A stretch of 64,000 bases of DNA from Chitinophagales bacterium (GTDB lineage Bacteria > Bacteroidota > Bacteroidia > Chitinophagales > Chitinophagaceae): positions 1 to 64,000 of the forward strand of contig JAATFP010000049.1 in assembly GCA_015655125.1 (NCBI GenBank), given 5' to 3'. How positions within the stretch are numbered: the first letter of the stretch is position 1; each line of letters starts with the position of its first letter. The position numbers were made by a program, and so were the translations under genes. Below are positions 1 to 64,000 of the stretch, in pieces. The notes beneath the pieces are model-generated. The model worked only from the letters and a program-made list of their open reading frames with translations, was not told the origin of the DNA and made no database searches.

Positions 1-76
1 GCTGAACTCCCCCAGGACCGGAAGGTAGCAAGGGTAGGTGGTTGAGCGGTGCGATGTAAGTAACTTGCCATTTTTT
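1..76 (+). ncRNA. ffs: 3' part of bacterial SRP RNA (4.5S/ffs), truncated by the window start
   Basis: Contains the conserved SRP helix-8 signature CCAGGACCGGAAGGTAGCAAGGGTAGG, then a T-run (CCATTTTTT) at the end. Confidence 0.85.
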
Positions 77-86
77 ATTTCTATTA

Positions 87-114
87 TTTGATGTGGAAAA
101 GCGTGTTATCTTTG
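87..114 (+). promoter_or_regulatory. Putative Bacteroidota promoter for fsa (TTTG -33 / TATCTTTG -7)
   Basis: TTTG at 87-90 and exact TAnnTTTG match TATCTTTG at 107-114, 44 bp upstream of the ATG. Confidence 0.5.
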
Positions 115-157
115 CTTTTCATTATCTCCGATTTGCATCACTCAAAATACGATCGTT

Positions 158-811
158 ATGAAGTTTTTTATCGACACCGCGGATCTTGCCCAAATCAAAG
201 AAGCAAATGACCTCGGAATACTGGATGGCGTTACCACCAATCCATCATTAATGGCAAAGGTTGGGATCAGCGGCGAAGCTGCTGTTACAAAACACTATAT
301 TGATATCTGCAATATTGTTGATGGCGACATCAGCGCTGAAGTGGTTTCCACAGATTTTGATGGAATCATTGCTGAAGGGAAAAAACTGGCGGCCCTTCAT
401 AAAAATATTGTGGTAAAAGTGCCGATGATCAAAGAAGGCGTGAAAGCAATCAAATGGTTCACCGATAACGGTATACGCACAAATTGCACCCTTATCTTTT
501 CTGCAGGCCAGGCGATACTCGCTGCAAAAGCTGGCGCCACGTACATTTCACCGTTCATTGGTCGTATCGACGATACGGGTTGGGATGGCATCGAACTCAT
601 TCACCAGATCCGCCAGATCTATTCTATCCAGGGTTTTAAATCAGAAATATTGGCGGCTTCTATCCGCAATCCGAATCACATCATCAAATGTGCGGAAGCA
701 GGTGCCGATGTTTGTACCTGTCCATTGGAATCTATCCTCGGTTTGCTGAAACATCCGTTAACCGATATTGGATTGGCGAAATTTCTGGAAGACGCTAAGA
801 AATTTGCGTAA
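158..811 (+). CDS. fsa: Fructose-6-phosphate aldolase / transaldolase-like protein
   Basis: 217 aa; MKFFIDTADLAQIKEANDLGILDGVTTNPSLMAK and KVPM typical of the small transaldolase/FSA family. Confidence 0.9.
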   Translation: MKFFIDTADLAQIKEANDLGILDGVTTNPSLMAKVGISGEAAVTKHYIDICNIVDGDISAEVVSTDFDGIIAEGKKLAALHKNIVVKVPMIKEGVKAIKWFTDNGIRTNCTLIFSAGQAILAAKAGATYISPFIGRIDDTGWDGIELIHQIRQIYSIQGFKSEILAASIRNPNHIIKCAEAGADVCTCPLESILGLLKHPLTDIGLAKFLEDAKKFA

Positions 812-880
812 TTTTTTGGAAACAGAAAGACACGGCGACACGAATCATTACAAAGATTTATACATAGTTATTATATATAA

Positions 881-907
881 AATGCCTGCAGATCGCAGGC
901 ATTTTTA
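881..907 (+). terminator. Rho-independent terminator downstream of fsa
   Basis: AATGCCTGC-AGATC-GCAGGCATT followed by TTT. Confidence 0.75.
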
Positions 908-954
908 TTTCTTCGTAAAATTTTTTCTTTGTGTCTTTTTGTGGTTCAAAAAGA

Positions 955-1353
955 TCAGTTTCGCTTCCTTTTACTGCCTTTCATTTCCTCCAGCACCTGT
1001 TCCGTACTCTTCAACGGTCCGTCTTCTTTCCTCTTCACATATATGTCAAATTCCTGCAGGCTGGCGGGGTTATTTTTTAAACAAACGCTGATGTGCACTT
1101 TTGCCGGCTTAAAATCCGGATAGATCCAAAGGCTGTTGCCGTAAAATTTTCCGTAATTGCTTTTGAAAATAATATGATTGCTGTCGAGTGGCAGGTATTT
1201 TCCATTGGTCATTAAACCATCGACATTGATATAATTGTAGGTGCCTTTTTTTAAACTATCTGTATAAAGGTTTACAAAAATACTGTCAATCTTCTGAGCC
1301 TTCGCAATGGTGAATGCCGTGATGAAAAGTGTAAGTAAAAATATTTTTTTCAC
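955..1353 (-). CDS. Hypothetical exported protein
   Basis: 132 aa ORF with signal peptide MKKIFLLTLFITAFTIAKAQ. Confidence 0.65.
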   Translation of the reverse strand: MKKIFLLTLFITAFTIAKAQKIDSIFVNLYTDSLKKGTYNYINVDGLMTNGKYLPLDSNHIIFKSNYGKFYGNSLWIYPDFKPAKVHISVCLKNNPASLQEFDIYVKRKEDGPLKSTEQVLEEMKGSKRKRN

Positions 1354-1587
1354 GTTGTAAAAATACCAAATCTTCCGGGAATGCGGTATTGCAGATGTTA
1401 AGGGTGACTTAAAGTATATAGTTACAGCCTTGCAAAAAAATTCCGAATATGTAAACCGTGGTTTTTATATAATAATCTGATCTTAAAGAATTTTCCGGAA
1501 GGCAGTTGAACGGTAAGAAAGGCGGAACTCCAATGCGCCACAACTTTGCAGATTATTCTTGTAGCATCTTTTATAATTGCGATATGC

Positions 1588-2223
1588 TTAATTGGAAATT
1601 CCCACGCGTTCCTTTATATATTCGTTCCGCTTCAATTCATCCAGCATAAACAGCGCCACATCGCCGGTATTAATTTTGAAATTGTTGGGAACCGGCGCCA
1701 CATTTGCCGCCGTATGAAAAGATCCTGTTGCGTCTGCATCCACCAGGTCGGGTGCGCAAACGAATGTCCAGTCCAGCTTTGATGCCTGAAGGAATTGAAA
1801 TGCCTTACGGTGTTCGTTACCTACGGGCAGGTATTCTGCCGGGTAAGAAGTTTCATCCATGAGCAATTCAGTGCTTCCCTCGGAAATGCTTAATACACCC
1901 ATCCCGCCAAGGCCGATGATCCTTTTCACGCCCGCCTTCTGCATCTGTTCCGTAATCTTTTTCATACCAAGGGAGCGTGTATTGTCGGTGCCATCGAACG
2001 CTCCGCCGAGCACAGACAATACCGCTCCACTTCCATTGATGGCATTGTATACCTGTTTATCGTCAAACAAAGCGCCCGTGATCAATTCGAGACGCTCATG
2101 TTCGGGAAAGCCGGCAGTGAAAACGTTTCTGCCAAAGGCACGAACAGTATGGCCGTTGTGAAGAGCCTGCTTTACAATTTGTTTGCCTACCTGGCCGGTA
2201 CTTCCAAATATTGTGATGATCAT
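1588..2223 (-). CDS. NAD(P)-binding oxidoreductase (atypical SDR / NmrA-like)
   Basis: N-terminal MIITIFGSTGQVGKQIVKQAL Rossmann motif. Confidence 0.8.
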   Translation of the reverse strand: MIITIFGSTGQVGKQIVKQALHNGHTVRAFGRNVFTAGFPEHERLELITGALFDDKQVYNAINGSGAVLSVLGGAFDGTDNTRSLGMKKITEQMQKAGVKRIIGLGGMGVLSISEGSTELLMDETSYPAEYLPVGNEHRKAFQFLQASKLDWTFVCAPDLVDADATGSFHTAANVAPVPNNFKINTGDVALFMLDELKRNEYIKERVGISN

Positions 2224-2373
2224 GTAAAAAATATTTAATAATTAATAACTAATGGTTAATAATGAAAACCCTCCATTCATAACTCATAATCAATAATTCA
2301 CAGTTCATAATTCCTTCCAAAGTACAAAAAATATTTTTTTATCTTGATATTCTCCTTCATCTTTGCGTTAACA

Positions 2374-2427
2374 ATGAAAAATTTAATTGCAAATAACAAA
2401 GGTTGGTGGTGGACAGTCAGACAATGA
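2374..2427 (+). CDS. trpL: trp operon leader peptide MKNLIANNKGWWWTVRQ
   Basis: 17-codon ORF with three tandem TGG codons (2404-2412), ending between alternative hairpins and a terminator upstream of trpE; absent from the supplied ORF track because of its size. Confidence 0.85.
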   Translation: MKNLIANNKGWWWTVRQ

Positions 2428-2494
2428 TTGTGTCCCTGCCTTATTTGTATATCTCAAAATATCAGCGCCCCGACACAATTGTCGGGGCGTTTTT
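2411..2494 (+). promoter_or_regulatory. Transcription attenuator of the trp operon (alternative hairpins)
   Basis: Hairpin 1:2 GGACA(2411-2415)/TGTCC(2431-2435) with CAAT/ATTG inside; antiterminator ATTGTGTC(2427-2434)/GACACAAT(2472-2479); terminator at 2466-2489. Confidence 0.8.
2466..2494 (+). terminator. Intrinsic terminator of the trp attenuator
   Basis: CGCCCCGACA-CAAT-TGTCGGGGCG perfect 10-bp stem followed by TTTTT. Confidence 0.9.
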
Positions 2495-2521
2495 ATTTGT
2501 ATAAATCGTATTTGACATAAC

Positions 2522-3952
2522 ATGAAGAACATATCTTTCTCTACGACCTATAAAAAAATGCTGGCGGATATTTATACGCCGGTTGGTATTTACCTGCGGT
2601 TGCGCGACAGGTTTCGCGACACGATCCTTCTTGAAAGCACGGATTTTCATGCGGGCGAAAACAATTATTCGATCATCGGCATCAATGCCATTGCAGGAAT
2701 CGAGATCAGCGATCCTCAAAAGATAGAAGTCAAATTACCAGGTCAACATCCGGAAATCATCCGTTTACAAACGGATACACCACTTTCCGAGGTATTGCAG
2801 CAATTCATGGAAAGTTTCACACCTGAGGTTGTTCCTGCCAGGCCGGTCAATATCGCACAAGGTGTATTTGGATATACAACCTACGACGCGGTAGGCTTTT
2901 TTGAACACATCCTGTTTGACCAAACGGGCAAGGTTGTTGATGAAAACGCCCGTATACCGTTGATGCGGTACAGGGTGTATCAATATGTGATCGTGATCAA
3001 TCATTTTAAGGATGAACTTTTTCTTTGCGAAAATCATTTTACCGGAATAGAAAGTAAGTTCGCAGATATCGAAAGTATGATTCGCAGCAAGGACGTTCCC
3101 GTATTTCCTTTTGCTATCCGCAATGTAGAAACATCCAATGTTACCGATGAAGAATATAAAGAAATGGTGCAAAGAGGAATCGACAGTTGCCGGCGTGGCG
3201 ACACTTTTCAGATCGTACTCAGCAGAAGGTTCCGCCAGCAGTTCACCGGCGATGAGTTCAATGTATATCGTGCATTACGAAGCATCAACCCAATTCCGTA
3301 CCTGTTTTATTTCGATTACGGGGATTATAAACTAACAGGATCTTCGCCAGAGAGCCAGGTGATCATTGAAGACGGAAAGGTGATCGTACACCCGATTGCA
3401 GGCACATTCAAGCGAACCGGTGACGATGAAACCGATAAAGAACTTGCTATAAAATTGGAAGCTGATGAAAAAGAAAATTCCGAACATGTGATGCTGGTGG
3501 ATCTGGCACGCAACGACCTGAGCAGGCTATGTGACGATGTGGAAGTGACACAATTTAAAAAAGTGAGTTATTTTTCTCATGTGATACACCTGGTGAGCGA
3601 AGTGCAGGGAAGGCTCGGAAGGGAAAGAAACCCATTCAGGATATTGGGCAGCACTTTTCCCGCAGGCACACTGAGCGGCGCACCGAAATACAAAGCCATG
3701 CAACTCATCCATCATTTTGAGAATACCCCGCGCGGATTTTACGGGGGCGCCATTGGTTTTATCGGATTTGACGGAAGTTGTAATCACGCCATCATGATCC
3801 GTACTTTTTTGAGTAAGAATAATACACTCACGTATCAGGCAGGCGCGGGAATAGTGGTTTCCAGTAAACCTGAAAGTGAATTGCAGGAAGTAAACAATAA
3901 ATTAGGTGCGCTTAAAAAAGCCATCGAATCAGCACAACAGATCACCCGTTAA
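2522..3952 (+). CDS. trpE: Anthranilate synthase component I
   Basis: 476 aa chorismate-binding enzyme; HPIAGTFKRTGDDETD, GTLSGAPKYKAM motifs; trp operon context. Confidence 0.95.
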   Translation: MKNISFSTTYKKMLADIYTPVGIYLRLRDRFRDTILLESTDFHAGENNYSIIGINAIAGIEISDPQKIEVKLPGQHPEIIRLQTDTPLSEVLQQFMESFTPEVVPARPVNIAQGVFGYTTYDAVGFFEHILFDQTGKVVDENARIPLMRYRVYQYVIVINHFKDELFLCENHFTGIESKFADIESMIRSKDVPVFPFAIRNVETSNVTDEEYKEMVQRGIDSCRRGDTFQIVLSRRFRQQFTGDEFNVYRALRSINPIPYLFYFDYGDYKLTGSSPESQVIIEDGKVIVHPIAGTFKRTGDDETDKELAIKLEADEKENSEHVMLVDLARNDLSRLCDDVEVTQFKKVSYFSHVIHLVSEVQGRLGRERNPFRILGSTFPAGTLSGAPKYKAMQLIHHFENTPRGFYGGAIGFIGFDGSCNHAIMIRTFLSKNNTLTYQAGAGIVVSSKPESELQEVNNKLGALKKAIESAQQITR

Positions 3953-3961
3953 AAAATAATC

Positions 3962-4534
3962 ATGACGAAAATCCTGGTTTTTGATAATTACGATTCGTTT
4001 ACCTACAACCTCGTGCATCTCGTTGAAAAGATATTGCATACTAAGGTTGATGTTTTTCGCAACGATGCCATCGCGCTCGAAAAGGTAAAAGAATATGATA
4101 AGATAATTTTATCGCCCGGCCCCGGAATACCAGCAGAGGCCGAACTGCTATTGCCATTGATAAAAGAGTACGCTGCCACCAAATCCATTCTGGGCGTATG
4201 TTTAGGGCATCAGGCTATTGGCGGGGCGTTTGGAGGAACACTTACCAACCTGTCAACCGTTTATCATGGTGTGGCTATGCCCGTATTTATTGATAGCGGG
4301 GAAGATTGTTTGTTCAGGCACCTTCCCCGTACCATAATGGTTGGCCGCTACCATTCGTGGATCGTAGATGAAAAAGATTTTCCGGCTGAATTACAGATAA
4401 CGGCGCGTGATGAAAACAATTATATCATGGCGCTGCAACATAAAAACTTTGATGTGCGCGGTGTGCAGTTTCACCCTGAAAGTGTATTGACGCCGGATGG
4501 GGAGAGGATCATCAGTAACTGGCTGGAAGAATAG
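3962..4534 (+). CDS. trpG: Anthranilate synthase component II (glutamine amidotransferase)
   Basis: ILVFDNYDSFTYNLVH, GVCLGHQAIGGAFGG, GVQFHPESVLTPDG. Confidence 0.95.
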   Translation: MTKILVFDNYDSFTYNLVHLVEKILHTKVDVFRNDAIALEKVKEYDKIILSPGPGIPAEAELLLPLIKEYAATKSILGVCLGHQAIGGAFGGTLTNLSTVYHGVAMPVFIDSGEDCLFRHLPRTIMVGRYHSWIVDEKDFPAELQITARDENNYIMALQHKNFDVRGVQFHPESVLTPDGERIISNWLEE

Positions 4535-4593
4535 GCTAATAGGCGGATATTCTTTATCGTTCCTCTAACCTCTGATCCTTAAACAATAAACTA

Positions 4594-5586
4594 ATGAAAA
4601 AGATATTAAATCATTTATTTGAGCATAAGGCGCTTTCGCGGCAACAAGCTGCGGAAGTGCTGATGCATATTTCGCAAGGAAGGTACAGCGAGGCCGAAAT
4701 TGCGGCATTTATAACGGTATATCTCATGCGAAGCATTACCATCGATGAATTGCAAGGCTTTAAAGATGCGCTGATGCAACTGGCACTTCCTGTTGATGTA
4801 TCCTCGCACGACGTGATGGATATTGTGGGTACCGGTGGTGATGGAAAAAACACATTCAACATTTCCACGCTCAGTTGTTTTATTGTGGCGGGTACCGGCA
4901 ACAAGGTTGCCAAGCACGGTAATTATGGCGCCTCATCCATTAGTGGTTCATCAAATGTGATGGAGGAACTGGGCTATCGTTTTACAACAGACAATGATAC
5001 TTTAAACCGGCAGCTTGAAGCGGCAAATATTTGTTTCTTGCATGCACCATTGTTTCATCCGGCACTAAAAGTAGTTTCAGGTATCCGAAAAAGTCTTGGT
5101 GTGCGTACCTTTTTCAACATGCTCGGCCCGATGGTGAATCCTGCATCGCCTGCATACCAGCTTGTAGGCGTGTATAATCTTGAAATGGCGCGGCTCTACA
5201 ATTACATGCTGCAGGAGGGTGATACCGCATTTACAATTATTCACGCGCTGGATGGGTATGATGAAATATCTTTGACAGGCGATACGAAGATCATCACTAA
5301 CAAAGGTGAGCAAGTATTGAGTGCTGAAGCGATCGGCAAACGCACTGTGAGGCCTGCAGATATTTATGGCGGTAGTTCGGCAGAAGAAGCTGCAGCGATA
5401 TTTTTGAAGATCATCAAAGGTGAGGGTACCTGGGCGCAGAATGCGGTAGTGATAGCAAATGCTGCCATGGCGCTGCAATGCACAGGTAAATTTGCAGATT
5501 ATGAAAACTGCTACCAATTGGCAGTGGATAGTTTGGAAAGTGGCAAAGCTTATCAATGTTTAAAAAATCTTACCGAACCGGCATGA
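4594..5586 (+). CDS. trpD: Anthranilate phosphoribosyltransferase
   Basis: DIVGTGGDGKNTFNIST and KHGNYGASSISGSSNVMEELG. Confidence 0.95.
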   Translation: MKKILNHLFEHKALSRQQAAEVLMHISQGRYSEAEIAAFITVYLMRSITIDELQGFKDALMQLALPVDVSSHDVMDIVGTGGDGKNTFNISTLSCFIVAGTGNKVAKHGNYGASSISGSSNVMEELGYRFTTDNDTLNRQLEAANICFLHAPLFHPALKVVSGIRKSLGVRTFFNMLGPMVNPASPAYQLVGVYNLEMARLYNYMLQEGDTAFTIIHALDGYDEISLTGDTKIITNKGEQVLSAEAIGKRTVRPADIYGGSSAEEAAAIFLKIIKGEGTWAQNAVVIANAAMALQCTGKFADYENCYQLAVDSLESGKAYQCLKNLTEPA

Positions 5587-6362
5587 ATATCCTGGATCAA
5601 ATAATTGCACATAAACGGGACGAGAATTTCGTACGAAGTACGATGGTGCCGGTGGAGGACTTGATGGAAAGTAAATATTTTGACAGGAAATGTTTTTCAC
5701 TCACCGAGCGCTTGATTGCAAAAGATGCTACCGGCATCATTGCTGAATTCAAGCGTAAGTCGCCATCGAGGGGTTATATCAACCGGCACGCAGAAATTTC
5801 AGGTATTACTCAAGCTTACACCCAACATGGTGCCAGCGGGCTTTCCGTACTTACCGATCGCGAATTTTTTGGCGGCAGCACAGATGATCTTGCATTGGCC
5901 AGGAAAAATGAAGTTCCCATTTTACGAAAAGATTTTATTATTGATCCTTACCAGGTGGTGGGTGCAAAGGCAATGGGTGCCGATGTTATTTTGCTGATAG
6001 CAGCCTGCCTCACGGTTTCTAAAACGGAAGAGCTGGCGCAATTGTCCAAACAACTTGGAATGGAAGTGCTGCTTGAACTTCATGAAGAAAGCGAGCTGGA
6101 ACATATTTGCGCCGAAATAGACATGGTAGGAATAAACAACCGGAGTTTGAAGACATTCAAGGTTGATATTAACAGGTCGCTGGCGTTGAGTAAAAAAATT
6201 CCGGATGGCAAAATTAAGATCGCGGAAAGCGGCATCAGTCAACCTGAAACGATCAGGATCTTTCGTGATGCGGGTTACCAGGGATTCCTCATCGGTGAGA
6301 ATTTTATGAAAGAAAATGACCCCGGCAAAGCATTTGAACAATTTGTAAAAAAAATAAAATAG
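5583..6362 (+). CDS. trpC: Indole-3-glycerol phosphate synthase
   Basis: Start taken at MNILDQIIAHKRDE (ATGA overlap with trpD stop); IIAEFKRKSPSRG, LRKDFIIDPYQ motifs. Confidence 0.95.
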   Translation: MNILDQIIAHKRDENFVRSTMVPVEDLMESKYFDRKCFSLTERLIAKDATGIIAEFKRKSPSRGYINRHAEISGITQAYTQHGASGLSVLTDREFFGGSTDDLALARKNEVPILRKDFIIDPYQVVGAKAMGADVILLIAACLTVSKTEELAQLSKQLGMEVLLELHEESELEHICAEIDMVGINNRSLKTFKVDINRSLALSKKIPDGKIKIAESGISQPETIRIFRDAGYQGFLIGENFMKENDPGKAFEQFVKKIK

Positions 6363-6367
6363 TTTGT

Positions 6368-6997
6368 ATGAATATTAAAGTTTGTGGAGTTACCACCTTA
6401 AAACAGCTGCAACAATTGGATGGACTGGATATCGATTTTGCGGGACTGATATTTTTTAAGCAGTCGCCAAGATATGTCGGAAACAAGGTTACAAAAGAAG
6501 AATTGACAGGTGCCGACCTGGATATTAAAAAAGTAGGTGTTTTTGTAAATGCAGAGTACGACGAGATCATGCAGATAACCGAAGATTATGAACTGGACAT
6601 TGTACAACTTAATGGTGATGAAAGCCCGCACCTGTGCGAAAAAGTTGCTGCCGAAATAGAAGTGATCAAAGCATTTCGTATCGATAATAAAAGTGAAAGG
6701 TCAATCGACTATATGATCGCCGAATACGATGAGGTATGCGATTATTATTTGTTCGATACGGCATCAAAAGAATTACCGGGTGGCAGCGGAGAAAAATTCG
6801 ACTGGAACAAAATTGCGGAAAGCAAAATTGAGAAGCCGTTCTTTTTAAGCGGTGGTATTGCACCGGATGATGCGGCGCTTGTGAAAAAGTTCCGGCATCC
6901 TGATTTTTTCGGCGTTGATATCAACAGCAGGTTTGAAAAGGAACCCGGAGTAAAGGATATGGCGTTGGTACTGCAATTCAGGCACGGACTTAAGTAA
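6368..6997 (+). CDS. trpF: Phosphoribosylanthranilate isomerase
   Basis: MNIKVCGVTTLKQL, FLSGGIAPDDA, GVDINSRFEKEPGVKD. Confidence 0.93.
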   Translation: MNIKVCGVTTLKQLQQLDGLDIDFAGLIFFKQSPRYVGNKVTKEELTGADLDIKKVGVFVNAEYDEIMQITEDYELDIVQLNGDESPHLCEKVAAEIEVIKAFRIDNKSERSIDYMIAEYDEVCDYYLFDTASKELPGGSGEKFDWNKIAESKIEKPFFLSGGIAPDDAALVKKFRHPDFFGVDINSRFEKEPGVKDMALVLQFRHGLK

Positions 6998-7123
6998 ATA
7001 AAACCAAACGCAGATTTGGAAAGATTTTTTTATTAAACTGAAATGAAATCACATGCTTTTGAAATCCTGAATTCGGCGTAATCAAAAGATCTTTCCAACT
7101 CAGTGTTTAAATTCAATATTATT

Positions 7124-8317
7124 ATGAGTCATCGTTCAGCAAATCTTCTTCATCCGGATCAGCACGGTTATTATGGTGATTTTGGCGGCGCATTCGTACC
7201 GGAAATGTTATATCCGAATGTGAGGGAGCTTCAGGAAAATTATCTCAAAATAACAGCAACAAAAAAGTTTCGCTCCGCATTTGAAAAATTACTCAAAGAT
7301 TATGTTGGCCGGCCCACACCATTGTTTTACGCCGAAAATTTAAGCCGGCAGTATCACACAAATATCTATCTTAAGCGTGAGGATCTTTGCCATACTGGTG
7401 CACATAAGATCAACAATACGATCGGGCAGGTTTTACTGGCCGAAGCGCTGGGAAAAACACGTATTATAGCCGAAACGGGTGCGGGGCAACATGGCGTTGC
7501 GACAGCAACAGTTTGCGCACTTAAAGGATTGGAGTGCGTAGTATATATGGGCGAAAAAGATATTGAACGGCAGGCTCCCAATGTGGCGCGCATGAAGATG
7601 CTTGGTGCAAAGGTGGTTCCGGCAAGAAGTGGCAGCAAAACGCTGAAAGATGCCACCAACGAGGCTATCAGGGATTGGATCAATCATGCCGCAGACACTT
7701 ATTATATCATCGGAAGCGTGGTGGGGCCTCACCCTTACCCGGATATGGTAGCACGGTTCCAAAGCGTAATCAGCAGGGAAATACAAAAGCAACTCAAAAA
7801 AATCACCGGAAATGAATTGCCGTCGTATGTCATCGCCTGCGTTGGCGGCGGAAGCAATGCGGCCGGTGCATTTTATCATTTCATAGAAGAAAAAAAAGTG
7901 AAGCTTGTGGCCGTAGAAGCTGCGGGACTCGGCATTAAAAGTGGCATGTCCGCCGCCACAACACAGCTCGGAACTACCGGCATTTTGCATGGAAGTAAAA
8001 GTTTGTTGATGCAAACAGCTGATGGCCAGGTGACCGAGCCACACAGCATTTCGGCGGGACTTGATTATCCCGGTATCGGACCCTTGCACGCTAACTTATA
8101 TACCAGTAAACGTGCGGAATTTTTGAGTGCTACGGATGGAGAAGCATTGGCAGCGGCTTTCAATCTTTCAAAAAAAGAGGGTATTATCCCCGCGTTGGAA
8201 TCTGCACATGCACTTGCGGTACTGAATAACAAGAAGTTCAGGAAAAGCGATGTGGTAGTTATTTGCCTGAGTGGTCGTGGCGATAAAGATCTTGCAACTT
8301 ACATGGATAATTTGTAA
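7124..8317 (+). CDS. trpB: Tryptophan synthase beta chain
   Basis: KREDLCHTGAHKINNTIGQ, ETGAGQHGVATATV, GGGSNAAGAF; start at MSHRSANLL rather than the upstream GTG of the ORF track. Confidence 0.96.
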   Translation: MSHRSANLLHPDQHGYYGDFGGAFVPEMLYPNVRELQENYLKITATKKFRSAFEKLLKDYVGRPTPLFYAENLSRQYHTNIYLKREDLCHTGAHKINNTIGQVLLAEALGKTRIIAETGAGQHGVATATVCALKGLECVVYMGEKDIERQAPNVARMKMLGAKVVPARSGSKTLKDATNEAIRDWINHAADTYYIIGSVVGPHPYPDMVARFQSVISREIQKQLKKITGNELPSYVIACVGGGSNAAGAFYHFIEEKKVKLVAVEAAGLGIKSGMSAATTQLGTTGILHGSKSLLMQTADGQVTEPHSISAGLDYPGIGPLHANLYTSKRAEFLSATDGEALAAAFNLSKKEGIIPALESAHALAVLNNKKFRKSDVVVICLSGRGDKDLATYMDNL

Positions 8318-8336
8318 CATGCCGACGGGTAAAATA

Positions 8337-8425
8337 TGTTTCGAGAAGCTCAACATGACTGGGAAACAAGCGCGACATGATAAAAATCTGTCAGTCTGAG
8401 CCTGTCGAAGACGGTTTGGGTTTGC
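8337..8425. repeat. Intergenic hairpin repeat, copy 1 (inside trp operon, trpB-trpA gap)
   Basis: GTTTCGAGAAGCTCAACATGACTG ... CTGTCAGTCTGAGCCTGTCGAAGACGG. Confidence 0.8.
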
Positions 8426-8494
8426 AGAGGAAATTTCAAAACCTGGCAGCAAACATGTTGAAATTTAAACGCATACTTAATTTTAAATTTAAAG

Positions 8495-9292
8495 ATGAAC
8501 AAGCTTGATCAGTTGTTTAAGAATAAAAAAGAACCGGTGCTGAACGTATATTACACAGCGGGCTTTCCGGAATTGGAAAGTACAACTGAAGTTGCGTTGT
8601 CGTTGCAGAAGCATGGCGCCGATATCATAGAGATCGGAATCCCGTACAGTGATCCCATCGCCGATGGCCCGGTAATACAGCAAAGTAATATGCAGGCGAT
8701 TGCTAACGGGATCTCTATTGCGAAGATATTTGAACAACTCGAATCCGTGAAGTCACAGTTAACCGTTCCGGTCGTATTGATGGGATATCTTAATCCTGTG
8801 TTGCAATTCGGAATGGAGAGATTTTGTGCGGCAGCAGCACGTGCCGGCATTTCCGGTGTGATCCTGCCCGATCTGCCGATGTATGAATATGAAAAATTTT
8901 ATGAAAAAATATTCCGGGAATACAAGCTTCATTTGATCTTTCTCGTCACGCCTGAAACAGGTATCGGGCGAATTGAAAAGGCAGATAAGTTGTCCGGTGG
9001 ATTTTTGTATGCCGTCTCTTCGTCGGCTACAACCGGCAACAACGCCGCCATGAACGGCCAGGAAGTTTATTTTAAAAAACTACAGCAACTTCGTTTGAAA
9101 AATTCTTTTTTGATCGGCTTTGGTGTACGCGATAAAGCAACTTTCGACCTGGCGGGTAAATATGCGGCCGGCGCCATCATAGGAACAGCGTATATAAAAG
9201 CTTTGCAATCTTTGAAGAACATTGATCAGGCGACCGCTGAATTTCTGCAATCCATAAGACCGGCACACATTATAAAGCCTGTTAATATTTAA
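8495..9292 (+). CDS. trpA: Tryptophan synthase alpha chain
   Basis: DIIEIGIPYSDPIADGPVIQ, GVILPDLPMYE, GFGVRDKAT. Confidence 0.95.
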   Translation: MNKLDQLFKNKKEPVLNVYYTAGFPELESTTEVALSLQKHGADIIEIGIPYSDPIADGPVIQQSNMQAIANGISIAKIFEQLESVKSQLTVPVVLMGYLNPVLQFGMERFCAAAARAGISGVILPDLPMYEYEKFYEKIFREYKLHLIFLVTPETGIGRIEKADKLSGGFLYAVSSSATTGNNAAMNGQEVYFKKLQQLRLKNSFLIGFGVRDKATFDLAGKYAAGAIIGTAYIKALQSLKNIDQATAEFLQSIRPAHIIKPVNI

Positions 9293-9347
9293 AAAGTCCG
9301 TTCAAAACCGGGGAAAGAATTTTAAATTGCATATTCAAAAATTACCA

Positions 9348-10463
9348 ATGAAAAAATGTCTATTGTTGTTTTTCATCGTTCCTGCTATAGGGTTTGCTCA
9401 GGTTAAAAAGAACACTGCGGTTTCAAAAAAGAACCTGGTGGCCAAGAAAGTTGTTGCAGCACCCAAGCCTGAAGAACAAAAGCCCGCAGATGGATTTTTG
9501 ATCAAAGGAACGGTGACGGGTTACCCGGATGGAACAGCAGTAAATTTGTATAATGGAAACAATGGCACGCCGGAAGGAAGCGCTTCGCTTGTAAAAGGGA
9601 AATTCAGTTTTACCGGTAAAGCGTTGACGCCCGATTTTAAGGTGATCGCTTTTAACAACGTCGCGCCGTACATAACTTTGTTCATCGATAACAGCCTTGT
9701 AACCATTACTGCAAAAAAAGATTCAATTGGAAATGCGGTGGTGAAAGGTTCGCCGTCCCACAACGATTTTATGGAGTTTACAAAGATCATCAAGCCATAT
9801 GAACAGTTGTTTACAGGCGAGGGCGCGGGTGATTCCGTTACAAGAAGCACGGCTTCCACGCTGTTGGGTGATTTTATAGACAAGCATCCGCAGTCCTATA
9901 TTACGCCGCTTGCTGTTTTCAGAAACTACCAGGTGACGATGGATGCAGGATTGATGGAGAAACAATACAACCAGCTTCCTGTTGCCACACAAAAAACAGC
10001 GGTGGGGGATTACATTGCAAAGCAGTTCGCTGACAGCAAGAAAAATCCGATCGGGAAACCGCTTGCAGAGTTCTCCCAGGCTGATACTTCCGGAAACCAG
10101 GTGGCACTCTCTTCATTGAAGGGAAAGTATGTGTTAATTGATTTCTGGGCAAGTTGGTGCAGACCCTGCCGTGCAGAAAATCCGAACGTAGTAAATGTTT
10201 TTAACCAATACAAGGACAGGAATTTTACCGTTTTGGGGGTATCATTGGATCAGGCTAAACCGGCCTGGATCGATGCCATTAAAATGGACGGACTCACCTG
10301 GACGCATGTGAGCGATCTGCAGGGATGGGGAAATGCTGTTGCGAAGCAATTCGAGATTTTCAGCATTCCACAGAATTTCCTGCTTGATCCGCAGGGGAAC
10401 GTGATCGCTAAGAACCTTCGTGGACCCGCGCTCGGGAGCAAACTGGCTTCTTTGATAAAGTAG
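9348..10463 (+). CDS. TlpA-family thiol-disulfide oxidoreductase with N-terminal DUF4369-like domain
   Basis: Signal peptide MKKCLLLFFIVPAIGFAQ; LIDFWASWCRPCRAENP CxxC motif. Confidence 0.85.
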   Translation: MKKCLLLFFIVPAIGFAQVKKNTAVSKKNLVAKKVVAAPKPEEQKPADGFLIKGTVTGYPDGTAVNLYNGNNGTPEGSASLVKGKFSFTGKALTPDFKVIAFNNVAPYITLFIDNSLVTITAKKDSIGNAVVKGSPSHNDFMEFTKIIKPYEQLFTGEGAGDSVTRSTASTLLGDFIDKHPQSYITPLAVFRNYQVTMDAGLMEKQYNQLPVATQKTAVGDYIAKQFADSKKNPIGKPLAEFSQADTSGNQVALSSLKGKYVLIDFWASWCRPCRAENPNVVNVFNQYKDRNFTVLGVSLDQAKPAWIDAIKMDGLTWTHVSDLQGWGNAVAKQFEIFSIPQNFLLDPQGNVIAKNLRGPALGSKLASLIK

Positions 10464-10468
10464 TTTTT

Positions 10469-11194
10469 TTATTTATTAACCAGTTGGCGCTTGTATAACT
10501 GAACAGTATTCTCAAGGCCCAGATAAATGGCATCACATATCAGTGCATGTCCAATGGAAACTTCCAGCAGCCCGGGAACATGTTGCGCAAAATACCGGAG
10601 ATTGTTCAGGTCAAGATCATGCCCCGCATTGATACCAAGGCCCAGTTCTTTTGCTTTTTGAGCCGCCGCAACGTATGGAGCGATGGCTTTTTCTTTGTCG
10701 CCTTTCGCATATCCGGCTGCATAACCTTCTGTATATAATTCAATCCTGTCTGTGCCGGTTTTTGCCGCGCCTTCCACCATTTTTATATCCGGATCCACGA
10801 AAATGGAAACACGGATATCTGCATCCTGAAAGCGTTTGATCATCGTTGCCAGGTAATCTCTGTGAGTAATCGTATCCCAACCGTGATTGCTGGTGATTTG
10901 TCCCAATGCATCGGGTACCAACGTTACCTGGGAAGGTTTATTATCCAGCACAAGTTTGACGAATTTATCTTCGGTGCAATTACCTTCAATATTGAATTCA
11001 GTGGTCAATATCTTTTTAAGGTCAAACACGTCGTTGTAACGGATATGCCTTTCGTCGGGGCGGGGATGCACGGTTATTCCATCGGCTCCGAAACGCTCGA
11101 TATCCAGGGCCGATTTTATAATATCAGGATTGTTGTGTCCGCGTGAATTGCGGAGGGTGGCGAGTTTGTTGATGTTAACGGAAAGTTTCGTCAT
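10469..11194 (-). CDS. pdxJ: Pyridoxine 5'-phosphate synthase
   Basis: [47 protein letters not shown]. Confidence 0.95.
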
Positions 11195-11271
11195 TTGAAC
11201 ATGCTTTGTGCAAAGTTAGGGTTTAGCGGAGGTAAGCGCTTAAGGTTTAAGGTTAGGGAGTTTTTATCATT

Positions 11272-11303
11272 CAAAAAAAGCCCGTCAATTACGACAGGCT
11301 TTC
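11272..11303 (-). terminator. Terminator downstream of the hppA-OmpA fusion gene
   Basis: Minus strand AAAGCCTGTC-GTAATT-GACGGGCTTTTTTT, with one G-U pair. Confidence 0.7.
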
Positions 11304-11329
11304 CAATTAATTCATCTTCGGTATTTGAA

Positions 11330-14107
11330 TTACTTTTTGGTCACGCGAACATCAATTCTTCTGTTTTGTGCTTTGCAATCAGGAGAATCATTTGCTTCGC
11401 AAACAGGATGATCCTGACCATAACCTTCAGCGCTGATGCGGTTTTCGGCAATACCTAATTTTACAAGTTCCGCTTTAGCAACATCAGCTCTTTGCTGGGA
11501 AAGTGTGAGGTTTTGTTTTGCATCGCCCGTGTTATCCGTGTAGCCACCCAGTTTCAATTCTGTAGCCGGATATGCTTTCAAAATAGCGGCAAGATTTTTT
11601 AACTGATCCTGCGAAGATGCTTTCAGCACCGTTTTACCGGTTTCAAAATACAACCGATCCATAGTGAACCATGTTGTTTTATCAATTGCTTTGCTGTTAT
11701 CTTTTACAAAATCAACGAGCCTGGTTTCGAACCCATTTCCCGCAACGTTCAGTTCTGTTCCGTCAGCAAGTTTCAACACGCCCATTGCACCAAGATCGTA
11801 AACAAAGTCACCATCAGCGTTTACTTTACCTGCCGGAATGTTTGCATCAGATGTTTTGGTAACATTTGATGTATCAGTAGTCGTAATGGTGGTTGGTGTT
11901 ATTGATGCATCTGTAATGCCCTGCATTTTCATCATAGTAGCGATCTGTGCTTTTCTGTTTGCTTCGATCTTATCGTGATGCAGTTTTGCCAGTGTTGGCG
12001 CAATAACCAGTGACACGATACTCATTAATTTTATAAGGATGTTCATTGAAGGCCCGGAAGTATCTTTGAAAGGGTCACCTACCGTATCACCTGTAACGGA
12101 TGCTTTATGTGGTTCTGATTTTTTGTAATGTGTTTCTCCATTGATCTCAACACCTTTTTCGAAAGATTTTTTGGCGTTGTCCCATGCACCACCTGCATTA
12201 TTTTGGAAAATACCCATCAACACACCTGAAACTGTTGCACCTGCAAGAAAACCGCCCAGCACTTCAGGGCCAAATATGAAGCCGATGATAATCGGGGTGA
12301 GGATCGCGATTGCGCCTGGTAACATCATTTTTTTCAAAGATGCTTCAGTAGAGATCGCCACACATTTATCGTATTCAGGTTTGCCCGTACCTTCCATTAT
12401 ACCAGGAATGGTACGGAACTGGCGGCGGACTTCTTCCACCATCGCCATTGCTGCTTCACCCACCGCTTTGATGGCGAGTGAAGAGAAGATGAAGGGAATC
12501 ATTCCACCCACGAATAAACCGGCCAATACATCTGCATGATAGATGTCGATGCCATCGATTTTTGCAATACCAACAAAAGCGGCAAACAGCGCCAGTGCCG
12601 TGAGCGCTGCAGATGCGATCGCAAAACCTTTTCCGCTTGCTGCGGTTGTGTTGCCAACAGCATCGAGGATATCGGTTTTTTCACGAACGTCGGCCGGAAG
12701 CTCGCTCATTTCCGCAATACCACCAGCATTGTACGCGATCGGGCCAAAGGCATCGATAGCAAGCTGCATAGCAGTGGTGGCCATCATACCGGCTGCAGCG
12801 ATCGCCACACCGTACAGGCCCGCGCAAGCGTAAGAACCATAGATACCACCAGCCAGAACGAGAATAGGAAGCAAGGTACTTTCCATACCTACCGCCAGAC
12901 CACCGATGATGTTGGTAGCGTGACCGGTAGCCGACTGGCGGATGATGCTCATTACCGGGCGTTTGCCCATGGCTGTGTAATATTCTGTGATGATGCTCAT
13001 CAAAGCGCCTACAACAAGACCCACGGCGATGGCACCGAATACACCGTTTTTGGTGAAGTCGTGACCGCGAAGCGTCATGTTTTCAGGCAATAAATATTGA
13101 ACAAGGAAATAAGCCGCAACAGCAGTCAGGATCATAGATCCCCAGTTACCCATGTTAAGTGCATTCTGCACTTTATGTGTACTCAAACCTGCGCTTTCGC
13201 TGATGCGAACGAACCAGGTTCCAACAATAGACAAAAGAATACCAACACCTGCGATGATCATCGGCAACAGGATAGGCGAGAAGCCCATGAAACCGTCTGC
13301 CAGTGCGCCACCAGTGGCATCTGTGACTTCGTGCCCGAGAACGATCGTAGCGAGAACGGTTGCAACATAAGAACCGAACAGATCGGCACCCATACCGGCA
13401 ACGTCACCTACGTTATCGCCCACGTTATCTGCAATGGTAGCAGGATTCCGAGGATCATCTTCCGGGATGCCGGCTTCAACTTTACCAACAAGATCGGCAC
13501 CTACGTCGGCAGCTTTTGTGTAGATACCGCCACCAACACGTGCGAAGAGCGCGATAGATTCTGCACCTAACGAGAAGCCCGTTAATATTTCAATCGCTTT
13601 ACCCACCGCTTCGGACGTGGCCAAAGCTTCAGGAGCGAATATGTGCAATAATAAAATGAAAAGGCCGCCGAGCCCCAGTACGGCCAGGCCCGCCACGCCC
13701 ATACCCATTACGCTGCCGCCCGTAAAAGAAACGGAGAGCGCTTTGCTGAGACTTGTACGTGCAGCTTGTGCGGTGCGAACATTGGCTTTTGTAGCTATCT
13801 TCATACCAATAAAACCTGCAAGTGCACTAAAGAAGGCTCCTAATATAAATGCAACGGCGATGCTCCAATGGCTGTTTTCATTGGTGTAACCCATTACACC
13901 CAATAACAATGCTGCAACCACCACAAAATATCCCAGGATCTTATATTCGGCCTTCAGGAATGCCATCGCTCCCTCAGCAATGTAAGTGCTGATTTCTTTC
14001 ATGCGTGCATTTCCCGCATCCTGTTTAGAAACCCACGCATATTTCATAAATGTGTACAACAGGCCCACAACGCCCATTGCCGGAATTACGTAAATCAATT
14101 TGTCCAT
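11330..14107 (-). CDS. hppA: Membrane-bound ion-translocating pyrophosphatase with a C-terminal OmpA-like domain
   Basis: M-PPase motifs [32 protein letters not shown] and [11 protein letters not shown]-terminal [85 protein letters not shown] is OmpA-like; start at [11 protein letters not shown]. Confidence 0.93.
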
Positions 14108-14417
14108 ATAAGTAGTTGTGTTTTTTGGACGGCAAAAATAGGGGAAAAGCGCCACAAATGGTCGAAAGGATAGCAAAATTAGCTGCTTAATGCTCTTAGT
14201 AGAATTTTTTTCCGAAAAACACCAGCTGGGTTTGGAAAGTTTAGTATGTAGGCAGTATAAGCGATTATTACATATTGCAATTTTCTAAACCCTTAACCCC
14301 ACACTTTCTAAACTGTTAACATCTTTGTAAAACTGCCGGTTTTTATCATCCCATATTGCAATTTAATTCAGTTGTCAGTTAGCTTTAATAAAAATTAATT
14401 TTCTAAACATTTTCATC

Positions 14418-14717
14418 ATGAAAAAAATCCTCATCGCTGTTGCTTTGTTCGTGGGCATCGCGGTAACAAATGCGCAGACACCTGCACAAACAAAAGTTGC
14501 TTCTGCAAAGACTACCACAGCTGCGGTTAAGCCCACTGTGGCTAAAACAACTGCAACAACTGCTTCAAAAGCACACCCGGTAAAATCGGATGGTACTCCG
14601 GACATGCGGTACAAAGCAAACAAAACAACCGAAAAAACAAAACCTGCCGGCCCATTGAAAAAAGACGGAACAGCTGATATGAGGTACAAAGCGAATAAAA
14701 AGGCAGCTAAGAATTAA
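14418..14717 (+). CDS. Small exported Lys/Ala/Thr-rich repeat protein
   Basis: Signal peptide MKKILIAVALFVGIAVTNAQ; two copies of K(S/K)DGT(P/A)DMRYKANK. Confidence 0.75.
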   Translation: MKKILIAVALFVGIAVTNAQTPAQTKVASAKTTTAAVKPTVAKTTATTASKAHPVKSDGTPDMRYKANKTTEKTKPAGPLKKDGTADMRYKANKKAAKN

Positions 14718-14735
14718 GAATTATAAATTATGAAT

Positions 14736-14779
14736 TCAATAAAAAAGAGCAAACCCACAGGTTTGCTCTTTTTTATTGA
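14736..14779. terminator. Bidirectional terminator between convergent genes
   Basis: Perfect 19-bp stem TCAATAAAAAAGAGCAAAC / GTTTGCTCTTTTTTATTGA, 6-nt loop. Confidence 0.85.
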
Positions 14780-14796
14780 ACCGATCTTATTCCTAA

Positions 14797-15702
14797 TTAT
14801 CTCACGATCACAGTATCAAAAATTTTCTTCCTGTCTTTGCTTTCCCATCTGAACCGTGTTATGTAACCCTTTGCTGTGGAGGTTTTGAGCCGGAAAGGAA
14901 TTTTTATTACATAATTTACAATGCTGCTCTCCATAGAGCCACCAACTTTTTTGAGAAGCTTATCAGCAGTTTTTATATTGTTTAATTTGTCATCATATAC
15001 CCAGAATGTTTCTGTTCCTGCAAGCACGTCGTCCATACTCGTTCCTTCTATACCGGGAATGTCGAGGCTCACGTAAGCCATCTTCGGATTAACCCGGATG
15101 CTGGTATCAACCGTAACATCCACATTTTTTATCTTTAGCATATTTGATGCCGCAATAGATCCATCCGATGTTTTTACAACGGTGGCTATTTTTGAAACCT
15201 GCAAAATTTCTCCGGGTTTTGAAATGGTTACAGGAAATTCAAGTTTCAATTGATTCTTACTTTTCAGATCGAAAAAACGAACCAGGATATTTACCGATGG
15301 TTCGGCTTTGATAACGTCGCTGCGAAGGCCCACTTTTACAATTACCTCCTTAAACGCCGCAGCGGCGAAGCCTTTGCCTTCGTTTGCCGAAAAAATATTG
15401 GGGGTTTTTGACAGCACCGCCCCGCGTGATGACAACATTGTTACCTCCGCGCCGGCAAAATAATTACCTCCTGTTGCCGCGAAGCCAGATGGCAATTGAA
15501 GTTTAATCTCTATTTCCTTGTTCAGCGGTACATGATCGCTCAACAATACCGAGCCATCTACATTTATGTCGATATTCTTTGCCCAGATTCCTTCATTAAA
15601 ATAACGGGTGCCCGTAAATGGAAGAATGCCGTTTTGCTGCGCATTCGTTTGAAAAGCAAGTGAAAATGCGGTTGTAAAAAACAGGAGCAATTTTTTGTGC
15701 AT
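14797..15702 (-). CDS. Hypothetical exported protein
   Basis: 301 aa, signal peptide MHKKLLLFFTTAFSLAFQTNAQ. Confidence 0.75.
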   Translation of the reverse strand: MHKKLLLFFTTAFSLAFQTNAQQNGILPFTGTRYFNEGIWAKNIDINVDGSVLLSDHVPLNKEIEIKLQLPSGFAATGGNYFAGAEVTMLSSRGAVLSKTPNIFSANEGKGFAAAAFKEVIVKVGLRSDVIKAEPSVNILVRFFDLKSKNQLKLEFPVTISKPGEILQVSKIATVVKTSDGSIAASNMLKIKNVDVTVDTSIRVNPKMAYVSLDIPGIEGTSMDDVLAGTETFWVYDDKLNNIKTADKLLKKVGGSMESSIVNYVIKIPFRLKTSTAKGYITRFRWESKDRKKIFDTVIVR

Positions 15703-15762
15703 AGGAATGATTTTTCTAAAGATAAAGCATTATCGGAAAAATGCTGTTATGATCCATTAAAA

Positions 15763-17004
15763 CTAAGGCGAATAATCGTACGTGATGCGCACAAGATTAT
15801 TCTTTCCAAGATCGGTATCGATCATAAAAGATTTCCTTTTCTTTCCGTCTATGATCTCCAGGATGGAAGTATTGGGAGCAATGGCCCCCAGGTTATCGGC
15901 AACAAAAATGATATTGTTTTGCCCCGGCTGCAAGGTCACTTTAAGGAACTGTGGCTTCTTTTTTACTGCGAATCCTTTGACAAGCCATTGCCCGTTGATA
16001 TTAAGTGAAATACTGTCGCCGTCTTCCAGCGCATCGTCCCATATTGCGAGCATTACTTCAGCCGAGGTGGTGTGAACGTCATCTACCAGTTTCGTGTTTC
16101 GGAGCAATTCCGGCGGCGTAAAATTGACAGGTTTGGGCGGATAATAAAATAACTTGGCCACAATAAATGTTGCAGAAATATCTGCCTTGTTTGCAAAATT
16201 GATGGCAAATTTTTCATTGCCAAATTCCAGGTTCAGTTTGCCGGTATTTGGCGGTGTCCGACCGTAATTGTCCGCAAAAAAAACGAGAATATTCTGACCT
16301 GTATCCAGCGTTATTTCTTCTGTGGGATTCTTTCTGCTGAGATCGGTTTTGTCGATCACCGTTTTTCCGTTGAGCAGCACAAAAACAGTATCGTTGTCGA
16401 TTTTGTTGTTATCGGCGAAACTTAGTTTGCCGTCTTTGCTTTTCACTTCGATCGTGTCCATGATGCCATAATATACATCCGACAAATAGGGGTGGAGTAT
16501 TTCATTCACCTTCATACTTTGCCAGGCTTCATTGCCGGTTTTTTTTAATCCGATCGGCTGTTCACGAAGCAGATCGCGGATCCGCATTGCCACCATCCGG
16601 TCGCTGTCATTAAAATTTGACAATGCCGGCATATCTACTCCATATTTTTTTGAAACGATCCTGTTGGCCGTTAATACAGGCGTTCCTGATTTATCGCGAC
16701 CGAGATCGAAAGTACCGTTTAAAAAAATCGTCCACATCCCGATGCTGAAAGGTGTTTCAATATGCGGAATTTTGTTGCGGCCGATGCCAAGCTGGTTGTA
16801 ACCTTTCTTTACAAGTAACAGGTCATATTCTCCGGTAAACTGGGCCGATTGTATTTTAAGATGTGCCGGATATAACAGGTTTTTTTCCGGTGCGGCAATG
16901 GTAAGCTGCAATTGAATGGGCGATGTTCCGGCATCTGCTGCATGCAACATTTCCCAGGTGCCGGCGAATTTATCTTCCTGGCCAAAACAATTCAGCATAA
17001 GCAC
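15763..17004 (-). CDS. Hypothetical exported protein with an internal duplicated domain
   Basis: 413 aa; two copies of a segment with the pattern (L..GQN.I.F.ADN.G...PNT..L). Confidence 0.75.
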   Translation of the reverse strand: MLMLNCFGQEDKFAGTWEMLHAADAGTSPIQLQLTIAAPEKNLLYPAHLKIQSAQFTGEYDLLLVKKGYNQLGIGRNKIPHIETPFSIGMWTIFLNGTFDLGRDKSGTPVLTANRIVSKKYGVDMPALSNFNDSDRMVAMRIRDLLREQPIGLKKTGNEAWQSMKVNEILHPYLSDVYYGIMDTIEVKSKDGKLSFADNNKIDNDTVFVLLNGKTVIDKTDLSRKNPTEEITLDTGQNILVFFADNYGRTPPNTGKLNLEFGNEKFAINFANKADISATFIVAKLFYYPPKPVNFTPPELLRNTKLVDDVHTTSAEVMLAIWDDALEDGDSISLNINGQWLVKGFAVKKKPQFLKVTLQPGQNNIIFVADNLGAIAPNTSILEIIDGKKRKSFMIDTDLGKNNLVRITYDYSP

Positions 17005-17123
17005 AAATGACCATAAAAGGAAGAGGAGAGTTTTGATAATAAGCGGTTTTGAAAATGGAAGGTATAAAATAACGATGATTTATTTGCGATATGCTGTCAG
17101 CACTTGTGGAGATGGAACCCTTC

Positions 17124-17233
17124 CATGTTTTGACAAGCTCAACATGACGGAATCTGCCGATATTTGCACGAGTTAGACATTGATGGAATCTGTCAGTCTG
17201 ATCTTGTTGAAGACGGTTTGCACAGCAAATTGG
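17124..17233. repeat. Intergenic hairpin repeat, copy 2
   Basis: GTTTTGACAAGCTCAACATGACGG ... CTGTCAGTCTGATCTTGTTGAAGACGGTTTGCACAGCAAATTGG. Confidence 0.8.
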
Positions 17234-17258
17234 ACCCCGATAAAGCAACACATCCATT

Positions 17259-18983
17259 CTATTCAAACAACTCCAGCTTATTTTTTGGCCTGCGCTTGTC
17301 CTGCCATAAAAACCCTTTCAGGTATTTTTGTTCGTCGGTGGTGCTTTTGATAGGAAACAATGTTCCATCGACATTGTTCACAAATTTTATCTTATTCAGT
17401 TCTTTGTTTACAAAATAAATATCAATCACATCACCGCTGCTGCGGTTCATTCCAACATACGCGCTGTCGTCGTCCTGCGGGTAAAAGATACTTTCTGCCG
17501 GTGAACCTTTTACGCGTATATAATCAATGCTTCCTTCCTTAAAATATGCATTCAGTGTGCGTCCCGCTATCTGGTTGTACATGGCATCATTTTCTTTGCT
17601 TACAACCATTGCATTGAAAAATACATATAATCTCTGCGGTTGCTGGTTCTTCGTATACAAATACATTGTGTCGCCTGCCACCTGTGTTTTGCCGTTCCAA
17701 AACACCGGCTTTTGAAATAACCGGAACACCGAATCTTCGGTGCTTAAATACATGCTGTCTGCCACTGCCTGCAGCGAATCGTTGAAAATGCGCACGTGAT
17801 GAAAGCCGAGAAAATACCGGATGCTGTCCATCGTATTGTTGTGGGTAAGCGTGTCTGCAACGCGACTGTTTAAACTGTCGGTGACCGTAGTTGACACTTT
17901 TTTGAGCATGTCGTTCACCGACGGTTTTATCGTTACGGAGGTATCCCGACCGGTAACATCAAGTGCTACGCTGGTTTTGAGCGTATCTTTTTTATTTGAA
18001 TATTTTTTGGTCACTACGTCAAGTTTGCGTAAACCGGAGAATAAGGTGTCCGCAGCTACATAGGTACTATCGCCTTTGCTGTAAAGTATCATTACGGGTT
18101 TCTGGGTTGCAAGAAAAGAGTTTCCTTCTTTCCGGTTTGTTTCAAGATGGCCGCCAATCACCGTTACTTTGTTTACGCTGTCTACAAATTTTGCGCGCCC
18201 GTCCGCTACTGCAATGCCTGTCTTATCGTCAGAAAAAATATGGTCCGCAATGAGTGAGTGTCCGCTGTCAGAAACTGCGGTACGGTCAAAAAACTGCGCC
18301 TCGCCCGTTTCAAGGTTGTATATTCCATTCTTTGTATTTACAACGCCACCTTCTTTTGTTTTGATACGTGTGGGCGAAATAAAATGCGCTTCCTTCAGTT
18401 CTGTATTATACAATAAGCTATCTGCGATAATATCATATTTCGGGTCGACCAGGTGAACGTATTTTTTAAAATAGACATCTTTTGTGTCGGAATAATAAAC
18501 GGCATCGGTGCTTGTAAGTATCGTTTTGCCATTCACCACGCGGCCGCCGCCTTTATAGGTGGCAATGCCCGTAGCAAGGTTGTATTCAAGATCATCCGTA
18601 TATAAAATTCCTTTACAATCGGTAAGCTTCACGCTTTTTTTAAGATACGCGATCCTGTCCTTGCCGATGTATTTGAGGTATTGCGCATACGTTTGAACGC
18701 TGTCGGCGTCGTTGATATGAACATTGCCAAATACCTCGGCAACGCCGGTTAACTGATTCACAACAATGCTATCGCCGGTGATGATCGTATTTCCCTGTTT
18801 TACGGCGGCGTTCCCGGCTAATGTTATAAGAGTGGTGGAGTCACTTGTTTTCAGCTGACGCAGGCTTTTGCTGCCTGGCAGGATCTCGATGGCCCTCGTT
18901 GTATCCTGTGCTGTTTGTGCAAAGCCCGTAACGGCGCACAAAACAAAAGAAGCCACAGTTAAAAGTTTTAGTAATGCGTTCAA
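17259..18983 (-). CDS. OstA/LptA-like periplasmic LPS-transport protein
   Basis: 574 aa with signal peptide; GNAAVKQGNTIITGDSIVVNQLTGVAEVFGNVHINDADSVQTYAQYLKY, typical OstA-like repeats. Confidence 0.8.
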   Translation of the reverse strand: MNALLKLLTVASFVLCAVTGFAQTAQDTTRAIEILPGSKSLRQLKTSDSTTLITLAGNAAVKQGNTIITGDSIVVNQLTGVAEVFGNVHINDADSVQTYAQYLKYIGKDRIAYLKKSVKLTDCKGILYTDDLEYNLATGIATYKGGGRVVNGKTILTSTDAVYYSDTKDVYFKKYVHLVDPKYDIIADSLLYNTELKEAHFISPTRIKTKEGGVVNTKNGIYNLETGEAQFFDRTAVSDSGHSLIADHIFSDDKTGIAVADGRAKFVDSVNKVTVIGGHLETNRKEGNSFLATQKPVMILYSKGDSTYVAADTLFSGLRKLDVVTKKYSNKKDTLKTSVALDVTGRDTSVTIKPSVNDMLKKVSTTVTDSLNSRVADTLTHNNTMDSIRYFLGFHHVRIFNDSLQAVADSMYLSTEDSVFRLFQKPVFWNGKTQVAGDTMYLYTKNQQPQRLYVFFNAMVVSKENDAMYNQIAGRTLNAYFKEGSIDYIRVKGSPAESIFYPQDDDSAYVGMNRSSGDVIDIYFVNKELNKIKFVNNVDGTLFPIKSTTDEQKYLKGFLWQDKRRPKNKLELFE

Positions 18984-19089
18984 TGCTGAGAATGATTGTA
19001 AAGTTATTCCTGCCGAAACTATGAAAACCAGCTCTATTAAAACGTTGTTACCTTCAATTTTAAATTAAGGATAACATTTTAGTGTAAGA

Positions 19090-20115
19090 CTATTGTTTTA
19101 CTTTCTCGATATAGTAGGGCGAATTCAAAGTGTCGGGCGTAGGAATGGAGATAGGGTCACCTTTTGCTTTTTTGCCGAAGACTGAAATGCTTACATATCT
19201 TTTGGGATTGGTGCGGATGTCATCCAGCAGTAGGTTCAACTTATTTCCGGTGGATGCAAGGTTTTGATATAACGTAGGATCGTTGATCAGTTTACCCAAC
19301 GTTCCGTCTTTGCTGTCAGCTGTGGCTACGATCTTTTTAAGGCTGTTGATGGTACTATCCAGGCTGTTAAGTGTTTTTTGAAAATCGAGCTGCGACAATT
19401 TAGTCGTTGTTTTATCAAGATTCGTAACAACACTGTTGATCTTTTCGTTGTTGGTGGCAAGATTTCCGGTGATCGAATTCACATTCTGCAATGTTTTTGC
19501 CAATGCACCGGTTTCAGTATTCAGTAGTTTTTCCAGGTAGGCAGTGGATGTGATCATGGAAGCGCTGATCGTCTTGAAATTTTCAAAAGTACTGGCGATA
19601 TTTCCTTTTGTACGCGGGTCGATCACAGAATTAACGTTAATAATCAGTGTATCAAGCGAACTCACTGCACGTTGTACTTCGTATAAAACAGGATTTACTT
19701 TCTTTAGAATATCATTAAAAACGCCTGCATTTGCTTCAGTAAGTATCGTGTCGCCGCTTATAAGATTTTGGGTAGCGTCACCTAAACTGATTTCTACGCT
19801 GGTGGTTCCGATCGGGTTCGGTTTGATGGTGGCCACTGAATTTTTTGGTACATTTATATCTTTGGTGATATTGAATTCTACCTTGATGCGGTTCATGTCC
19901 TTATCTGTACTGATTTTATAAACAGTTCCAACCTGTAAACCGTTGATCACAATAGGATTGGAGTTCTGTAATCCCTGTACATTCCCATATACGCCATATA
20001 GTGTAAGGCTTTTGCTGAATAATTTTTTCCCTTTCAAAAAATTAAACCCCAGTATCAGCAATGCCACCGATACCACTGCTATTGCTCCTACTTTCGTCTC
20101 ATTGGATATTTTCAC
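19090..20115 (-). CDS. MlaD/MCE family protein
   Basis: MKISNETKVGAIAVVSVALLILGFNFLKGKKLF...VYGNVQGLQNSNPIVINGLQVGTVYKI. Confidence 0.9.
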   Translation of the reverse strand: MKISNETKVGAIAVVSVALLILGFNFLKGKKLFSKSLTLYGVYGNVQGLQNSNPIVINGLQVGTVYKISTDKDMNRIKVEFNITKDINVPKNSVATIKPNPIGTTSVEISLGDATQNLISGDTILTEANAGVFNDILKKVNPVLYEVQRAVSSLDTLIINVNSVIDPRTKGNIASTFENFKTISASMITSTAYLEKLLNTETGALAKTLQNVNSITGNLATNNEKINSVVTNLDKTTTKLSQLDFQKTLNSLDSTINSLKKIVATADSKDGTLGKLINDPTLYQNLASTGNKLNLLLDDIRTNPKRYVSISVFGKKAKGDPISIPTPDTLNSPYYIEKVKQ

Positions 20116-20212
20116 CTGTTATAGTTTTGATGATGATTGCTTAAATTCGGCCAGGCCGCGTTGTTTCCTAACCAATTTGTTAGCCAAAATCGGATTTCGG
20201 CCAAAAAATGTT

Positions 20213-21169
20213 TTAGTTGGAAGCAGTTCTGCTTCCTTCCGTCTGCTGAATATAGGTTTTAACCGCCTTGGTAATGGCTTCTGCGAGTTCCTGTTGTCCC
20301 TTGTCGCTGTTAAGATAACGTTCATCTTCGGGATTATTGATGAACCCGGTTTCCACCAGGATAGCAGGCATATTTGTGGCCTGTAATACCCATATCCCGG
20401 TTTGGCGCTGGTTAACACCGAGCGACTCTCGGCCTGTTTCGGCAATTTCGTCGTTCACAAGCATTGCCAGTTTGCTACTTTTTTCCTGGTATCTTTTAGC
20501 GTAGATCTGTGCCTTGATACGTCCTTCCGGCGTGTTGAAATCAAAATTGCTGTAGGTGGAGTCGGAACTTGTTTCAATTTCAAACTCGCCCTCTTCTTTC
20601 ATGATCGCTTTTAATTTATCTGCCGTTTTGTGTGCAGCGAAAATCCACACACTGGTGCCTTTTCTCGCAAGTGGCAGCTTATAATATTCATATACCGGTT
20701 CGGTAACTTCATAAGGAGTGGATTTTTTCTTTTTCTTTTTTCCTTTTCCGGTGTAAGTAACCTTATAACGTGTGACGGTTTTGGAACCTATCTGCCGGCG
20801 ACCGGTTTTCAACGGCCCCGAATCGGCGTGGATGCAAAGGAAGAGGTCGCCGCCTGCATTGTTGGCAATATCTGCTTTTTCGCGCGGGTTCTGATAAATA
20901 TCGGTAGTGCGGGTTGGAACGATGTTGAGATCCGGTAATTGTTTTTTTAGTTCCGCCACCAGTTTTTTTGAAATGGCCAGCGTAACATCTTTTTCTTTTG
21001 ACCGGAGAGAATTTTCATATTGGCCGGTGGCGCCTACGTCGGTTCCGCCATGACCCGCATCAACAACGATGGTCTTTAATTTTTTAGTAGTTTGTGCAAT
21101 TGAAACAAAATCTGATGTAATAAAAAAGCTCACAAGAGAAAGAATGATCAGTCTTTTTTTATTCAACAT
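20213..21169 (-). CDS. N-acetylmuramoyl-L-alanine amidase
   Basis: KTIVVDAGHGGTDVGATG, CIHADSG, ILVETGFINNPEDERYL. Confidence 0.92.
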   Translation of the reverse strand: MLNKKRLIILSLVSFFITSDFVSIAQTTKKLKTIVVDAGHGGTDVGATGQYENSLRSKEKDVTLAISKKLVAELKKQLPDLNIVPTRTTDIYQNPREKADIANNAGGDLFLCIHADSGPLKTGRRQIGSKTVTRYKVTYTGKGKKKKKKSTPYEVTEPVYEYYKLPLARKGTSVWIFAAHKTADKLKAIMKEEGEFEIETSSDSTYSNFDFNTPEGRIKAQIYAKRYQEKSSKLAMLVNDEIAETGRESLGVNQRQTGIWVLQATNMPAILVETGFINNPEDERYLNSDKGQQELAEAITKAVKTYIQQTEGSRTASN

Positions 21170-21219
21170 ATTTATCCGGGTTTAATGGGTTTTGTTATAA
21201 TGATATAATTTTTTAAAAA

Positions 21220-21252
21220 CTGTCAGCCTGAACTTGTCGAAGGCAGGCAGCA
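21220..21252. repeat. Intergenic hairpin repeat, copy 3 (half unit)
   Basis: CTGTCAGCCTGAACTTGTCGAAGGCAGGCAGCA. Confidence 0.7.
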
Positions 21253-21329
21253 AAATTCGAGTATACTTCACTATAATTCAATAATTAACAATCGGTTTTA
21301 TTTTAAAAGCTATTTTTGCGTTCAAATTT

Positions 21330-24122
21330 ATGAACAACAGAAACAAAGGTAAGGCAAAATATAGTTTAGCTTGGCTATGCGTTCTGCTGTTTGTAATATT
21401 AACTTATTGTACTAGAGGGTTAAATATCAAACACGGCAATTTTCACATTAGTTTAACCGTCAGTGCGTTGGATACGCCTCCCGTGAAAAGGCCGGTGCTT
21501 ACCGATACTACCGGGGTCAGGCTTTTACCGGATGGCTCCATTGCTCCCGCTGTTACTATCAAACCCGCCACTGATTCTTTAAATAAAGCCGGCGATACTT
21601 CGCTTACCGTTAATGTATCCACAGATACCATTATCAAAAACAAGGTCGATAGTTTTCCTTTTCGGATCTCGAAAGATACACTCGAGGGACCCGTTGTCTA
21701 TCATGCTGATGATTCGATGGTGCTGGACGTACCTACAAAAAAAATGTATCTCTACGGGAAGGTTTCCAGTGTAAAGTATACCAACAACGAACTCACTGCT
21801 CCTGAAATTGTTTACGATCAGCAGACCGGACTCGTGAGTGCCCATTTGAAGAGGGACAGTACAGGAAAAGTAATTTCGTTCGTTTCCTACAATCAGGGCG
21901 AAGGGTTTAAATCGGTGATGGACAGTATGGTGCTGAATATGAAAACGTTGAAAGGGATCACCAAAGGAACCTACACACAGCAGGGAGAAATATATGTGCA
22001 GGCCGAAAAGCTGAAGAAAGAAAGCAAGGATGTCTTCTACGCCTACCGGTCAAAATTTACTACTTGTAACCTCGACACCCCGCATTTTGCTTTTGTGAGC
22101 AATAAGATCAAGTTCATTAATCAGAAAATGGCCTTCAGCGGCCCGGTGCACCCGGAATTTGAGGGAGTGCCGGTGCCGATCGTTTTACCTTTCGGCATTT
22201 ACCCGCTTACACAAGGAAGGCATTCGGGTTTGCTGGCGCCAACATTTACCGCGAGTGATCAATATGGTATTGCTTTGCAAAATCTGGGGTATTATAAAGT
22301 GATCAGCCCCAACTGGGATATCATCACGCGCGGAACGATCTATTCGTATGGCGGCTGGGCGGTTAATTTTAATCCACGATATTATAAGCGCTATCATTAC
22401 CAGGGAAACTTATCGCTGGATATCCAGAAATTCAAACCGCTGGATCAGCCTTCTTCCCGCACCGTTTTCCTGAGATGGTCGCATTCGATGGATACGAAAG
22501 CCAGGCCGGGCGTTACCTTTACCGCAAACGTGAGTGCAGGTAGCAGCAAGTACAATTCACAGGTGCCTACGAATTCGCAGTTGAATTACACCAACCAGTT
22601 GCAGTCTTCCATTACTTATCAGAAAGTGTGGAAGGATAAACCTTACAGCATTACCGCAGCAGCTAATCACAACCAGAATACGGGGACGGGATTGATCAAC
22701 CTGAACATCCCTGACGTTGCATTCAGTGTGCAGACGCTGTACCCGTTTCGTCGAAAATCCGATGTGGTGGAATACAAGTGGTACGAGAATATCGGAGTGG
22801 GACTTAACACTACCACAAAAAGCCTGTCGTATTTTTATGATACTGCAAAAAATATCAGCCAGCAACTGAAAGACAATTTTCAATGGGGCGCGCGTCACTC
22901 TGTGCCGATCACTTTGTCTTTGCCGCCGATGGGCGTGTTCCAGGTGTCGCCGGGTATCAGTTATTCCGAAACCTGGTACATGGAAAAGTTGCGCCAAAAA
23001 TGGAACCCCTATACTTATAAGCTGGATACTACCGCTGAAAAAGGCTTTTATACTGCGCGCGAAATGTCTTTCAGCCTTGGCGCGTCCACCCGTATTTTCG
23101 GAATGTATACCTTTAAGAAAAACGCAAAGGTTCAGGCGATCCGCCATGAGATCCGCCCGAGTTTATCGGTAAGCTATAAACCTGATCTTGCAAAAGACAG
23201 CTATTTTAAAGAGCGTTCCAATTTTGCGGGCGACTCCACCTATTATAGTTATTATTCGCGCAGCATCTATGGAACTTATTCGCGCGGTGAATTTGGTGGA
23301 TTGAGTTTTAGCCTCGATAATAACATATCCATGAAAGTGCGAAACAGGAAAGATACGAGCAATGGCGGCATGAAGAAGATAACGCTGATAGACGGGTTGC
23401 GTCTCGATGGATCGTACAACTTCCTGGCAGATTCTTTCAAATTGAGTCCGCTTTCTCTTTCGGCACGGAGTAATCTATTTGACAAAATCAGCATTACTGC
23501 AAGTGCCACGTTGGATCCATACCTTCGAAACGATACGGGCAGGGTAGTGGATAAACTGATCTGGTCAAAAACACCGCTTTCGCTTGGAAAAATAAGCTCG
23601 GGAAATATTTCTATACAAAGCAGTTTTAAAGGTGGTGATAAATCCAAGCAGACCGACTCGCAGCTTTCCAACGAATCTATTTTACAGCAAAATGCATTGA
23701 ATACGGGAATGGCGCTCAACGAGTATGAGCAGGAGGCAGCTTATATCCGCAACAATCCCGGCGAGTTTGTAGACTTCAGCATTCCGTGGACCATCGACTT
23801 CGGATACTCCCTTCGGTTCAGCAGGATATATCGGTACAGGAGCAACCATTCAAACATCAGTATCAGTCATGATGCTAATTTCAACGCTTCCGTTAATCTC
23901 TCGCCTAAATGGAAACTGGGCGTAAACGGCTCGTATAATTTCACGTCGAGATCATTGGAAATGGTAACGATGTATCTCTCCAGGGAAATGCATTGCTGGC
24001 AAATGACGATCAACATATCGAGATCGGATGCGGCCCGTTACTTTACCATCAACATCAGTCCGAAATCCGCCATGCTGCGCGATCTGAAGGTTAACCGCAC
24101 CAGGTACTTTATTGGTAATTAG
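21330..24122 (+). CDS. lptD: LptD-like outer-membrane LPS assembly protein
   Basis: 930 aa; OstA-like N-terminus, then IVLPFGIYPLTQGRHSGLLAPTF and a large beta-barrel region. Confidence 0.85.
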   Translation: MNNRNKGKAKYSLAWLCVLLFVILTYCTRGLNIKHGNFHISLTVSALDTPPVKRPVLTDTTGVRLLPDGSIAPAVTIKPATDSLNKAGDTSLTVNVSTDTIIKNKVDSFPFRISKDTLEGPVVYHADDSMVLDVPTKKMYLYGKVSSVKYTNNELTAPEIVYDQQTGLVSAHLKRDSTGKVISFVSYNQGEGFKSVMDSMVLNMKTLKGITKGTYTQQGEIYVQAEKLKKESKDVFYAYRSKFTTCNLDTPHFAFVSNKIKFINQKMAFSGPVHPEFEGVPVPIVLPFGIYPLTQGRHSGLLAPTFTASDQYGIALQNLGYYKVISPNWDIITRGTIYSYGGWAVNFNPRYYKRYHYQGNLSLDIQKFKPLDQPSSRTVFLRWSHSMDTKARPGVTFTANVSAGSSKYNSQVPTNSQLNYTNQLQSSITYQKVWKDKPYSITAAANHNQNTGTGLINLNIPDVAFSVQTLYPFRRKSDVVEYKWYENIGVGLNTTTKSLSYFYDTAKNISQQLKDNFQWGARHSVPITLSLPPMGVFQVSPGISYSETWYMEKLRQKWNPYTYKLDTTAEKGFYTAREMSFSLGASTRIFGMYTFKKNAKVQAIRHEIRPSLSVSYKPDLAKDSYFKERSNFAGDSTYYSYYSRSIYGTYSRGEFGGLSFSLDNNISMKVRNRKDTSNGGMKKITLIDGLRLDGSYNFLADSFKLSPLSLSARSNLFDKISITASATLDPYLRNDTGRVVDKLIWSKTPLSLGKISSGNISIQSSFKGGDKSKQTDSQLSNESILQQNALNTGMALNEYEQEAAYIRNNPGEFVDFSIPWTIDFGYSLRFSRIYRYRSNHSNISISHDANFNASVNLSPKWKLGVNGSYNFTSRSLEMVTMYLSREMHCWQMTINISRSDAARYFTINISPKSAMLRDLKVNRTRYFIGN

Positions 24123-24455
24123 GCAGAGGATAGTTTTTTTATCTACACTTTTCTTGCATGTTTCTACAAGTTCAATATCACAGAACCATCCATGCTCCCA
24201 ACTTTTCTAAATTTTACTACTTCACATTCCAAATCTTCTGGGGTAGTTGGAGCATCTTATAAATTTTCTGCAATACAAGGATATTTATACAAATACAACC
24301 TACACGAGTGTGCGTGCAGAAAACACAGCTATAGTCCTATTAAAATAGTAGGTACCATTCTGAGATATGAATTTCCCCCGAACATATATTACCATTACCA
24401 GCAAATTTTTATCATTTGGGCTGGTATTGCAGGGGATTTCTCAGGGTTTAACTTT

Positions 24456-25196
24456 CTAACGGCTCTTCTCAACGTATATATCCCGCATCATAACAAATAC
24501 TTTTTCATTCAGGGTCCTGGCATTCAGTCCTTCAGAAGGAACAGGGGGAAGGAAGCTCATCGTGAGCCGCGTTGGCAGAAGATAAAATGTTTTGTTGATC
24601 GGCATGGCTTTTTTTGTACCGGTAATAACGCATGGCAATACCGCTTTTTGGGTATCTACGGCAAGTTTGAATGCACCATCATAAAATTTTTTCATCGGTT
24701 CATTGGTCCTGTTGCGCGTTCCTTCAGGATAGATGCACATGTGCATTCCCATGCGAAGCACACGCTTCATCGATTCGAAACTTTTAACGCGGCTATGCTC
24801 ACTTTTGCGGTCGACCAATACAGAGCCTTTCTTGTAAAAGAACCCGAAGAGCGGCGCTTTTGCGAAAGATTTTTTAGCGATCGTCTTGTTGGCACCCGGT
24901 ACGTAAGGGGCCGACAGTGGCACGTCCAGCAATGCATTGTGGTTAAATACCACAATATAGTTTTGCCCCGCTGCAAAATTTTCCCTCCCGGTGATAGTTA
25001 CCGGACAGCCAATCAGCTGCAACCATACGTTCATCCATATTCTTGAAATAAAGATGAAATATTTTTGTCCCTTTACAGGATCCTTAAAAAGATGCGCAAA
25101 CATGGACGGAATAAAAATCATAAGGAAAGTGATGATGAAAGTAACCAGTCCCCATGCGGCCCAGATGCGGGCGAAAATATTCTTTATTGCAGTCAT
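24456..25196 (-). CDS. 1-acyl-sn-glycerol-3-phosphate acyltransferase (PlsC family)
   Basis: VVFNHNALLDVPLS (degenerate NHxxxxD) and YPEGTRNRTNEPMKKFYDGAFKLA. Confidence 0.85.
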   Translation of the reverse strand: MTAIKNIFARIWAAWGLVTFIITFLMIFIPSMFAHLFKDPVKGQKYFIFISRIWMNVWLQLIGCPVTITGRENFAAGQNYIVVFNHNALLDVPLSAPYVPGANKTIAKKSFAKAPLFGFFYKKGSVLVDRKSEHSRVKSFESMKRVLRMGMHMCIYPEGTRNRTNEPMKKFYDGAFKLAVDTQKAVLPCVITGTKKAMPINKTFYLLPTRLTMSFLPPVPSEGLNARTLNEKVFVMMRDIYVEKSR

Positions 25197-25346
25197 AATA
25201 ATTTAAAGAGTAAAGATATCTATGATGTATGATCTTTGATCTCGTCTAAAAGTTTAGCCCCAGTGATATAGCGAATGATTTTTCGTAAAAAAGATCACAG
25301 ATCATACATCATCCATCACAGATTACAGATCATCCCATCACAGCCG

Positions 25347-26030
25347 TTAAGGTGTTAGCAATTTCCAGTCGATCGGTTCCTTTCCGTCTTTCATCAGCAG
25401 TTCATTCGTTTTCGAAAAGTGCTTGCTGCCAAAAAAACCTTTGTCCGCAGAAAAAGGCGAAGGATGCGCCGCCTTCAACACATGATGTTTTGTTTCATCA
25501 ATAAGCGCCTGTTTTTCCTGCGCAAATTTTCCCCACAATAAAAAAACAATGCCTTCTTTTTGGTCGGAAATCGTTTGTATGACGGCATCGGTAAATTCGG
25601 CCCAGCCGTATTTTGCATGACTGAATGGTTCGCCTGCACGCACCGTTAGTGCTGCATTTAACAGCAAAACGCCTTGCTGCGCCCATGAGGTAAGATTGCC
25701 GTAATTTACCGGCACGTCTATGCCGATATCGTTATGGATTTCTTTAAAAATATTAACCAGCGATGGGGGCGGTTTGATTCCATTCTGTACAGAAAAACTT
25801 AGTCCGTGTGCCTGTCCGGCACCATGATAGGGATCCTGTCCGATGATCACCACTTTCACCTTGTCAAACGGTGTTTGGTTAAACGCGTTGAAAATTAGCG
25901 GGCCCGGCGGATAGATCGTTTTCTGTAACGCTTTTTCTGTTTTTAAAAAAGTGACGATCTGCTGAAAATAAGGTTTGCCGAATTCGTCTTTCAACGCTTC
26001 CTTCCAGGATGAATGGATCTGTACGTCCAT
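25347..26030 (-). CDS. ung: Uracil-DNA glycosylase
   Basis: VVIIGQDPYHGAGQAHGLSFSV, AAHPSPFSA. Confidence 0.96.
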   Translation of the reverse strand: MDVQIHSSWKEALKDEFGKPYFQQIVTFLKTEKALQKTIYPPGPLIFNAFNQTPFDKVKVVIIGQDPYHGAGQAHGLSFSVQNGIKPPPSLVNIFKEIHNDIGIDVPVNYGNLTSWAQQGVLLLNAALTVRAGEPFSHAKYGWAEFTDAVIQTISDQKEGIVFLLWGKFAQEKQALIDETKHHVLKAAHPSPFSADKGFFGSKHFSKTNELLMKDGKEPIDWKLLTP

Positions 26031-26126
26031 AGATGATTTTTTTTGAGTGATGCAATATACATAAAATGATACTGGATACTCAATGTCGGATAAAGGATCC
26101 TTGATACTTGACTCCTGGTCCCGACA

Positions 26127-26187
26127 CTGTCAGCCTGAGCTTGTAGAAGGCCTCGTTATGATGCGTTCGACAAGCTCAGGCTGACAG
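26127..26187. repeat. Intergenic hairpin repeat, copy 4 (near-perfect palindrome)
   Basis: CTGTCAGCCTGAGCTTGT-AGAAGG ... GTTCG-ACAAGCTCAGGCTGACAG. Confidence 0.85.
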
Positions 26188-26272
26188 CAATTAAGAATTC
26201 CGTACTAAGGATCCAGCGTCCAATATCCAGTATTTAGTATCTTGTAAATCCTTTCATCATCAACCAGTCGCC

Positions 26273-28111
26273 ATGCCATCAACAACATTCTGCAAAAAAA
26301 TGATCTTCTTTATTTGCCTGAATTTTTCTTTGTTCTCAACACCTGTTTTTGCGCAAACAACTATCCAGAATATTTATGGACGAAATATATTGAGTCTTAA
26401 CGGCCGATGGAACTACATCATCGATCCTTACGAAACCGGTTTTTATGATTATCGCCGCCAGCCTTTTGATCAGTCGGCTTCCGGCAAGGGCGGTTATTAT
26501 GATGATCGAAAACAAACCGGTAAAGGCGAATTGCTGGAATACGATTTCGATCTTTCACCCACCATGAAAATTCCGGGCGACTGGAACTCGCAGGCGGAAA
26601 AACTGCAATTATATGAAGGAACGATCTGGCTGCGCCGGAAATTTACCGCCGATCCGCAGGCAGGGAAAAAGTACCTGCTTTATTTTGGAGCCGTTAATTA
26701 CGAGGCGCATGTTTATTTAAATGGGAAAAAACTTGGTACCCACAAAGGCGGGTTCACACCTTTTCAATTTGATGTGACGGACAAGTTGATAAAGGGACAG
26801 AATAGTGTTGTTGTAAAAGCCGATAATACGAGACATGCCGAAGAGATCCCTACGGTAAATACTGATTGGTGGAACTATGGTGGCATCACGCGTGATGTGC
26901 TGCTGGCGGAATTGCATGCGGCCTACATCTCCGACTATAAAATTCAATTGGCAAAAGGCAATCTTAAGAAAATCGAAGGTTATGTGCAACTTGCCGGTCC
27001 TTTTAAAGGGCAAAATATACAGATCAATATCCCCGAAGCGGGCATTTCGCAGGTGATTCAGACGGATAGTACCGGTCGTGCGCCGGTTAATTTACCCCTA
27101 CATAAAATGCGTTATTGGAGCCCTGAGGATCCGAAATTATATGCGGTAGAAATAATTGCGGCAACTGATAAAGTAACCGACCGCATTGGTTTTCGGACAA
27201 TAGAAACGAAAGGGCAGGATATTTTGTTAAATGGCAAACCCGTTTTTCTGCGCGGCATTTCGATGCATGATGAAAATCCGCTGATCCCGGGCCGTCTGCG
27301 CAGCGAAGGCGATATGCGGATGTTGTTGCAATGGGCAAAAGAAATGAATTGTAATTACGTGCGGTTGGCGCATTACCCGCACAACGAAACCATGATAAAA
27401 CTGGCCGACGAAATGGGGCTGCTTGTATGGGCGGAAGTGCCGGTATACTGGACAATCTCGTGGCAGAATGAAAGTACTTACAACAATGCGCAGCAGCAAC
27501 TCACCGACCTGGTAACCCGCGATAAAAATCGTGCGAGTGTAATCGTTTGGTCGGTCGGTAACGAAACGCCGGTCAGCGAATCCCGCAATATTTTTATGGG
27601 CAAACTGGCCGCGGTTGCGCACTCGCTGGATAGTACAAGATTGGTGGCGGCAGCGTTGGAAGTGCATCGCAAGGGCAATGATATTGTGATTGAAGATCCG
27701 CTCGGCGATCAACTCGATCTCGTGAGTTTTAACGAATACGCCGGCTGGTACTGGAGCGATCCGGAAGGAATGCTGGATTATACATTTAATGTAAAATTCA
27801 ATAAGCCTGTTGTGATCACTGAATTTGGTGCCGACGCATTGAGTGGCTTTCATGCCGACGCGGCCACGCGGTGGAGCGAAGAATACCAGGAATTGCTGTA
27901 TAAAAATCAATTCCGGATGCTTGGTAACATCAGTGGATTGCGGGGAATGACACCCTGGATACTGGTGGATTTCCGTTCGCCGCGCCGGCCGCATCCAGTG
28001 TACCAGGACTTCTGGAACAGGAAGGGACTCATTTCTGAAACAGGAAAGAAGAAGATGGCATTTTACACGTTGAAGAATTATTACGATAGTGTAATGTTGA
28101 GGTACAAGTAA
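26273..28111 (+). CDS. Glycoside hydrolase family 2 (beta-glucuronidase-like), secreted
   Basis: Signal peptide; NGRWNYIIDPY, ITRDVLL, VWSVGNETPVS (acid/base), VVITEFGADAL (nucleophile). Confidence 0.9.
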   Translation: MPSTTFCKKMIFFICLNFSLFSTPVFAQTTIQNIYGRNILSLNGRWNYIIDPYETGFYDYRRQPFDQSASGKGGYYDDRKQTGKGELLEYDFDLSPTMKIPGDWNSQAEKLQLYEGTIWLRRKFTADPQAGKKYLLYFGAVNYEAHVYLNGKKLGTHKGGFTPFQFDVTDKLIKGQNSVVVKADNTRHAEEIPTVNTDWWNYGGITRDVLLAELHAAYISDYKIQLAKGNLKKIEGYVQLAGPFKGQNIQINIPEAGISQVIQTDSTGRAPVNLPLHKMRYWSPEDPKLYAVEIIAATDKVTDRIGFRTIETKGQDILLNGKPVFLRGISMHDENPLIPGRLRSEGDMRMLLQWAKEMNCNYVRLAHYPHNETMIKLADEMGLLVWAEVPVYWTISWQNESTYNNAQQQLTDLVTRDKNRASVIVWSVGNETPVSESRNIFMGKLAAVAHSLDSTRLVAAALEVHRKGNDIVIEDPLGDQLDLVSFNEYAGWYWSDPEGMLDYTFNVKFNKPVVITEFGADALSGFHADAATRWSEEYQELLYKNQFRMLGNISGLRGMTPWILVDFRSPRRPHPVYQDFWNRKGLISETGKKKMAFYTLKNYYDSVMLRYK

Positions 28112-28150
28112 CTGCAGAGGGAAAAACTTTAAGGTTCAAACTTCTAATCC

Positions 28151-28197
28151 ATCAGTTTCGGCTTGCCGAAGACGGTTTGCGGAGGAAATCTGAGAAT
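28151..28197. repeat. Degenerate intergenic hairpin repeat, copy 5
   Basis: ATCAGTTTCGGCTTGCCGAAGACGGTTTGCGGAGGAAATC. Confidence 0.5.
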
Positions 28198-28248
28198 CCG
28201 GTGGCTCAACGCGTTACGGCTATCTATGATATCATTAAATCCAAATAA

Positions 28249-28272
28249 AAATCCCGCTAATGGCGGGATTTC
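28249..28272 (-). terminator. Terminator downstream of tRNA-Arg
   Basis: ATCCCGC-TAATG-GCGGGAT; T-run on the minus strand. Confidence 0.7.
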
Positions 28273-28275
28273 AAG

Positions 28276-28349
<74 letters not shown>

Positions 28350-28425
28350 TCACTTTTGGGCTGCAAATATATAGGTTTATTTTTTCAGCGCGATATAAAT
28401 TCTGCATTATTATTACTATATTTAA

Positions 28426-28459
28426 TTGAAATAAAAAAATAAACTTATTTATATCTTTG
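28426..28459 (+). promoter_or_regulatory. Putative Bacteroidota promoter for the OmpA-family gene
   Basis: TTG at 28426-28428 and exact TAnnTTTG match TATCTTTG at 28452-28459. Confidence 0.55.
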
Positions 28460-28569
28460 TTAAAGAATTGCTTGATTGGTATGCAATTAGGCGTTACATT
28501 TGCCAAAAGGGATTTAATTTAACTCTATAAAACACTTTAAAAGAAAAATTTAAATTAAAATTAGCGTTT

Positions 28570-29901
28570 ATGAAACAAAAAATTGCGTTGGTATTAACGT
28601 TAGTGGCTTTCACTCTGGGAGCAGCCGCACAAAGTGACAGATACAGTTCTTCCAAGAAAGGAAGCCTGGTTGGCATTCACTTTAATGCTCTGGATGTGAC
28701 TACGCCAGTGACCTGGAAAAACTCTTCTTCAAACAGAACATTTACAAAATTGAAAGATCTTGATTTTGGTTTTGGTGTTTCATATTGGAAAGGGCTTACA
28801 AAGACCATCGACTTCTCTACAAAGTTCAACATGATGTTGCATGACTATGCAGCAATCGATAGAAACGAATATACTACCGACAAAGAGGTTGGCCTTGAAT
28901 TGGAACCAACCTTAAACATTCGTCCTTATGGTGATAATAGCCTGATCGCTCCGTTTCTTACTGTTGGTGTTGGCGGTGGATATTATACAGGTAAATTCGG
29001 TGCATATTTACCAGCCGGTGTTGGCGTTCAGTTGAACCTGCAAAGCCAGACTTACGTATTGGTTCAGGCCCAATATCGTTGGTCTTTAACCGATGATAAA
29101 TTAAAAGACGCTCTTTTCTATTCTTTAGGTGTAGCTCAAAATATCGGTAAAGCAAAACCAAAAGTAACTCCACCACCACCACCACCGGTTGTTTTGGATC
29201 GTGATGGAGATGGTGTGTTGGATGCTGATGACAAATGCCCTGATACTCCAGGTTTGGCTGCTTTACAAGGTTGTCCTGACCGTGATGGTGATGGCATCGC
29301 TGATGGTGATGATAAATGTCCTGATGTTGTAGGTATCGCTAAATATCAAGGTTGTCCTATTCCTGATACTGATGGTGACGGAATCAATGACGAAGAAGAT
29401 AAATGCCCTGCTGTAAAAGGTTTCGCACGTTATCAAGGTTGCCCTATCCCTGATACTGATGGTGACGGTGTAAACGATGAAGAAGATAAATGCCCTTCAC
29501 GTCCTGGTCCTGCAAGCAATCAAGGTTGTCCGGAAATTGCTAAAGAAGTAATTGAAAAAATAAACTTCGCTGCGAAAAATGTATTCTTCGCTACAGGTAG
29601 CTATAAATTGCTTGCTAAGTCTAACAAATCCCTTGATGCAGTAGTTGCATTATTGAAAGCTGACGAATCATTGATGATCGATATCGATGGCCACACAGAT
29701 TCTCAGGGTTCCGACGAAAGCAACCAGGTTCTTTCTGATAACCGCGCAGGTGCAGTGAAAAATTATCTCATTGCAAAAGGTATCGACGCCAGCCGTTTGA
29801 AATCTACAGGTTATGGTGAAACTAAACCGGTAGCTGATAACAAAACTGCTGCAGGTCGCGCTAAGAACAGAAGAACTGAAATGACTGTCCGTAACTTCTA
29901 A
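28570..29901 (+). CDS. OmpA-family outer-membrane protein with thrombospondin type 3-like Ca-binding repeats
   Basis: DRDGDGVLDADDKCPDTPG repeats; C-terminal IDGHTDSQGSDESNQVLSDNRAGAVKNYL...NRRTEMTVRNF. Confidence 0.92.
   Translation: MKQKIALVLTLVAFTLGAAAQSDRYSSSKKGSLVGIHFNALDVTTPVTWKNSSSNRTFTKLKDLDFGFGVSYWKGLTKTIDFSTKFNMMLHDYAAIDRNEYTTDKEVGLELEPTLNIRPYGDNSLIAPFLTVGVGGGYYTGKFGAYLPAGVGVQLNLQSQTYVLVQAQYRWSLTDDKLKDALFYSLGVAQNIGKAKPKVTPPPPPPVVLDRDGDGVLDADDKCPDTPGLAALQGCPDRDGDGIADGDDKCPDVVGIAKYQGCPIPDTDGDGINDEEDKCPAVKGFARYQGCPIPDTDGDGVNDEEDKCPSRPGPASNQGCPEIAKEVIEKINFAAKNVFFATGSYKLLAKSNKSLDAVVALLKADESLMIDIDGHTDSQGSDESNQVLSDNRAGAVKNYLIAKGIDASRLKSTGYGETKPVADNKTAAGRAKNRRTEMTVRNF
29197..29535 (+). repeat. 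In-frame tandem repeats encoding four DxDGDGxxDxDDKCP units
   Basis: Repeated GATGGTGATGG...GATAAATGCCCTG...CAAGGTTGTCCT units. Confidence 0.85.
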
Positions 29902-29969
29902 GAAGTGAATGATCAATAGCGAAATCTTTCAAAAGAATTAGCGTTTGACAGTTCTGAAAAATAAAAAGA

Positions 29970-30000
29970 AAAGCCCTCCGGATTATCGGAGGGCTTTTTC
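29970..30000 (+). terminator. Terminator downstream of the OmpA-family gene
   Basis: AAAGCCCTCCG-GATTA-TCGGAGGGCTTTTTC. Confidence 0.85.
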
Positions 30001-30021
30001 GTATACTACGTGCATTATAGT

Positions 30022-30061
30022 AAAAAAGAAGCCCGGACAAATCGATTATCCGGGCTTCTTA
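30022..30061 (-). terminator. Terminator of the mqnE transcript
   Basis: AGAAGCCCGGA...TCCGGGCTTCT with a T-run on the minus strand. Confidence 0.8.
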
Positions 30062-30122
30062 AATCTTTATGCTTTTTCAAAGATTTTTACTTTTGAAGTT
30101 TTACTATTGGCTATTCACCTGT

Positions 30123-31271
30123 TTAGTCAACGAACGCAATATCCTCACTGTAATCCCTGATTTCATTATACACCGTATCCCGCTCGATCGGCTGGCGCTT
30201 TACTTGCTTTATCAGCGTCACTAATTCCTCGGTGCTCATCGTTGGTTTTTGCTCCTCGCTTCCTGCCATCGAATAGATCTTGGTAGAATCGTCGATCGTA
30301 CCGTCGATATCATTTACACCGAAAGACAATGATAGTTGTGCATTTTGCCTTCCCAACATTGGCCAGTAAGCCTTCAGGTGCGGAAAGTTATCCATATAGA
30401 TCCTCGCGATCGAATACAGCCTCATGTCTTCAGTGATGGTGCTTTCCGGAACGTCACTCATATCATTTCCACCATTGCGGAATTTTAATGGTATAAAAGT
30501 ATTGAAGCCGCCGGTTTTATCCTGCAGGTCACGAAGCCTGCGCATATGATCGATGCAGTGTTCATATTTTTCAATATGTCCGTACAGCATCGTAGCGTTG
30601 GTATTCATGCCGAGATTATGTGCCGCCTCATGTATTGCCAGCCAGCCATCGCCGGTTACCTTATCGCCTGCGATGATCTTACGAATGTCGGGATGAAATA
30701 TTTCTGCACCGCCACCAGGCAAAGATTGCAGACCAGCCTCGTTCAGCTGGCGCATTCCTTCTTGTACAGACACCTTTGCTTTGCGGAACATGTAATCCAA
30801 TTCAACCGCAGTAAAACCCTTCACATGAAGGTTTGGGCGGTGCGCATGAATCTTTTGTATCAGCTCAATAAAATATGCCATGTTCATTTTGGGATGAACG
30901 CCACCAACGATATGAACTTCTGTGATAGGTTTGCCATCGTAACTTTTTACAATATCCAGCATCTGGTCAATGCTGAGTTCCCATCCTTCTTCTTTGTGCG
31001 CGTACAGGCGGGAGTAGGAGCAGAACTTACAACTAAACACGCAAACGTTTGTCGGCTCGATATGAAAATTGCGGTTGAAGTAGGTTTTGTTGCCGTGCAA
31101 TCTTTCGCGGATAAAATTGGCCAGTCCGCCTACAAATGCAAGGCTTCCTTTTTCAAAAAGGATAACACCTTCTTCATCGGTAATCCTTTCTCCGAGTTGT
31201 ACTTTGCGGGCAATGTTTTGAAGGTCTTTGTCAGGTGTGGTATTGACCAGGATTTCTATTGAAGCACTCAT
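30123..31271 (-). CDS. mqnE: Aminofutalosine synthase (radical SAM, menaquinone biosynthesis)
   Basis: NFHIEPTNVCVFSCKFCSYSR radical-SAM CxxxCxxC; HIVGGVHPKMN; SLPGGGAEIF. Confidence 0.88.
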   Translation of the reverse strand: MSASIEILVNTTPDKDLQNIARKVQLGERITDEEGVILFEKGSLAFVGGLANFIRERLHGNKTYFNRNFHIEPTNVCVFSCKFCSYSRLYAHKEEGWELSIDQMLDIVKSYDGKPITEVHIVGGVHPKMNMAYFIELIQKIHAHRPNLHVKGFTAVELDYMFRKAKVSVQEGMRQLNEAGLQSLPGGGAEIFHPDIRKIIAGDKVTGDGWLAIHEAAHNLGMNTNATMLYGHIEKYEHCIDHMRRLRDLQDKTGGFNTFIPLKFRNGGNDMSDVPESTITEDMRLYSIARIYMDNFPHLKAYWPMLGRQNAQLSLSFGVNDIDGTIDDSTKIYSMAGSEEQKPTMSTEELVTLIKQVKRQPIERDTVYNEIRDYSEDIAFVD

Positions 31272-31400
31272 CACAAAATGTTTTCGCAAATTTACGACAT
31301 GATAATTGATAATATTGCTAAAACAAACATGTCAGGAAAGCATCTTCAATAAAAAGGGCCGAAGATTACCTCCGGCCGCTTTTATATAAAAGTGAAAGTA

Positions 31401-31844
31401 TCAGAGTTCTTCCCACCAAAAATATCCGCTATAAAGTGGCGTAAAGTAGGTGGACACATAACAATAAGCCTGATTTTTGGCAACGTTAATAGAAATGGAG
31501 GGATCAGATCCATAAGAAGTAAAATTAATTCTTCCTTTTGGATGAATTGCTGGAAAGTAAACTTCGCAAATGTAAATGTCAGGCACTTGAAACGGTGTGG
31601 AGCCGGTGGAGGTAGATGCCGCAATACTTGTATATAATGGTGAGGTTTGATCATCGTCACTCAATTGCACACTTGTAATAGTGACAGTTCCGGCATTTTC
31701 AAAGTGAACAGATGGATCTGCCCGCATGTCCACCACACCAAATTTACGAGGGGTGTGATGCGGCAAGAGGCAGTTATTACCGACTGCCTGAACTGCAGTA
31801 ACAAATGTCAGTAAGATAAATAGCAGAATCTTGGTCGTTTTCAT
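31401..31844 (-). CDS. Hypothetical small exported protein
   Basis: 147 aa, signal peptide MKTTKILLFILLTFVTAVQAVG. Confidence 0.6.
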   Translation of the reverse strand: MKTTKILLFILLTFVTAVQAVGNNCLLPHHTPRKFGVVDMRADPSVHFENAGTVTITSVQLSDDDQTSPLYTSIAASTSTGSTPFQVPDIYICEVYFPAIHPKGRINFTSYGSDPSISINVAKNQAYCYVSTYFTPLYSGYFWWEEL

Positions 31845-32059
31845 AAATAAAAAAGTTGTTAGGTTAAGTGAATAAATTCTTCTTGTAAGATATTTTAAGC
31901 GAATCTTTTAAAAAACAGTTTTTTTCCTGTTTTTGATTCCGGAAAAATAGTATATTATGTCAGGCTGATCCACAATAGGTCAATGGACAAGAATTATTAA
32001 TTATTCATTATCGATTATTCATTAAATCGGTATCTTCCATTTCCAAAAACTAACACTGT

Positions 32060-33358
32060 ATGAATATTAAGTTTAGGCTCACTATCATGAGCTTTTTGCA
32101 GTTCTTTGTATGGGGAGCCTGGTTGATTACTATAGGAACCTATTGTTTAAATGCTAAAGGTTGGACCTTTCCGCAATTTGGCGCTATTTTTTCTACGCTT
32201 GCCCTTGCATCCCTTTTCATGCCAGCACTTACGGGGATCATTGCTGATAAATGGATAAATGCCGAGAAGCTCTATGGTATTTTGCATATTTTATACGGCA
32301 TAGCCTTACTGTATGTTCCAAAAGTGGACAATCCTGACACTTTTTACTACATAGTATTTGGTGCAATGATCTGCTACATGCCCACTATTTCTTTATCAAA
32401 TTCTATCGCATATACAATTCTAAAAAGAAACAATTATGATGTGGTAAAGGTATTTCCGCCGATTAGGGTTTGGGGAACCATTGGTTTTATAGTAGCAATG
32501 TGGGTAACTAATCTTACAGGTAGCAAGGCAAATGCAAATCAATTCATTATTGGTGCTGCGGGTGCAATATTACTCGGCATTTTTTCATTCACCTTACCGG
32601 CATGTCCTCCTGCAAAAAGTATTTCAAAAAATGCAGGCATTGCGGAGCAGCTGGGATTGAAGGCATTCAAACTTTTTGCGGATTACAAAACCGCACTTTT
32701 CTTTATTTTCTCTATGATGCTTGGTGCGGCTCTCCAACTTACAAATATGTATGGTGATTCTTTTCTGAGCGGATTCGCGGATCAGACCAAATATGCGGAT
32801 TCATTTGTTGTAAAATATTCTACTATTATCCTGTCCATTTCCCAGATGTCGGAAACGCTGTTCATTCTTACTATTCCTTTCTTCCTTCGGAAGTTTGGTA
32901 TCAAAACAGTCATGTTATTCGCGATGCTCGCCTGGGTATTGCGGTTCGGGCTTTTTGCATACAGCGATCCTTCAGGCACCGGTACTATACTTATCATACT
33001 TTCTTGTATAGTGTACGGAATGGCATTTGATTTTTTCAATATTTCCGGTTCCCTTTTTATTGAAACTACCACCGACAGCCGTATCCGATCCAGCGCGCAG
33101 GGACTTTTTATGATGATGACAAATGGGGTAGGTGCCTGGCTGGGAAGTATCGCCAGCGGATACGTGATCGGTAAGTATTTTGTAAAGGCTGATGGGAGCA
33201 GGGATTGGCACGGCATATGGATTGCGTTTGCAGTTTATTCATTGGTAGTGGCAATTTTATTCGCACTTTTTTTCAAACATAAACATGATCCCCGGCAGCT
33301 ACCGGATAATCCTCATGGCGACGTGGAGGAAACAGCTTTGGAGGTTACTACCAATTAA
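32060..33358 (+). CDS. Nucleoside:H+ symporter-like MFS transporter
   Basis: 432 aa polytopic protein beginning MNIKFRLTIMSFLQFFVWGAWLITIGTYC, NupG/XapB-like. Confidence 0.8.
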   Translation: MNIKFRLTIMSFLQFFVWGAWLITIGTYCLNAKGWTFPQFGAIFSTLALASLFMPALTGIIADKWINAEKLYGILHILYGIALLYVPKVDNPDTFYYIVFGAMICYMPTISLSNSIAYTILKRNNYDVVKVFPPIRVWGTIGFIVAMWVTNLTGSKANANQFIIGAAGAILLGIFSFTLPACPPAKSISKNAGIAEQLGLKAFKLFADYKTALFFIFSMMLGAALQLTNMYGDSFLSGFADQTKYADSFVVKYSTIILSISQMSETLFILTIPFFLRKFGIKTVMLFAMLAWVLRFGLFAYSDPSGTGTILIILSCIVYGMAFDFFNISGSLFIETTTDSRIRSSAQGLFMMMTNGVGAWLGSIASGYVIGKYFVKADGSRDWHGIWIAFAVYSLVVAILFALFFKHKHDPRQLPDNPHGDVEETALEVTTN

Positions 33359-33410
33359 GATTCAATTTTGTCTGAATCGAATTGTAGAATCTCTCATCCT
33401 GATCGAACAA

Positions 33411-33441
33411 AAATTCCCGACCATTTTAGCCGGGCATTTTT
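33411..33441 (+). terminator. Probable terminator after the MFS gene
   Basis: AAATTCCCG ... CGGGCATTTTTATA imperfect stem with T-run. Confidence 0.5.
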
Positions 33442-33502
33442 ATATACCCTTAAAATTCAAATTTGTACGAGGTAAACGAACACCTGATCTTTAACCCTTC
33501 AC

Positions 33503-33820
33503 TTACTTATGGGCTTCGATTTTTTTAACGAAATTTGCTTTCGGTTGCGCACCTACCAGTTTATCTACCACTTCACCATTTTTCACAAATAAGATAGCAG
33601 GAATGCTGGTAATGCCATAGTTCATAGAAACCTGCGGATTGTTATCCACATTTACTTTACCAATTTTCACAGAGCCTTCATAATCCTTTGAAAGTTCTTC
33701 AATTACCGGACCTATAGCGCGACACGGACCGCACCATTCTGCCCAAAAATCGATCACGGTTAATTTATCCGATTCCAGTACTTCAGCCTGGAAGTTTGAA
33801 TCTGTTAATTCGAGTGCCAT
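33503..33820 (-). CDS. trxA: Thioredoxin
   Basis: VIDFWAEWCGPCRAIGP; start at MALELTDSNF. Confidence 0.95.
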   Translation of the reverse strand: MALELTDSNFQAEVLESDKLTVIDFWAEWCGPCRAIGPVIEELSKDYEGSVKIGKVNVDNNPQVSMNYGITSIPAILFVKNGEVVDKLVGAQPKANFVKKIEAHK

Positions 33821-34071
33821 AATTGTATATTTAAATTGTTTTTTTATATTATTGTCATAAGAAGCAAATTTACATCCATTCCAAATATGTTGCTTGTCTG
33901 ACATATACACAATCTATTTGTCAGTGTTAATAATATCGCTTTTCGAAACCAACCACAGGTTAATACCATTTATAACATTTCGGCCATACATTAGTTAAAA
34001 TCTTTAACTGTCATTCATGCAGTGTTCGATTAAATTTTCAGTATTAATTACGTTTAATCAGTGTTTGTATT

Positions 34072-37000
34072 TTAAGCTGTCATTACGCTCACTTCCAGAT
34101 TTGAATGATTGTTGAGAAAAACCGCCATTTCATCATTCATCGTAAATCCTTTCTCCAGTGTATACATACTCACCTTCAATTGTTGAACCGGGTCGGTGAT
34201 CTGGAACTTGATACTTGATTTCCCCGGATGCTCCTTAATATTACTGTCGATAAAATTTACAAATTCATCGTCTATGTATTGTGGTGCAACATCAATCACC
34301 AATTGCCTGGTCATGGTCGATTTTAACGTTTCCAGCAAATGCAGTTTAGTAATCTTAAATTCATACTGGTCGCTGTTGAACCGGCTTTTGAAAGAACCTT
34401 CTATCATTACAATCATGCCTTTTTCAAGGTAATTCGTATACTTCACGTAATCTTCGCTCCATAGCATGAATTCGGCTTTACCGCTAAAATCTTCCACATG
34501 AAGTATCCCAAAGTTCTTGCCCGTTTTTGTAAGGCGATGCTGCGCCTCAATCACCAATCCTGCCAGGCGGAAATTGTTAGCAGGCGGAACGCCTGGAGCA
34601 TTCTTTATTTCGGTAAATTTTGCAAGCGGAGTGATATTGTAATGTGTTAGTTCAAATTTGAAATTGTCTAATGGGTGCCCGCTCATGTACATGCCTGTAA
34701 CCTCTTTCTCAAAATCAAGTTGCTCCACCAGTTGCCATTGCGGGCAGGGGACGAGCTTTGGCGGAACAATCTCGGGCATCTGCAAATCACCAAATAAGGT
34801 ATTACTGGCACTCGTGGTATTTTGCTGGTAAACCTGCCCGAATTTTACCATTTTTTCTAAACCTGAAACGTCATTGGGAGCTACATAAAAATATTGCGCG
34901 CGATGGATATCTTTAAAACAATCGAAAGCACCACTGTAGATAAGGCTTTCTAAACTCTTCTTACTCACTGATCTAAGATTAATACGTTTTACAAGATCAA
35001 AGCCGTTTAAAAACTTTCCCCCCTTGTTTCGCTCTTCGATAATATTCTCTATCGCATTTTCGCCCACACCTTTTAAACCACTGAAACCGAAGCGGATTTC
35101 CCCCCGGTCATTTACTGCAAAACCATTGTGACTTTCATTGATATCTGGCCCAAGTACCTTTATACCCATTCGCTTGCACTCCTCCATGAAGAAAGTGATC
35201 TTGTCGATACTGCCTGCATGATTGAGAACGGCTGCCATGTACTCGCTTGGGTAATGGGCTTTAAGGTAAGCTGTTTGGTAAGCAACAAAGGCATAGCAGG
35301 TACTATGTGATTTGTTAAAGGCATATTGAGCAAATGCTTCCCAGTCCGTCCATATCTTTTCCAGTTTTGAAACGGGGTGCCCCTTCGCAACTGCGCCATC
35401 TATAAACTGAACTTTCATTTTATCAAGAACGGCTTTCTGCTTCTTACCCATTGCTTTACGTAAAACATCAGCATCCCCCTTGCTAAAACCAGCAAGCTTC
35501 TGACTAAGTAACATTACCTGTTCCTGATACACGGTAATTCCATATGTATCTTGCAGATATTCCTCCATATCCGGAAGATCGTATTCCACGGTTTCCCGAC
35601 CGTGCTTGCGGGCGACGAACTGCGGAATGTATGCCATTGGTCCCGGGCGGTAGAGGGCGTTCATCGCAATCAGGTCGTCAAACTTATCGGGTTTCAGTTC
35701 ACGCAGGTATTTTTGCATGCCGGGACTTTCAAACTGAAAAGTAGCATTTGTGTCACCTTTTTGGTACAGCGCATAGGTTTTTTCATCATCAAGCGGAATA
35801 TTGTCGATAGCGATATCGATCTTATGATTTTGCTTGATCAGCCCGAGCGCCGTCTTTAAAATGCTTAATGTCCGCAGGCCCAGAAAATCCATCTTGATTA
35901 CTCCTGCTTCTTCGATGCTGTTTCCTTCAATTTGCGTGAGCCAGAGTTCGGATTCTTTACTGGTGGCAACCGGTAAAAGTTCTGTAAGATCCTTTGGCGC
36001 GATAATGATCGCAGAAGCGTGAACACCGGTATTCCTGACAGATCCTTCTAGTTTTACTGCCTCCTTTAATATGCTGCTATCCAATCCATTACCATAGTAT
36101 ATCTCACGAAGTTTTTTAATATTTTCAGCGTCTTCACCCATCAGCCCTTCTTTTTCTTCAAGGCTTTTTTCGTTACCCCCTTTTGCTTCTTTAGCTGTGA
36201 GTGGCGCCATAATCAACCGCTTCAGGTTGATGCCGGGGCGTTCGGGAACAAGCTTACTGATGGCCCGGCTTTCTGCGAGCGGCAGGTCCATTACACGGCT
36301 CACGTCTGCAATGCTGCTTTTTGCAGCCATCGTACCATAGGTAATTATCTGCGCCACCTGGTTCTTTCCGTACTTCTGAACAACGTAATCGATTACTTTC
36401 TGGCGGCCATCGTCATCAAAATCGGTATCTATATCGGGCATGCTTTTACGTTCCGGGTTAAGGAAACGCTCAAATAGCAGGTTGTACTTTATCGGGTCAA
36501 TATTGGTGATGCCAATGCAATATGCCACGGCGCTTCCGGCGGCGGAACCGCGGCCGGGGCCGATGAACACTCCAATATCGCGACCGTGTTTGATAAAATC
36601 GCTTACGATCAGGAAGTAACCGGCAAAGCCCATTTTGCGGATAATTCCCAGTTCGAACTGCAGTCTTTCTTCCTGGGCGGGCGTAAGCACCAGATAGCGC
36701 TCTTTTGCGCCTGTCCAGGTGAGATGCTCCAGGTATTCGTCCTGACTCTTAAAATTGGCGGGGACTTCGAAAAACGGAAGAAGGATTTCTTTCTTAAGAT
36801 CAAGCACTTCGATCTTGTCGATTATTTCACCGGTATTGTCGATCGCTTCGGGCAGATCGTGAAAAACCTCGCTCATCTGCGAGGTTGTTTTCATAAAAAA
36901 TTCATCGTTTGGAAAAGCGAAGCGCTTGTTTTTGGTGTAAACGTCGTCGTCACTCATCATGCCCATTTTCTCCGTGCTTTGTTTTTCGCCGGTATTGATA

Positions 37001-37689
37001 CATAGCAAAATGTCGTGGGCGTTGGCATCTTCCTTATCTACGTAATGGCTGTCGTTGCTGGCAATTACTTTTACGTTATATTTTTTCGCAAACCTGAGCA
37101 ACACTTCGTTCACTTTCTCCTGGTCTGGAATGCCATGACGCTGAAGTTCAACATAATAATCTTCCTGGAAAATGTTGAGCCACCATTTGAATTCATTTTC
37201 TCCTTCGGCTTCCCCTTTTTTAAGGATGGTTTGCGGTACCAGCGCGCCAAGACAGCATGTGGTGGCAATCAGCCCCTTGTGATATTTGTGGATCAGTTCC
37301 TTATCGATACGCGGGTATTTGCTGTACATTCCTTCAATGTATCCCAGGCTCGTAAGTTTTACGAGGTTCTTATAACCTTCTTCATTTTTCGCCAAAAGGA
37401 TCTGGTGATTACGCGGATCTTTTTCGTCCTTGCTAAAGGTTTTGCGGTGCCGGTCGGTGGTGATATAAAATTCACAGCCTACCACAGGTTTAACTTTCAA
37501 ACTGCCATCATCATTTTTATGGTTGTAGGCTTCTTTTACAAATTCAAAAACCCCAAACATGTTTCCGTGGTCGCTGATGGCAAGCGCGGGCATGTTATCG
37601 GCGATCGCTTTTTTATACAGATTTTTAATGGACGCGGCACCGTCGAGGAGAGAAAACTGAGTATGTACGTGTAAATGCGAAAAGTTCAT
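34072..37689 (-). CDS. dnaE: DNA polymerase III subunit alpha
   Basis: 1205 aa; FSHLHVHTQFSLLDGAASI PHP domain, FIGPGRGSAAGSAVAYCIGITNIDPIKYNLLFERFLNPERKSMPDIDTDF. Confidence 0.97.
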   Translation of the reverse strand: MNFSHLHVHTQFSLLDGAASIKNLYKKAIADNMPALAISDHGNMFGVFEFVKEAYNHKNDDGSLKVKPVVGCEFYITTDRHRKTFSKDEKDPRNHQILLAKNEEGYKNLVKLTSLGYIEGMYSKYPRIDKELIHKYHKGLIATTCCLGALVPQTILKKGEAEGENEFKWWLNIFQEDYYVELQRHGIPDQEKVNEVLLRFAKKYNVKVIASNDSHYVDKEDANAHDILLCINTGEKQSTEKMGMMSDDDVYTKNKRFAFPNDEFFMKTTSQMSEVFHDLPEAIDNTGEIIDKIEVLDLKKEILLPFFEVPANFKSQDEYLEHLTWTGAKERYLVLTPAQEERLQFELGIIRKMGFAGYFLIVSDFIKHGRDIGVFIGPGRGSAAGSAVAYCIGITNIDPIKYNLLFERFLNPERKSMPDIDTDFDDDGRQKVIDYVVQKYGKNQVAQIITYGTMAAKSSIADVSRVMDLPLAESRAISKLVPERPGINLKRLIMAPLTAKEAKGGNEKSLEEKEGLMGEDAENIKKLREIYYGNGLDSSILKEAVKLEGSVRNTGVHASAIIIAPKDLTELLPVATSKESELWLTQIEGNSIEEAGVIKMDFLGLRTLSILKTALGLIKQNHKIDIAIDNIPLDDEKTYALYQKGDTNATFQFESPGMQKYLRELKPDKFDDLIAMNALYRPGPMAYIPQFVARKHGRETVEYDLPDMEEYLQDTYGITVYQEQVMLLSQKLAGFSKGDADVLRKAMGKKQKAVLDKMKVQFIDGAVAKGHPVSKLEKIWTDWEAFAQYAFNKSHSTCYAFVAYQTAYLKAHYPSEYMAAVLNHAGSIDKITFFMEECKRMGIKVLGPDINESHNGFAVNDRGEIRFGFSGLKGVGENAIENIIEERNKGGKFLNGFDLVKRINLRSVSKKSLESLIYSGAFDCFKDIHRAQYFYVAPNDVSGLEKMVKFGQVYQQNTTSASNTLFGDLQMPEIVPPKLVPCPQWQLVEQLDFEKEVTGMYMSGHPLDNFKFELTHYNITPLAKFTEIKNAPGVPPANNFRLAGLVIEAQHRLTKTGKNFGILHVEDFSGKAEFMLWSEDYVKYTNYLEKGMIVMIEGSFKSRFNSDQYEFKITKLHLLETLKSTMTRQLVIDVAPQYIDDEFVNFIDSNIKEHPGKSSIKFQITDPVQQLKVSMYTLEKGFTMNDEMAVFLNNHSNLEVSVMTA

Positions 37690-37837
37690 AGTTTGTATGA
37701 TCTATGATGTATGACCGATGATCTCCTTTGAATTCAAAGGCATAAAATCATTCATCAAAGCGGCTACGAATTTCGTGAAAAAAGAGGAGAGAGGAAGGTT
37801 ATTTTATACACAGAACTGGTGAATAGTGAATATTTAT

Positions 37838-37983
37838 AACGTGTTGAGTTATTATATTAAAATTTTTTCTGTAAACCGTCTTCGGCAAACTCACACTAAC
37901 CGGATCCTGTCATGTTGAGCTTGTCGAAACATAGGAACAATGCGAATTTTTATCCAGGTATATTTTAAATAGCACAACACAAC
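37838..37983. repeat. Long hairpin repeat element, copy 6 (about 145 bp with terminal inverted repeats)
   Basis: Left end AACGTGTTGAGTTATT, core CCTGTCATGTTGAGCTTGTCGAAACATAG, right end AATAGCACAACAC. Confidence 0.75.
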
Positions 37984-38034
37984 ACAATTATTTAATATTA
38001 ATTTGTATACAAAAGGAATACAAATACGACGACC

Positions 38035-38403
38035 GTGAATCCAACAATAATTTCCATCCGTCCCTTTATCGGGTCAAAAGACTTTAAGGTTTCCCGAAAT
38101 TTTTCCCGAGATTTTGGGTTTGAAGAAGAAGAGCTGTTTCACAACATGTCGTTATTCCAAATGGGAACTTTTGGTTTCTACCTGCAGGATGCCTATGTGA
38201 AAGATTGGGTAGATAATACGATGTTGTTCCTGGAAGTAAAAGATGTTGAGTTGTTTTGGAAGGAATTGGTTGCTTTGGAGCTGCCGGTGAAATATAAGGG
38301 CTCGAGAATTACGCCGATACGCATCGAAGCGTGGGGAAAGGAATGCTTTGTACATGATCCTGCCGGGATATTGTGGCACGTGGGAACGTTTAATAGTTAT
38401 TAA
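38035..38403 (+). CDS. VOC family (glyoxalase/bleomycin-resistance-like) protein
   Basis: 122 aa; IRPFIGSKDFKVSRNFSRDFGFEEE...ECFVHDPAGILWHVG. Confidence 0.8.
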   Translation: MNPTIISIRPFIGSKDFKVSRNFSRDFGFEEEELFHNMSLFQMGTFGFYLQDAYVKDWVDNTMLFLEVKDVELFWKELVALELPVKYKGSRITPIRIEAWGKECFVHDPAGILWHVGTFNSY

Positions 38404-38515
38404 CCCGGTTTGTATTCTTCCCGTCCTGTTAAAATTAACGTTGAGTGTAAATAAATTACTTTTTACCTTTCGATCAGGATTTTAAGGATGCAGGCGTGAA
38501 AGGATTCATGCTTTC

Positions 38516-39157
38516 GTGTTTGTCCGGCCATTTAAGTCGGAGAAAATAAAAGAATTCAGAACAAACTTTATGTTCCAACAATTCAAACATAAGTTACCGT
38601 TTACCAACGGCCAATGGGCCGAATATACCGGGTATTTCAAACAAATTATCGTGCCGGCCAAAACTGTTTTATTGAGTGAAGGAGAGATACCTAAAAAAAT
38701 GTTCCTGATTGAAAAAGGTTGTATCCGCGTTTGGTTCAACAGTAACGGGAAAGATATCACTTCGCAGTTCTTTTTTGAGAATAGTAGCGTAGCCTCCATA
38801 GAAAGTTTTCGCAAAGAAACACCGAGCGAGGTAGTGATCGAAACCATTGAACCCTCCGTACTCTGGTGGATACACAAAAACGATCTGGACAGGATCATCG
38901 CAGAAATTAGTGACGTTCCCGAACTGCGCGACAAGATGATCAACACCGTTTTTGAACGAACTTTTGATTACATGAAATACGCCTTTTCTTTTATCAGGGA
39001 TACACCTGCGCAGCGATATCTCAATCTTTTAAACGAACGGCCGCATATCGTGCAGCGTGTTCCCCAACATTACATAGCATCTTATCTCGGCATCAGCACT
39101 GTTCATCTCAGCAGGATAAAAAATCAACTTGCGAAAAAGAAAACTGAACGTGTTTAA
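38516..39157 (+). CDS. Crp/Fnr-family transcriptional regulator
   Basis: cNMP-binding-like domain (FLIEKGCIRVWFNSNGKDITSQFF), C-terminal HTH (IASYLGISTVHLSRIKNQL); annotated start may be too far upstream. Confidence 0.88.
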   Translation: MFVRPFKSEKIKEFRTNFMFQQFKHKLPFTNGQWAEYTGYFKQIIVPAKTVLLSEGEIPKKMFLIEKGCIRVWFNSNGKDITSQFFFENSSVASIESFRKETPSEVVIETIEPSVLWWIHKNDLDRIIAEISDVPELRDKMINTVFERTFDYMKYAFSFIRDTPAQRYLNLLNERPHIVQRVPQHYIASYLGISTVHLSRIKNQLAKKKTERV

Positions 39158-39171
39158 TAACAAATGTTATT
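39156..39171. promoter_or_regulatory. Palindromic candidate operator AATAAC-AAAT-GTTATT
   Basis: Perfect 6-4-6 palindrome between the Crp/Fnr gene and the quinone oxidoreductase gene, overlapping the -33 element. Confidence 0.5.
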
Positions 39172-39200
39172 GACCGAAAATTCATTGCAGGTTAGCTTTG
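39170..39200 (+). promoter_or_regulatory. Putative Bacteroidota promoter (TTG-N20-TAGCTTTG)
   Basis: TTG at 39170-39172, TAGCTTTG at 39193-39200, upstream of ATG 39224. Confidence 0.6.
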
Positions 39201-39223
39201 TGCTTCCATAAAAATCAATTAAA

Positions 39224-40192
39224 ATGAAAGCAGCAGTTATCTATCACAAAGGCGAAGTGCCTGTATACGCAGAGGTGCCGGAACCGGTATCTAAGAATGA
39301 AAACGAAGCCATCCTCTTTATGAAAGCCGCAGCCATCAAGCATTTTGACAAAAGCCGTGCGGGCGGCAAACATTACTCATCCGAAAACGATCCCCAAAAG
39401 GCGGTTATAATCGGTGGTGACGGAGCAGGATTGCTTGCCGATGGTACGAGGGTGTTCGCCCTTGGTGCTGGTATGATTGCCGAAAAAGCAATTGCAGAGA
39501 AGAACCGCATGATAAAAATACCCGCAGGCGTTAGCGATGCGGTTGCAGCAGCGCTGCCTAATGCGGTTGCAGGATCGGCAATGGCACTTCGTTTCCGCGC
39601 GGGCATGAAAGGCGGCGAAACCGTGTTGATCAACGGTGCTACCGGTTTTACCGGTAAGATTGCGGTGCAGGTAGCAAAACATTATGGTGCAAAAAGGATC
39701 ATTGCCACGGGGCGCAATTTGGACACTTTACAATCTCTGCGGTTGCTTGGTGCAGATGAGGTCGTTTTGCTAAGCCAGGAAGACGGCAAGATCATTTCGC
39801 AAATCAGAGCTATGCATGCTGCGCAACCTATCGATATCGTGATCGATTATTTGTGGGGACATCCGGCACAGTTAATCTTATCTGCATTCAAGGGCAATGG
39901 CTCTTTTACAAACAAATTACAATACGTTTCTGTCGGTGCCATGGCCGGGGATACTATTGAATTGTCTGCAGAGATGTTGCGCAGCAATGATATCCAACTT
40001 TCAGGTTCTGGACTCGGCAGCTGGTCGCGATCCGAAATGCAGTTGTTATTGACCGACATCGTTCCCGAAATGTTTGTACTTGTGACCGAAGGGAAACTAA
40101 AAGTGGATGTGGAAAGCGTACCACTCGCCGATATCGAAAAACTGTGGGCGAAAGAAGTGCCGGATGGAAAGCGATTGGTGGTAATGATATAG
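39224..40192 (+). CDS. Quinone oxidoreductase / zinc-binding-type alcohol dehydrogenase family protein
   Basis: VLINGATGFTGKIAVQVAKHYGAKRIIATGRNLDTLQSL nucleotide-binding region. Confidence 0.88.
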   Translation: MKAAVIYHKGEVPVYAEVPEPVSKNENEAILFMKAAAIKHFDKSRAGGKHYSSENDPQKAVIIGGDGAGLLADGTRVFALGAGMIAEKAIAEKNRMIKIPAGVSDAVAAALPNAVAGSAMALRFRAGMKGGETVLINGATGFTGKIAVQVAKHYGAKRIIATGRNLDTLQSLRLLGADEVVLLSQEDGKIISQIRAMHAAQPIDIVIDYLWGHPAQLILSAFKGNGSFTNKLQYVSVGAMAGDTIELSAEMLRSNDIQLSGSGLGSWSRSEMQLLLTDIVPEMFVLVTEGKLKVDVESVPLADIEKLWAKEVPDGKRLVVMI

Positions 40193-40417
40193 CTGCCACC
40201 TGTTGCGCATACCGAAGACCTGAAAAGTGTGGACGTACCAGTATTGGTATTACATGGCGAAGACGACCAGATCGTGCCTTATAAATTAACCGGTGTAAGA
40301 TCGGCAGAACTGGTAAAAAACGGTAAACTGATCACTTATCCTGGTTTTCCGCACGGCATGCCTGCTACGGAAGCAGCAACGATCAATAAGGATTTGCTCG
40401 AGTTTTTCAAGAGTTAA
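40193..40417 (+). pseudogene. C-terminal fragment of an alpha/beta-hydrolase (chloroperoxidase/esterase-like)
   Basis: LPPVAHTEDLKSVDVPVLVLHGEDDQIVPYKLTGVRSAELVKNGKLITYPGFPHGMPATEAATINKDLLEFFKS: only the C-terminal Asp/His part is present, directly after and in frame with the preceding stop. Confidence 0.8.
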
Positions 40418-40647
40418 TTGTTTAATCTGAAAGCCTCCGGTCTTAAGATCCGGAAGTTTTTTTAATCACTATATTTTTACGCCTGCATTTTCATTGGCCC
40501 AAATTGAAATATCGCTGATTGGAAGGACTTCGGGCTTTTCAAATCAAATGAATATAGGAATATTTTTGCCTGTACCTGCGTCCCAAAATTTCTTGTAATC
40601 TGCTTACCAGTCTTTCACAACACACAATCTTTTACCATTCAGCATAC

Positions 40648-40752
40648 CCTTTGTGCATATCCGGCAAGCTCAATATGACAATGAACAGCGCACTTTGAAA
40701 AGCTCAAAGTCACGAAATTCTGCAATGTTGAGCTTGCCGAAACATGCAAAGG
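40648..40752. repeat. Intergenic hairpin repeat, copy 7 (about 32-bp imperfect inverted arms)
   Basis: CCTTTGTGCATATCCGGCAAGCTCAATATGACA ... TGCAATGTTGAGCTTGCCGAAACATGCAAAGG. Confidence 0.8.
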
Positions 40753-40764
40753 AAGCTGACTGAA

Positions 40765-40944
40765 CTAAACTTCCTGCACTTTTTTATTAAATGCATTTTT
40801 AAGATTTCCCGGAAGTTGATCGGCCAGCTTTTGGCCCGCAGATTTGATCTTGCTGGACAAATTTTCTTTTTCCTGCGGAGTCATTTTTTTGTACATGTAA
40901 TATGCAATTGCTCCAAGTCCGGCTGCCAATAATGTCTTATTCAT
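40765..40944 (-). CDS. Small hypothetical protein
   Basis: MNKTLLAAGLGAIAYYMYKKMTPQEKENLSSKIKSAGQKLADQLPGNLKNAFNKKVQEV; N-terminal hydrophobic anchor. Confidence 0.65.
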   Translation of the reverse strand: MNKTLLAAGLGAIAYYMYKKMTPQEKENLSSKIKSAGQKLADQLPGNLKNAFNKKVQEV

Positions 40945-41111
40945 AATAATATTTTTTAGGTTATTAATACCTGAATGCCTTAAATACCGTACCAAAGTTG
41001 TTGCTGGTGTGATAACTTTTTACGGTATGCCGGCCGTGGGAGCGATTTGCCGGCATCGTAGATCATTGATGATGTATCTGTGCTATCTTTACCGGCATTA
41101 AATCAATTCTT

Positions 41112-41627
41112 TTGGGGCCACTCATTCACGATCGGGAAAAAATAAAGGAAATAGCGGTGGAAAAACTTTCCGAAAATGATTTGTTCCACGAATATCTCCG
41201 GCGGAGAGACGGTGACGATCTTGATAAAAGCGTTCATCGTTTAAACAATATTATCGCACCCCAAATAGATTGTACGGCTTGTGGTGGCTGCTGCCAGCAG
41301 TTGATGATTAATGTTACGCCTGAAGAAACCATAACACTATCTGGCAAACTGGAAGTTTCCCAGGCACAATTCAAGGAAAAATATATTGAAGAAAGTTTAC
41401 AGGGCAAACTCGTTATGAATGCTATCCCATGCACTTTTCTTTCAGAAAAGAAATGTACTATCTACACAGATAGATTTAAGGAGTGCCGGGAATTTCCTCA
41501 TTTACATAAGAGCAACTTCAAGGGGCGCCTTTTCGGCATATTGATACACTACGCAATGTGCCCCATTATCTTTAATGTAGTGGAGGAATTGAAGAATGAA
41601 ATAGAATTTGTAAACGCCGGTATCTGA
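41112..41627 (+). CDS. YkgJ-type cysteine-cluster protein
   Basis: CTACGGCCQQL ... CTFLSEKKCTIYTDRFKECREFP. Confidence 0.8.
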   Translation: MGPLIHDREKIKEIAVEKLSENDLFHEYLRRRDGDDLDKSVHRLNNIIAPQIDCTACGGCCQQLMINVTPEETITLSGKLEVSQAQFKEKYIEESLQGKLVMNAIPCTFLSEKKCTIYTDRFKECREFPHLHKSNFKGRLFGILIHYAMCPIIFNVVEELKNEIEFVNAGI

Positions 41628-41794
41628 AAACAATATCTCCGCTTTTTCTTTAACATGCGGAGCGAATTTTTTATAATATAGATTGACGCAAGCGGATATT
41701 AAAAACGGAGATCCGATCGTTTGTTTGGATTATCAATACCAAGGTTTATCTGTGATTGGTAAATTGTATATATTCTTGCTTTATCTTCGCACGC

Positions 41795-42376
41795 ATGAGT
41801 ATAGAAAAAGATTTGCAAAAGAGGAGTAATGACAGGTGTGAACTTTGCGGTTCCGATGAAGCTGCCATTGCTTATCTGCTTCCGGCAAGCCCGGGAGCAA
41901 AACTGGAGCATTATGTACAGATATGCGCCAATTGTAATAATCAGATAAATGATATTAGCAAGGCAAATGAGAATCACTGGCGGTTGCTGAACGAAACCAT
42001 CTGGAGCGATGTTCCGGCGGTGAAAGTGCTGTCGTGGCGCATGTTACATAAACTGAAGCAATTCGATTGGGCGCGCGATTTACTGGATATAGCGTATCTC
42101 GAAGAAGACCAGCTGGAGTGGGCAAAAGCTTCCGGTGACGATATTAATCCGGATGATATCATATTGCACCGGGATTGTTTTGGCGCAATACTCAATAAAG
42201 GCGATAATGTGGTACTCACAAAAACACTTGAAGTGAAAGGTGCTACGTTTAATGCAAAAGTAGGTACGGTTGTTCATAACATACACCTCGTAGCGGATAA
42301 TCCTGAGCAGATAGAAGGAAGGGTAAATAATTCTATGATTGTGATACTAACGAAATTCGTTCGTAAAATAAATTGA
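41795..42376 (+). CDS. PhnA-domain protein with N-terminal zinc-ribbon
   Basis: RCELCGSDEAA..CANCNNQI and C-terminal GDNVVLTKTLEVKGATFNAKVGTVVHNIHLVADNPEQIEGRVNNSMIVILTKFVRK. Confidence 0.85.
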   Translation: MSIEKDLQKRSNDRCELCGSDEAAIAYLLPASPGAKLEHYVQICANCNNQINDISKANENHWRLLNETIWSDVPAVKVLSWRMLHKLKQFDWARDLLDIAYLEEDQLEWAKASGDDINPDDIILHRDCFGAILNKGDNVVLTKTLEVKGATFNAKVGTVVHNIHLVADNPEQIEGRVNNSMIVILTKFVRKIN

Positions 42377-42560
42377 TTTAGGATTTTTTACCTTTTAAAA
42401 GATATTATTTTCTAAAGCTAAAATCTATCTTTTGAAAAAGATAATTTGGCAAATAAAAAATGGCACGCGCCAGAGGCGCTGTTGTAATGAGGTACAATTT
42501 TATTTCAAAATAAGCCATCTTAACGTATGCCATCTGATGTTGGTACGGTGAGTTAAGTTT

Positions 42561-45053
42561 CTACAAAATTTCTACCGTACCCTTTATTCGGATATCTTCC
42601 GCAGACCTTGCAACAATGATATCATACGTTCCGGGATCATATCCAAATCCTGAGGCGCCTTTATAATGAGAAAAGGCACCTGCTTCCAACATCAGCGTAA
42701 CAGTTTTCGTTTCGCCTTTTTTCAGGTACACTTTTGAAAATGCTTTTAATTCCTTAACGGGACGAACATCTTTTGATATTCGTTGGTGAACATACACCTG
42801 TACTACGTCGGCACCATCATATGCGCCGGAATTGGTCACATCAACCGTAACCATCACAGATGGTTCGGATGTTTTGCCGGTATTTCCCTGGTTGACAACT
42901 CTTAATTTATCATATTTGAAAGTGGTGTAAGACAAGCCGAATCCAAACGGAAACTGTGGTTTAATTTTTGCCTGGTCCCAATAACGGTAACCCACAAATA
43001 AGCCTTCCTTATAGATTACATGCTTATCGTTATCTTTATCATAATAGTTGCTAAAAACAGGATTGTCTTCCCATTGCTTTTCAAAACTTGCAGGCAGTCT
43101 TCCCGATGGATTTGTTTTGCCAAACAACACTTCGGCAACGGCCGTGCCGCCTTCCTGTCCGGGGAACCATGCGTGTAGAAGCGCCTTAACATTTTTGAGC
43201 CATGGCTGCATGTTTACATTTCCGCCCGCGTTTAATACCACCATCGTATTGCGGTTTGCACGCGCAATCGAGTTAACCAGACTGTCGTGCAAAGATGGAA
43301 GATTGAACGTCCGGTCACCGCCTTCGTGTTCGGTACTTTCATTAAAACCAATACACACTATGGCAGCGTCTGCATTTTTCGCTGCAGCGATCGCTTCGGA
43401 AAAATCAAGGTCTGCAGGATACCATGCCAGTGAGATAACGGCGTCACCGCCATTTTCGAAATATTCCAGTTTGATATGGTAAGTTTTCCCGGCTTCCAGC
43501 CTGATATCTTTATTACCGATCGTTGTTGCATGGTCGTGCCAGTCGTCGATTACCAATTGATCGTTTACCCACAGCCGGTAACCGTCATCGCCCTTTACAG
43601 AAAAACGGTAATTGGCTGTAGTGAGCGGTTTTACAATGCCCGTCCAGCGAATGGAGAAATTATCGGCGCCGATGCTGTCTATCCCAGGTGCGCCATTCCA
43701 GTTGTGATCAACAACCGGTTCTATGCGCGTAGCTACAGGCGTTCCGGCGAGTGCTTTGTTTGAAAAGTATTCGGCCCTCAATCCTGTTTCTTTCGTATCG
43801 GTATTTGTATAAAATACAGATTCTTTCGCGGCACTTTCATTGTCTCTGAACCCCGGCACGTATACAAGTTTAACCTTATTTCCCACGAGATCCTGGAGCC
43901 CCTTCAACACGCTCACGAAATGAAATGGCGTGGTGGCGGAACTTCCACCCCCGGTAATATATGCATTTGCATTCGGGCCGATGATAGCCAGTGTTTTTAT
44001 TTTGTCACTATTAAGTGGCAGCGCTTTGTTTTCATTTTTTAAAAGAACGATTCCGCCACGGGCCACTTCCAGCGCCACCTTGTCGTTGTCGGGATTATCT
44101 TCGGGAATGGATCTGATTTGTTGCTCGCGGTCGTAAAAACCGTATTCAAATATAACGCGCAGGATCCGGCGAACTTTATCGTTGATCATTTCTTCTGTAA
44201 CGATTCCGCTTTTTATAGCGGGCATCAGCGTTTCCCTGTTCATGAATTTTGCCGACGGCATTTCAATATCGAGTCCATTCTTAGCAGCAGCAACACCATC
44301 ATACACCGATTCCCAGTCAGACATCAGGATGCCGGTAAAGCCCCAGTTTTTTTTCAGTATGTCGATATTGAGATGTTCATTTTGAGTGGCATGAACGCCG
44401 TTTACCAGGTTATAACTGTTCATAACCGCGCCCACATTGGCTTCCAGCACAGCTGCTTTGAATGCGGGCAGGTAAATTTCCTGCAAGGTCGTTTCATCGA
44501 TGTCGGAACTCACATGATGGCGATCCCATTCCTGGTTGTTGGCCGCATAATGCTTTACCGTTGCCACCACATCCTGCGATTGTACGCCATTGATATAGTT
44601 CACGGCGAGGCGCGAAGTGAGATACGGGTCTTCTCCCAGGTATTCGAAATTGCGCCCGTTCATCGACGCACGAAAAATATTTACTCCCGGGGCAAGCAGG
44701 ATATGCACCCCTTTGGCGCGTGCATCTTTACCAAGTGCCGCACCCATTTTGTGGGCAAGTATGGTGTCCCAACTGGCGGCCAGCAACACGGATGACGGGT
44801 AGGCAACGGCTTTGCCGAATGTATGTGCGCCCACGGGGCCGTCGGACATTTTTATTTTCGGCAATCCCAGCCGCTCGTTGCCACGGATATAAAATGCATC
44901 CACGCCGCCGATGTAATCGATCTTTTCTTCAAGCGTCATTTCTTCAAGCAGGCTCTTTGCTCTCTCTTCTGCTGGTTTGGTAGAATCTTTGTACACCTGG
45001 CTGAATGATTGAAACGATAAAAGCAGGATAGAAGCAATCAGTAATATACGCAT
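42561..45053 (-). CDS. bglX: Glycoside hydrolase family 3 beta-glucosidase-like with PA14 domain
   Basis: VKHYAANNQEWDRHHVSSDID, GILMSDWESVYD nucleophile motif; PA14 insert YRFSVKGDDGYRLWVNDQLVIDDW; C-terminal Fn3-like domain. Confidence 0.92.
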   Translation of the reverse strand: MRILLIASILLLSFQSFSQVYKDSTKPAEERAKSLLEEMTLEEKIDYIGGVDAFYIRGNERLGLPKIKMSDGPVGAHTFGKAVAYPSSVLLAASWDTILAHKMGAALGKDARAKGVHILLAPGVNIFRASMNGRNFEYLGEDPYLTSRLAVNYINGVQSQDVVATVKHYAANNQEWDRHHVSSDIDETTLQEIYLPAFKAAVLEANVGAVMNSYNLVNGVHATQNEHLNIDILKKNWGFTGILMSDWESVYDGVAAAKNGLDIEMPSAKFMNRETLMPAIKSGIVTEEMINDKVRRILRVIFEYGFYDREQQIRSIPEDNPDNDKVALEVARGGIVLLKNENKALPLNSDKIKTLAIIGPNANAYITGGGSSATTPFHFVSVLKGLQDLVGNKVKLVYVPGFRDNESAAKESVFYTNTDTKETGLRAEYFSNKALAGTPVATRIEPVVDHNWNGAPGIDSIGADNFSIRWTGIVKPLTTANYRFSVKGDDGYRLWVNDQLVIDDWHDHATTIGNKDIRLEAGKTYHIKLEYFENGGDAVISLAWYPADLDFSEAIAAAKNADAAIVCIGFNESTEHEGGDRTFNLPSLHDSLVNSIARANRNTMVVLNAGGNVNMQPWLKNVKALLHAWFPGQEGGTAVAEVLFGKTNPSGRLPASFEKQWEDNPVFSNYYDKDNDKHVIYKEGLFVGYRYWDQAKIKPQFPFGFGLSYTTFKYDKLRVVNQGNTGKTSEPSVMVTVDVTNSGAYDGADVVQVYVHQRISKDVRPVKELKAFSKVYLKKGETKTVTLMLEAGAFSHYKGASGFGYDPGTYDIIVARSAEDIRIKGTVEIL

Positions 45054-45161
45054 GTTAATTGGTTGTTGAATTAAACGAAAGGTTGGCCGCTATTGTTGTC
45101 AAATTTATGGCAGTGTAATTTATTAAACTTGCAGATAAACACGGAATAAATTTAGCAACGC

Positions 45162-45327
45162 ATAAAATTAACGTGTTATGCTATTTAGATTGTAAATTTT
45201 ACTCTGCAACCGTCTTCGACAAGCTCAGACTGACAGCTTCCTGTCATGTTGAGCTTGTCGAAACATAGTTTGAATGCGAATTTTTTATTCAGGTGTATTT
45301 GCCATAGCACAACATGTTAAATTTTAT
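45162..45327. repeat. Long hairpin repeat element, copy 8 (about 166 bp, about 23-bp imperfect terminal inverted repeats)
   Basis: ATAAAATTAACGTGTTATGCTAT ... ATAGCACAACATGTTAAATTTTAT; core CCGTCTTCGACAAGCTCAGACTGACAG-CTTC-CTGTCATGTTGAGCTTGTCGAAACATAG. Confidence 0.8.
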
Positions 45328-45421
45328 TGTTTTTAGCTTTCGGAATTTAAAAAAACTTCGTTTCTTTATACTTCTTCAACAGTAACTATTGAACGCTTTC
45401 GTTTTATTTAAAAATAAAATC

Positions 45422-46390
45422 ATGAAACGTTCATTGTGTAGTTTTTTTTATTTCATTGCCGTGTTGTTTTCACCCCATATTGGCCAAGCGCAGCAAACGG
45501 CGCAACAATTTGTACAAACCACCAATTACCTTTTATATCTTCCTGAAAATTACGGGAAAGATACCGCAGCAAGATGGCCGCTACTATTGTTTCTTCACGG
45601 AAGCGGCGAAAGCGGGACCGATGTTTCCAGGGTGGCTCTGCATGGGCCGCCTGAACTTGTAAAAAATGGAAAGAAGTTTCCTTTTATTCTTTTATCACCC
45701 CAATCCGACAAGCCTTCGGGGTGGAACACCGATATGTTGTATAAATTATTGCAAGAGATAAAGCAGCGCTATCATATTGATCCCGACAGGATATATTTAA
45801 GCGGATTGAGTATGGGCGGGTACGGAACCTGGCAGTTAGCCATGGAGCATCCCGAAGAATTTGCAGCCATCGCGCCGGTTTGTGCAGGCGGTGATACTTC
45901 CAATACCTGGAAAATACATAATATCCCGGTATGGGCTTTTCACGGTGCCGACGACGATGTGGTGCTGCCGGTATACGGCCGGAATATGACTGCGGCGGCA
46001 AGCCGCTATAATAAAAATGTTCGCTTTACGCTTTACCAAAATACGAACCACAACAGTTGGGATACCACTTACCGCAATGATTCCTTGTACACATGGTTGC
46101 TGGCGCAAAGCAAATTCAGTTTTAGGGAAATGCCGGTATCTTCAACCGAATTAAAAAGCTATGAAGGAACTTTTATTTCGGAAAGAGATACGGTAAAAAT
46201 GAAGGTAAGTGAAGATGGGTTGACGGCATACCCGCGAAATAAGCCGGTGTTGTTGAAATACGGCGGTAATGATATGTTCTTTGTAAAACCCGGAATGAAT
46301 GTAGAAGTGCGTTTCCAAAAAATAAACGGAACAATCAGCGGCTTTTTACTGCTGAGCGACGAAAAATTATTTTACCGTAAATTAAAATGA
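45422..46390 (+). CDS. Secreted alpha/beta-hydrolase (PHB depolymerase/carboxylesterase-like)
   Basis: LLLFLHGSGESGTD, IYLSGLSMGGYGTW nucleophile elbow, NTNHNSWDTTY. Confidence 0.85.
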   Translation: MKRSLCSFFYFIAVLFSPHIGQAQQTAQQFVQTTNYLLYLPENYGKDTAARWPLLLFLHGSGESGTDVSRVALHGPPELVKNGKKFPFILLSPQSDKPSGWNTDMLYKLLQEIKQRYHIDPDRIYLSGLSMGGYGTWQLAMEHPEEFAAIAPVCAGGDTSNTWKIHNIPVWAFHGADDDVVLPVYGRNMTAAASRYNKNVRFTLYQNTNHNSWDTTYRNDSLYTWLLAQSKFSFREMPVSSTELKSYEGTFISERDTVKMKVSEDGLTAYPRNKPVLLKYGGNDMFFVKPGMNVEVRFQKINGTISGFLLLSDEKLFYRKLK

Positions 46391-46490
46391 GTGATGCCCA
46401 CAAAAGTCTGCTCCGGTGATTTTGTAAATCCCTGCGGGATAACGGCTGCGGTACAGGAAATAAAAACTAAATTTGTCAAAACGCAATTAC

Positions 46491-46913
46491 ATGATGACAC
46501 CGCTGATCTACGTACTGCTGAGGGTTTCTGTAGGCGTCAGTATGTTTGTACACGGACTTGTGAGACTGCCCAAACTTGCAGCATTCAGTCTGTGGATGTT
46601 CAAAAGTTTTCAAAGGTCTGCATTGCCTCCATCGCTTGTAAAACCGTTTAGTATTGCGCTGCCCATGTTGGAGTTTGCAATCGGGATGTTTCTGATAGCT
46701 GGTTTACTTACAAAACAAGCGCTGGTGGCTGGGTGTATCGTGATGATGCTACTGCTGTTTGGCTCCGGAATGATTGAAAACTGGGATGCCATTCCATCAC
46801 AATTGATACATGTTGCTTTTTTTACCACGTTGCTTTATTTTATTTCGGCCAATAAATATGCAGCAGATGCTTTTATCAAACGAAGTATTCACCCGGAAAG
46901 AATTCAGGGTTAG
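46491..46913 (+). CDS. DoxX-family membrane protein
   Basis: LRVSVGVSMFVHGLVRLPKL; four hydrophobic segments. Confidence 0.75.
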   Translation: MMTPLIYVLLRVSVGVSMFVHGLVRLPKLAAFSLWMFKSFQRSALPPSLVKPFSIALPMLEFAIGMFLIAGLLTKQALVAGCIVMMLLLFGSGMIENWDAIPSQLIHVAFFTTLLYFISANKYAADAFIKRSIHPERIQG

Positions 46914-46991
46914 GGGATGGTGGAAGGCACCTGCTAACCTCTGATCACTAACTTTAACGCGAAAACGAAGTTTTTCCTTTACATTTATCCT

Positions 46992-49900
46992 GTGAAATCT
47001 GCTATTGATTGCCATAAAACCACTCTTTCATTGCCCGGCTTGCTTACATATATTTCTAAACCATCTGGCAAAAGGCGATCACACCTGTGTTTGTTTTATT
47101 TTATTGTACAGTTTTGTTGTTCTTCAATTGCTGCCAAAGCTGAAAACAATGATCCTTTCTTTTTGCAGCATTACGATAACAGGAACGGCCTTTCCAATAG
47201 TTCCATCAATTATATATATAAGGATGCGAACAATCTTTTGTGGGTTGCTACGTGGGACGGGTTGAACATGTACGATGGCAACAATTTTCACGTGTTCAAT
47301 TATAATAAGGACAACGATTTCAAAAGTATCGGAAGTAACGTGATCCAGCAGGTGTCGGAAGACAGGCGCGGTAATATCTGGATCACCACCATCGAGGGCA
47401 TTTCGCGGTATGAAAAATTCAGCGGAAAGTTCTATAATTATTTTTACAATCAATACCAGCGAAGTCGCGTAAGCGAACAGGAATATGCGCTCGCAACCGA
47501 CACTGCGGGGAACGTATTTTGTTTCAGTCAAAAGAACGGGCTGTCTTCTTATGACTTCGCAGCCGACAGTTTCAGGGCATGCAACATTCCGCAGCAGCAG
47601 GCGCGTATATCGAGGATGCTTTTTGATGATGCCAACCGGCTTTGGATATTAAATACAACCGGGAGGCTCAGCGCCTTTGAAAGGGCCGGGGCAGGCTTTA
47701 CATCGCTTCCGGGGAACAGCGATGAGCAAGCGGTTTCAAATTTCTTTAAAGTGGGTACCAGGCTTTTTTATACAACTTCCGACAACAGGTTGTTCCAGGT
47801 GACCGAAGCAAGGAGGGCCGGCGATTTTCTCTTGCAGTTGCCGCATGCAGTGAGCGCCGTTACTTTTTACAAAGGACACTACCTGTTTGCGTGGACCACC
47901 AAGGGGTATGGCATCTACAACGCTTCATTTCAGAAAGATGATTTTTTAAAACAGGAATCCGATCAGCAGCAGGATATAAAAGTTACCTCGTTTTCGTTGG
48001 GAAGCGAAGATATTTTGTGGTATGGAACTGATGGAAATGGTATCATCAAGGTATACCCAAAAACGAAATCTTTCGGAACCATTTCTACGTCCGATAATGG
48101 TATGCCATACAACCGCTCTGTGCGGGCTTTTTGCGAAGCAAATGGCGACCTTTGGATAGGCACTAAAGGGAGCGGCATCATGGCCATCAAAGATTTCTGG
48201 CAGGAAAAAGCAACATATGATAAATCATATTTCTCCTTTCCTGCAACGATTGATAACAACGCCGTTTATTCTTTAACGAAATGCAGCAATGAACTGATCT
48301 ATATCGGCAGTGATGCAAAAGGAATCGGTGCCTATGATATCAGGGCAAAACATTTTTTTAAATGGGCCGATATCAAAGGAAGTGCGGCCTGCCCGGAATT
48401 TGGTTCGGTATATGCGATCAGGCAGGACACGGATCAATCGCTGTGGCTCGGCACCAGCGGTTACGGATTGGTGCATTTAAAAATAAACAAGGATGCTTCC
48501 GGATCATTGTCTGTTTCATTCATAGAAAGATTTTTGTTTGACAACAGTGATAAAGGTCCGGCCAACGATATTATCTACGCGTTGGCCGATGGCGACCGTG
48601 ACCAACTCTGGATCGGGTGCCGGTATGGCGGTCTAAGCCTGCTCGATAAGAAAACGAAACGTTTCAGGACTTTCAAGGCTTTTACTTATGATGGAAGTCT
48701 TTCCAATAATGATGTGTTGTCGCTTTTTAAAGACAACAGGAATCGTTTGTGGATCGGCACGAGCTACGGACTGAATTGGCTGGATGAACAGGAGGCCTTA
48801 AAAAACGCCCCTATTTTTCAAAAGATTACAACAACAAACGGGCTACCGAATAATACTATTCACGCAATCGAACAGGATAGCGTAGGACAGCTGTGGGTGA
48901 GTACCAACAAGGGTTTGGCTAAAGTGAACCAGGATGGAAAAGTGTCGTACTATCAGCAGGCAGATGGTTTGCAGAGCAATGAATTTTGCGACGGTGCCGT
49001 GTGGAAAGATAAAAATGGTGCATTGTTTTTCGGTGGAACGTATGGCTTCAATCATTTTCTTCCACAGGATATCCGCCGTTCCGCATGGCAGCCCAATTTA
49101 TTATTGTCCAATATCCTGGTTGGCGGAAAAGATATTGCCGGCAACGGTTATAACGTACTCGATTCCGCGTCTGCGCAGCCATTGCATTTTACCATCAACC
49201 GAAAGGATAATTTTTTTGAACTCGACATCCGGGCCGTCAGTTTTTTAAACGCTGAAAAATGCGAATATGCATATTTACTGGAAGGATATGACAAGGTTTG
49301 GCGCTTCAGCGGCACTTCCGGTAAGATCGTTTATAACAATTTATTGCCCGGCACTTATTCGCTTCGCGTGAAATGGAGCAATGGCGAAGGTTCTTGGTCG
49401 GCAGAAACCAAGCTCCTGACATTGGAGGTACAACAGTATTTCTGGTTGCGCTGGTATGCATTGTTATTTTACGCACTGGTGATTTCAGCCGTTATTTATA
49501 TTATATATAGTTACCGGAAAAATAAAGAAGCGATCCGTCACCAGTTGGAAGTGGAACATTTGCTGCGCGAAAAAGACGAAGCCGTTCATGAGAGCCGCAT
49601 TGGCTTTTTTACAAACATTGCGCATGAACTTCAGACGCCACTTACGCTTATCATGGGATCTGCAGAAAGATTCATGGACAAGGACCGGTTGTCGCGTGAA
49701 AAAGAAAAACCATTCTTCTTATCAATGATTCACCAACAGGCATCGAGATTGACCTATCTCGTTCACCAGTTGCTGGAATTCCGGAAAGGCGAAGCCGGCT
49801 TTTTTAAAAATCAATATGCATACCTGGATATTTCCGAGCTGTTGGAAAACCTTGCGGAACCTTTTGTTCCGATCAGCGAAAAAAAGCAATTGGAATACGA

Positions 49901-51200
49901 GATCAATATTGCGCAGGGTATCAGCGGCTGGATCGATAAGGATAAACTGGAAAAGATCATCTTTAATTTACTGTCAAACGCCTTTAAACATTCTGAAAAA
50001 AATGAGCAGGTCGTCTTTGCTGCCGTTGCACATGCGCAAACCAGGCAAGTGGAGATCACGGTGATTAATTCAGGTACCGATCTTCCGGCTGAAGTACTTG
50101 AACATTTATTCGATCAGTTTTACGTTGCCCGCCCGGGGGCAGCAGGTACGGATCAGTTTGGCACCGGCATAGGGCTTGCGTTTACGCGGCAATTGGTGAA
50201 CCTGCTTAATGGCCAGATCAGCGCAACCAGTGAAAACGGGTACATTACTTTCAAGGTACTGTTGCCACTCAATGCTGCATCTACAAATATTGTAACGGAG
50301 GACGGGTCTGAAGCCTTAACCGGCCAGCCTTCTTATTTATACAAGGCAGTTACTTCTGTTCCCGAACCTGTTTCGGCAGTCTCGGCAGTTGACAACAACA
50401 AATATGCGATCATTGAAAATTTGCAGCATGATAACCGGAAGAATATCCTTATCGTGGAAGATGATGCCAATATCCGGTTTCTTCTAAAGGATATATTTAA
50501 AGATGAATATATTATTTATGAAGCCGTGGATGGAGCAAAGGCGCTCGAAATGCTGGAAAAATTCATCCCGGATCTGTTGATCTGCGATGTGATGATGCCG
50601 AATATGAACGGGCTGGAACTTTGCAATCGCATTAAGAATGCACCCGCTACCTGCCAGGTACCCGTTATTATGTTGTCGGCGCGTGATAGTGAGGATCATC
50701 ATATGGAGGGATACGAAGTGGGAGCGGATGCGTATATATCAAAGCCGTTTCATACCGAACATCTGCGGCTACGCGTGAGAAAAATGCTTGAATACAGGCA
50801 AAAAATGTTGAATGTATTTAAAACGGGGCATCAACCGGATAATATTGATGATGCCGGTCTTGCCGAGGACGATAAGGCATTTTTAGTGAAGCTTGTAAAA
50901 GTGATCGGGGAACATATTGCCGAGCCGGAACTCAATGCCGTCTTTCTTGAAAAAGAATTCAGCATGAGTAAAATGCAGCTGTACCGTAAAATGAAAACAA
51001 TGACGGGCATGACACCAGGCGAATTCATCCGGCACGTACGGTTGAAACAGGCCGCTGATCTTTTGGTGACCACCAGCCTGAACGTGACCGAAATATTTTA
51101 CAGGACAGGTTTCAATAACCAGTCGTATTTCTTCCGCGAATTTAAAAAACGGTTCGGCTGCGCACCGAATGAGTACCGCAATAACCAGGCAGCAATTTGA
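46992..51200 (+). CDS. Hybrid two-component system regulator: periplasmic beta-propeller/Y_Y_Y sensor, histidine kinase, REC, AraC DNA-binding domain
   Basis: 1402 aa; WVATWDGLNMYDG-type propeller repeats, NIAHELQTPLTL H-box, ILIVEDDANIRFLL...LICDVMMPNMNG REC, AraC HTH at C-terminus. Confidence 0.95.
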   Translation: MKSAIDCHKTTLSLPGLLTYISKPSGKRRSHLCLFYFIVQFCCSSIAAKAENNDPFFLQHYDNRNGLSNSSINYIYKDANNLLWVATWDGLNMYDGNNFHVFNYNKDNDFKSIGSNVIQQVSEDRRGNIWITTIEGISRYEKFSGKFYNYFYNQYQRSRVSEQEYALATDTAGNVFCFSQKNGLSSYDFAADSFRACNIPQQQARISRMLFDDANRLWILNTTGRLSAFERAGAGFTSLPGNSDEQAVSNFFKVGTRLFYTTSDNRLFQVTEARRAGDFLLQLPHAVSAVTFYKGHYLFAWTTKGYGIYNASFQKDDFLKQESDQQQDIKVTSFSLGSEDILWYGTDGNGIIKVYPKTKSFGTISTSDNGMPYNRSVRAFCEANGDLWIGTKGSGIMAIKDFWQEKATYDKSYFSFPATIDNNAVYSLTKCSNELIYIGSDAKGIGAYDIRAKHFFKWADIKGSAACPEFGSVYAIRQDTDQSLWLGTSGYGLVHLKINKDASGSLSVSFIERFLFDNSDKGPANDIIYALADGDRDQLWIGCRYGGLSLLDKKTKRFRTFKAFTYDGSLSNNDVLSLFKDNRNRLWIGTSYGLNWLDEQEALKNAPIFQKITTTNGLPNNTIHAIEQDSVGQLWVSTNKGLAKVNQDGKVSYYQQADGLQSNEFCDGAVWKDKNGALFFGGTYGFNHFLPQDIRRSAWQPNLLLSNILVGGKDIAGNGYNVLDSASAQPLHFTINRKDNFFELDIRAVSFLNAEKCEYAYLLEGYDKVWRFSGTSGKIVYNNLLPGTYSLRVKWSNGEGSWSAETKLLTLEVQQYFWLRWYALLFYALVISAVIYIIYSYRKNKEAIRHQLEVEHLLREKDEAVHESRIGFFTNIAHELQTPLTLIMGSAERFMDKDRLSREKEKPFFLSMIHQQASRLTYLVHQLLEFRKGEAGFFKNQYAYLDISELLENLAEPFVPISEKKQLEYEINIAQGISGWIDKDKLEKIIFNLLSNAFKHSEKNEQVVFAAVAHAQTRQVEITVINSGTDLPAEVLEHLFDQFYVARPGAAGTDQFGTGIGLAFTRQLVNLLNGQISATSENGYITFKVLLPLNAASTNIVTEDGSEALTGQPSYLYKAVTSVPEPVSAVSAVDNNKYAIIENLQHDNRKNILIVEDDANIRFLLKDIFKDEYIIYEAVDGAKALEMLEKFIPDLLICDVMMPNMNGLELCNRIKNAPATCQVPVIMLSARDSEDHHMEGYEVGADAYISKPFHTEHLRLRVRKMLEYRQKMLNVFKTGHQPDNIDDAGLAEDDKAFLVKLVKVIGEHIAEPELNAVFLEKEFSMSKMQLYRKMKTMTGMTPGEFIRHVRLKQAADLLVTTSLNVTEIFYRTGFNNQSYFFREFKKRFGCAPNEYRNNQAAI

Positions 51201-51231
51201 CGTATAATCCCTGATTTAATATCTTTTTGTG

Positions 51232-51290
51232 GCTGTCTTCGGCAAGCCCAGAATGACAGCACCCTGTGATGTTGAGCCTGTCGAAACATA
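51232..51290. repeat. Intergenic hairpin repeat, copy 9
   Basis: GCTGTCTTCGGCAAGCCCAGAATGACAGCACCCTGTGATGTTGAGCCTGTCGAAACATA. Confidence 0.75.
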
Positions 51291-51376
51291 TCCTGACCGG
51301 GATTTTGTAGGAAATTTATTTTTAGTATAACGATTTAATAATATGATTTTACATTTTTCACAGGCGTTTCCCGTAT

Positions 51377-51416
51377 AAATGTTACCATAGTATACTAAAA
51401 TGTAACCATAGTGTAC
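51377..51416. promoter_or_regulatory. Tandem direct repeat upstream of susC: candidate operator for the hybrid regulator
   Basis: AAATGTTACCATAGTATAC (51377-51395) and AAATGTAACCATAGTGTAC (51398-51416); 17/19 identical, 21-bp period. Confidence 0.65.
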
Positions 51417-51673
51417 AATGAAATTTCCGATGCGGTGTAATTTTCGGTCCTCAATTGCCGCATATGAACGCTACTAAAACGAACTTGCCGTGCCGTTTAA
51501 CAACGGGCCACACTTGTAATTATTTCAACATCTATGTTCCTGACGGTACCGGTTAGCCGGATGCCTGCAGCGAATTTTTCTCCGTCCTCTTCCGAACTGC
51601 TTTTTACCAACACCAAACAGTCATCATTATCCTGGTGCAAACACAGGCACTTTCATTTAAAAAAGATTGCATT

Positions 51674-54600
51674 ATGAAAAAAACTATTAACGAATCTCTC
51701 CGCTTAATTTTAAAACCGTCTGAAAAGGTTTTAAAAATGGCCGTTTTCTTTCTCGCATTTGCATTGATGCATTATACGGCGCGGGCACAGACGGAGGTCA
51801 TATCCGGGAAGGTTATCAACGCTGCCGGTGAGGCGGTTTCGGGGGTAAGCGTCAATGTCAAAGGTTCATCTGTTGGCACAAGTACCGATATTTCCGGGAA
51901 CTTCAGCATTTCTGCAGCCAAAACGGATGTTCTTGAGATCAGCTCCGTAGGATTTATTTCCCAGGACGTTGCGGTGGCAGGCCGTTCTTCCATTTCAATA
52001 ACGCTGCAACGTGGCGTAAATACACTCAACGATGTAGTGGTAGTGGGATATACCACGCAAAAAAAGAAAGATCTTACCGGCGCAGTTTCTACAGTTTCCA
52101 GTCGCGACATCAATGCTATACCTGTTGGCGGTGTAGATCAGATCCTGCAAGGTAAAGCGGCAGGTGTAACCATTACGCAGTCTACCGGTGCGCCCGGTGA
52201 AGGTGTTACAGTTCGGGTGCGCGGTACGGGAACGATCAATAACAACGATCCATTATATATAGTAGATGGAGTTCCTACAAAAGATGGTATTAATGAAATT
52301 TCTCCAAACGATATTGAAACAATCAGCGTTTTAAAAGATGCGGCATCAGCCTCTATTTATGGTGCGCGCGCATCCAATGGTGTGATCGTCATCACAACTA
52401 AAAAGGGGCGTGCGGGCAAACCAAGGCTGAGCCTGAATTTCTATGCAGGATCGCAAACGCCGGCCAATCTTATAAAAATGGCCAATACCGACCAATACAT
52501 CCAGGCATATAATATTGCCGCAACCAATGATGGTCGTCCTTTGATACCGCTATCTGCGCGCGATACATTGTCAAATACAAACTGGCAAAAGGAAGTGTTG
52601 AATTCGGCACCTATTCTTAACGCACAATTGTCACTAAGCGGCGGAAATGAAAATACCAGATACATTGTGTCTGGTGCATACTTCAGTCAGAAAGGTATGA
52701 TCGATAATTCTTCTACCGATCGTTTTAATCTCCGTACTTCTCTGACCAGCACCATCAACAAGATTTTTAAAGTTGGTACCAATGTAAATATCTCCACCGG
52801 AAATACGAAACAGGTATCAAGTTCCGGAGATGGCTTCGCAAGTGGCCAGGGCGGAAGTATTCTGCGTTATGCATTGTTTGCAACTCCGGCTTCCGGCGTG
52901 AGGTTCCCAACGGGCGCCTATGCCGGCCAGTATGTTGACAGGCCATATACATTGCCTATCGGACCGGGCGGGAGCCAGGTAAATGTATTTGGAGACGGTT
53001 TGAACCCGGTTGGTTTGGCTGCAAATGCGGATCGGAATTTTAAAAATTACTCATTGCTCGGTGATGCTTACGTAGAAGTGACGCCCATCGCGCATTTGAA
53101 ATTAAAATCGGATTTTGGTACAAATTTTATCATCACCGATTTTAAGCAATTTAAAAATACATGGGGAACCGATCGTCCGGGCGGGCATATAGAAAACAGT
53201 CCGAATGCCCTGTCACAGTACAATCTCAATAACTATAATTACAACTGGACGAATACGGCTACTTACGACTGGACGATCAACAAACACGCATTGAATTTTC
53301 TGGCCGGTACGGAGATCATTTATAATGAAACCAAACTGATTTCTGCGTCCAATTCAAATTTTCCAAATCAAAGTCCGGCTTTCCAATACCTGAACAACGG
53401 AACAAGCATTTCGCCTTCGGTTGGTGGTGATTTGTACAATTCTTCATTGTCTTCTGTTTTTGGAAGAGTAGATTATCAGTATGATGCTAAATATCTTGCT
53501 TCATTCAGTGTAAGAAGGGATGGCTCGTCAAGATTGGATCCGAGCAACAGGTGGGGGAATTTCTACTCCGGATCTGTTGGTTGGAGGATCGATAAAGAAA
53601 AATTTATGGCCAATATCAAGCCGGTCTCTTTGCTGAAATTAAGAGCAAGTCTTGGGCAGTTAGGAAACCAGGAGATCAGCAATTACGGTTACGCATCTTT
53701 GCTCGGTGCAAACGGCTACTATGCTTTCGGAAATACGGCAACACCTACTTACAGTATTTATGCTAAAGGTAATCCGAACGTGAAATGGGAAACCAGCACG
53801 ATCGCAGACATCGGTCTGGATCTTGGTCTCTTTAATGACGCGCTTAGCTTTACCGCTGATTATTACCATAAAAAAACTTCCGACCTTTTGGTGGCTCCGC
53901 CAAATCCAACAAGTGCCGGAACTGTTGCCGGTGCTGCTTATGAAAACAATGGTGAAATACTTAACACAGGTTTTGAATTTGATCTTTCTTATCGCAAACA
54001 GATCAACAAAGACTGGAGATTTGAAGTAGGGGCAAATCTTGCCACCGTTCACAATGAAGTTTTATCATTGTTGAATAGTCAGCCAATTCCCGGCGGACAA
54101 CTTGGTAACGGCGGCCAGTATATCACATCAACTGCTGTGGGCCATCCGATAGGTGAATTTTACATCCTGCAACAGGAGGGTGTTTTCCAGAATGCATTGG
54201 ATGTGTTTACACATGCCAACCAGGGAGCGAATATCGTTCCCGGCGACATCAAATTTAAAGATGTAAACGGCGACGGTAAGATTGACCAGAATGACAGGGT
54301 GTATGCTGGCAGCCCGATTCCGAAACTGAACTACGGATTCACAGGAAATGTGGCATTCAAACAATTTGATCTGAATATCTTCTTCCAGGGAGTAAGCGGT
54401 AATAAGATCTACAACCAGGTTGGACGTGATATCGAAGGTTTCTATCGTCCGTTCAATCTTACCGTTCGCGCACTTGAAAATGCATGGAGCGGCGAAGGTT
54501 CAACCAACAAATATGCACGCCTGTCGTATACCGGCGGCCAGAACAATACACAGGCTTCCACCCGCTTTCTGGAAGACGGGTCTTACCTGCGATTGAAAAA

Positions 54601-54841
54601 TGTGCAGATCGGATACTCCTTCAGCAGCGCGTTGATCAACCGTTTGAAAGTGTCGTCTATGCGTTTATTTGTTAGTGGGCAAAACCTGCTGACATTCACC
54701 AAATATTCAGGACTTGATCCTGAGATGGCTACCAGCGCAGATGCTGCGGCTCAGGGAGATGGTGTAAAGGGTGTGGGCATCGATTGGGGAACTTATCCAT
54801 CTGCACGCACTTTCACTGCCGGTGTAAACATTAATTTCTAA
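51674..54841 (+). CDS. SusC/RagA-family TonB-linked outer-membrane transporter
   Basis: VISGKVINAAGEAVSGVSVNVKGSSVGTSTDISGNFSI, LNDVVVVGYTTQKKKDLTGAVSTV, YIVDGVPTKDGINEISPNDIETISVLKDAASASIYGARASNGVIVITTKKG. Confidence 0.97.
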   Translation: MKKTINESLRLILKPSEKVLKMAVFFLAFALMHYTARAQTEVISGKVINAAGEAVSGVSVNVKGSSVGTSTDISGNFSISAAKTDVLEISSVGFISQDVAVAGRSSISITLQRGVNTLNDVVVVGYTTQKKKDLTGAVSTVSSRDINAIPVGGVDQILQGKAAGVTITQSTGAPGEGVTVRVRGTGTINNNDPLYIVDGVPTKDGINEISPNDIETISVLKDAASASIYGARASNGVIVITTKKGRAGKPRLSLNFYAGSQTPANLIKMANTDQYIQAYNIAATNDGRPLIPLSARDTLSNTNWQKEVLNSAPILNAQLSLSGGNENTRYIVSGAYFSQKGMIDNSSTDRFNLRTSLTSTINKIFKVGTNVNISTGNTKQVSSSGDGFASGQGGSILRYALFATPASGVRFPTGAYAGQYVDRPYTLPIGPGGSQVNVFGDGLNPVGLAANADRNFKNYSLLGDAYVEVTPIAHLKLKSDFGTNFIITDFKQFKNTWGTDRPGGHIENSPNALSQYNLNNYNYNWTNTATYDWTINKHALNFLAGTEIIYNETKLISASNSNFPNQSPAFQYLNNGTSISPSVGGDLYNSSLSSVFGRVDYQYDAKYLASFSVRRDGSSRLDPSNRWGNFYSGSVGWRIDKEKFMANIKPVSLLKLRASLGQLGNQEISNYGYASLLGANGYYAFGNTATPTYSIYAKGNPNVKWETSTIADIGLDLGLFNDALSFTADYYHKKTSDLLVAPPNPTSAGTVAGAAYENNGEILNTGFEFDLSYRKQINKDWRFEVGANLATVHNEVLSLLNSQPIPGGQLGNGGQYITSTAVGHPIGEFYILQQEGVFQNALDVFTHANQGANIVPGDIKFKDVNGDGKIDQNDRVYAGSPIPKLNYGFTGNVAFKQFDLNIFFQGVSGNKIYNQVGRDIEGFYRPFNLTVRALENAWSGEGSTNKYARLSYTGGQNNTQASTRFLEDGSYLRLKNVQIGYSFSSALINRLKVSSMRLFVSGQNLLTFTKYSGLDPEMATSADAAAQGDGVKGVGIDWGTYPSARTFTAGVNINF

Positions 54842-54859
54842 AATATTAAATAGTATACA

Positions 54860-56374
54860 ATGCGAACTAAAAATAAATTCATCTTTCTTGTCGGCGCTGT
54901 CGCGATCATTGCGGGCACCGGTTGTAAAAAGATCCTCGACCAGGAAGTGCAAGGCAGTTATACGCCTGGAAATTTCTTTACATCAGATGCGAATGCTTTG
55001 CTCGCAACCAATGCCGCATACAAATCGCTTTCCTTTAATTCCGGTGGTTCAAACGCCATCTGGGTGTTGGGCGACATAGCTTCCGATGATGCTATCAAAG
55101 GTGTGAACGATGGTGACCAGGCGGACTTCAGCGCCGTTGACCAGTTCAATATCTTGCCTACCAATTCCGCAGTAGAAGCAGTCTGGAAGAATTATTATAA
55201 CGGCGTTTTCCAGTGCAACGTTGTGTTGGATGGTTTGGCTGCCGGTAATACCGCAGTAAGTGAAGCTACTGCAAAATCGTGCATTGCGCAAGCGAAGTTT
55301 TTGCGTGCATATTATTATTTTGTTTTAACTACTGCATACGGCAAAATTCCTTTGCATCTGCGCGTAGAAACGGCCATTGAGGCACAATCGCCAGCGATCA
55401 GCCAGGATAGTATCTTTGCACAGATTGAAAAAGATTGCACGGAAGCTGCTGCTGACCTTCCCACGCCTTCCGCAACGGAGTTTGGTCGTGCTTCAAAAGG
55501 TGCAGCATTGGCTCTGCTGGCAAAAACATATTTATTTCATACAAGTCTTACAAATCATTATCAGTTAGCTGCAACAACTGCTCAAACCGTTACTACGCTT
55601 GGCTATAATCTAACTCAACGTTATTACGATAATTTTAGTTCTGCCACCAAAAACAATACGGAGGTGATCCTCACCGTAAATCAGCTGGCAGGTACGCTTG
55701 GTCTTGGAAACGAATTGAACGCGTGGTTTGCACCACGAAGCATTGGCGGATATGGATTCTTTTATCCGACGCAAAGCCTGGTAGACAATTTTGAAAAAGC
55801 CACAGGTGGCGAAGTAGATCCGCGCCTGGATTATTCACTGGCTCGTACAGGTCATAATTATTTCGATGTACCATTCGATCCATCCTGGAGCACAACTGGC
55901 TATATTACGAAGAAGATGGTTCAACCGTTATCAGAAGTTCCAACTTCGATCAAAAATGTTGGTACCGTCAACTACGAACCATTGCGTTTAGCCGATATCC
56001 TGTTGGTGCAGGCTGAAGCCTTGAACGAAGGCGGACATTCCGGGGATGCGCTGGCGCCGTTGAACGCCGTACGCAAACGGGCGCGTGAATCCTATTTGTA
56101 TGATAACACCTTACCAGGTTTTGGTACGGTTCCCGTCGGTTTATTGCCTGATATCACTATCACCGACCAGGCTCAGCTGCGCGATATTATCCGCCGTGAG
56201 AGGAGGTCTGAACTGGCATTGGAATTTCATCGTTTCTTTGACGTGATCCGCTACGGTGAAACTTATGCCAACCCGGCTTTATTGCCTGGAGCGCCTAATT
56301 TTAATTATACGAATAACAAATTTTTCCCGCTTCCGCAGAGCGAAAGAGATGCAAATCCAAATTTGTTCAGGTAA
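54860..56374 (+). CDS. SusD/RagB-family surface lipoprotein
   Basis: Lipobox IAGTGCKK; AKFLRAYYYFVLTTAYGKIPL; RRERRSELALEFHRFFDVIRYGE. Confidence 0.96.
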   Translation: MRTKNKFIFLVGAVAIIAGTGCKKILDQEVQGSYTPGNFFTSDANALLATNAAYKSLSFNSGGSNAIWVLGDIASDDAIKGVNDGDQADFSAVDQFNILPTNSAVEAVWKNYYNGVFQCNVVLDGLAAGNTAVSEATAKSCIAQAKFLRAYYYFVLTTAYGKIPLHLRVETAIEAQSPAISQDSIFAQIEKDCTEAAADLPTPSATEFGRASKGAALALLAKTYLFHTSLTNHYQLAATTAQTVTTLGYNLTQRYYDNFSSATKNNTEVILTVNQLAGTLGLGNELNAWFAPRSIGGYGFFYPTQSLVDNFEKATGGEVDPRLDYSLARTGHNYFDVPFDPSWSTTGYITKKMVQPLSEVPTSIKNVGTVNYEPLRLADILLVQAEALNEGGHSGDALAPLNAVRKRARESYLYDNTLPGFGTVPVGLLPDITITDQAQLRDIIRRERRSELALEFHRFFDVIRYGETYANPALLPGAPNFNYTNNKFFPLPQSERDANPNLFR

Positions 56375-56401
56375 AATATTTTCATTTTTAAATTTAATAA
56401 A

Positions 56402-57463
56402 ATGCGTATATCTAAAACTATTTTTCAATTAGCGGTGATCATTTCGCTGGCAACAGGTTTTGTAGCCTGTTCCAAAGATGACAACAATAACGATGCACCC
56501 GCATCTGATAAACTGGCATTGAAAGCAAAAATCGATTCGCTTACAAATGTATACAACACTACCGTGGAAGGATCGCATCCGGGCCAGTATGCAGTAGGGG
56601 CGCGTACAGCTTTGGATTCTGTTCTTAATCTTGCATTGCAGGTTTATAACGGCGGAAGTTACACACAAGTACAGGTAAACAATGCATTGCAGAACCTGAT
56701 CATCGCCGGGCAATTGTTTCAAACGAAATTATTGCAGGAAGTATCCGTGGCAAATCTCATGGCATTCTGGAAATTCAACGGCAATGCCAATGACTCATCC
56801 GGCCACAATAACAACGGAACTTTAAGTACAGGATTGATGGGAAGCAGCGCTACAACTGCAGTGGATGCCGGTGTATTGCCGCAGCTCGTAGCAGACAGGT
56901 TCGGGCGGGCAAACATGGCCTACGATTTTAATAATGCAGCGACCGTCGAAGTTCCGTACAGCGCAACGTTGAATCCCCAAAGCTTTACAATTTGCGTGTG
57001 GGTAAAAAGGCATACCACAAATGCCAACAATTACATCATTTCTCTTAATCGCTGGAACGGATTTAAGTTCCAGTTGCAGAGTGACAACTTCCCGTTTGTA
57101 ACTTTCCAGGATACTAATAATGGATATCATGATATCGATGATAATCCTGGTACGGTACCTCAGGATGTATGGACACATGTGGCTGTTTCGGTTACAAATG
57201 GTGCCGTTCGTTTTTATATCAACGGCAACATGACCAAGACTGTGAACGTTTCCGGAACTCCGATCACAGTCAATCCGCCAGTGAATATTTCTATCGGAAA
57301 TGAACTTCCAAAATCAGGTTATAACCTCACGGATGCCAGCAGCCCGAATTACTTTTACGGGGCAAGCTTCTTTGTAGGAAGCCTTGATGATATCCGTTTT
57401 TATAATTCGGTATTATCTGATGCGGAAGTGCTTTCTATTTACACTCAGGAAAAATCGCTATAA
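56402..57463 (+). CDS. LamG/concanavalin-like lipoprotein, putative surface glycan-binding protein
   Basis: Lipobox GFVACSKD; LMAFWKFNGNANDSSGHNNNGTLS...GSLDDIRFYNSVLSDAEVLSIY. Confidence 0.88.
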   Translation: MRISKTIFQLAVIISLATGFVACSKDDNNNDAPASDKLALKAKIDSLTNVYNTTVEGSHPGQYAVGARTALDSVLNLALQVYNGGSYTQVQVNNALQNLIIAGQLFQTKLLQEVSVANLMAFWKFNGNANDSSGHNNNGTLSTGLMGSSATTAVDAGVLPQLVADRFGRANMAYDFNNAATVEVPYSATLNPQSFTICVWVKRHTTNANNYIISLNRWNGFKFQLQSDNFPFVTFQDTNNGYHDIDDNPGTVPQDVWTHVAVSVTNGAVRFYINGNMTKTVNVSGTPITVNPPVNISIGNELPKSGYNLTDASSPNYFYGASFFVGSLDDIRFYNSVLSDAEVLSIYTQEKSL

Positions 57464-57501
57464 CGTAGTTACAGGTTTACTTTATAATTAAAACTTACAA
57501 G

Positions 57502-58833
57502 ATGATACATCTCAGAAAATGTGTTGCAGGAATTCTTTGCCTGTCACTTTTTACCGCCTGTTCCAAGAGCAGCGACAGCGTGGATACCACACAGCCGCCG
57601 GTAACGCCACCGGTAGTAACGCCGGTGACTGATACTGCTCTTACAAAAACGGCACATCTCGAAAAACTAAGTGTACCTGTTTCTTTCGTTAATGGTGAAA
57701 AGGCCATCGGGGTATACATTTATTCCGATGCGCCTTTCTATACGCCCGTGGAGGCCACCGGAGAAGGGTTCACCTGCGTGGATGACGTGGCACGCGCCGC
57801 CTTGTATTACACCCGCAGTTATGCTTTCGCAACCGATACAGCTATACAAAACAGGGCATTTGGAATGATAAAGTTTGTATTGAACATGCAGTCGGACAAT
57901 GGATATTTCTATAATTTTTTGCAAACCGACGGCTCGATCAATCAATACGGCATCACCAGCGTCAATCAGCCAAAATGGTGGAGCTGGCGCGCATTGCAGG
58001 TTTTAGCCGAAGGCGTTAACGTTGTTCGCACAAAAGATGCAACACTTGCGGGTCGTATGGGCGCGGCTGTAAATAAATTGGTAGCTGCCATTAAAACAGA
58101 TCTTGTTGATCGTCCGCAGGTATTTTCACAAGTGGATGGAATCGACGTTCCGCAATGGTTGCCGGAAGGTGCCGACCAGGCGTCAACGCTGATATTGGGG
58201 CTTGTTCCGTATTGCCGTAATTCCGGTGATGCCGTTATTAGAACTTTCATACAAAAACTGGCCGATGGTATTGTGGCGTCGCAATCGGGTAGTGCCACAC
58301 AATTTCCTTATGGCGCATTTCTGAGCGCTTCTACTACCTGGCACGCGTATGGGAACGACCAGGCCCATGCATTATTTACAGCGGGTGCCTTTTTAAACGA
58401 TGCGTCGTATGTGGCAAGTGCCAAAAAAGAAGTGGATAATTTTTACCCGTGGTTACTTACGAGCGGAATGAAGAGTTCGTTCCAGGTGAAATTGGTAAAC
58501 AATGTACTCACAGGATATAACCAAAAAGATTTCGAGCAGATTGCGTATGGTATCCGCCCGATGGTATTTGCAGCCATTGATGCGTATGCTGTTACCGGTG
58601 ATGAAAGGTATTCGGACATGGCAGGACACCTGGGTGCTTGGTTGCTCGGAAACAATGTGGCTTCGGAAAATATGTATTCCGTTTCTACAGGAATATGTTT
58701 TGATGCAATCGCCGCGCCGGCAAACGTAAATAAAAATTCCGGCGCAGAATCTACGGTGGAAGCTTTGCTCACGATGCAACAAATTACCAACTACACGACG
58801 GTACGTACCGCTTTGAACCGATACAAAAGGTAA
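57502..58833 (+). CDS. Lipoprotein, putative (alpha/alpha)-toroid glycosidase-like enzyme of unknown specificity
   Basis: Lipobox LFTACSKS; GEGFTCVDDVARAALYYTRSY and helical WWSWRALQVLAEG segments. Confidence 0.6.
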   Translation: MIHLRKCVAGILCLSLFTACSKSSDSVDTTQPPVTPPVVTPVTDTALTKTAHLEKLSVPVSFVNGEKAIGVYIYSDAPFYTPVEATGEGFTCVDDVARAALYYTRSYAFATDTAIQNRAFGMIKFVLNMQSDNGYFYNFLQTDGSINQYGITSVNQPKWWSWRALQVLAEGVNVVRTKDATLAGRMGAAVNKLVAAIKTDLVDRPQVFSQVDGIDVPQWLPEGADQASTLILGLVPYCRNSGDAVIRTFIQKLADGIVASQSGSATQFPYGAFLSASTTWHAYGNDQAHALFTAGAFLNDASYVASAKKEVDNFYPWLLTSGMKSSFQVKLVNNVLTGYNQKDFEQIAYGIRPMVFAAIDAYAVTGDERYSDMAGHLGAWLLGNNVASENMYSVSTGICFDAIAAPANVNKNSGAESTVEALLTMQQITNYTTVRTALNRYKR

Positions 58834-58864
58834 ATGCCGCTGATGCGGAACTAAATTTTTTTTA

Positions 58865-59929
58865 ATGAAAGATATCGCAAAACGTTTTGAAGGTAATCCC
58901 TTGCTGTCACCCGCTGATCTTAAACCCAGTATCGACGGACTTGAAATAGCCTGTTTGCTCAATCCGGGCGTTTTCGAATACGATGGAAAAACATGGCTGC
59001 TGGTGCGTGTAGCAGAAAGGCCAAAGCAAACGGACGATGTTATTTCTTTTCCTATTCTCACCAAAAGCGGCGGAATGGAGATCATGAAAATCCCGGCCAA
59101 CGATCCCGAACTGGATGCAAGCGATGCGCGCGTGATCAATTACAAGGGGCTTGATTATCTCACCACGTTATCGCACTTACGATTGTTATGCAGCGATGAT
59201 GGTAAGAATTTTTATCAACCCGAAGGATATCCTTTGTTAACCGGAGAAGGCATTTTGCAAACATTTGGAATTGAAGATTGCCGCGTTACCAGGCTCGAAG
59301 AAAAGTATCACCTGACTTTTACCGCCGTGTCGGATAATGGCGTGGGCGTTGGACTGCGGACGACAACGGACTGGAAAAATTTTGACTCGCATGGAATGAT
59401 GTTGCCGCCGCACAATAAGGATTGTGCCATTTTTGAGGAAAAGATCAATGGAAAATATTACGCGCTTCACCGTCCGAGCAGCGTAGATATCGGTGGAAAT
59501 TTTATCTGGATAGCGTCCTCCCCTGATGGTATTCATTGGGGCGATCACCGCTGCATCATCAAAACGAGAAAGGATAAATGGGACAGCAAAAGGGTAGGTG
59601 CGGGCGCTGCGCCGATTAAAACGGATAAAGGATGGCTCGAGATCTATCATGGTGCCAATGCAGATCATCAATATTGTTTAGGTGCATTTCTTATGGATAT
59701 TGATGATCCTACAAAAGTGATCGCGCGAACAAATGATGCGATCATGATACCGGAAGCTCCTTACGAGCTGACAGGTTTTTTTGGAAATGTTGTATTTACA
59801 AACGGCCATGTTGTTCAACCCGATGGTGATACCATTACCGTTTATTATGGTGCCTCGGATGAATTCGTTTGCGGGGCAGATTTTTCGCTGAAGGATATTT
59901 TTTCATTATTAAAATCCGATCATGTCTAA
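58865..59929 (+). CDS. Glycoside hydrolase family 130 (beta-mannoside phosphorylase/mannosidase family)
   Basis: FEGNPLLSPADLKPSIDGLEIACLLNPGVFEYDGKTWLLVRVAER; GIEDCRVTRLEEKYHLTFTAVS; GAGAAPIKTDKGWLEIYHGA; no signal peptide. Confidence 0.92.
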   Translation: MKDIAKRFEGNPLLSPADLKPSIDGLEIACLLNPGVFEYDGKTWLLVRVAERPKQTDDVISFPILTKSGGMEIMKIPANDPELDASDARVINYKGLDYLTTLSHLRLLCSDDGKNFYQPEGYPLLTGEGILQTFGIEDCRVTRLEEKYHLTFTAVSDNGVGVGLRTTTDWKNFDSHGMMLPPHNKDCAIFEEKINGKYYALHRPSSVDIGGNFIWIASSPDGIHWGDHRCIIKTRKDKWDSKRVGAGAAPIKTDKGWLEIYHGANADHQYCLGAFLMDIDDPTKVIARTNDAIMIPEAPYELTGFFGNVVFTNGHVVQPDGDTITVYYGASDEFVCGADFSLKDIFSLLKSDHV

Positions 59930-61217
59930 CAAATTACAAATAGAGATTGACCATTTTAAAAGTCAGCCGCGTAACTTTCGCATACTTATTTTTGTGAACA
60001 TGATCTATGCACTCGTGCTGCCGGTGATCGATACATTCATGGCTGCCTATATTATGCGAAGCACACATGGCGACCTTACTAAAGTGGTAATCTACCAACT
60101 GACAATCTACACCGGAATTCCACTTACGTTTTTATTGAATGGTTTTTTATTACAGCATTTTAATATCCGTAAGTTATATTCTGCCGGAATGATGCTCAGC
60201 GGCATTTCGATGATTTATATGATGTCGTTGTCGGAATTAAATGTAGTGGGCCTGGCAGTGGCAGGATTTATCATGGGACTTAGTTTCGGATTTTACTGGT
60301 CTAATCGCGACGTGCTTGCGCTCGCCATCACAAATGATTCCAACAGGAACTATTATTACGGGATGGAAACTTTGTTTTATACGATCATTGCCGTGGTGGT
60401 ACCCATTGCCATAGGTTTTTTTATAGATTCAAAAACAACTCCTGCATCCAAACAATCGGCATATGTAATGATCACCGGTGTAGTGTTTGGAATAACGGTA
60501 TTGGCGTCTGTTGTGTGTTTCAGGGGAACCTTTCAAAATCCCGCACAGAAAAAATATGTCTTCTTCAGGTTCCATCCACTTTGGTATAAATTACTTACAC
60601 TCGCATCCTTGAAGGGCCTGGCACAAGGTTTTTTAGTAACCGCGCCCGCCATGTTGATATTGAAATTTTTTGGTAACGAAGGAGCCCTGGGATCCGCAAC
60701 ATCGATAGGTGCGGTGATTGCAGCTATCATCATGTATGTGCTGGGGCGTATTTCGAAGCCGTCTGACAGGATAAAGATATTTGCAGCCGGATTATTATTG
60801 TTCGCAGTCGGCGCAGCCATCAACGGAGTTTTATACAGCCAGCTCGGTGTGGTGATATTTATTTTGATGTTACTGATTGCCAAGCCCCTGATGGATCTTG
60901 CTTATTTTCCGATTCAGTTCCAGGTGATAGATATAGTTTCCAGGATCGAAAAACGAAGTGAGTTTGCTTACATCCTCAATCATGAAGCAGGGTTATATAT
61001 TGGCCGGTTCCTTGGTGCTGCAACATTCCTGGTAATGGCCAAATATGGTTCTGCCGATATCGCATTGCGATATGCTGTGGTAATCATCGGCGTTTTGCAA
61101 TTGTGTTCTATTTTTGTGGGCAGGAAAATTATTGCACAAGGAAAAATAATCATGCCGGAATCGGAAAGGCAATCGAAAGAAGAAGTAGTGGGGAAAGTGG
61201 CTGAAGTGATAGCCTAG
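59922..61217 (+). CDS. MFS transporter, overlapping the GH130 gene by 8 nt
   Basis: 431 aa polytopic protein; GLSFGFYWSNRDVLALAITNDSNRNYYYGMET. Confidence 0.85.
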   Translation: MSNKLQIEIDHFKSQPRNFRILIFVNMIYALVLPVIDTFMAAYIMRSTHGDLTKVVIYQLTIYTGIPLTFLLNGFLLQHFNIRKLYSAGMMLSGISMIYMMSLSELNVVGLAVAGFIMGLSFGFYWSNRDVLALAITNDSNRNYYYGMETLFYTIIAVVVPIAIGFFIDSKTTPASKQSAYVMITGVVFGITVLASVVCFRGTFQNPAQKKYVFFRFHPLWYKLLTLASLKGLAQGFLVTAPAMLILKFFGNEGALGSATSIGAVIAAIIMYVLGRISKPSDRIKIFAAGLLLFAVGAAINGVLYSQLGVVIFILMLLIAKPLMDLAYFPIQFQVIDIVSRIEKRSEFAYILNHEAGLYIGRFLGAATFLVMAKYGSADIALRYAVVIIGVLQLCSIFVGRKIIAQGKIIMPESERQSKEEVVGKVAEVIA

Positions 61218-61329
61218 GGCAACTGATAAATATTAAAAATTAACGGGTTATCCTTTTTGTTTTCTGGTTTAAATTTAAATAATTATCAGCTGTTAATTAT
61301 TAATTGCTGCTTTTTTAAAAGGTTTCTAC

Positions 61330-63027
61330 ATGAAGAAATTCAATATCATCTTACTCTTTCTTCTTTCCACCGCTGCTTTTGCGCAGCCCGGCCAAAAAAA
61401 TATTCCGCGCGTGGATGCGATGGCCGATGTGCCAAAACCCTTGAAAATAATAGATTATAGGGCGCTCGCTTTAAAATTTGACAGAACCATTTATGATTTT
61501 AACGCAAAGGGGAAATTCTGGCCAATGATCTGGATAGACAGCAGCAACAGGAACTTTGCGCAACCCGTTGCCGGTATCTATACTGCAGTAGGGGACGTGA
61601 GACAGGGGCCGCAAAACAATAAAGGTATTTTCCACGAAGCCCTTGCTACCATGGGAGCCGTGATGGGTGCAAGCCTGGTAGGAATTGATAAAAGCAAACA
61701 AAAGTATAATTACGTAGGCATGTTGAAAAACTATTTCAACAAGGAAACGGGTTGGAACATCATGATGAACAATACCTGTCCCGAAGTAGCGTTGCTTGGC
61801 GGCGGTTATGGACGCGACTGGTGGTACGATGTGTATCCGAATGTATTGTTTTATGCCATCTGCGATATGTATCCCGATGAACCCGGTTTTACGGATATCG
61901 CTAAAACGATTGCAGATAAATTTTACGCCGCAGATTCCATTCTAAATGGAAATTATGAATGGTCGTTTTTTGATTACGGAAAGATGGCTCCTATGAAAAA
62001 TAATATCTGTACGCAACCGGATGTTGCTGCGGGCCACGCGTGGGTGTTGTATGCTGCATACAAAAAATTCGGCGATGATCGCTATTTGAAGGGAGCGATA
62101 AGTGCACTAAATGCTTTGCAGGCACAATCCAAAAATCCAACCTATGAAGTATTGATGCCATTTGGTGCCTATTTAAGTGCAAGAATAAATGCGGAACAGC
62201 ACAAGCAATACGATATGAACAAGATGCTCAGCTGGAGCTTCGACGGAACGCCGCTATGCCGCGAAGGGTGGGGCGTGCTGGCAGGAAACTGGAACGGGAT
62301 CGATATTTCGGGGATCGTGGGAAGTACCGTTGATCATGGAGGCTATGGCTTCCTGATGAACACTTATGATTTTGCATGGCCGCTTGTGCCGATGGTTCGT
62401 TATGATAAATGGTATGCAAAAGCAATCGGGAAATGGATGCTCAATGCAGCCAATGCCGCAAGATTTTTTTACCCGGCTTATATGCCAAGGGAACACCAGG
62501 TGATACCCGAACTTGCCAAGGTTACCAAAGGTGTAATCGGTTATGAAGGAATGATCAAACAATCTTCGTATAAAAAATATGAACACCTGAAAGGGCCGGT
62601 GGCACAGGGTGATGGCCCGCTATGGGTGGCAGACAAAAATCCTCCGGAATCACAATTCAGTGTTTATGGAAGCGGGCATGTGGGGATATTCGGAAGCATT
62701 ATCAAGACAACGAATGTTAGGGGAATTTTGCAACTCGACCTGCTGGCTACAGATTTTTATCACGCAAAAGCTTATCCGTCTTATTTATATTACAACCCTT
62801 TTAAAAATAATAAAACTATTTCTGTAAATGTTGGTGCTAAAAGCACAGATGTTTATAATACGCTTACATCGTCTTTCATCGCCCGCAACGTATCGGGAAA
62901 AATAAATGTTTCTTTGGCCCCGGAAAACGCAGCTGTATTGATCTTTACACCACCGTCCGGCAAACAGAGTTATGAAGGGAAGCAATTGTTGATAGATGGT
63001 ATTGTGGTTGACTACAGCGCAAAATAG
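61330..63027 (+). CDS. Secreted protein of unknown family, putative helical-toroid glycosidase
   Basis: Signal peptide MKKFNIILLFLLSTAAFAQ; 565 aa with WNIMMNNTCPEVALLGGGYGRDWWYDVYPNVLFYAICDMYPDE and WGVLAGNWNGIDISGIVGSTVDHGGYGFLMNTYDFAWPLVPMVRYDKWYAKAIGKWML. Confidence 0.6.
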   Translation: MKKFNIILLFLLSTAAFAQPGQKNIPRVDAMADVPKPLKIIDYRALALKFDRTIYDFNAKGKFWPMIWIDSSNRNFAQPVAGIYTAVGDVRQGPQNNKGIFHEALATMGAVMGASLVGIDKSKQKYNYVGMLKNYFNKETGWNIMMNNTCPEVALLGGGYGRDWWYDVYPNVLFYAICDMYPDEPGFTDIAKTIADKFYAADSILNGNYEWSFFDYGKMAPMKNNICTQPDVAAGHAWVLYAAYKKFGDDRYLKGAISALNALQAQSKNPTYEVLMPFGAYLSARINAEQHKQYDMNKMLSWSFDGTPLCREGWGVLAGNWNGIDISGIVGSTVDHGGYGFLMNTYDFAWPLVPMVRYDKWYAKAIGKWMLNAANAARFFYPAYMPREHQVIPELAKVTKGVIGYEGMIKQSSYKKYEHLKGPVAQGDGPLWVADKNPPESQFSVYGSGHVGIFGSIIKTTNVRGILQLDLLATDFYHAKAYPSYLYYNPFKNNKTISVNVGAKSTDVYNTLTSSFIARNVSGKINVSLAPENAAVLIFTPPSGKQSYEGKQLLIDGIVVDYSAK

Positions 63028-63045
63028 CTTATTTGATAATTTTAC

Positions 63046-63190
63046 AGGTTACTGCCCATCAAAAATAAATCCGGATAATAATTCGCTCTTGTGTATGTTT
63101 CGACAAGCTCAACATGACAGAAAGCTGTCAGTCTGAGCTTGTCGAAGACCGATTGCATAGCAAATTCAGATCTAATAGCACAACGCTTTA
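63046..63190. repeat. Long hairpin repeat element, copy 10 (opposite orientation to copy 8)
   Basis: ATGTTTCGACAAGCTCAACATGACAGAAAGCTGTCAGTCTGAGCTTGTCGAAGACCGATTGCATAGCAAATTCAGATCTAATAGCACAACGC. Confidence 0.75.
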
Positions 63191-63202
63191 ATTTAAAAAT
63201 AT

Positions 63203-63228
63203 CTAAAGCCGCCTCGAGGTGGCTTTAG
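63203..63228 (-). terminator. Probable terminator of the DinB-family gene
   Basis: CTAAAGCCGCC-TCGA-GGTGGCTTTAG hairpin, T-rich on the minus strand. Confidence 0.5.
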
Positions 63229-63230
63229 AC

Positions 63231-63749
63231 TTAAATGCCGGTTTGAGCATTTACAAGGATCTTTACCGTTACGCGAAGCTGGCCCAGGTGCCGCATCGTA
63301 TGTTCTGCAGCGTGTACCAGCAAGCCGATTACGGTAGTAGGAAGGCGCTTTCTTCCGATGGGCATCGGTTCTGTCAAAGTATCTTCTTTTGTGTTGTTTA
63401 ATTGCATCATAGCAATATCTACCTGGTTGTTGAACCTGGATATAAGACCCGCTACGGAAAGATCCGGGTTGGGAGAGATGTCTTCAGTAGCCAGTTCTAT
63501 AAGCTGTTTTTCCGACAGCATCTCATTTCTGGCATACGTGAAAACCCTGTCGAGTACACCCGACAGATGCTGCAGATGAAAGCCGGCGGAGGCAACACCA
63601 GCAGGTCTTTTCCAAAGTATTTCATCCGTTATCTCACGCGACAGTTCTGCAATTTCTTCCCGTGCCTGCAATAATGCGTGTGCCACAGGTTGCAATAATG
63701 GCGGGATCCCATCCACTGGTCCGCGTTGCCATACTTCAAGTATTGCCAT
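63231..63749 (-). CDS. DinB-family protein
   Basis: LQHLSGVLDRVFTYAR, VIGLLVHAAEHTMRHLGQLRVTVKIL; start taken at MAILEVWQRG. Confidence 0.85.
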   Translation of the reverse strand: MAILEVWQRGPVDGIPPLLQPVAHALLQAREEIAELSREITDEILWKRPAGVASAGFHLQHLSGVLDRVFTYARNEMLSEKQLIELATEDISPNPDLSVAGLISRFNNQVDIAMMQLNNTKEDTLTEPMPIGRKRLPTTVIGLLVHAAEHTMRHLGQLRVTVKILVNAQTGI

Positions 63750-64000
63750 AATTTTTGAGTTGAAAGTTATCATATTATGATCAAACAATTTTAAAAGTAG
63801 GATTTTGTGTGGTAGCCTATCGTTAATATAACGCACCATGAAGGAATTATTGATACGGAAATTTTAAATGCGCCGTGGTTCTATCATATATTTATGTGCT
63901 TTTAATATCGGAACAATTACTTTCGGAATATCCCGGTATATTTATTGTCGTTGACCGTTAAGCATTGTTCCCAATTAATTTAAAAGGTAAATATTCTATA

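Follow-up and report, generated by a model that had tools for sequence, protein, structure and literature searches.

Organization of the trp locus

Analysis of a 64,000-nucleotide stretch of DNA (the window) from a Chitinophagaceae genome revealed a trpEGDCFBA operon (2522–9292, forward strand) preceded by a short leader open reading frame (ORF), trpL, a terminator, and mutually exclusive pairings between them. The genome (3.75 Mb, 99.8% complete, 116 contigs) has Ferruginibacter as its closest named relatives. The gene directly downstream of the leader had been taken for trpE, and Pfam bears this out: 2522–3952 matches Anth_synt_I_N and Chorismate_bind, as expected of anthranilate synthase component I. 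The operon continues with trpG (glutamine amidotransferase component, 3962–4534; Pfam GATase, its identity within the operon being assigned from position), trpD (anthranilate phosphoribosyltransferase, 4594–5586; Glycos_transf_3), trpC (indole-3-glycerol-phosphate synthase, 5556–6362; IGPS), trpF (phosphoribosylanthranilate isomerase, 6368–6997; PRAI), trpB (tryptophan synthase beta chain, 7103–8317; PALP and position, with a true start that may lie slightly downstream) and trpA (tryptophan synthase alpha chain, 8495–9292; Trp_syntA), all on the forward strand. A search of the source genome found no TrpR homologue. At the window edge, positions 1–74 carry a truncated, sub-threshold match to the Bacteroidales small SRP RNA (RF04183; 47.5 bits versus a cut-off of 55.2).

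The leader ORF (2374–2427, 17 codons, MKNLIANNKGWWWTVRQ, stop codon TGA at 2425–2427) contains three tandem Trp codons at 2404–2412, the predicted stall site; the positions given for both in the initial annotation hold base by base, and both features are kept before trpE in relatives. Downstream lies an intrinsic terminator (2464–2491) that consists of a 12 bp stem (2464–2475/2480–2491) with a 4 nt loop and a T-rich tract, TTTTTATTTG, at its foot (2490–2499), which matches the GC-rich hairpin and T-run described previously. It is the top-listed terminator-like site in the first 12 kb of the window. Sub-threshold Rfam matches to Spot 42, RcsR1 and VrrA over this hairpin were rejected, as they match a generic terminator hairpin. 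The leader region as a whole folds at −43.1 kcal/mol, compared with −24.8 kcal/mol for dinucleotide shuffles (z −5.8; 0/200).

Two further structures are predicted in the leader RNA. In the minimum-free-energy fold, a protecting 1:2 stem (2405–2440) pairs GGUGG at 2405–2409 with 2436–2440 and GGACAGUCA at 2411–2419 with 2425–2428 and 2431–2435, so that its outer pairs extend back across the first Trp codons. The pairing of GGACA (2411–2415) with TGTCC (2431–2435) proposed earlier agrees with the sequence. The accompanying pairing of CAAT (2422–2425) with ATTG (2427–2430) had to be discarded: one base separates the two arms, a 4 bp hairpin cannot close over a one-base loop, and the predicted stem uses neighboring bases instead. 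The competing antiterminator joins region 2 (GAUUGUGUC, 2426–2434) to region 3 (GACACAAUU, 2472–2480), which overlaps the 5′ arm and loop of the terminator. The complementarity of ATTGTGTC (2427–2434) to GACACAAT (2472–2479) had already been recognized, and folding lengthens it to 9 bp. The fold of 2417–2480 has an energy of −12.4 kcal/mol, which 2 of 200 shuffles equal. In the window, the antiterminator ties up no more of the terminator 5′ arm than its loop-proximal portion. As the terminator is considerably more stable (−22.6 versus −12.4 kcal/mol), the antiterminator can win only by forming first, and timing therefore matters. When the terminator 3′ arm was omitted, the untranslated leader folded no better than shuffles (z −0.4).

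Conservation of the Trp-rich leader

Comparison with related genomes had been proposed as a check on the Trp codons and the alternative pairing, and both are retained, the former across the phylum and the latter by compensation. We scanned 80 trpE loci from named genomes, 79 of which (window included) had enough upstream sequence, for ATG-started ORFs of at most 35 codons with WW/WxW or WWW within 300 nt upstream. A WW or WxW leader precedes trpE in 70 of the 79 loci (dinucleotide shuffles, 1.8%), and a WWW leader in 52, compared with none of 1580 shuffles of the named loci. Among 805 other ORFs of the same loci (trpE excluded), 24 have a Trp-rich leader and one has WWW. In an independent whole-genome sample, Trp-rich leaders were found in 52/63 Bacteroidia and 11/17 genomes of other classes, with shuffles at about 1–2%; WWW precedes trpE in 36 of the 63 Bacteroidia genomes and in none of the shuffles. 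No such leader was seen in roughly one sixth of the sampled Bacteroidia genomes. The Trp-rich short ORF occurs before trpE in Chitinophagaceae, the Chryseobacterium group, Cytophagales, Prolixibacter and Flavobacterium. The leaders are followed by an intrinsic terminator, usually 25–45 nt past the stop codon, and the peptide sequence beyond the Trp run varies widely among families. A genome-wide motif search for TTTG-ATG-TGGTGG was uninformative on its own (122 places versus 80 for the reversed control).

One locus (L064) has a single-Trp leader, MNISTTNQLWRQHAFSNRGR, about 150 nt upstream of trpE, with promoter box and terminator intact, which could reflect decay or an assembly error. The leaders from non-Bacteroidia classes (L147–L157) combine Trp codons with strong antiterminators, whose duplexes reach −33 kcal/mol.

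Compensatory pairing and ribosome position

If regions 2 and 3 were alike among leaders merely through shared sequence, partners swapped between leaders would fit equally well. They do not: across 135 distinct leaders, the mean energy of the 2:3 duplex is −12.1 kcal/mol for a leader's own partners and −8.6 kcal/mol for swapped ones, and none of 10,000 permutations was as good (z −15, a value that relatedness inflates somewhat). The pairs differ by lineage, with TGTGTC/GACACA in Ferruginibacter-like genomes (GTGCC/GGCAC in several of these), CGGGGCTT/AAGCCCCG in many Chitinophagaceae and TGAACAG/CTGTTCA in Cytophagales-like genomes. In 19 close relatives, 86.6% of cells in the antiterminator columns are paired, compared with 20–53% for slid controls, and the covariation score was matched by 5 of 500 shuffles; these counts are conservative, as MAFFT misplaces region 2 of two leaders (L011 and L054). 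Column-wise counts for the terminator in the same relatives also agree with pairing.

The effect of ribosome position was then calculated for 76 leaders by folding, at equilibrium only, the free RNA already made once the polymerase completes region 3, for a ribosome sitting on a Trp codon, for one at the stop codon and for none at all; four of these leaders have terminators with weak T-runs that were placed by energy alone. With the ribosome on Trp, the terminator 5′ arm has a median blocking probability of 0.64; the value is 0.16 with the ribosome on the stop codon, 0.27 when untranslated, and 0.43 when the ribosome is on Trp but the stretch from the Trp codons to the terminator is shuffled. 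The contrast between Trp and stop positions is partly trivial, since a ribosome on the stop codon leaves less upstream RNA free; the contrasts with the shuffled and untranslated states are the meaningful ones. Blocking with the ribosome on Trp exceeds the shuffled value in 71 of 76 leaders, and the untranslated RNA is blocked less than the stalled form despite having more free RNA, as predicted for a protecting 1:2 stem. The window behaves likewise (0.70 on Trp, 0.15 on stop, 0.09 untranslated and 0.35 shuffled, with 0/30 shuffles as high), and the ribosome-position logic set out in the initial annotation thus works in these calculations.

A predicted promoter abutting trpL

How trpL might be translated without a Shine–Dalgarno sequence had been raised as a puzzle; a likely answer, missed at the time, is a predicted promoter that adjoins the ORF. 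The primary sigma factor of Bacteroidota reads a TAnnTTTG box about 4–5 nt before the transcription start (PMC9723704, PMC6847099). In the window, CATCTTTG at 2358–2365 (forward strand) fits this −7 consensus with one mismatch (C for the first T), whereas no clear −33 TTTG is present. Box position and published spacing together place the predicted transcription start at 2370–2371, with a 5′ UTR of about 3–4 nt; trpL is thus predicted to be near-leaderless, with only about 4 nt of RNA ahead of it.

This arrangement recurs among relatives. In 86 of 126 Bacteroidia leaders (68%), NA..TTYG ends 3–12 nt upstream of the ATG, with a sharp mode at 7–8 nt; at this spacing it occurs in 28 of 901 long ORFs from these loci (3%) and in 2.8% of shuffles. 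Nor is a near-leaderless start universal: Flavobacterium and some other genomes have the box further from the ATG (13–21 nt), and only 2 of the 11 non-Bacteroidia leaders (L147–L157) show the near-leaderless spacing. We consider a promoter abutting trpL a plausible answer to the question of how initiation proceeds without a Shine–Dalgarno sequence.

Relation to known attenuators

The system is a trp attenuator of a known kind, found across Bacteroidota. The classical logic that the initial annotation had proposed here stands, with the amendment that it is not new for Bacteroidota: both an Rfam family and a Flavobacterium paper precede it. The family, RF01692 (Bacteroid-trp), is described as a tryptophan peptide leader RNA of Bacteroidetes (Weinberg et al. 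2010, PMC2864571). Like the window, it has a Trp-codon leader before trpE in the same phylum, and the start and Trp codons align in register; the sequences of regions 2 and 3 differ, and the predicted 5′ UTR of the window is shorter. RF01692 scores 23.2 bits on the window, below the gathering score of 49 (E 1.9), and gave no match in four other Chitinophagaceae loci tried. Its cut-off was reached by 10 of 20 trp loci in one search and by one more, all with Flavobacterium-type peptides. The window leader and RF01692 are plausibly one family of which the current model covers part, and that model misses the Chitinophagaceae version. The paper reports strong clues of leader-peptide attenuation before amino-acid biosynthesis operons of Flavobacterium psychrophilum (PMC9723704); its main text names no operon, tests no mechanism and draws no link to the start position of the leader. 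A search of the accessible literature, mostly outside the subscription journals, turned up no report in which a Bacteroidota attenuator was tested by experiment. An article on attenuation in bacteria by Lopatovskaya et al. (2010; cited in PMC4833913) may already list Bacteroidetes leaders.

The window shares with E. coli trpL the tandem Trp codons, the 1:2, 2:3 and 3:4 stems, the intrinsic terminator, and a stop codon at which a ribosome ending translation would cover region 2. It differs from the proteobacterial trp attenuator in that the source genome has no TrpR and the window gives no match to RF00513 (Trp_leader) at E up to 5 or 10; in three other Bacteroidia loci the RF00513 score is only 28–37 bits, short of the cut-off of 41. 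In the trpLE(G) attenuator of Sinorhizobium meliloti (rnTrpL, peTrpL), the transcript is leaderless, opening with the leader ORF, and the operon is not subject to transcriptional repression (PMC7298713). The lack of such repression and a leader ORF at or near the RNA 5′ end would be common to both, that end being measured in S. meliloti and predicted here, whereas the S. meliloti system is alphaproteobacterial and has documented functions in trans.

Proposed mechanism and alternatives

The window combines a Trp-codon ORF, a terminator, a compensated antiterminator and, by equilibrium folding, a suitable stall and stop geometry. The sequence shows this anatomy, comparison with relatives shows that it is conserved and that its pairings are compensated, and folding calculations show the geometry; the comparative tests strongly support classical ribosome-mediated attenuation. 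The locus very probably controls transcription of the trp operon by ribosome-mediated attenuation, through a leader-peptide gene predicted to be near-leaderless. A mechanism is proposed in which transcription would begin 3–4 nt before the trpL AUG and a ribosome would load at the 5′ end without a Shine–Dalgarno sequence. When charged tRNA-Trp is scarce, the ribosome would stall on 2404–2412 and cover region 1, so that region 2 (2426–2434) could pair with region 3 (2472–2480) before the terminator 3′ arm exists, and the polymerase would continue into trpE. When Trp is plentiful, a ribosome at the stop codon (2425–2427) would mask region 2 and the terminator (2464–2491) would form; if the leader is untranslated, the 1:2 stem would sequester region 2, which should likewise lead to termination. 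What is inferred in this scheme is where transcription starts, that trpL is translated, that ribosomes stall on it, and that the switch responds to Trp.

The most serious alternative retains the attenuator but has trpL start from an ordinary 5′ UTR, with transcription beginning farther upstream and a Kozak-like A aiding initiation. The window does have A at −3 of trpL, a position at which A is favored in Flavobacterium johnsoniae, where most mRNAs have leaders longer than 10 nt (PMC6847099), and the box at 13–21 nt in some leaders points the same way. We nevertheless regard this as unlikely, given the published box-to-start spacing of 4–5 nt and the excess of boxes at 3–12 nt in leaders over the control ORFs. 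It is less probable still, though conceivable, that the RNA left by termination, or the peptide it encodes, has an additional role in trans like that of rnTrpL/peTrpL of S. meliloti: the terminated product would be an RNA of about 125 nt with a near-leaderless ORF, resembling rnTrpL (PMC7298713), but the divergence of the peptide outside the Trp run among families is what would be expected if only the codons and the RNA pairing were selected.

Control of the terminator by a Trp-responsive protein (TrpR- or TRAP-like) or a riboswitch, with an incidental ORF, has a parallel in TRAP, which acts via a terminator on trp genes in Bacillus. It is very improbable here: TrpR is absent from the genome, no riboswitch or T-box was found at the Rfam cut-off, and the conserved Trp codons and their fixed placement would be left unexplained. 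That an unrelated transcript's terminator lies by chance beside a meaningless ORF has a negligible probability; AT-rich intergenic DNA does contain many short ORFs, but the excess of WWW leaders over shuffles and the outcome of the swap test refute this explanation through conservation.

For the preferred reading, ribosome-mediated attenuation, fast ribosome loading and a ribosome close behind RNA polymerase are needed; a conserved attenuator on Bacteroidota mRNAs that lack Shine–Dalgarno sequences would mean that fast loading and coupling both hold in this phylum. The conserved spacing between promoter and start codon points to a solution for the loading step, and the near-leaderless arrangement would be of interest if mapped. 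We therefore hypothesize, with belief and doubt evenly balanced, that most Bacteroidia run their trp attenuator, and possibly other amino-acid attenuators, on near-leaderless leader genes, in which promoter and start codon are tied to each other and the first ribosome can therefore load directly at the 5′ end of the RNA, with no Shine–Dalgarno sequence, early enough to couple with the polymerase before the terminator is made.

Other candidate amino-acid leaders in the source genome

Leader peptides appear to serve several amino acids in this one genome, in which candidate His, Phe/Tyr, Ile/Val and Thr leaders were read by eye. A Thr-containing ORF, MLQSTNNTEPSQKVVFNTTATITTR (L209 746–823, contig C89), precedes a fused aspartokinase–homoserine dehydrogenase gene; no intrinsic terminator is evident at this locus, and chance or another mode of control is possible. 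The Ile/Val leader MHKRKVNNVIAVITTIIIVVVIIIIPSHGGGAIV (L205 186–290, contig C49), with ten consecutive Ile/Val codons, lies before a branched-chain aminotransferase–ilvD pair and is followed by a terminator, in whose arm CCTCC can pair with GGAGG; no clear TAnnTTTG box was seen for it. The His leader MQNFIHIHHHHTLPHGKLC (L203, contig C82, reverse strand) begins about 258 nt upstream of the hisG start; a terminator lies between the two, and TTTG stands 8 nt before its ATG, as in trpL. GTAAGC, close to the end of the leader, can pair with GCTTAC in the terminator arm. The Phe/Tyr-rich leader MKSTTTYNWSSYFYFYFSKKPGACV (L208 and L210, contig C59) precedes pheA (prephenate dehydratase) with a GC-rich terminator between, and AGCCGGG can pair with the terminator arm CCCGGCT.

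Follow-up and report, generated by a model that had tools for sequence, protein, structure and literature searches.

A 21-bp-phased tandem repeat upstream of susC is a predicted operator of the neighbouring HTCS in a Chitinophagales bacterium

We found that two direct repeats upstream of a susC gene in a Chitinophagales bacterium (Chitinophagaceae) are very probably the operator of the hybrid two-component system regulator (HTCS) that is encoded next to them. The window, that is the whole stretch of 64,000 nucleotides that was analysed, had previously been annotated from its letters, and this first-pass annotation had proposed the repeats as a binding site for the upstream regulator. Comparison with related genomes lends this prediction support. 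We regard the HTCS as the probable binder because the repeats track the HTCS gene, are absent from susCD loci that do not carry it and covary with the HTCS DNA-binding domain; the 21-bp period and the spacing between the repeats and a -7 box point the same way.

Results

The tandem repeat and the HTCS gene upstream of it

The two half-sites are located on the forward strand at 51377-51395 (distal, AAATGTTACCATAGTATAC) and at 51398-51416 (proximal, AAATGTAACCATAGTGTAC). They are directly oriented, identical at 17 of 19 positions and exactly 21 bp or two helix turns apart from start to start, and 258 bp lie between the end of the repeat at 51416 and the susC ATG at 51674. Position, identity, period and distance to susC had all been given correctly by the first-pass annotation. 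When the window was scanned for the half-site with up to three mismatches, just these two places were returned (0.02 expected). We shuffled the 473-bp intergenic region 3000 times with dinucleotide frequencies retained. No shuffle reached at least 17/19 at period 21, and two did so when any period from 19 to 60 was accepted. In the search of the genome for further repeat pairs that had been suggested earlier, a relaxed pattern of two half-sites had a single exact match in 3.75 Mb, which is the pair upstream of susC. Neither the half-site pattern nor the relaxed pair pattern revealed a second operator pair in this genome, the remaining matches having three mismatches and not exceeding the control rate.

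The proposed binder is encoded directly upstream of the repeats (46992-51200, forward strand). It had been described as a hybrid kinase with a C-terminal AraC domain, and Pfam bore this out. A Reg_prop propeller and a Y_Y_Y sensor, HisKA, HATPase_c, a Response_reg receiver and a C-terminal AraC-type HTH (HTH_18) are all found above the Pfam cut-off on one polypeptide, as is characteristic of an HTCS. The solved structure nearest to its DNA-binding domain is PDB 12aw, a 'hybrid two-component system protein'. No other locus in the same genome matched kinase, receiver and HTH together over its length, and the other Y_Y_Y proteins of the genome are open frames of 982-1030 residues, too short for an HTCS. 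The protein is apparently the sole HTCS of its genome.

The receiver of this HTCS carries CQVP at the place of the S/CHIP motif, which is the typical, not the universal, contact motif between receiver and DNA-binding domain. The D and K of the S/CHIP-DK motif appear to be kept (placed by the published residue distance of 39 on the 12aw alignment), and about ten of the 25 HTCS orthologues have Q for the H of the contact motif. According to PMC11253607, control by phosphorylation is loosened when the S/CHIP motif deviates. Because of CQVP and this reported effect, the switch of the window HTCS may be less than strictly dependent on phosphorylation.

The repeats are conserved with orthologues of the HTCS

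Searching 399 genomes of the same family yielded 24 further HTCS orthologues (42-67% identical), and with the window's own protein the set comprised 25 orthologues (42-100% identical) from 13 genera, counting that of the window. For scoring we used a matrix of 42 positions, i.e. two halves of 21 with the period fixed, in a leave-one-out manner. In 23 of the 25 orthologues the tandem motif was found no more than 620 bp downstream of the HTCS stop, usually before susC and with 15-48 bits, counts that are not independent since the orthologues share descent. As a control, no match above 5.9 bits was obtained at these loci on the opposite strand or in the preceding sequence. Two HTCS orthologues had no downstream motif (L069, L083), and no SusC match was found adjoining the HTCS in either of them. 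When periods of 20, 21 and 22 were allowed, every orthologue in which the motif was detected had it with period 21 at the conserved position behind the HTCS gene. Merging the half-sites gave approximately TTGTNACYATAGTACAGT with ATAGTACA as its best conserved part.

A search of 395 genomes of the class added orthologues from two other families, which were kept out of the matrix. In L093, where the HTCS is 48% identical, a 21-bp repeat scored 32 bits, and in L094 (36% identical) a 21-bp repeat of AAATAGTGTACACTATT scored 12 bits. Each half-site of L094 (about 1390-1440) is itself palindromic (ATAGTGTACACTAT), with the 21-bp period kept.

Mean pairwise identity was 62% for the operator, 55% for the -7 box described below and 26-29% for the flanks upstream, between and downstream of these elements; operator and -7 box are thus the sole elements conserved in register. 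Operator similarity increased with the similarity of the DNA-binding domains, with a rank correlation of 0.56 that was not matched by any of 2000 permutations and is in part due to shared ancestry.

A -7 box at a fixed distance suggests activation from a class II position

The predicted -7 box of the window is TAATTTTC (51438-51445, forward strand), which agrees with the consensus TAnnTTTG at 5 of 6 positions and starts at an offset of 61 from the operator start. TAnnTTTG is the -7 box of Bacteroides (PMC7366714) and the flavobacterial sigma-A box located at -12 to -5 (PMC9723704). A box with at least 5/6 matches was present at an offset of 61 or 62 in 20 of 23 orthologues, and in 16 of 17 after near-copies had been thinned; shuffled sequences gave a maximum of 5/17 at any offset. 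L093 carries a perfect box, TATATTTG, at offset 62. Based on the position of TAATTTTC and the published placement of the box at -12 to -5, we predict a transcription start near 51450, which puts the half-sites at -73/-55 and -52/-34. A start upstream of the repeats, named in the first-pass annotation as an observation that would speak against an operator, is made unlikely by the conserved -7 box downstream of them.

With the start placed in this way, the proximal half-site (-52 to -34) abuts the -35/-33 region as expected for an araI1-araI2-like arrangement, and nearly all orthologues share this predicted end at about -34. We found no conserved TTTG near -33 at that position across the orthologues, which fits activator dependence; the -33 motif is not universal among Bacteroidota (PMC7366714). 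Activation from a class II position is therefore likely, as judged from the predicted promoter layout. Where HTCS sites lie with respect to the transcription start is not stated in PMC10994844, PMC6874557 or PMC11501099.

We considered whether the HTCS might bind the repeats but mainly repress, or might activate from elsewhere while another factor uses the -7 box. Some HTCSs do repress, for instance BT2391 (cited in PMC11253607), whose receiver contact residues deviate, and those of the window HTCS deviate too (CQVP). However, a repressor has no need of a fixed spacing, and the constant distance to the -7 box, the missing conserved -33 box and a proximal half-site ending at about -34 are what one would expect of an activator that stands in for -33 contacts. 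We therefore consider such a role of the HTCS unlikely.

susCD loci that do not carry the HTCS lack the repeats

Fifteen loci possess orthologous susC/susD and readable upstream DNA and have no orthologous HTCS (L044-L047, L049-L054, L057, L058, L060-L062). None of them carried the motif, the best score being 6.2 bits, and the motif was present in all three HTCS-bearing susCD orthologues (the window, L055 and L059). L043 and L048/L056 were excluded from the count because their sequence ends at the susC start. In L049 and L057, both among the fifteen, the HTCS or kinase relatives present are all distant, with identities of 31% and 21%, respectively.

The regulator beside susC was looked at in three of the fifteen loci. 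In L051 and L053 an ECF sigma factor and a FecR anti-sigma factor are encoded beside susC, and SusC carries an STN domain; in L052 a LacI-type regulator is found beside susC. Pfam detected no STN domain on the SusC of the window. In these three loci the regulator has apparently been replaced at a conserved SusC/SusD transporter.

These comparisons bear on the identity of the binder. Sequence alone names none, and any AraC-family dimer would suit direct repeats of 21 bp, so the repeats might in principle serve another DNA-binding regulator. Nevertheless, the motif accompanies the HTCS gene in 13 genera and in two more families, orthologous susCD loci under other regulators do not have it, and it covaries with the DNA-binding domain of the HTCS; we hold it to be very improbable that a protein other than the HTCS is the cognate binder.

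REP-like elements of the genome very probably do not account for the repeats

The genome contains REP-like inverted repeats of the form TTCGACAAGCTCA..TGAGCTTGTCGAA, the loops of which vary. Strict pairs of this form number eight in the genome, and the window harbours such repeats at 45215-45262 and 63099-63146. A degenerate inverted repeat resembling these pairs lies between the HTCS stop and the operator, outside the latter (51233-51290, no strand assigned). Its predicted fold is a long hairpin that is not clearly better than those of shuffles (z -1.1), and it is possibly a 3' end element of the HTCS gene.

A lone near-copy of the half-site exists elsewhere in the genome, at C67:15571-15633 (loci L003 and L037; match at C67:15596). 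The exact match covers 17 bases, TGTTACCATAGTATACT, and is single, with no partner half-site. It occupies the loop of a REP-like inverted repeat that separates two convergent open frames, which is not a promoter position. This copy represents capture by a REP element or coincidence.

We also tried a REP-element origin for the tandem repeat itself. REP-like inverted repeats are common in the genome, the degenerate one ends 87 bp upstream of the operator and the sole near-match of the half-site elsewhere sits in a REP-like loop. The idea was rejected since the motif is absent from the seven other strict REP pairs and is conserved across genera. Chance similarity of the two half-sites is excluded by the shuffles, by conservation over orthologues that are 42-67% identical and by the fixed spacing to the -7 box, so that a chance repeat or a piece of a mobile element is barely conceivable. 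A function of the repeats in RNA as part of a leader element, which the predicted leader of 200-plus bases between start and susC ATG might suggest, is just as improbable, because a transcript from the conserved -7 box would begin downstream of the repeats and so not contain them.

The downstream genes and a beta-1,2-mannoside as possible inducer

The genes downstream of the operator are all on the forward strand. The first gene of the predicted regulated operon encodes a SusC-like TonB-dependent transporter (51674-54841, Pfam), followed by a SusD-like lipoprotein (54860-56374, Pfam) and a LamG-domain protein (Laminin_G_3; 56402-57463, Pfam) that is kept beside SusCD. Next come a relative of PDB 7tem, the putative exported protein YPO2471 (57502-58833, PDB match), a GH130 enzyme (58865-59929; Pfam, and PDB 9erg/9erh with E=1e-153), an MFS transporter (59922-61217, Pfam) and a conserved protein of 565 residues (61330-63027). 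The latter is 64-76% identical in the HTCS-bearing loci L055 and L059 (76% in the closest relative), had no significant match in Pfam or PDB and is a candidate new enzyme of the locus. In L055, the closest HTCS-bearing relative, gene order is as in the window except for the 7tem relative.

The GH130 enzyme is nearest to the mannoside synthase Uhgb_MS, whose structure was solved with a 1,2-beta-mannoside ligand; against NCBIfam NF050092 it reached 398 bits, which is under the cut-off of 550. Since it is closest to Uhgb_MS, our best guess for the inducer is a beta-1,2-mannoside.

Discussion

We propose that the periplasmic sensor domain of the HTCS binds an oligosaccharide, for which a beta-1,2-mannoside would be the best guess, upon which the dimeric kinase would phosphorylate its fused receiver, presuming that phosphorylation is part of the switch. 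Each AraC-type DNA-binding domain of the dimer would then occupy one half-site, the two lying on the same helix face and two turns apart. Given that the proximal half-site is predicted to end at about -34, the place of a -33 element, the bound HTCS would activate, presumably rather than repress, RNA polymerase at TAATTTTC, and susC-susD and the genes behind would be transcribed from a putative start near 51450.

A wider idea, which we put forward tentatively and with real reservations, is that HTCS gene, 21-bp operator and a -7 box at the fixed offset of 61/62 constitute one exchangeable module. This module would govern in some genera the same kind of SusC/SusD that in others is under ECF-sigma/FecR or LacI control. 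The fixed phasing would then mean that the HTCS acts as a class II activator in place of -33 contacts.

Much of the glycan use in Bacteroidota is under HTCS control, and the operators involved are for the most part predictions, made mainly for gut Bacteroides. The comparison of 23 orthologues adds a base-by-base definition of one predicted operator and its distance to the -7 box, for a group outside the 2013 study discussed below. The resulting rule, a 21-bp repeat with a -7 box at an offset of 61/62 bases, is usable to locate other HTCS operators and transcription starts and to test activator geometry. Our searches of open papers turned up no earlier description of this half-site, no HTCS operator from this family and no constant distance between operator and -7 box.

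How does the site compare to known systems? At araI1-araI2 of E. coli araBAD, AraC binds two direct half-sites that are 21 bp apart, the downstream one touching the -35 region. The window operator resembles this arrangement in its two direct half-sites of 21-bp spacing, the proximal one of which is predicted to reach -35/-33. It differs in half-site sequence, in the TAnnTTTG promoter and in its regulator, which is a membrane-bound phosphorelay protein and not a soluble arabinose-binding one. Unlike for AraC, there is no sign of a distant looping site.

Among HTCSs, response-regulator fragments of BT4124 and BT4663 were found by gel shift to bind in vitro to the susCD promoters bt4114 and bt4662, which carry predicted sites (PMC11253607). 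The window has in common with them an HTCS response regulator at a susCD promoter, where binding is predicted; organism, ligand and the contact motif (CQVP instead of S/CHIP) are different. PMC12125979 was considered as an HTCS parallel and dropped, as it concerns a soluble XylR-like protein in Vibrio.

The closest likeness is to the HTCS motifs of B. thetaiotaomicron. Ravcheev et al. (2013, PMC3878776) predicted 16 such motifs, all of them direct repeats with an average distance of 21 bp, and proposed that HTCS dimers bind on one DNA face; the predicted motif of HTCS_Man consists of two 16-bp sites with a 5-bp spacer. Compared on architecture, the window agrees with these motifs: a tandem direct repeat of about 21 bp is situated in the promoter upstream of susC/susD, beside an AraC-type HTCS gene, and is kept with its orthologues. 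The window differs in that it comes from another family of Bacteroidota, the Chitinophagaceae, and in that the spacing to the -7 box was measured here. The HTCS operator architecture as a class was thus predicted as early as 2013 (PMC3878776), which the first-pass annotation had not mentioned, and the predicted site in the window is a well-supported further case of it.
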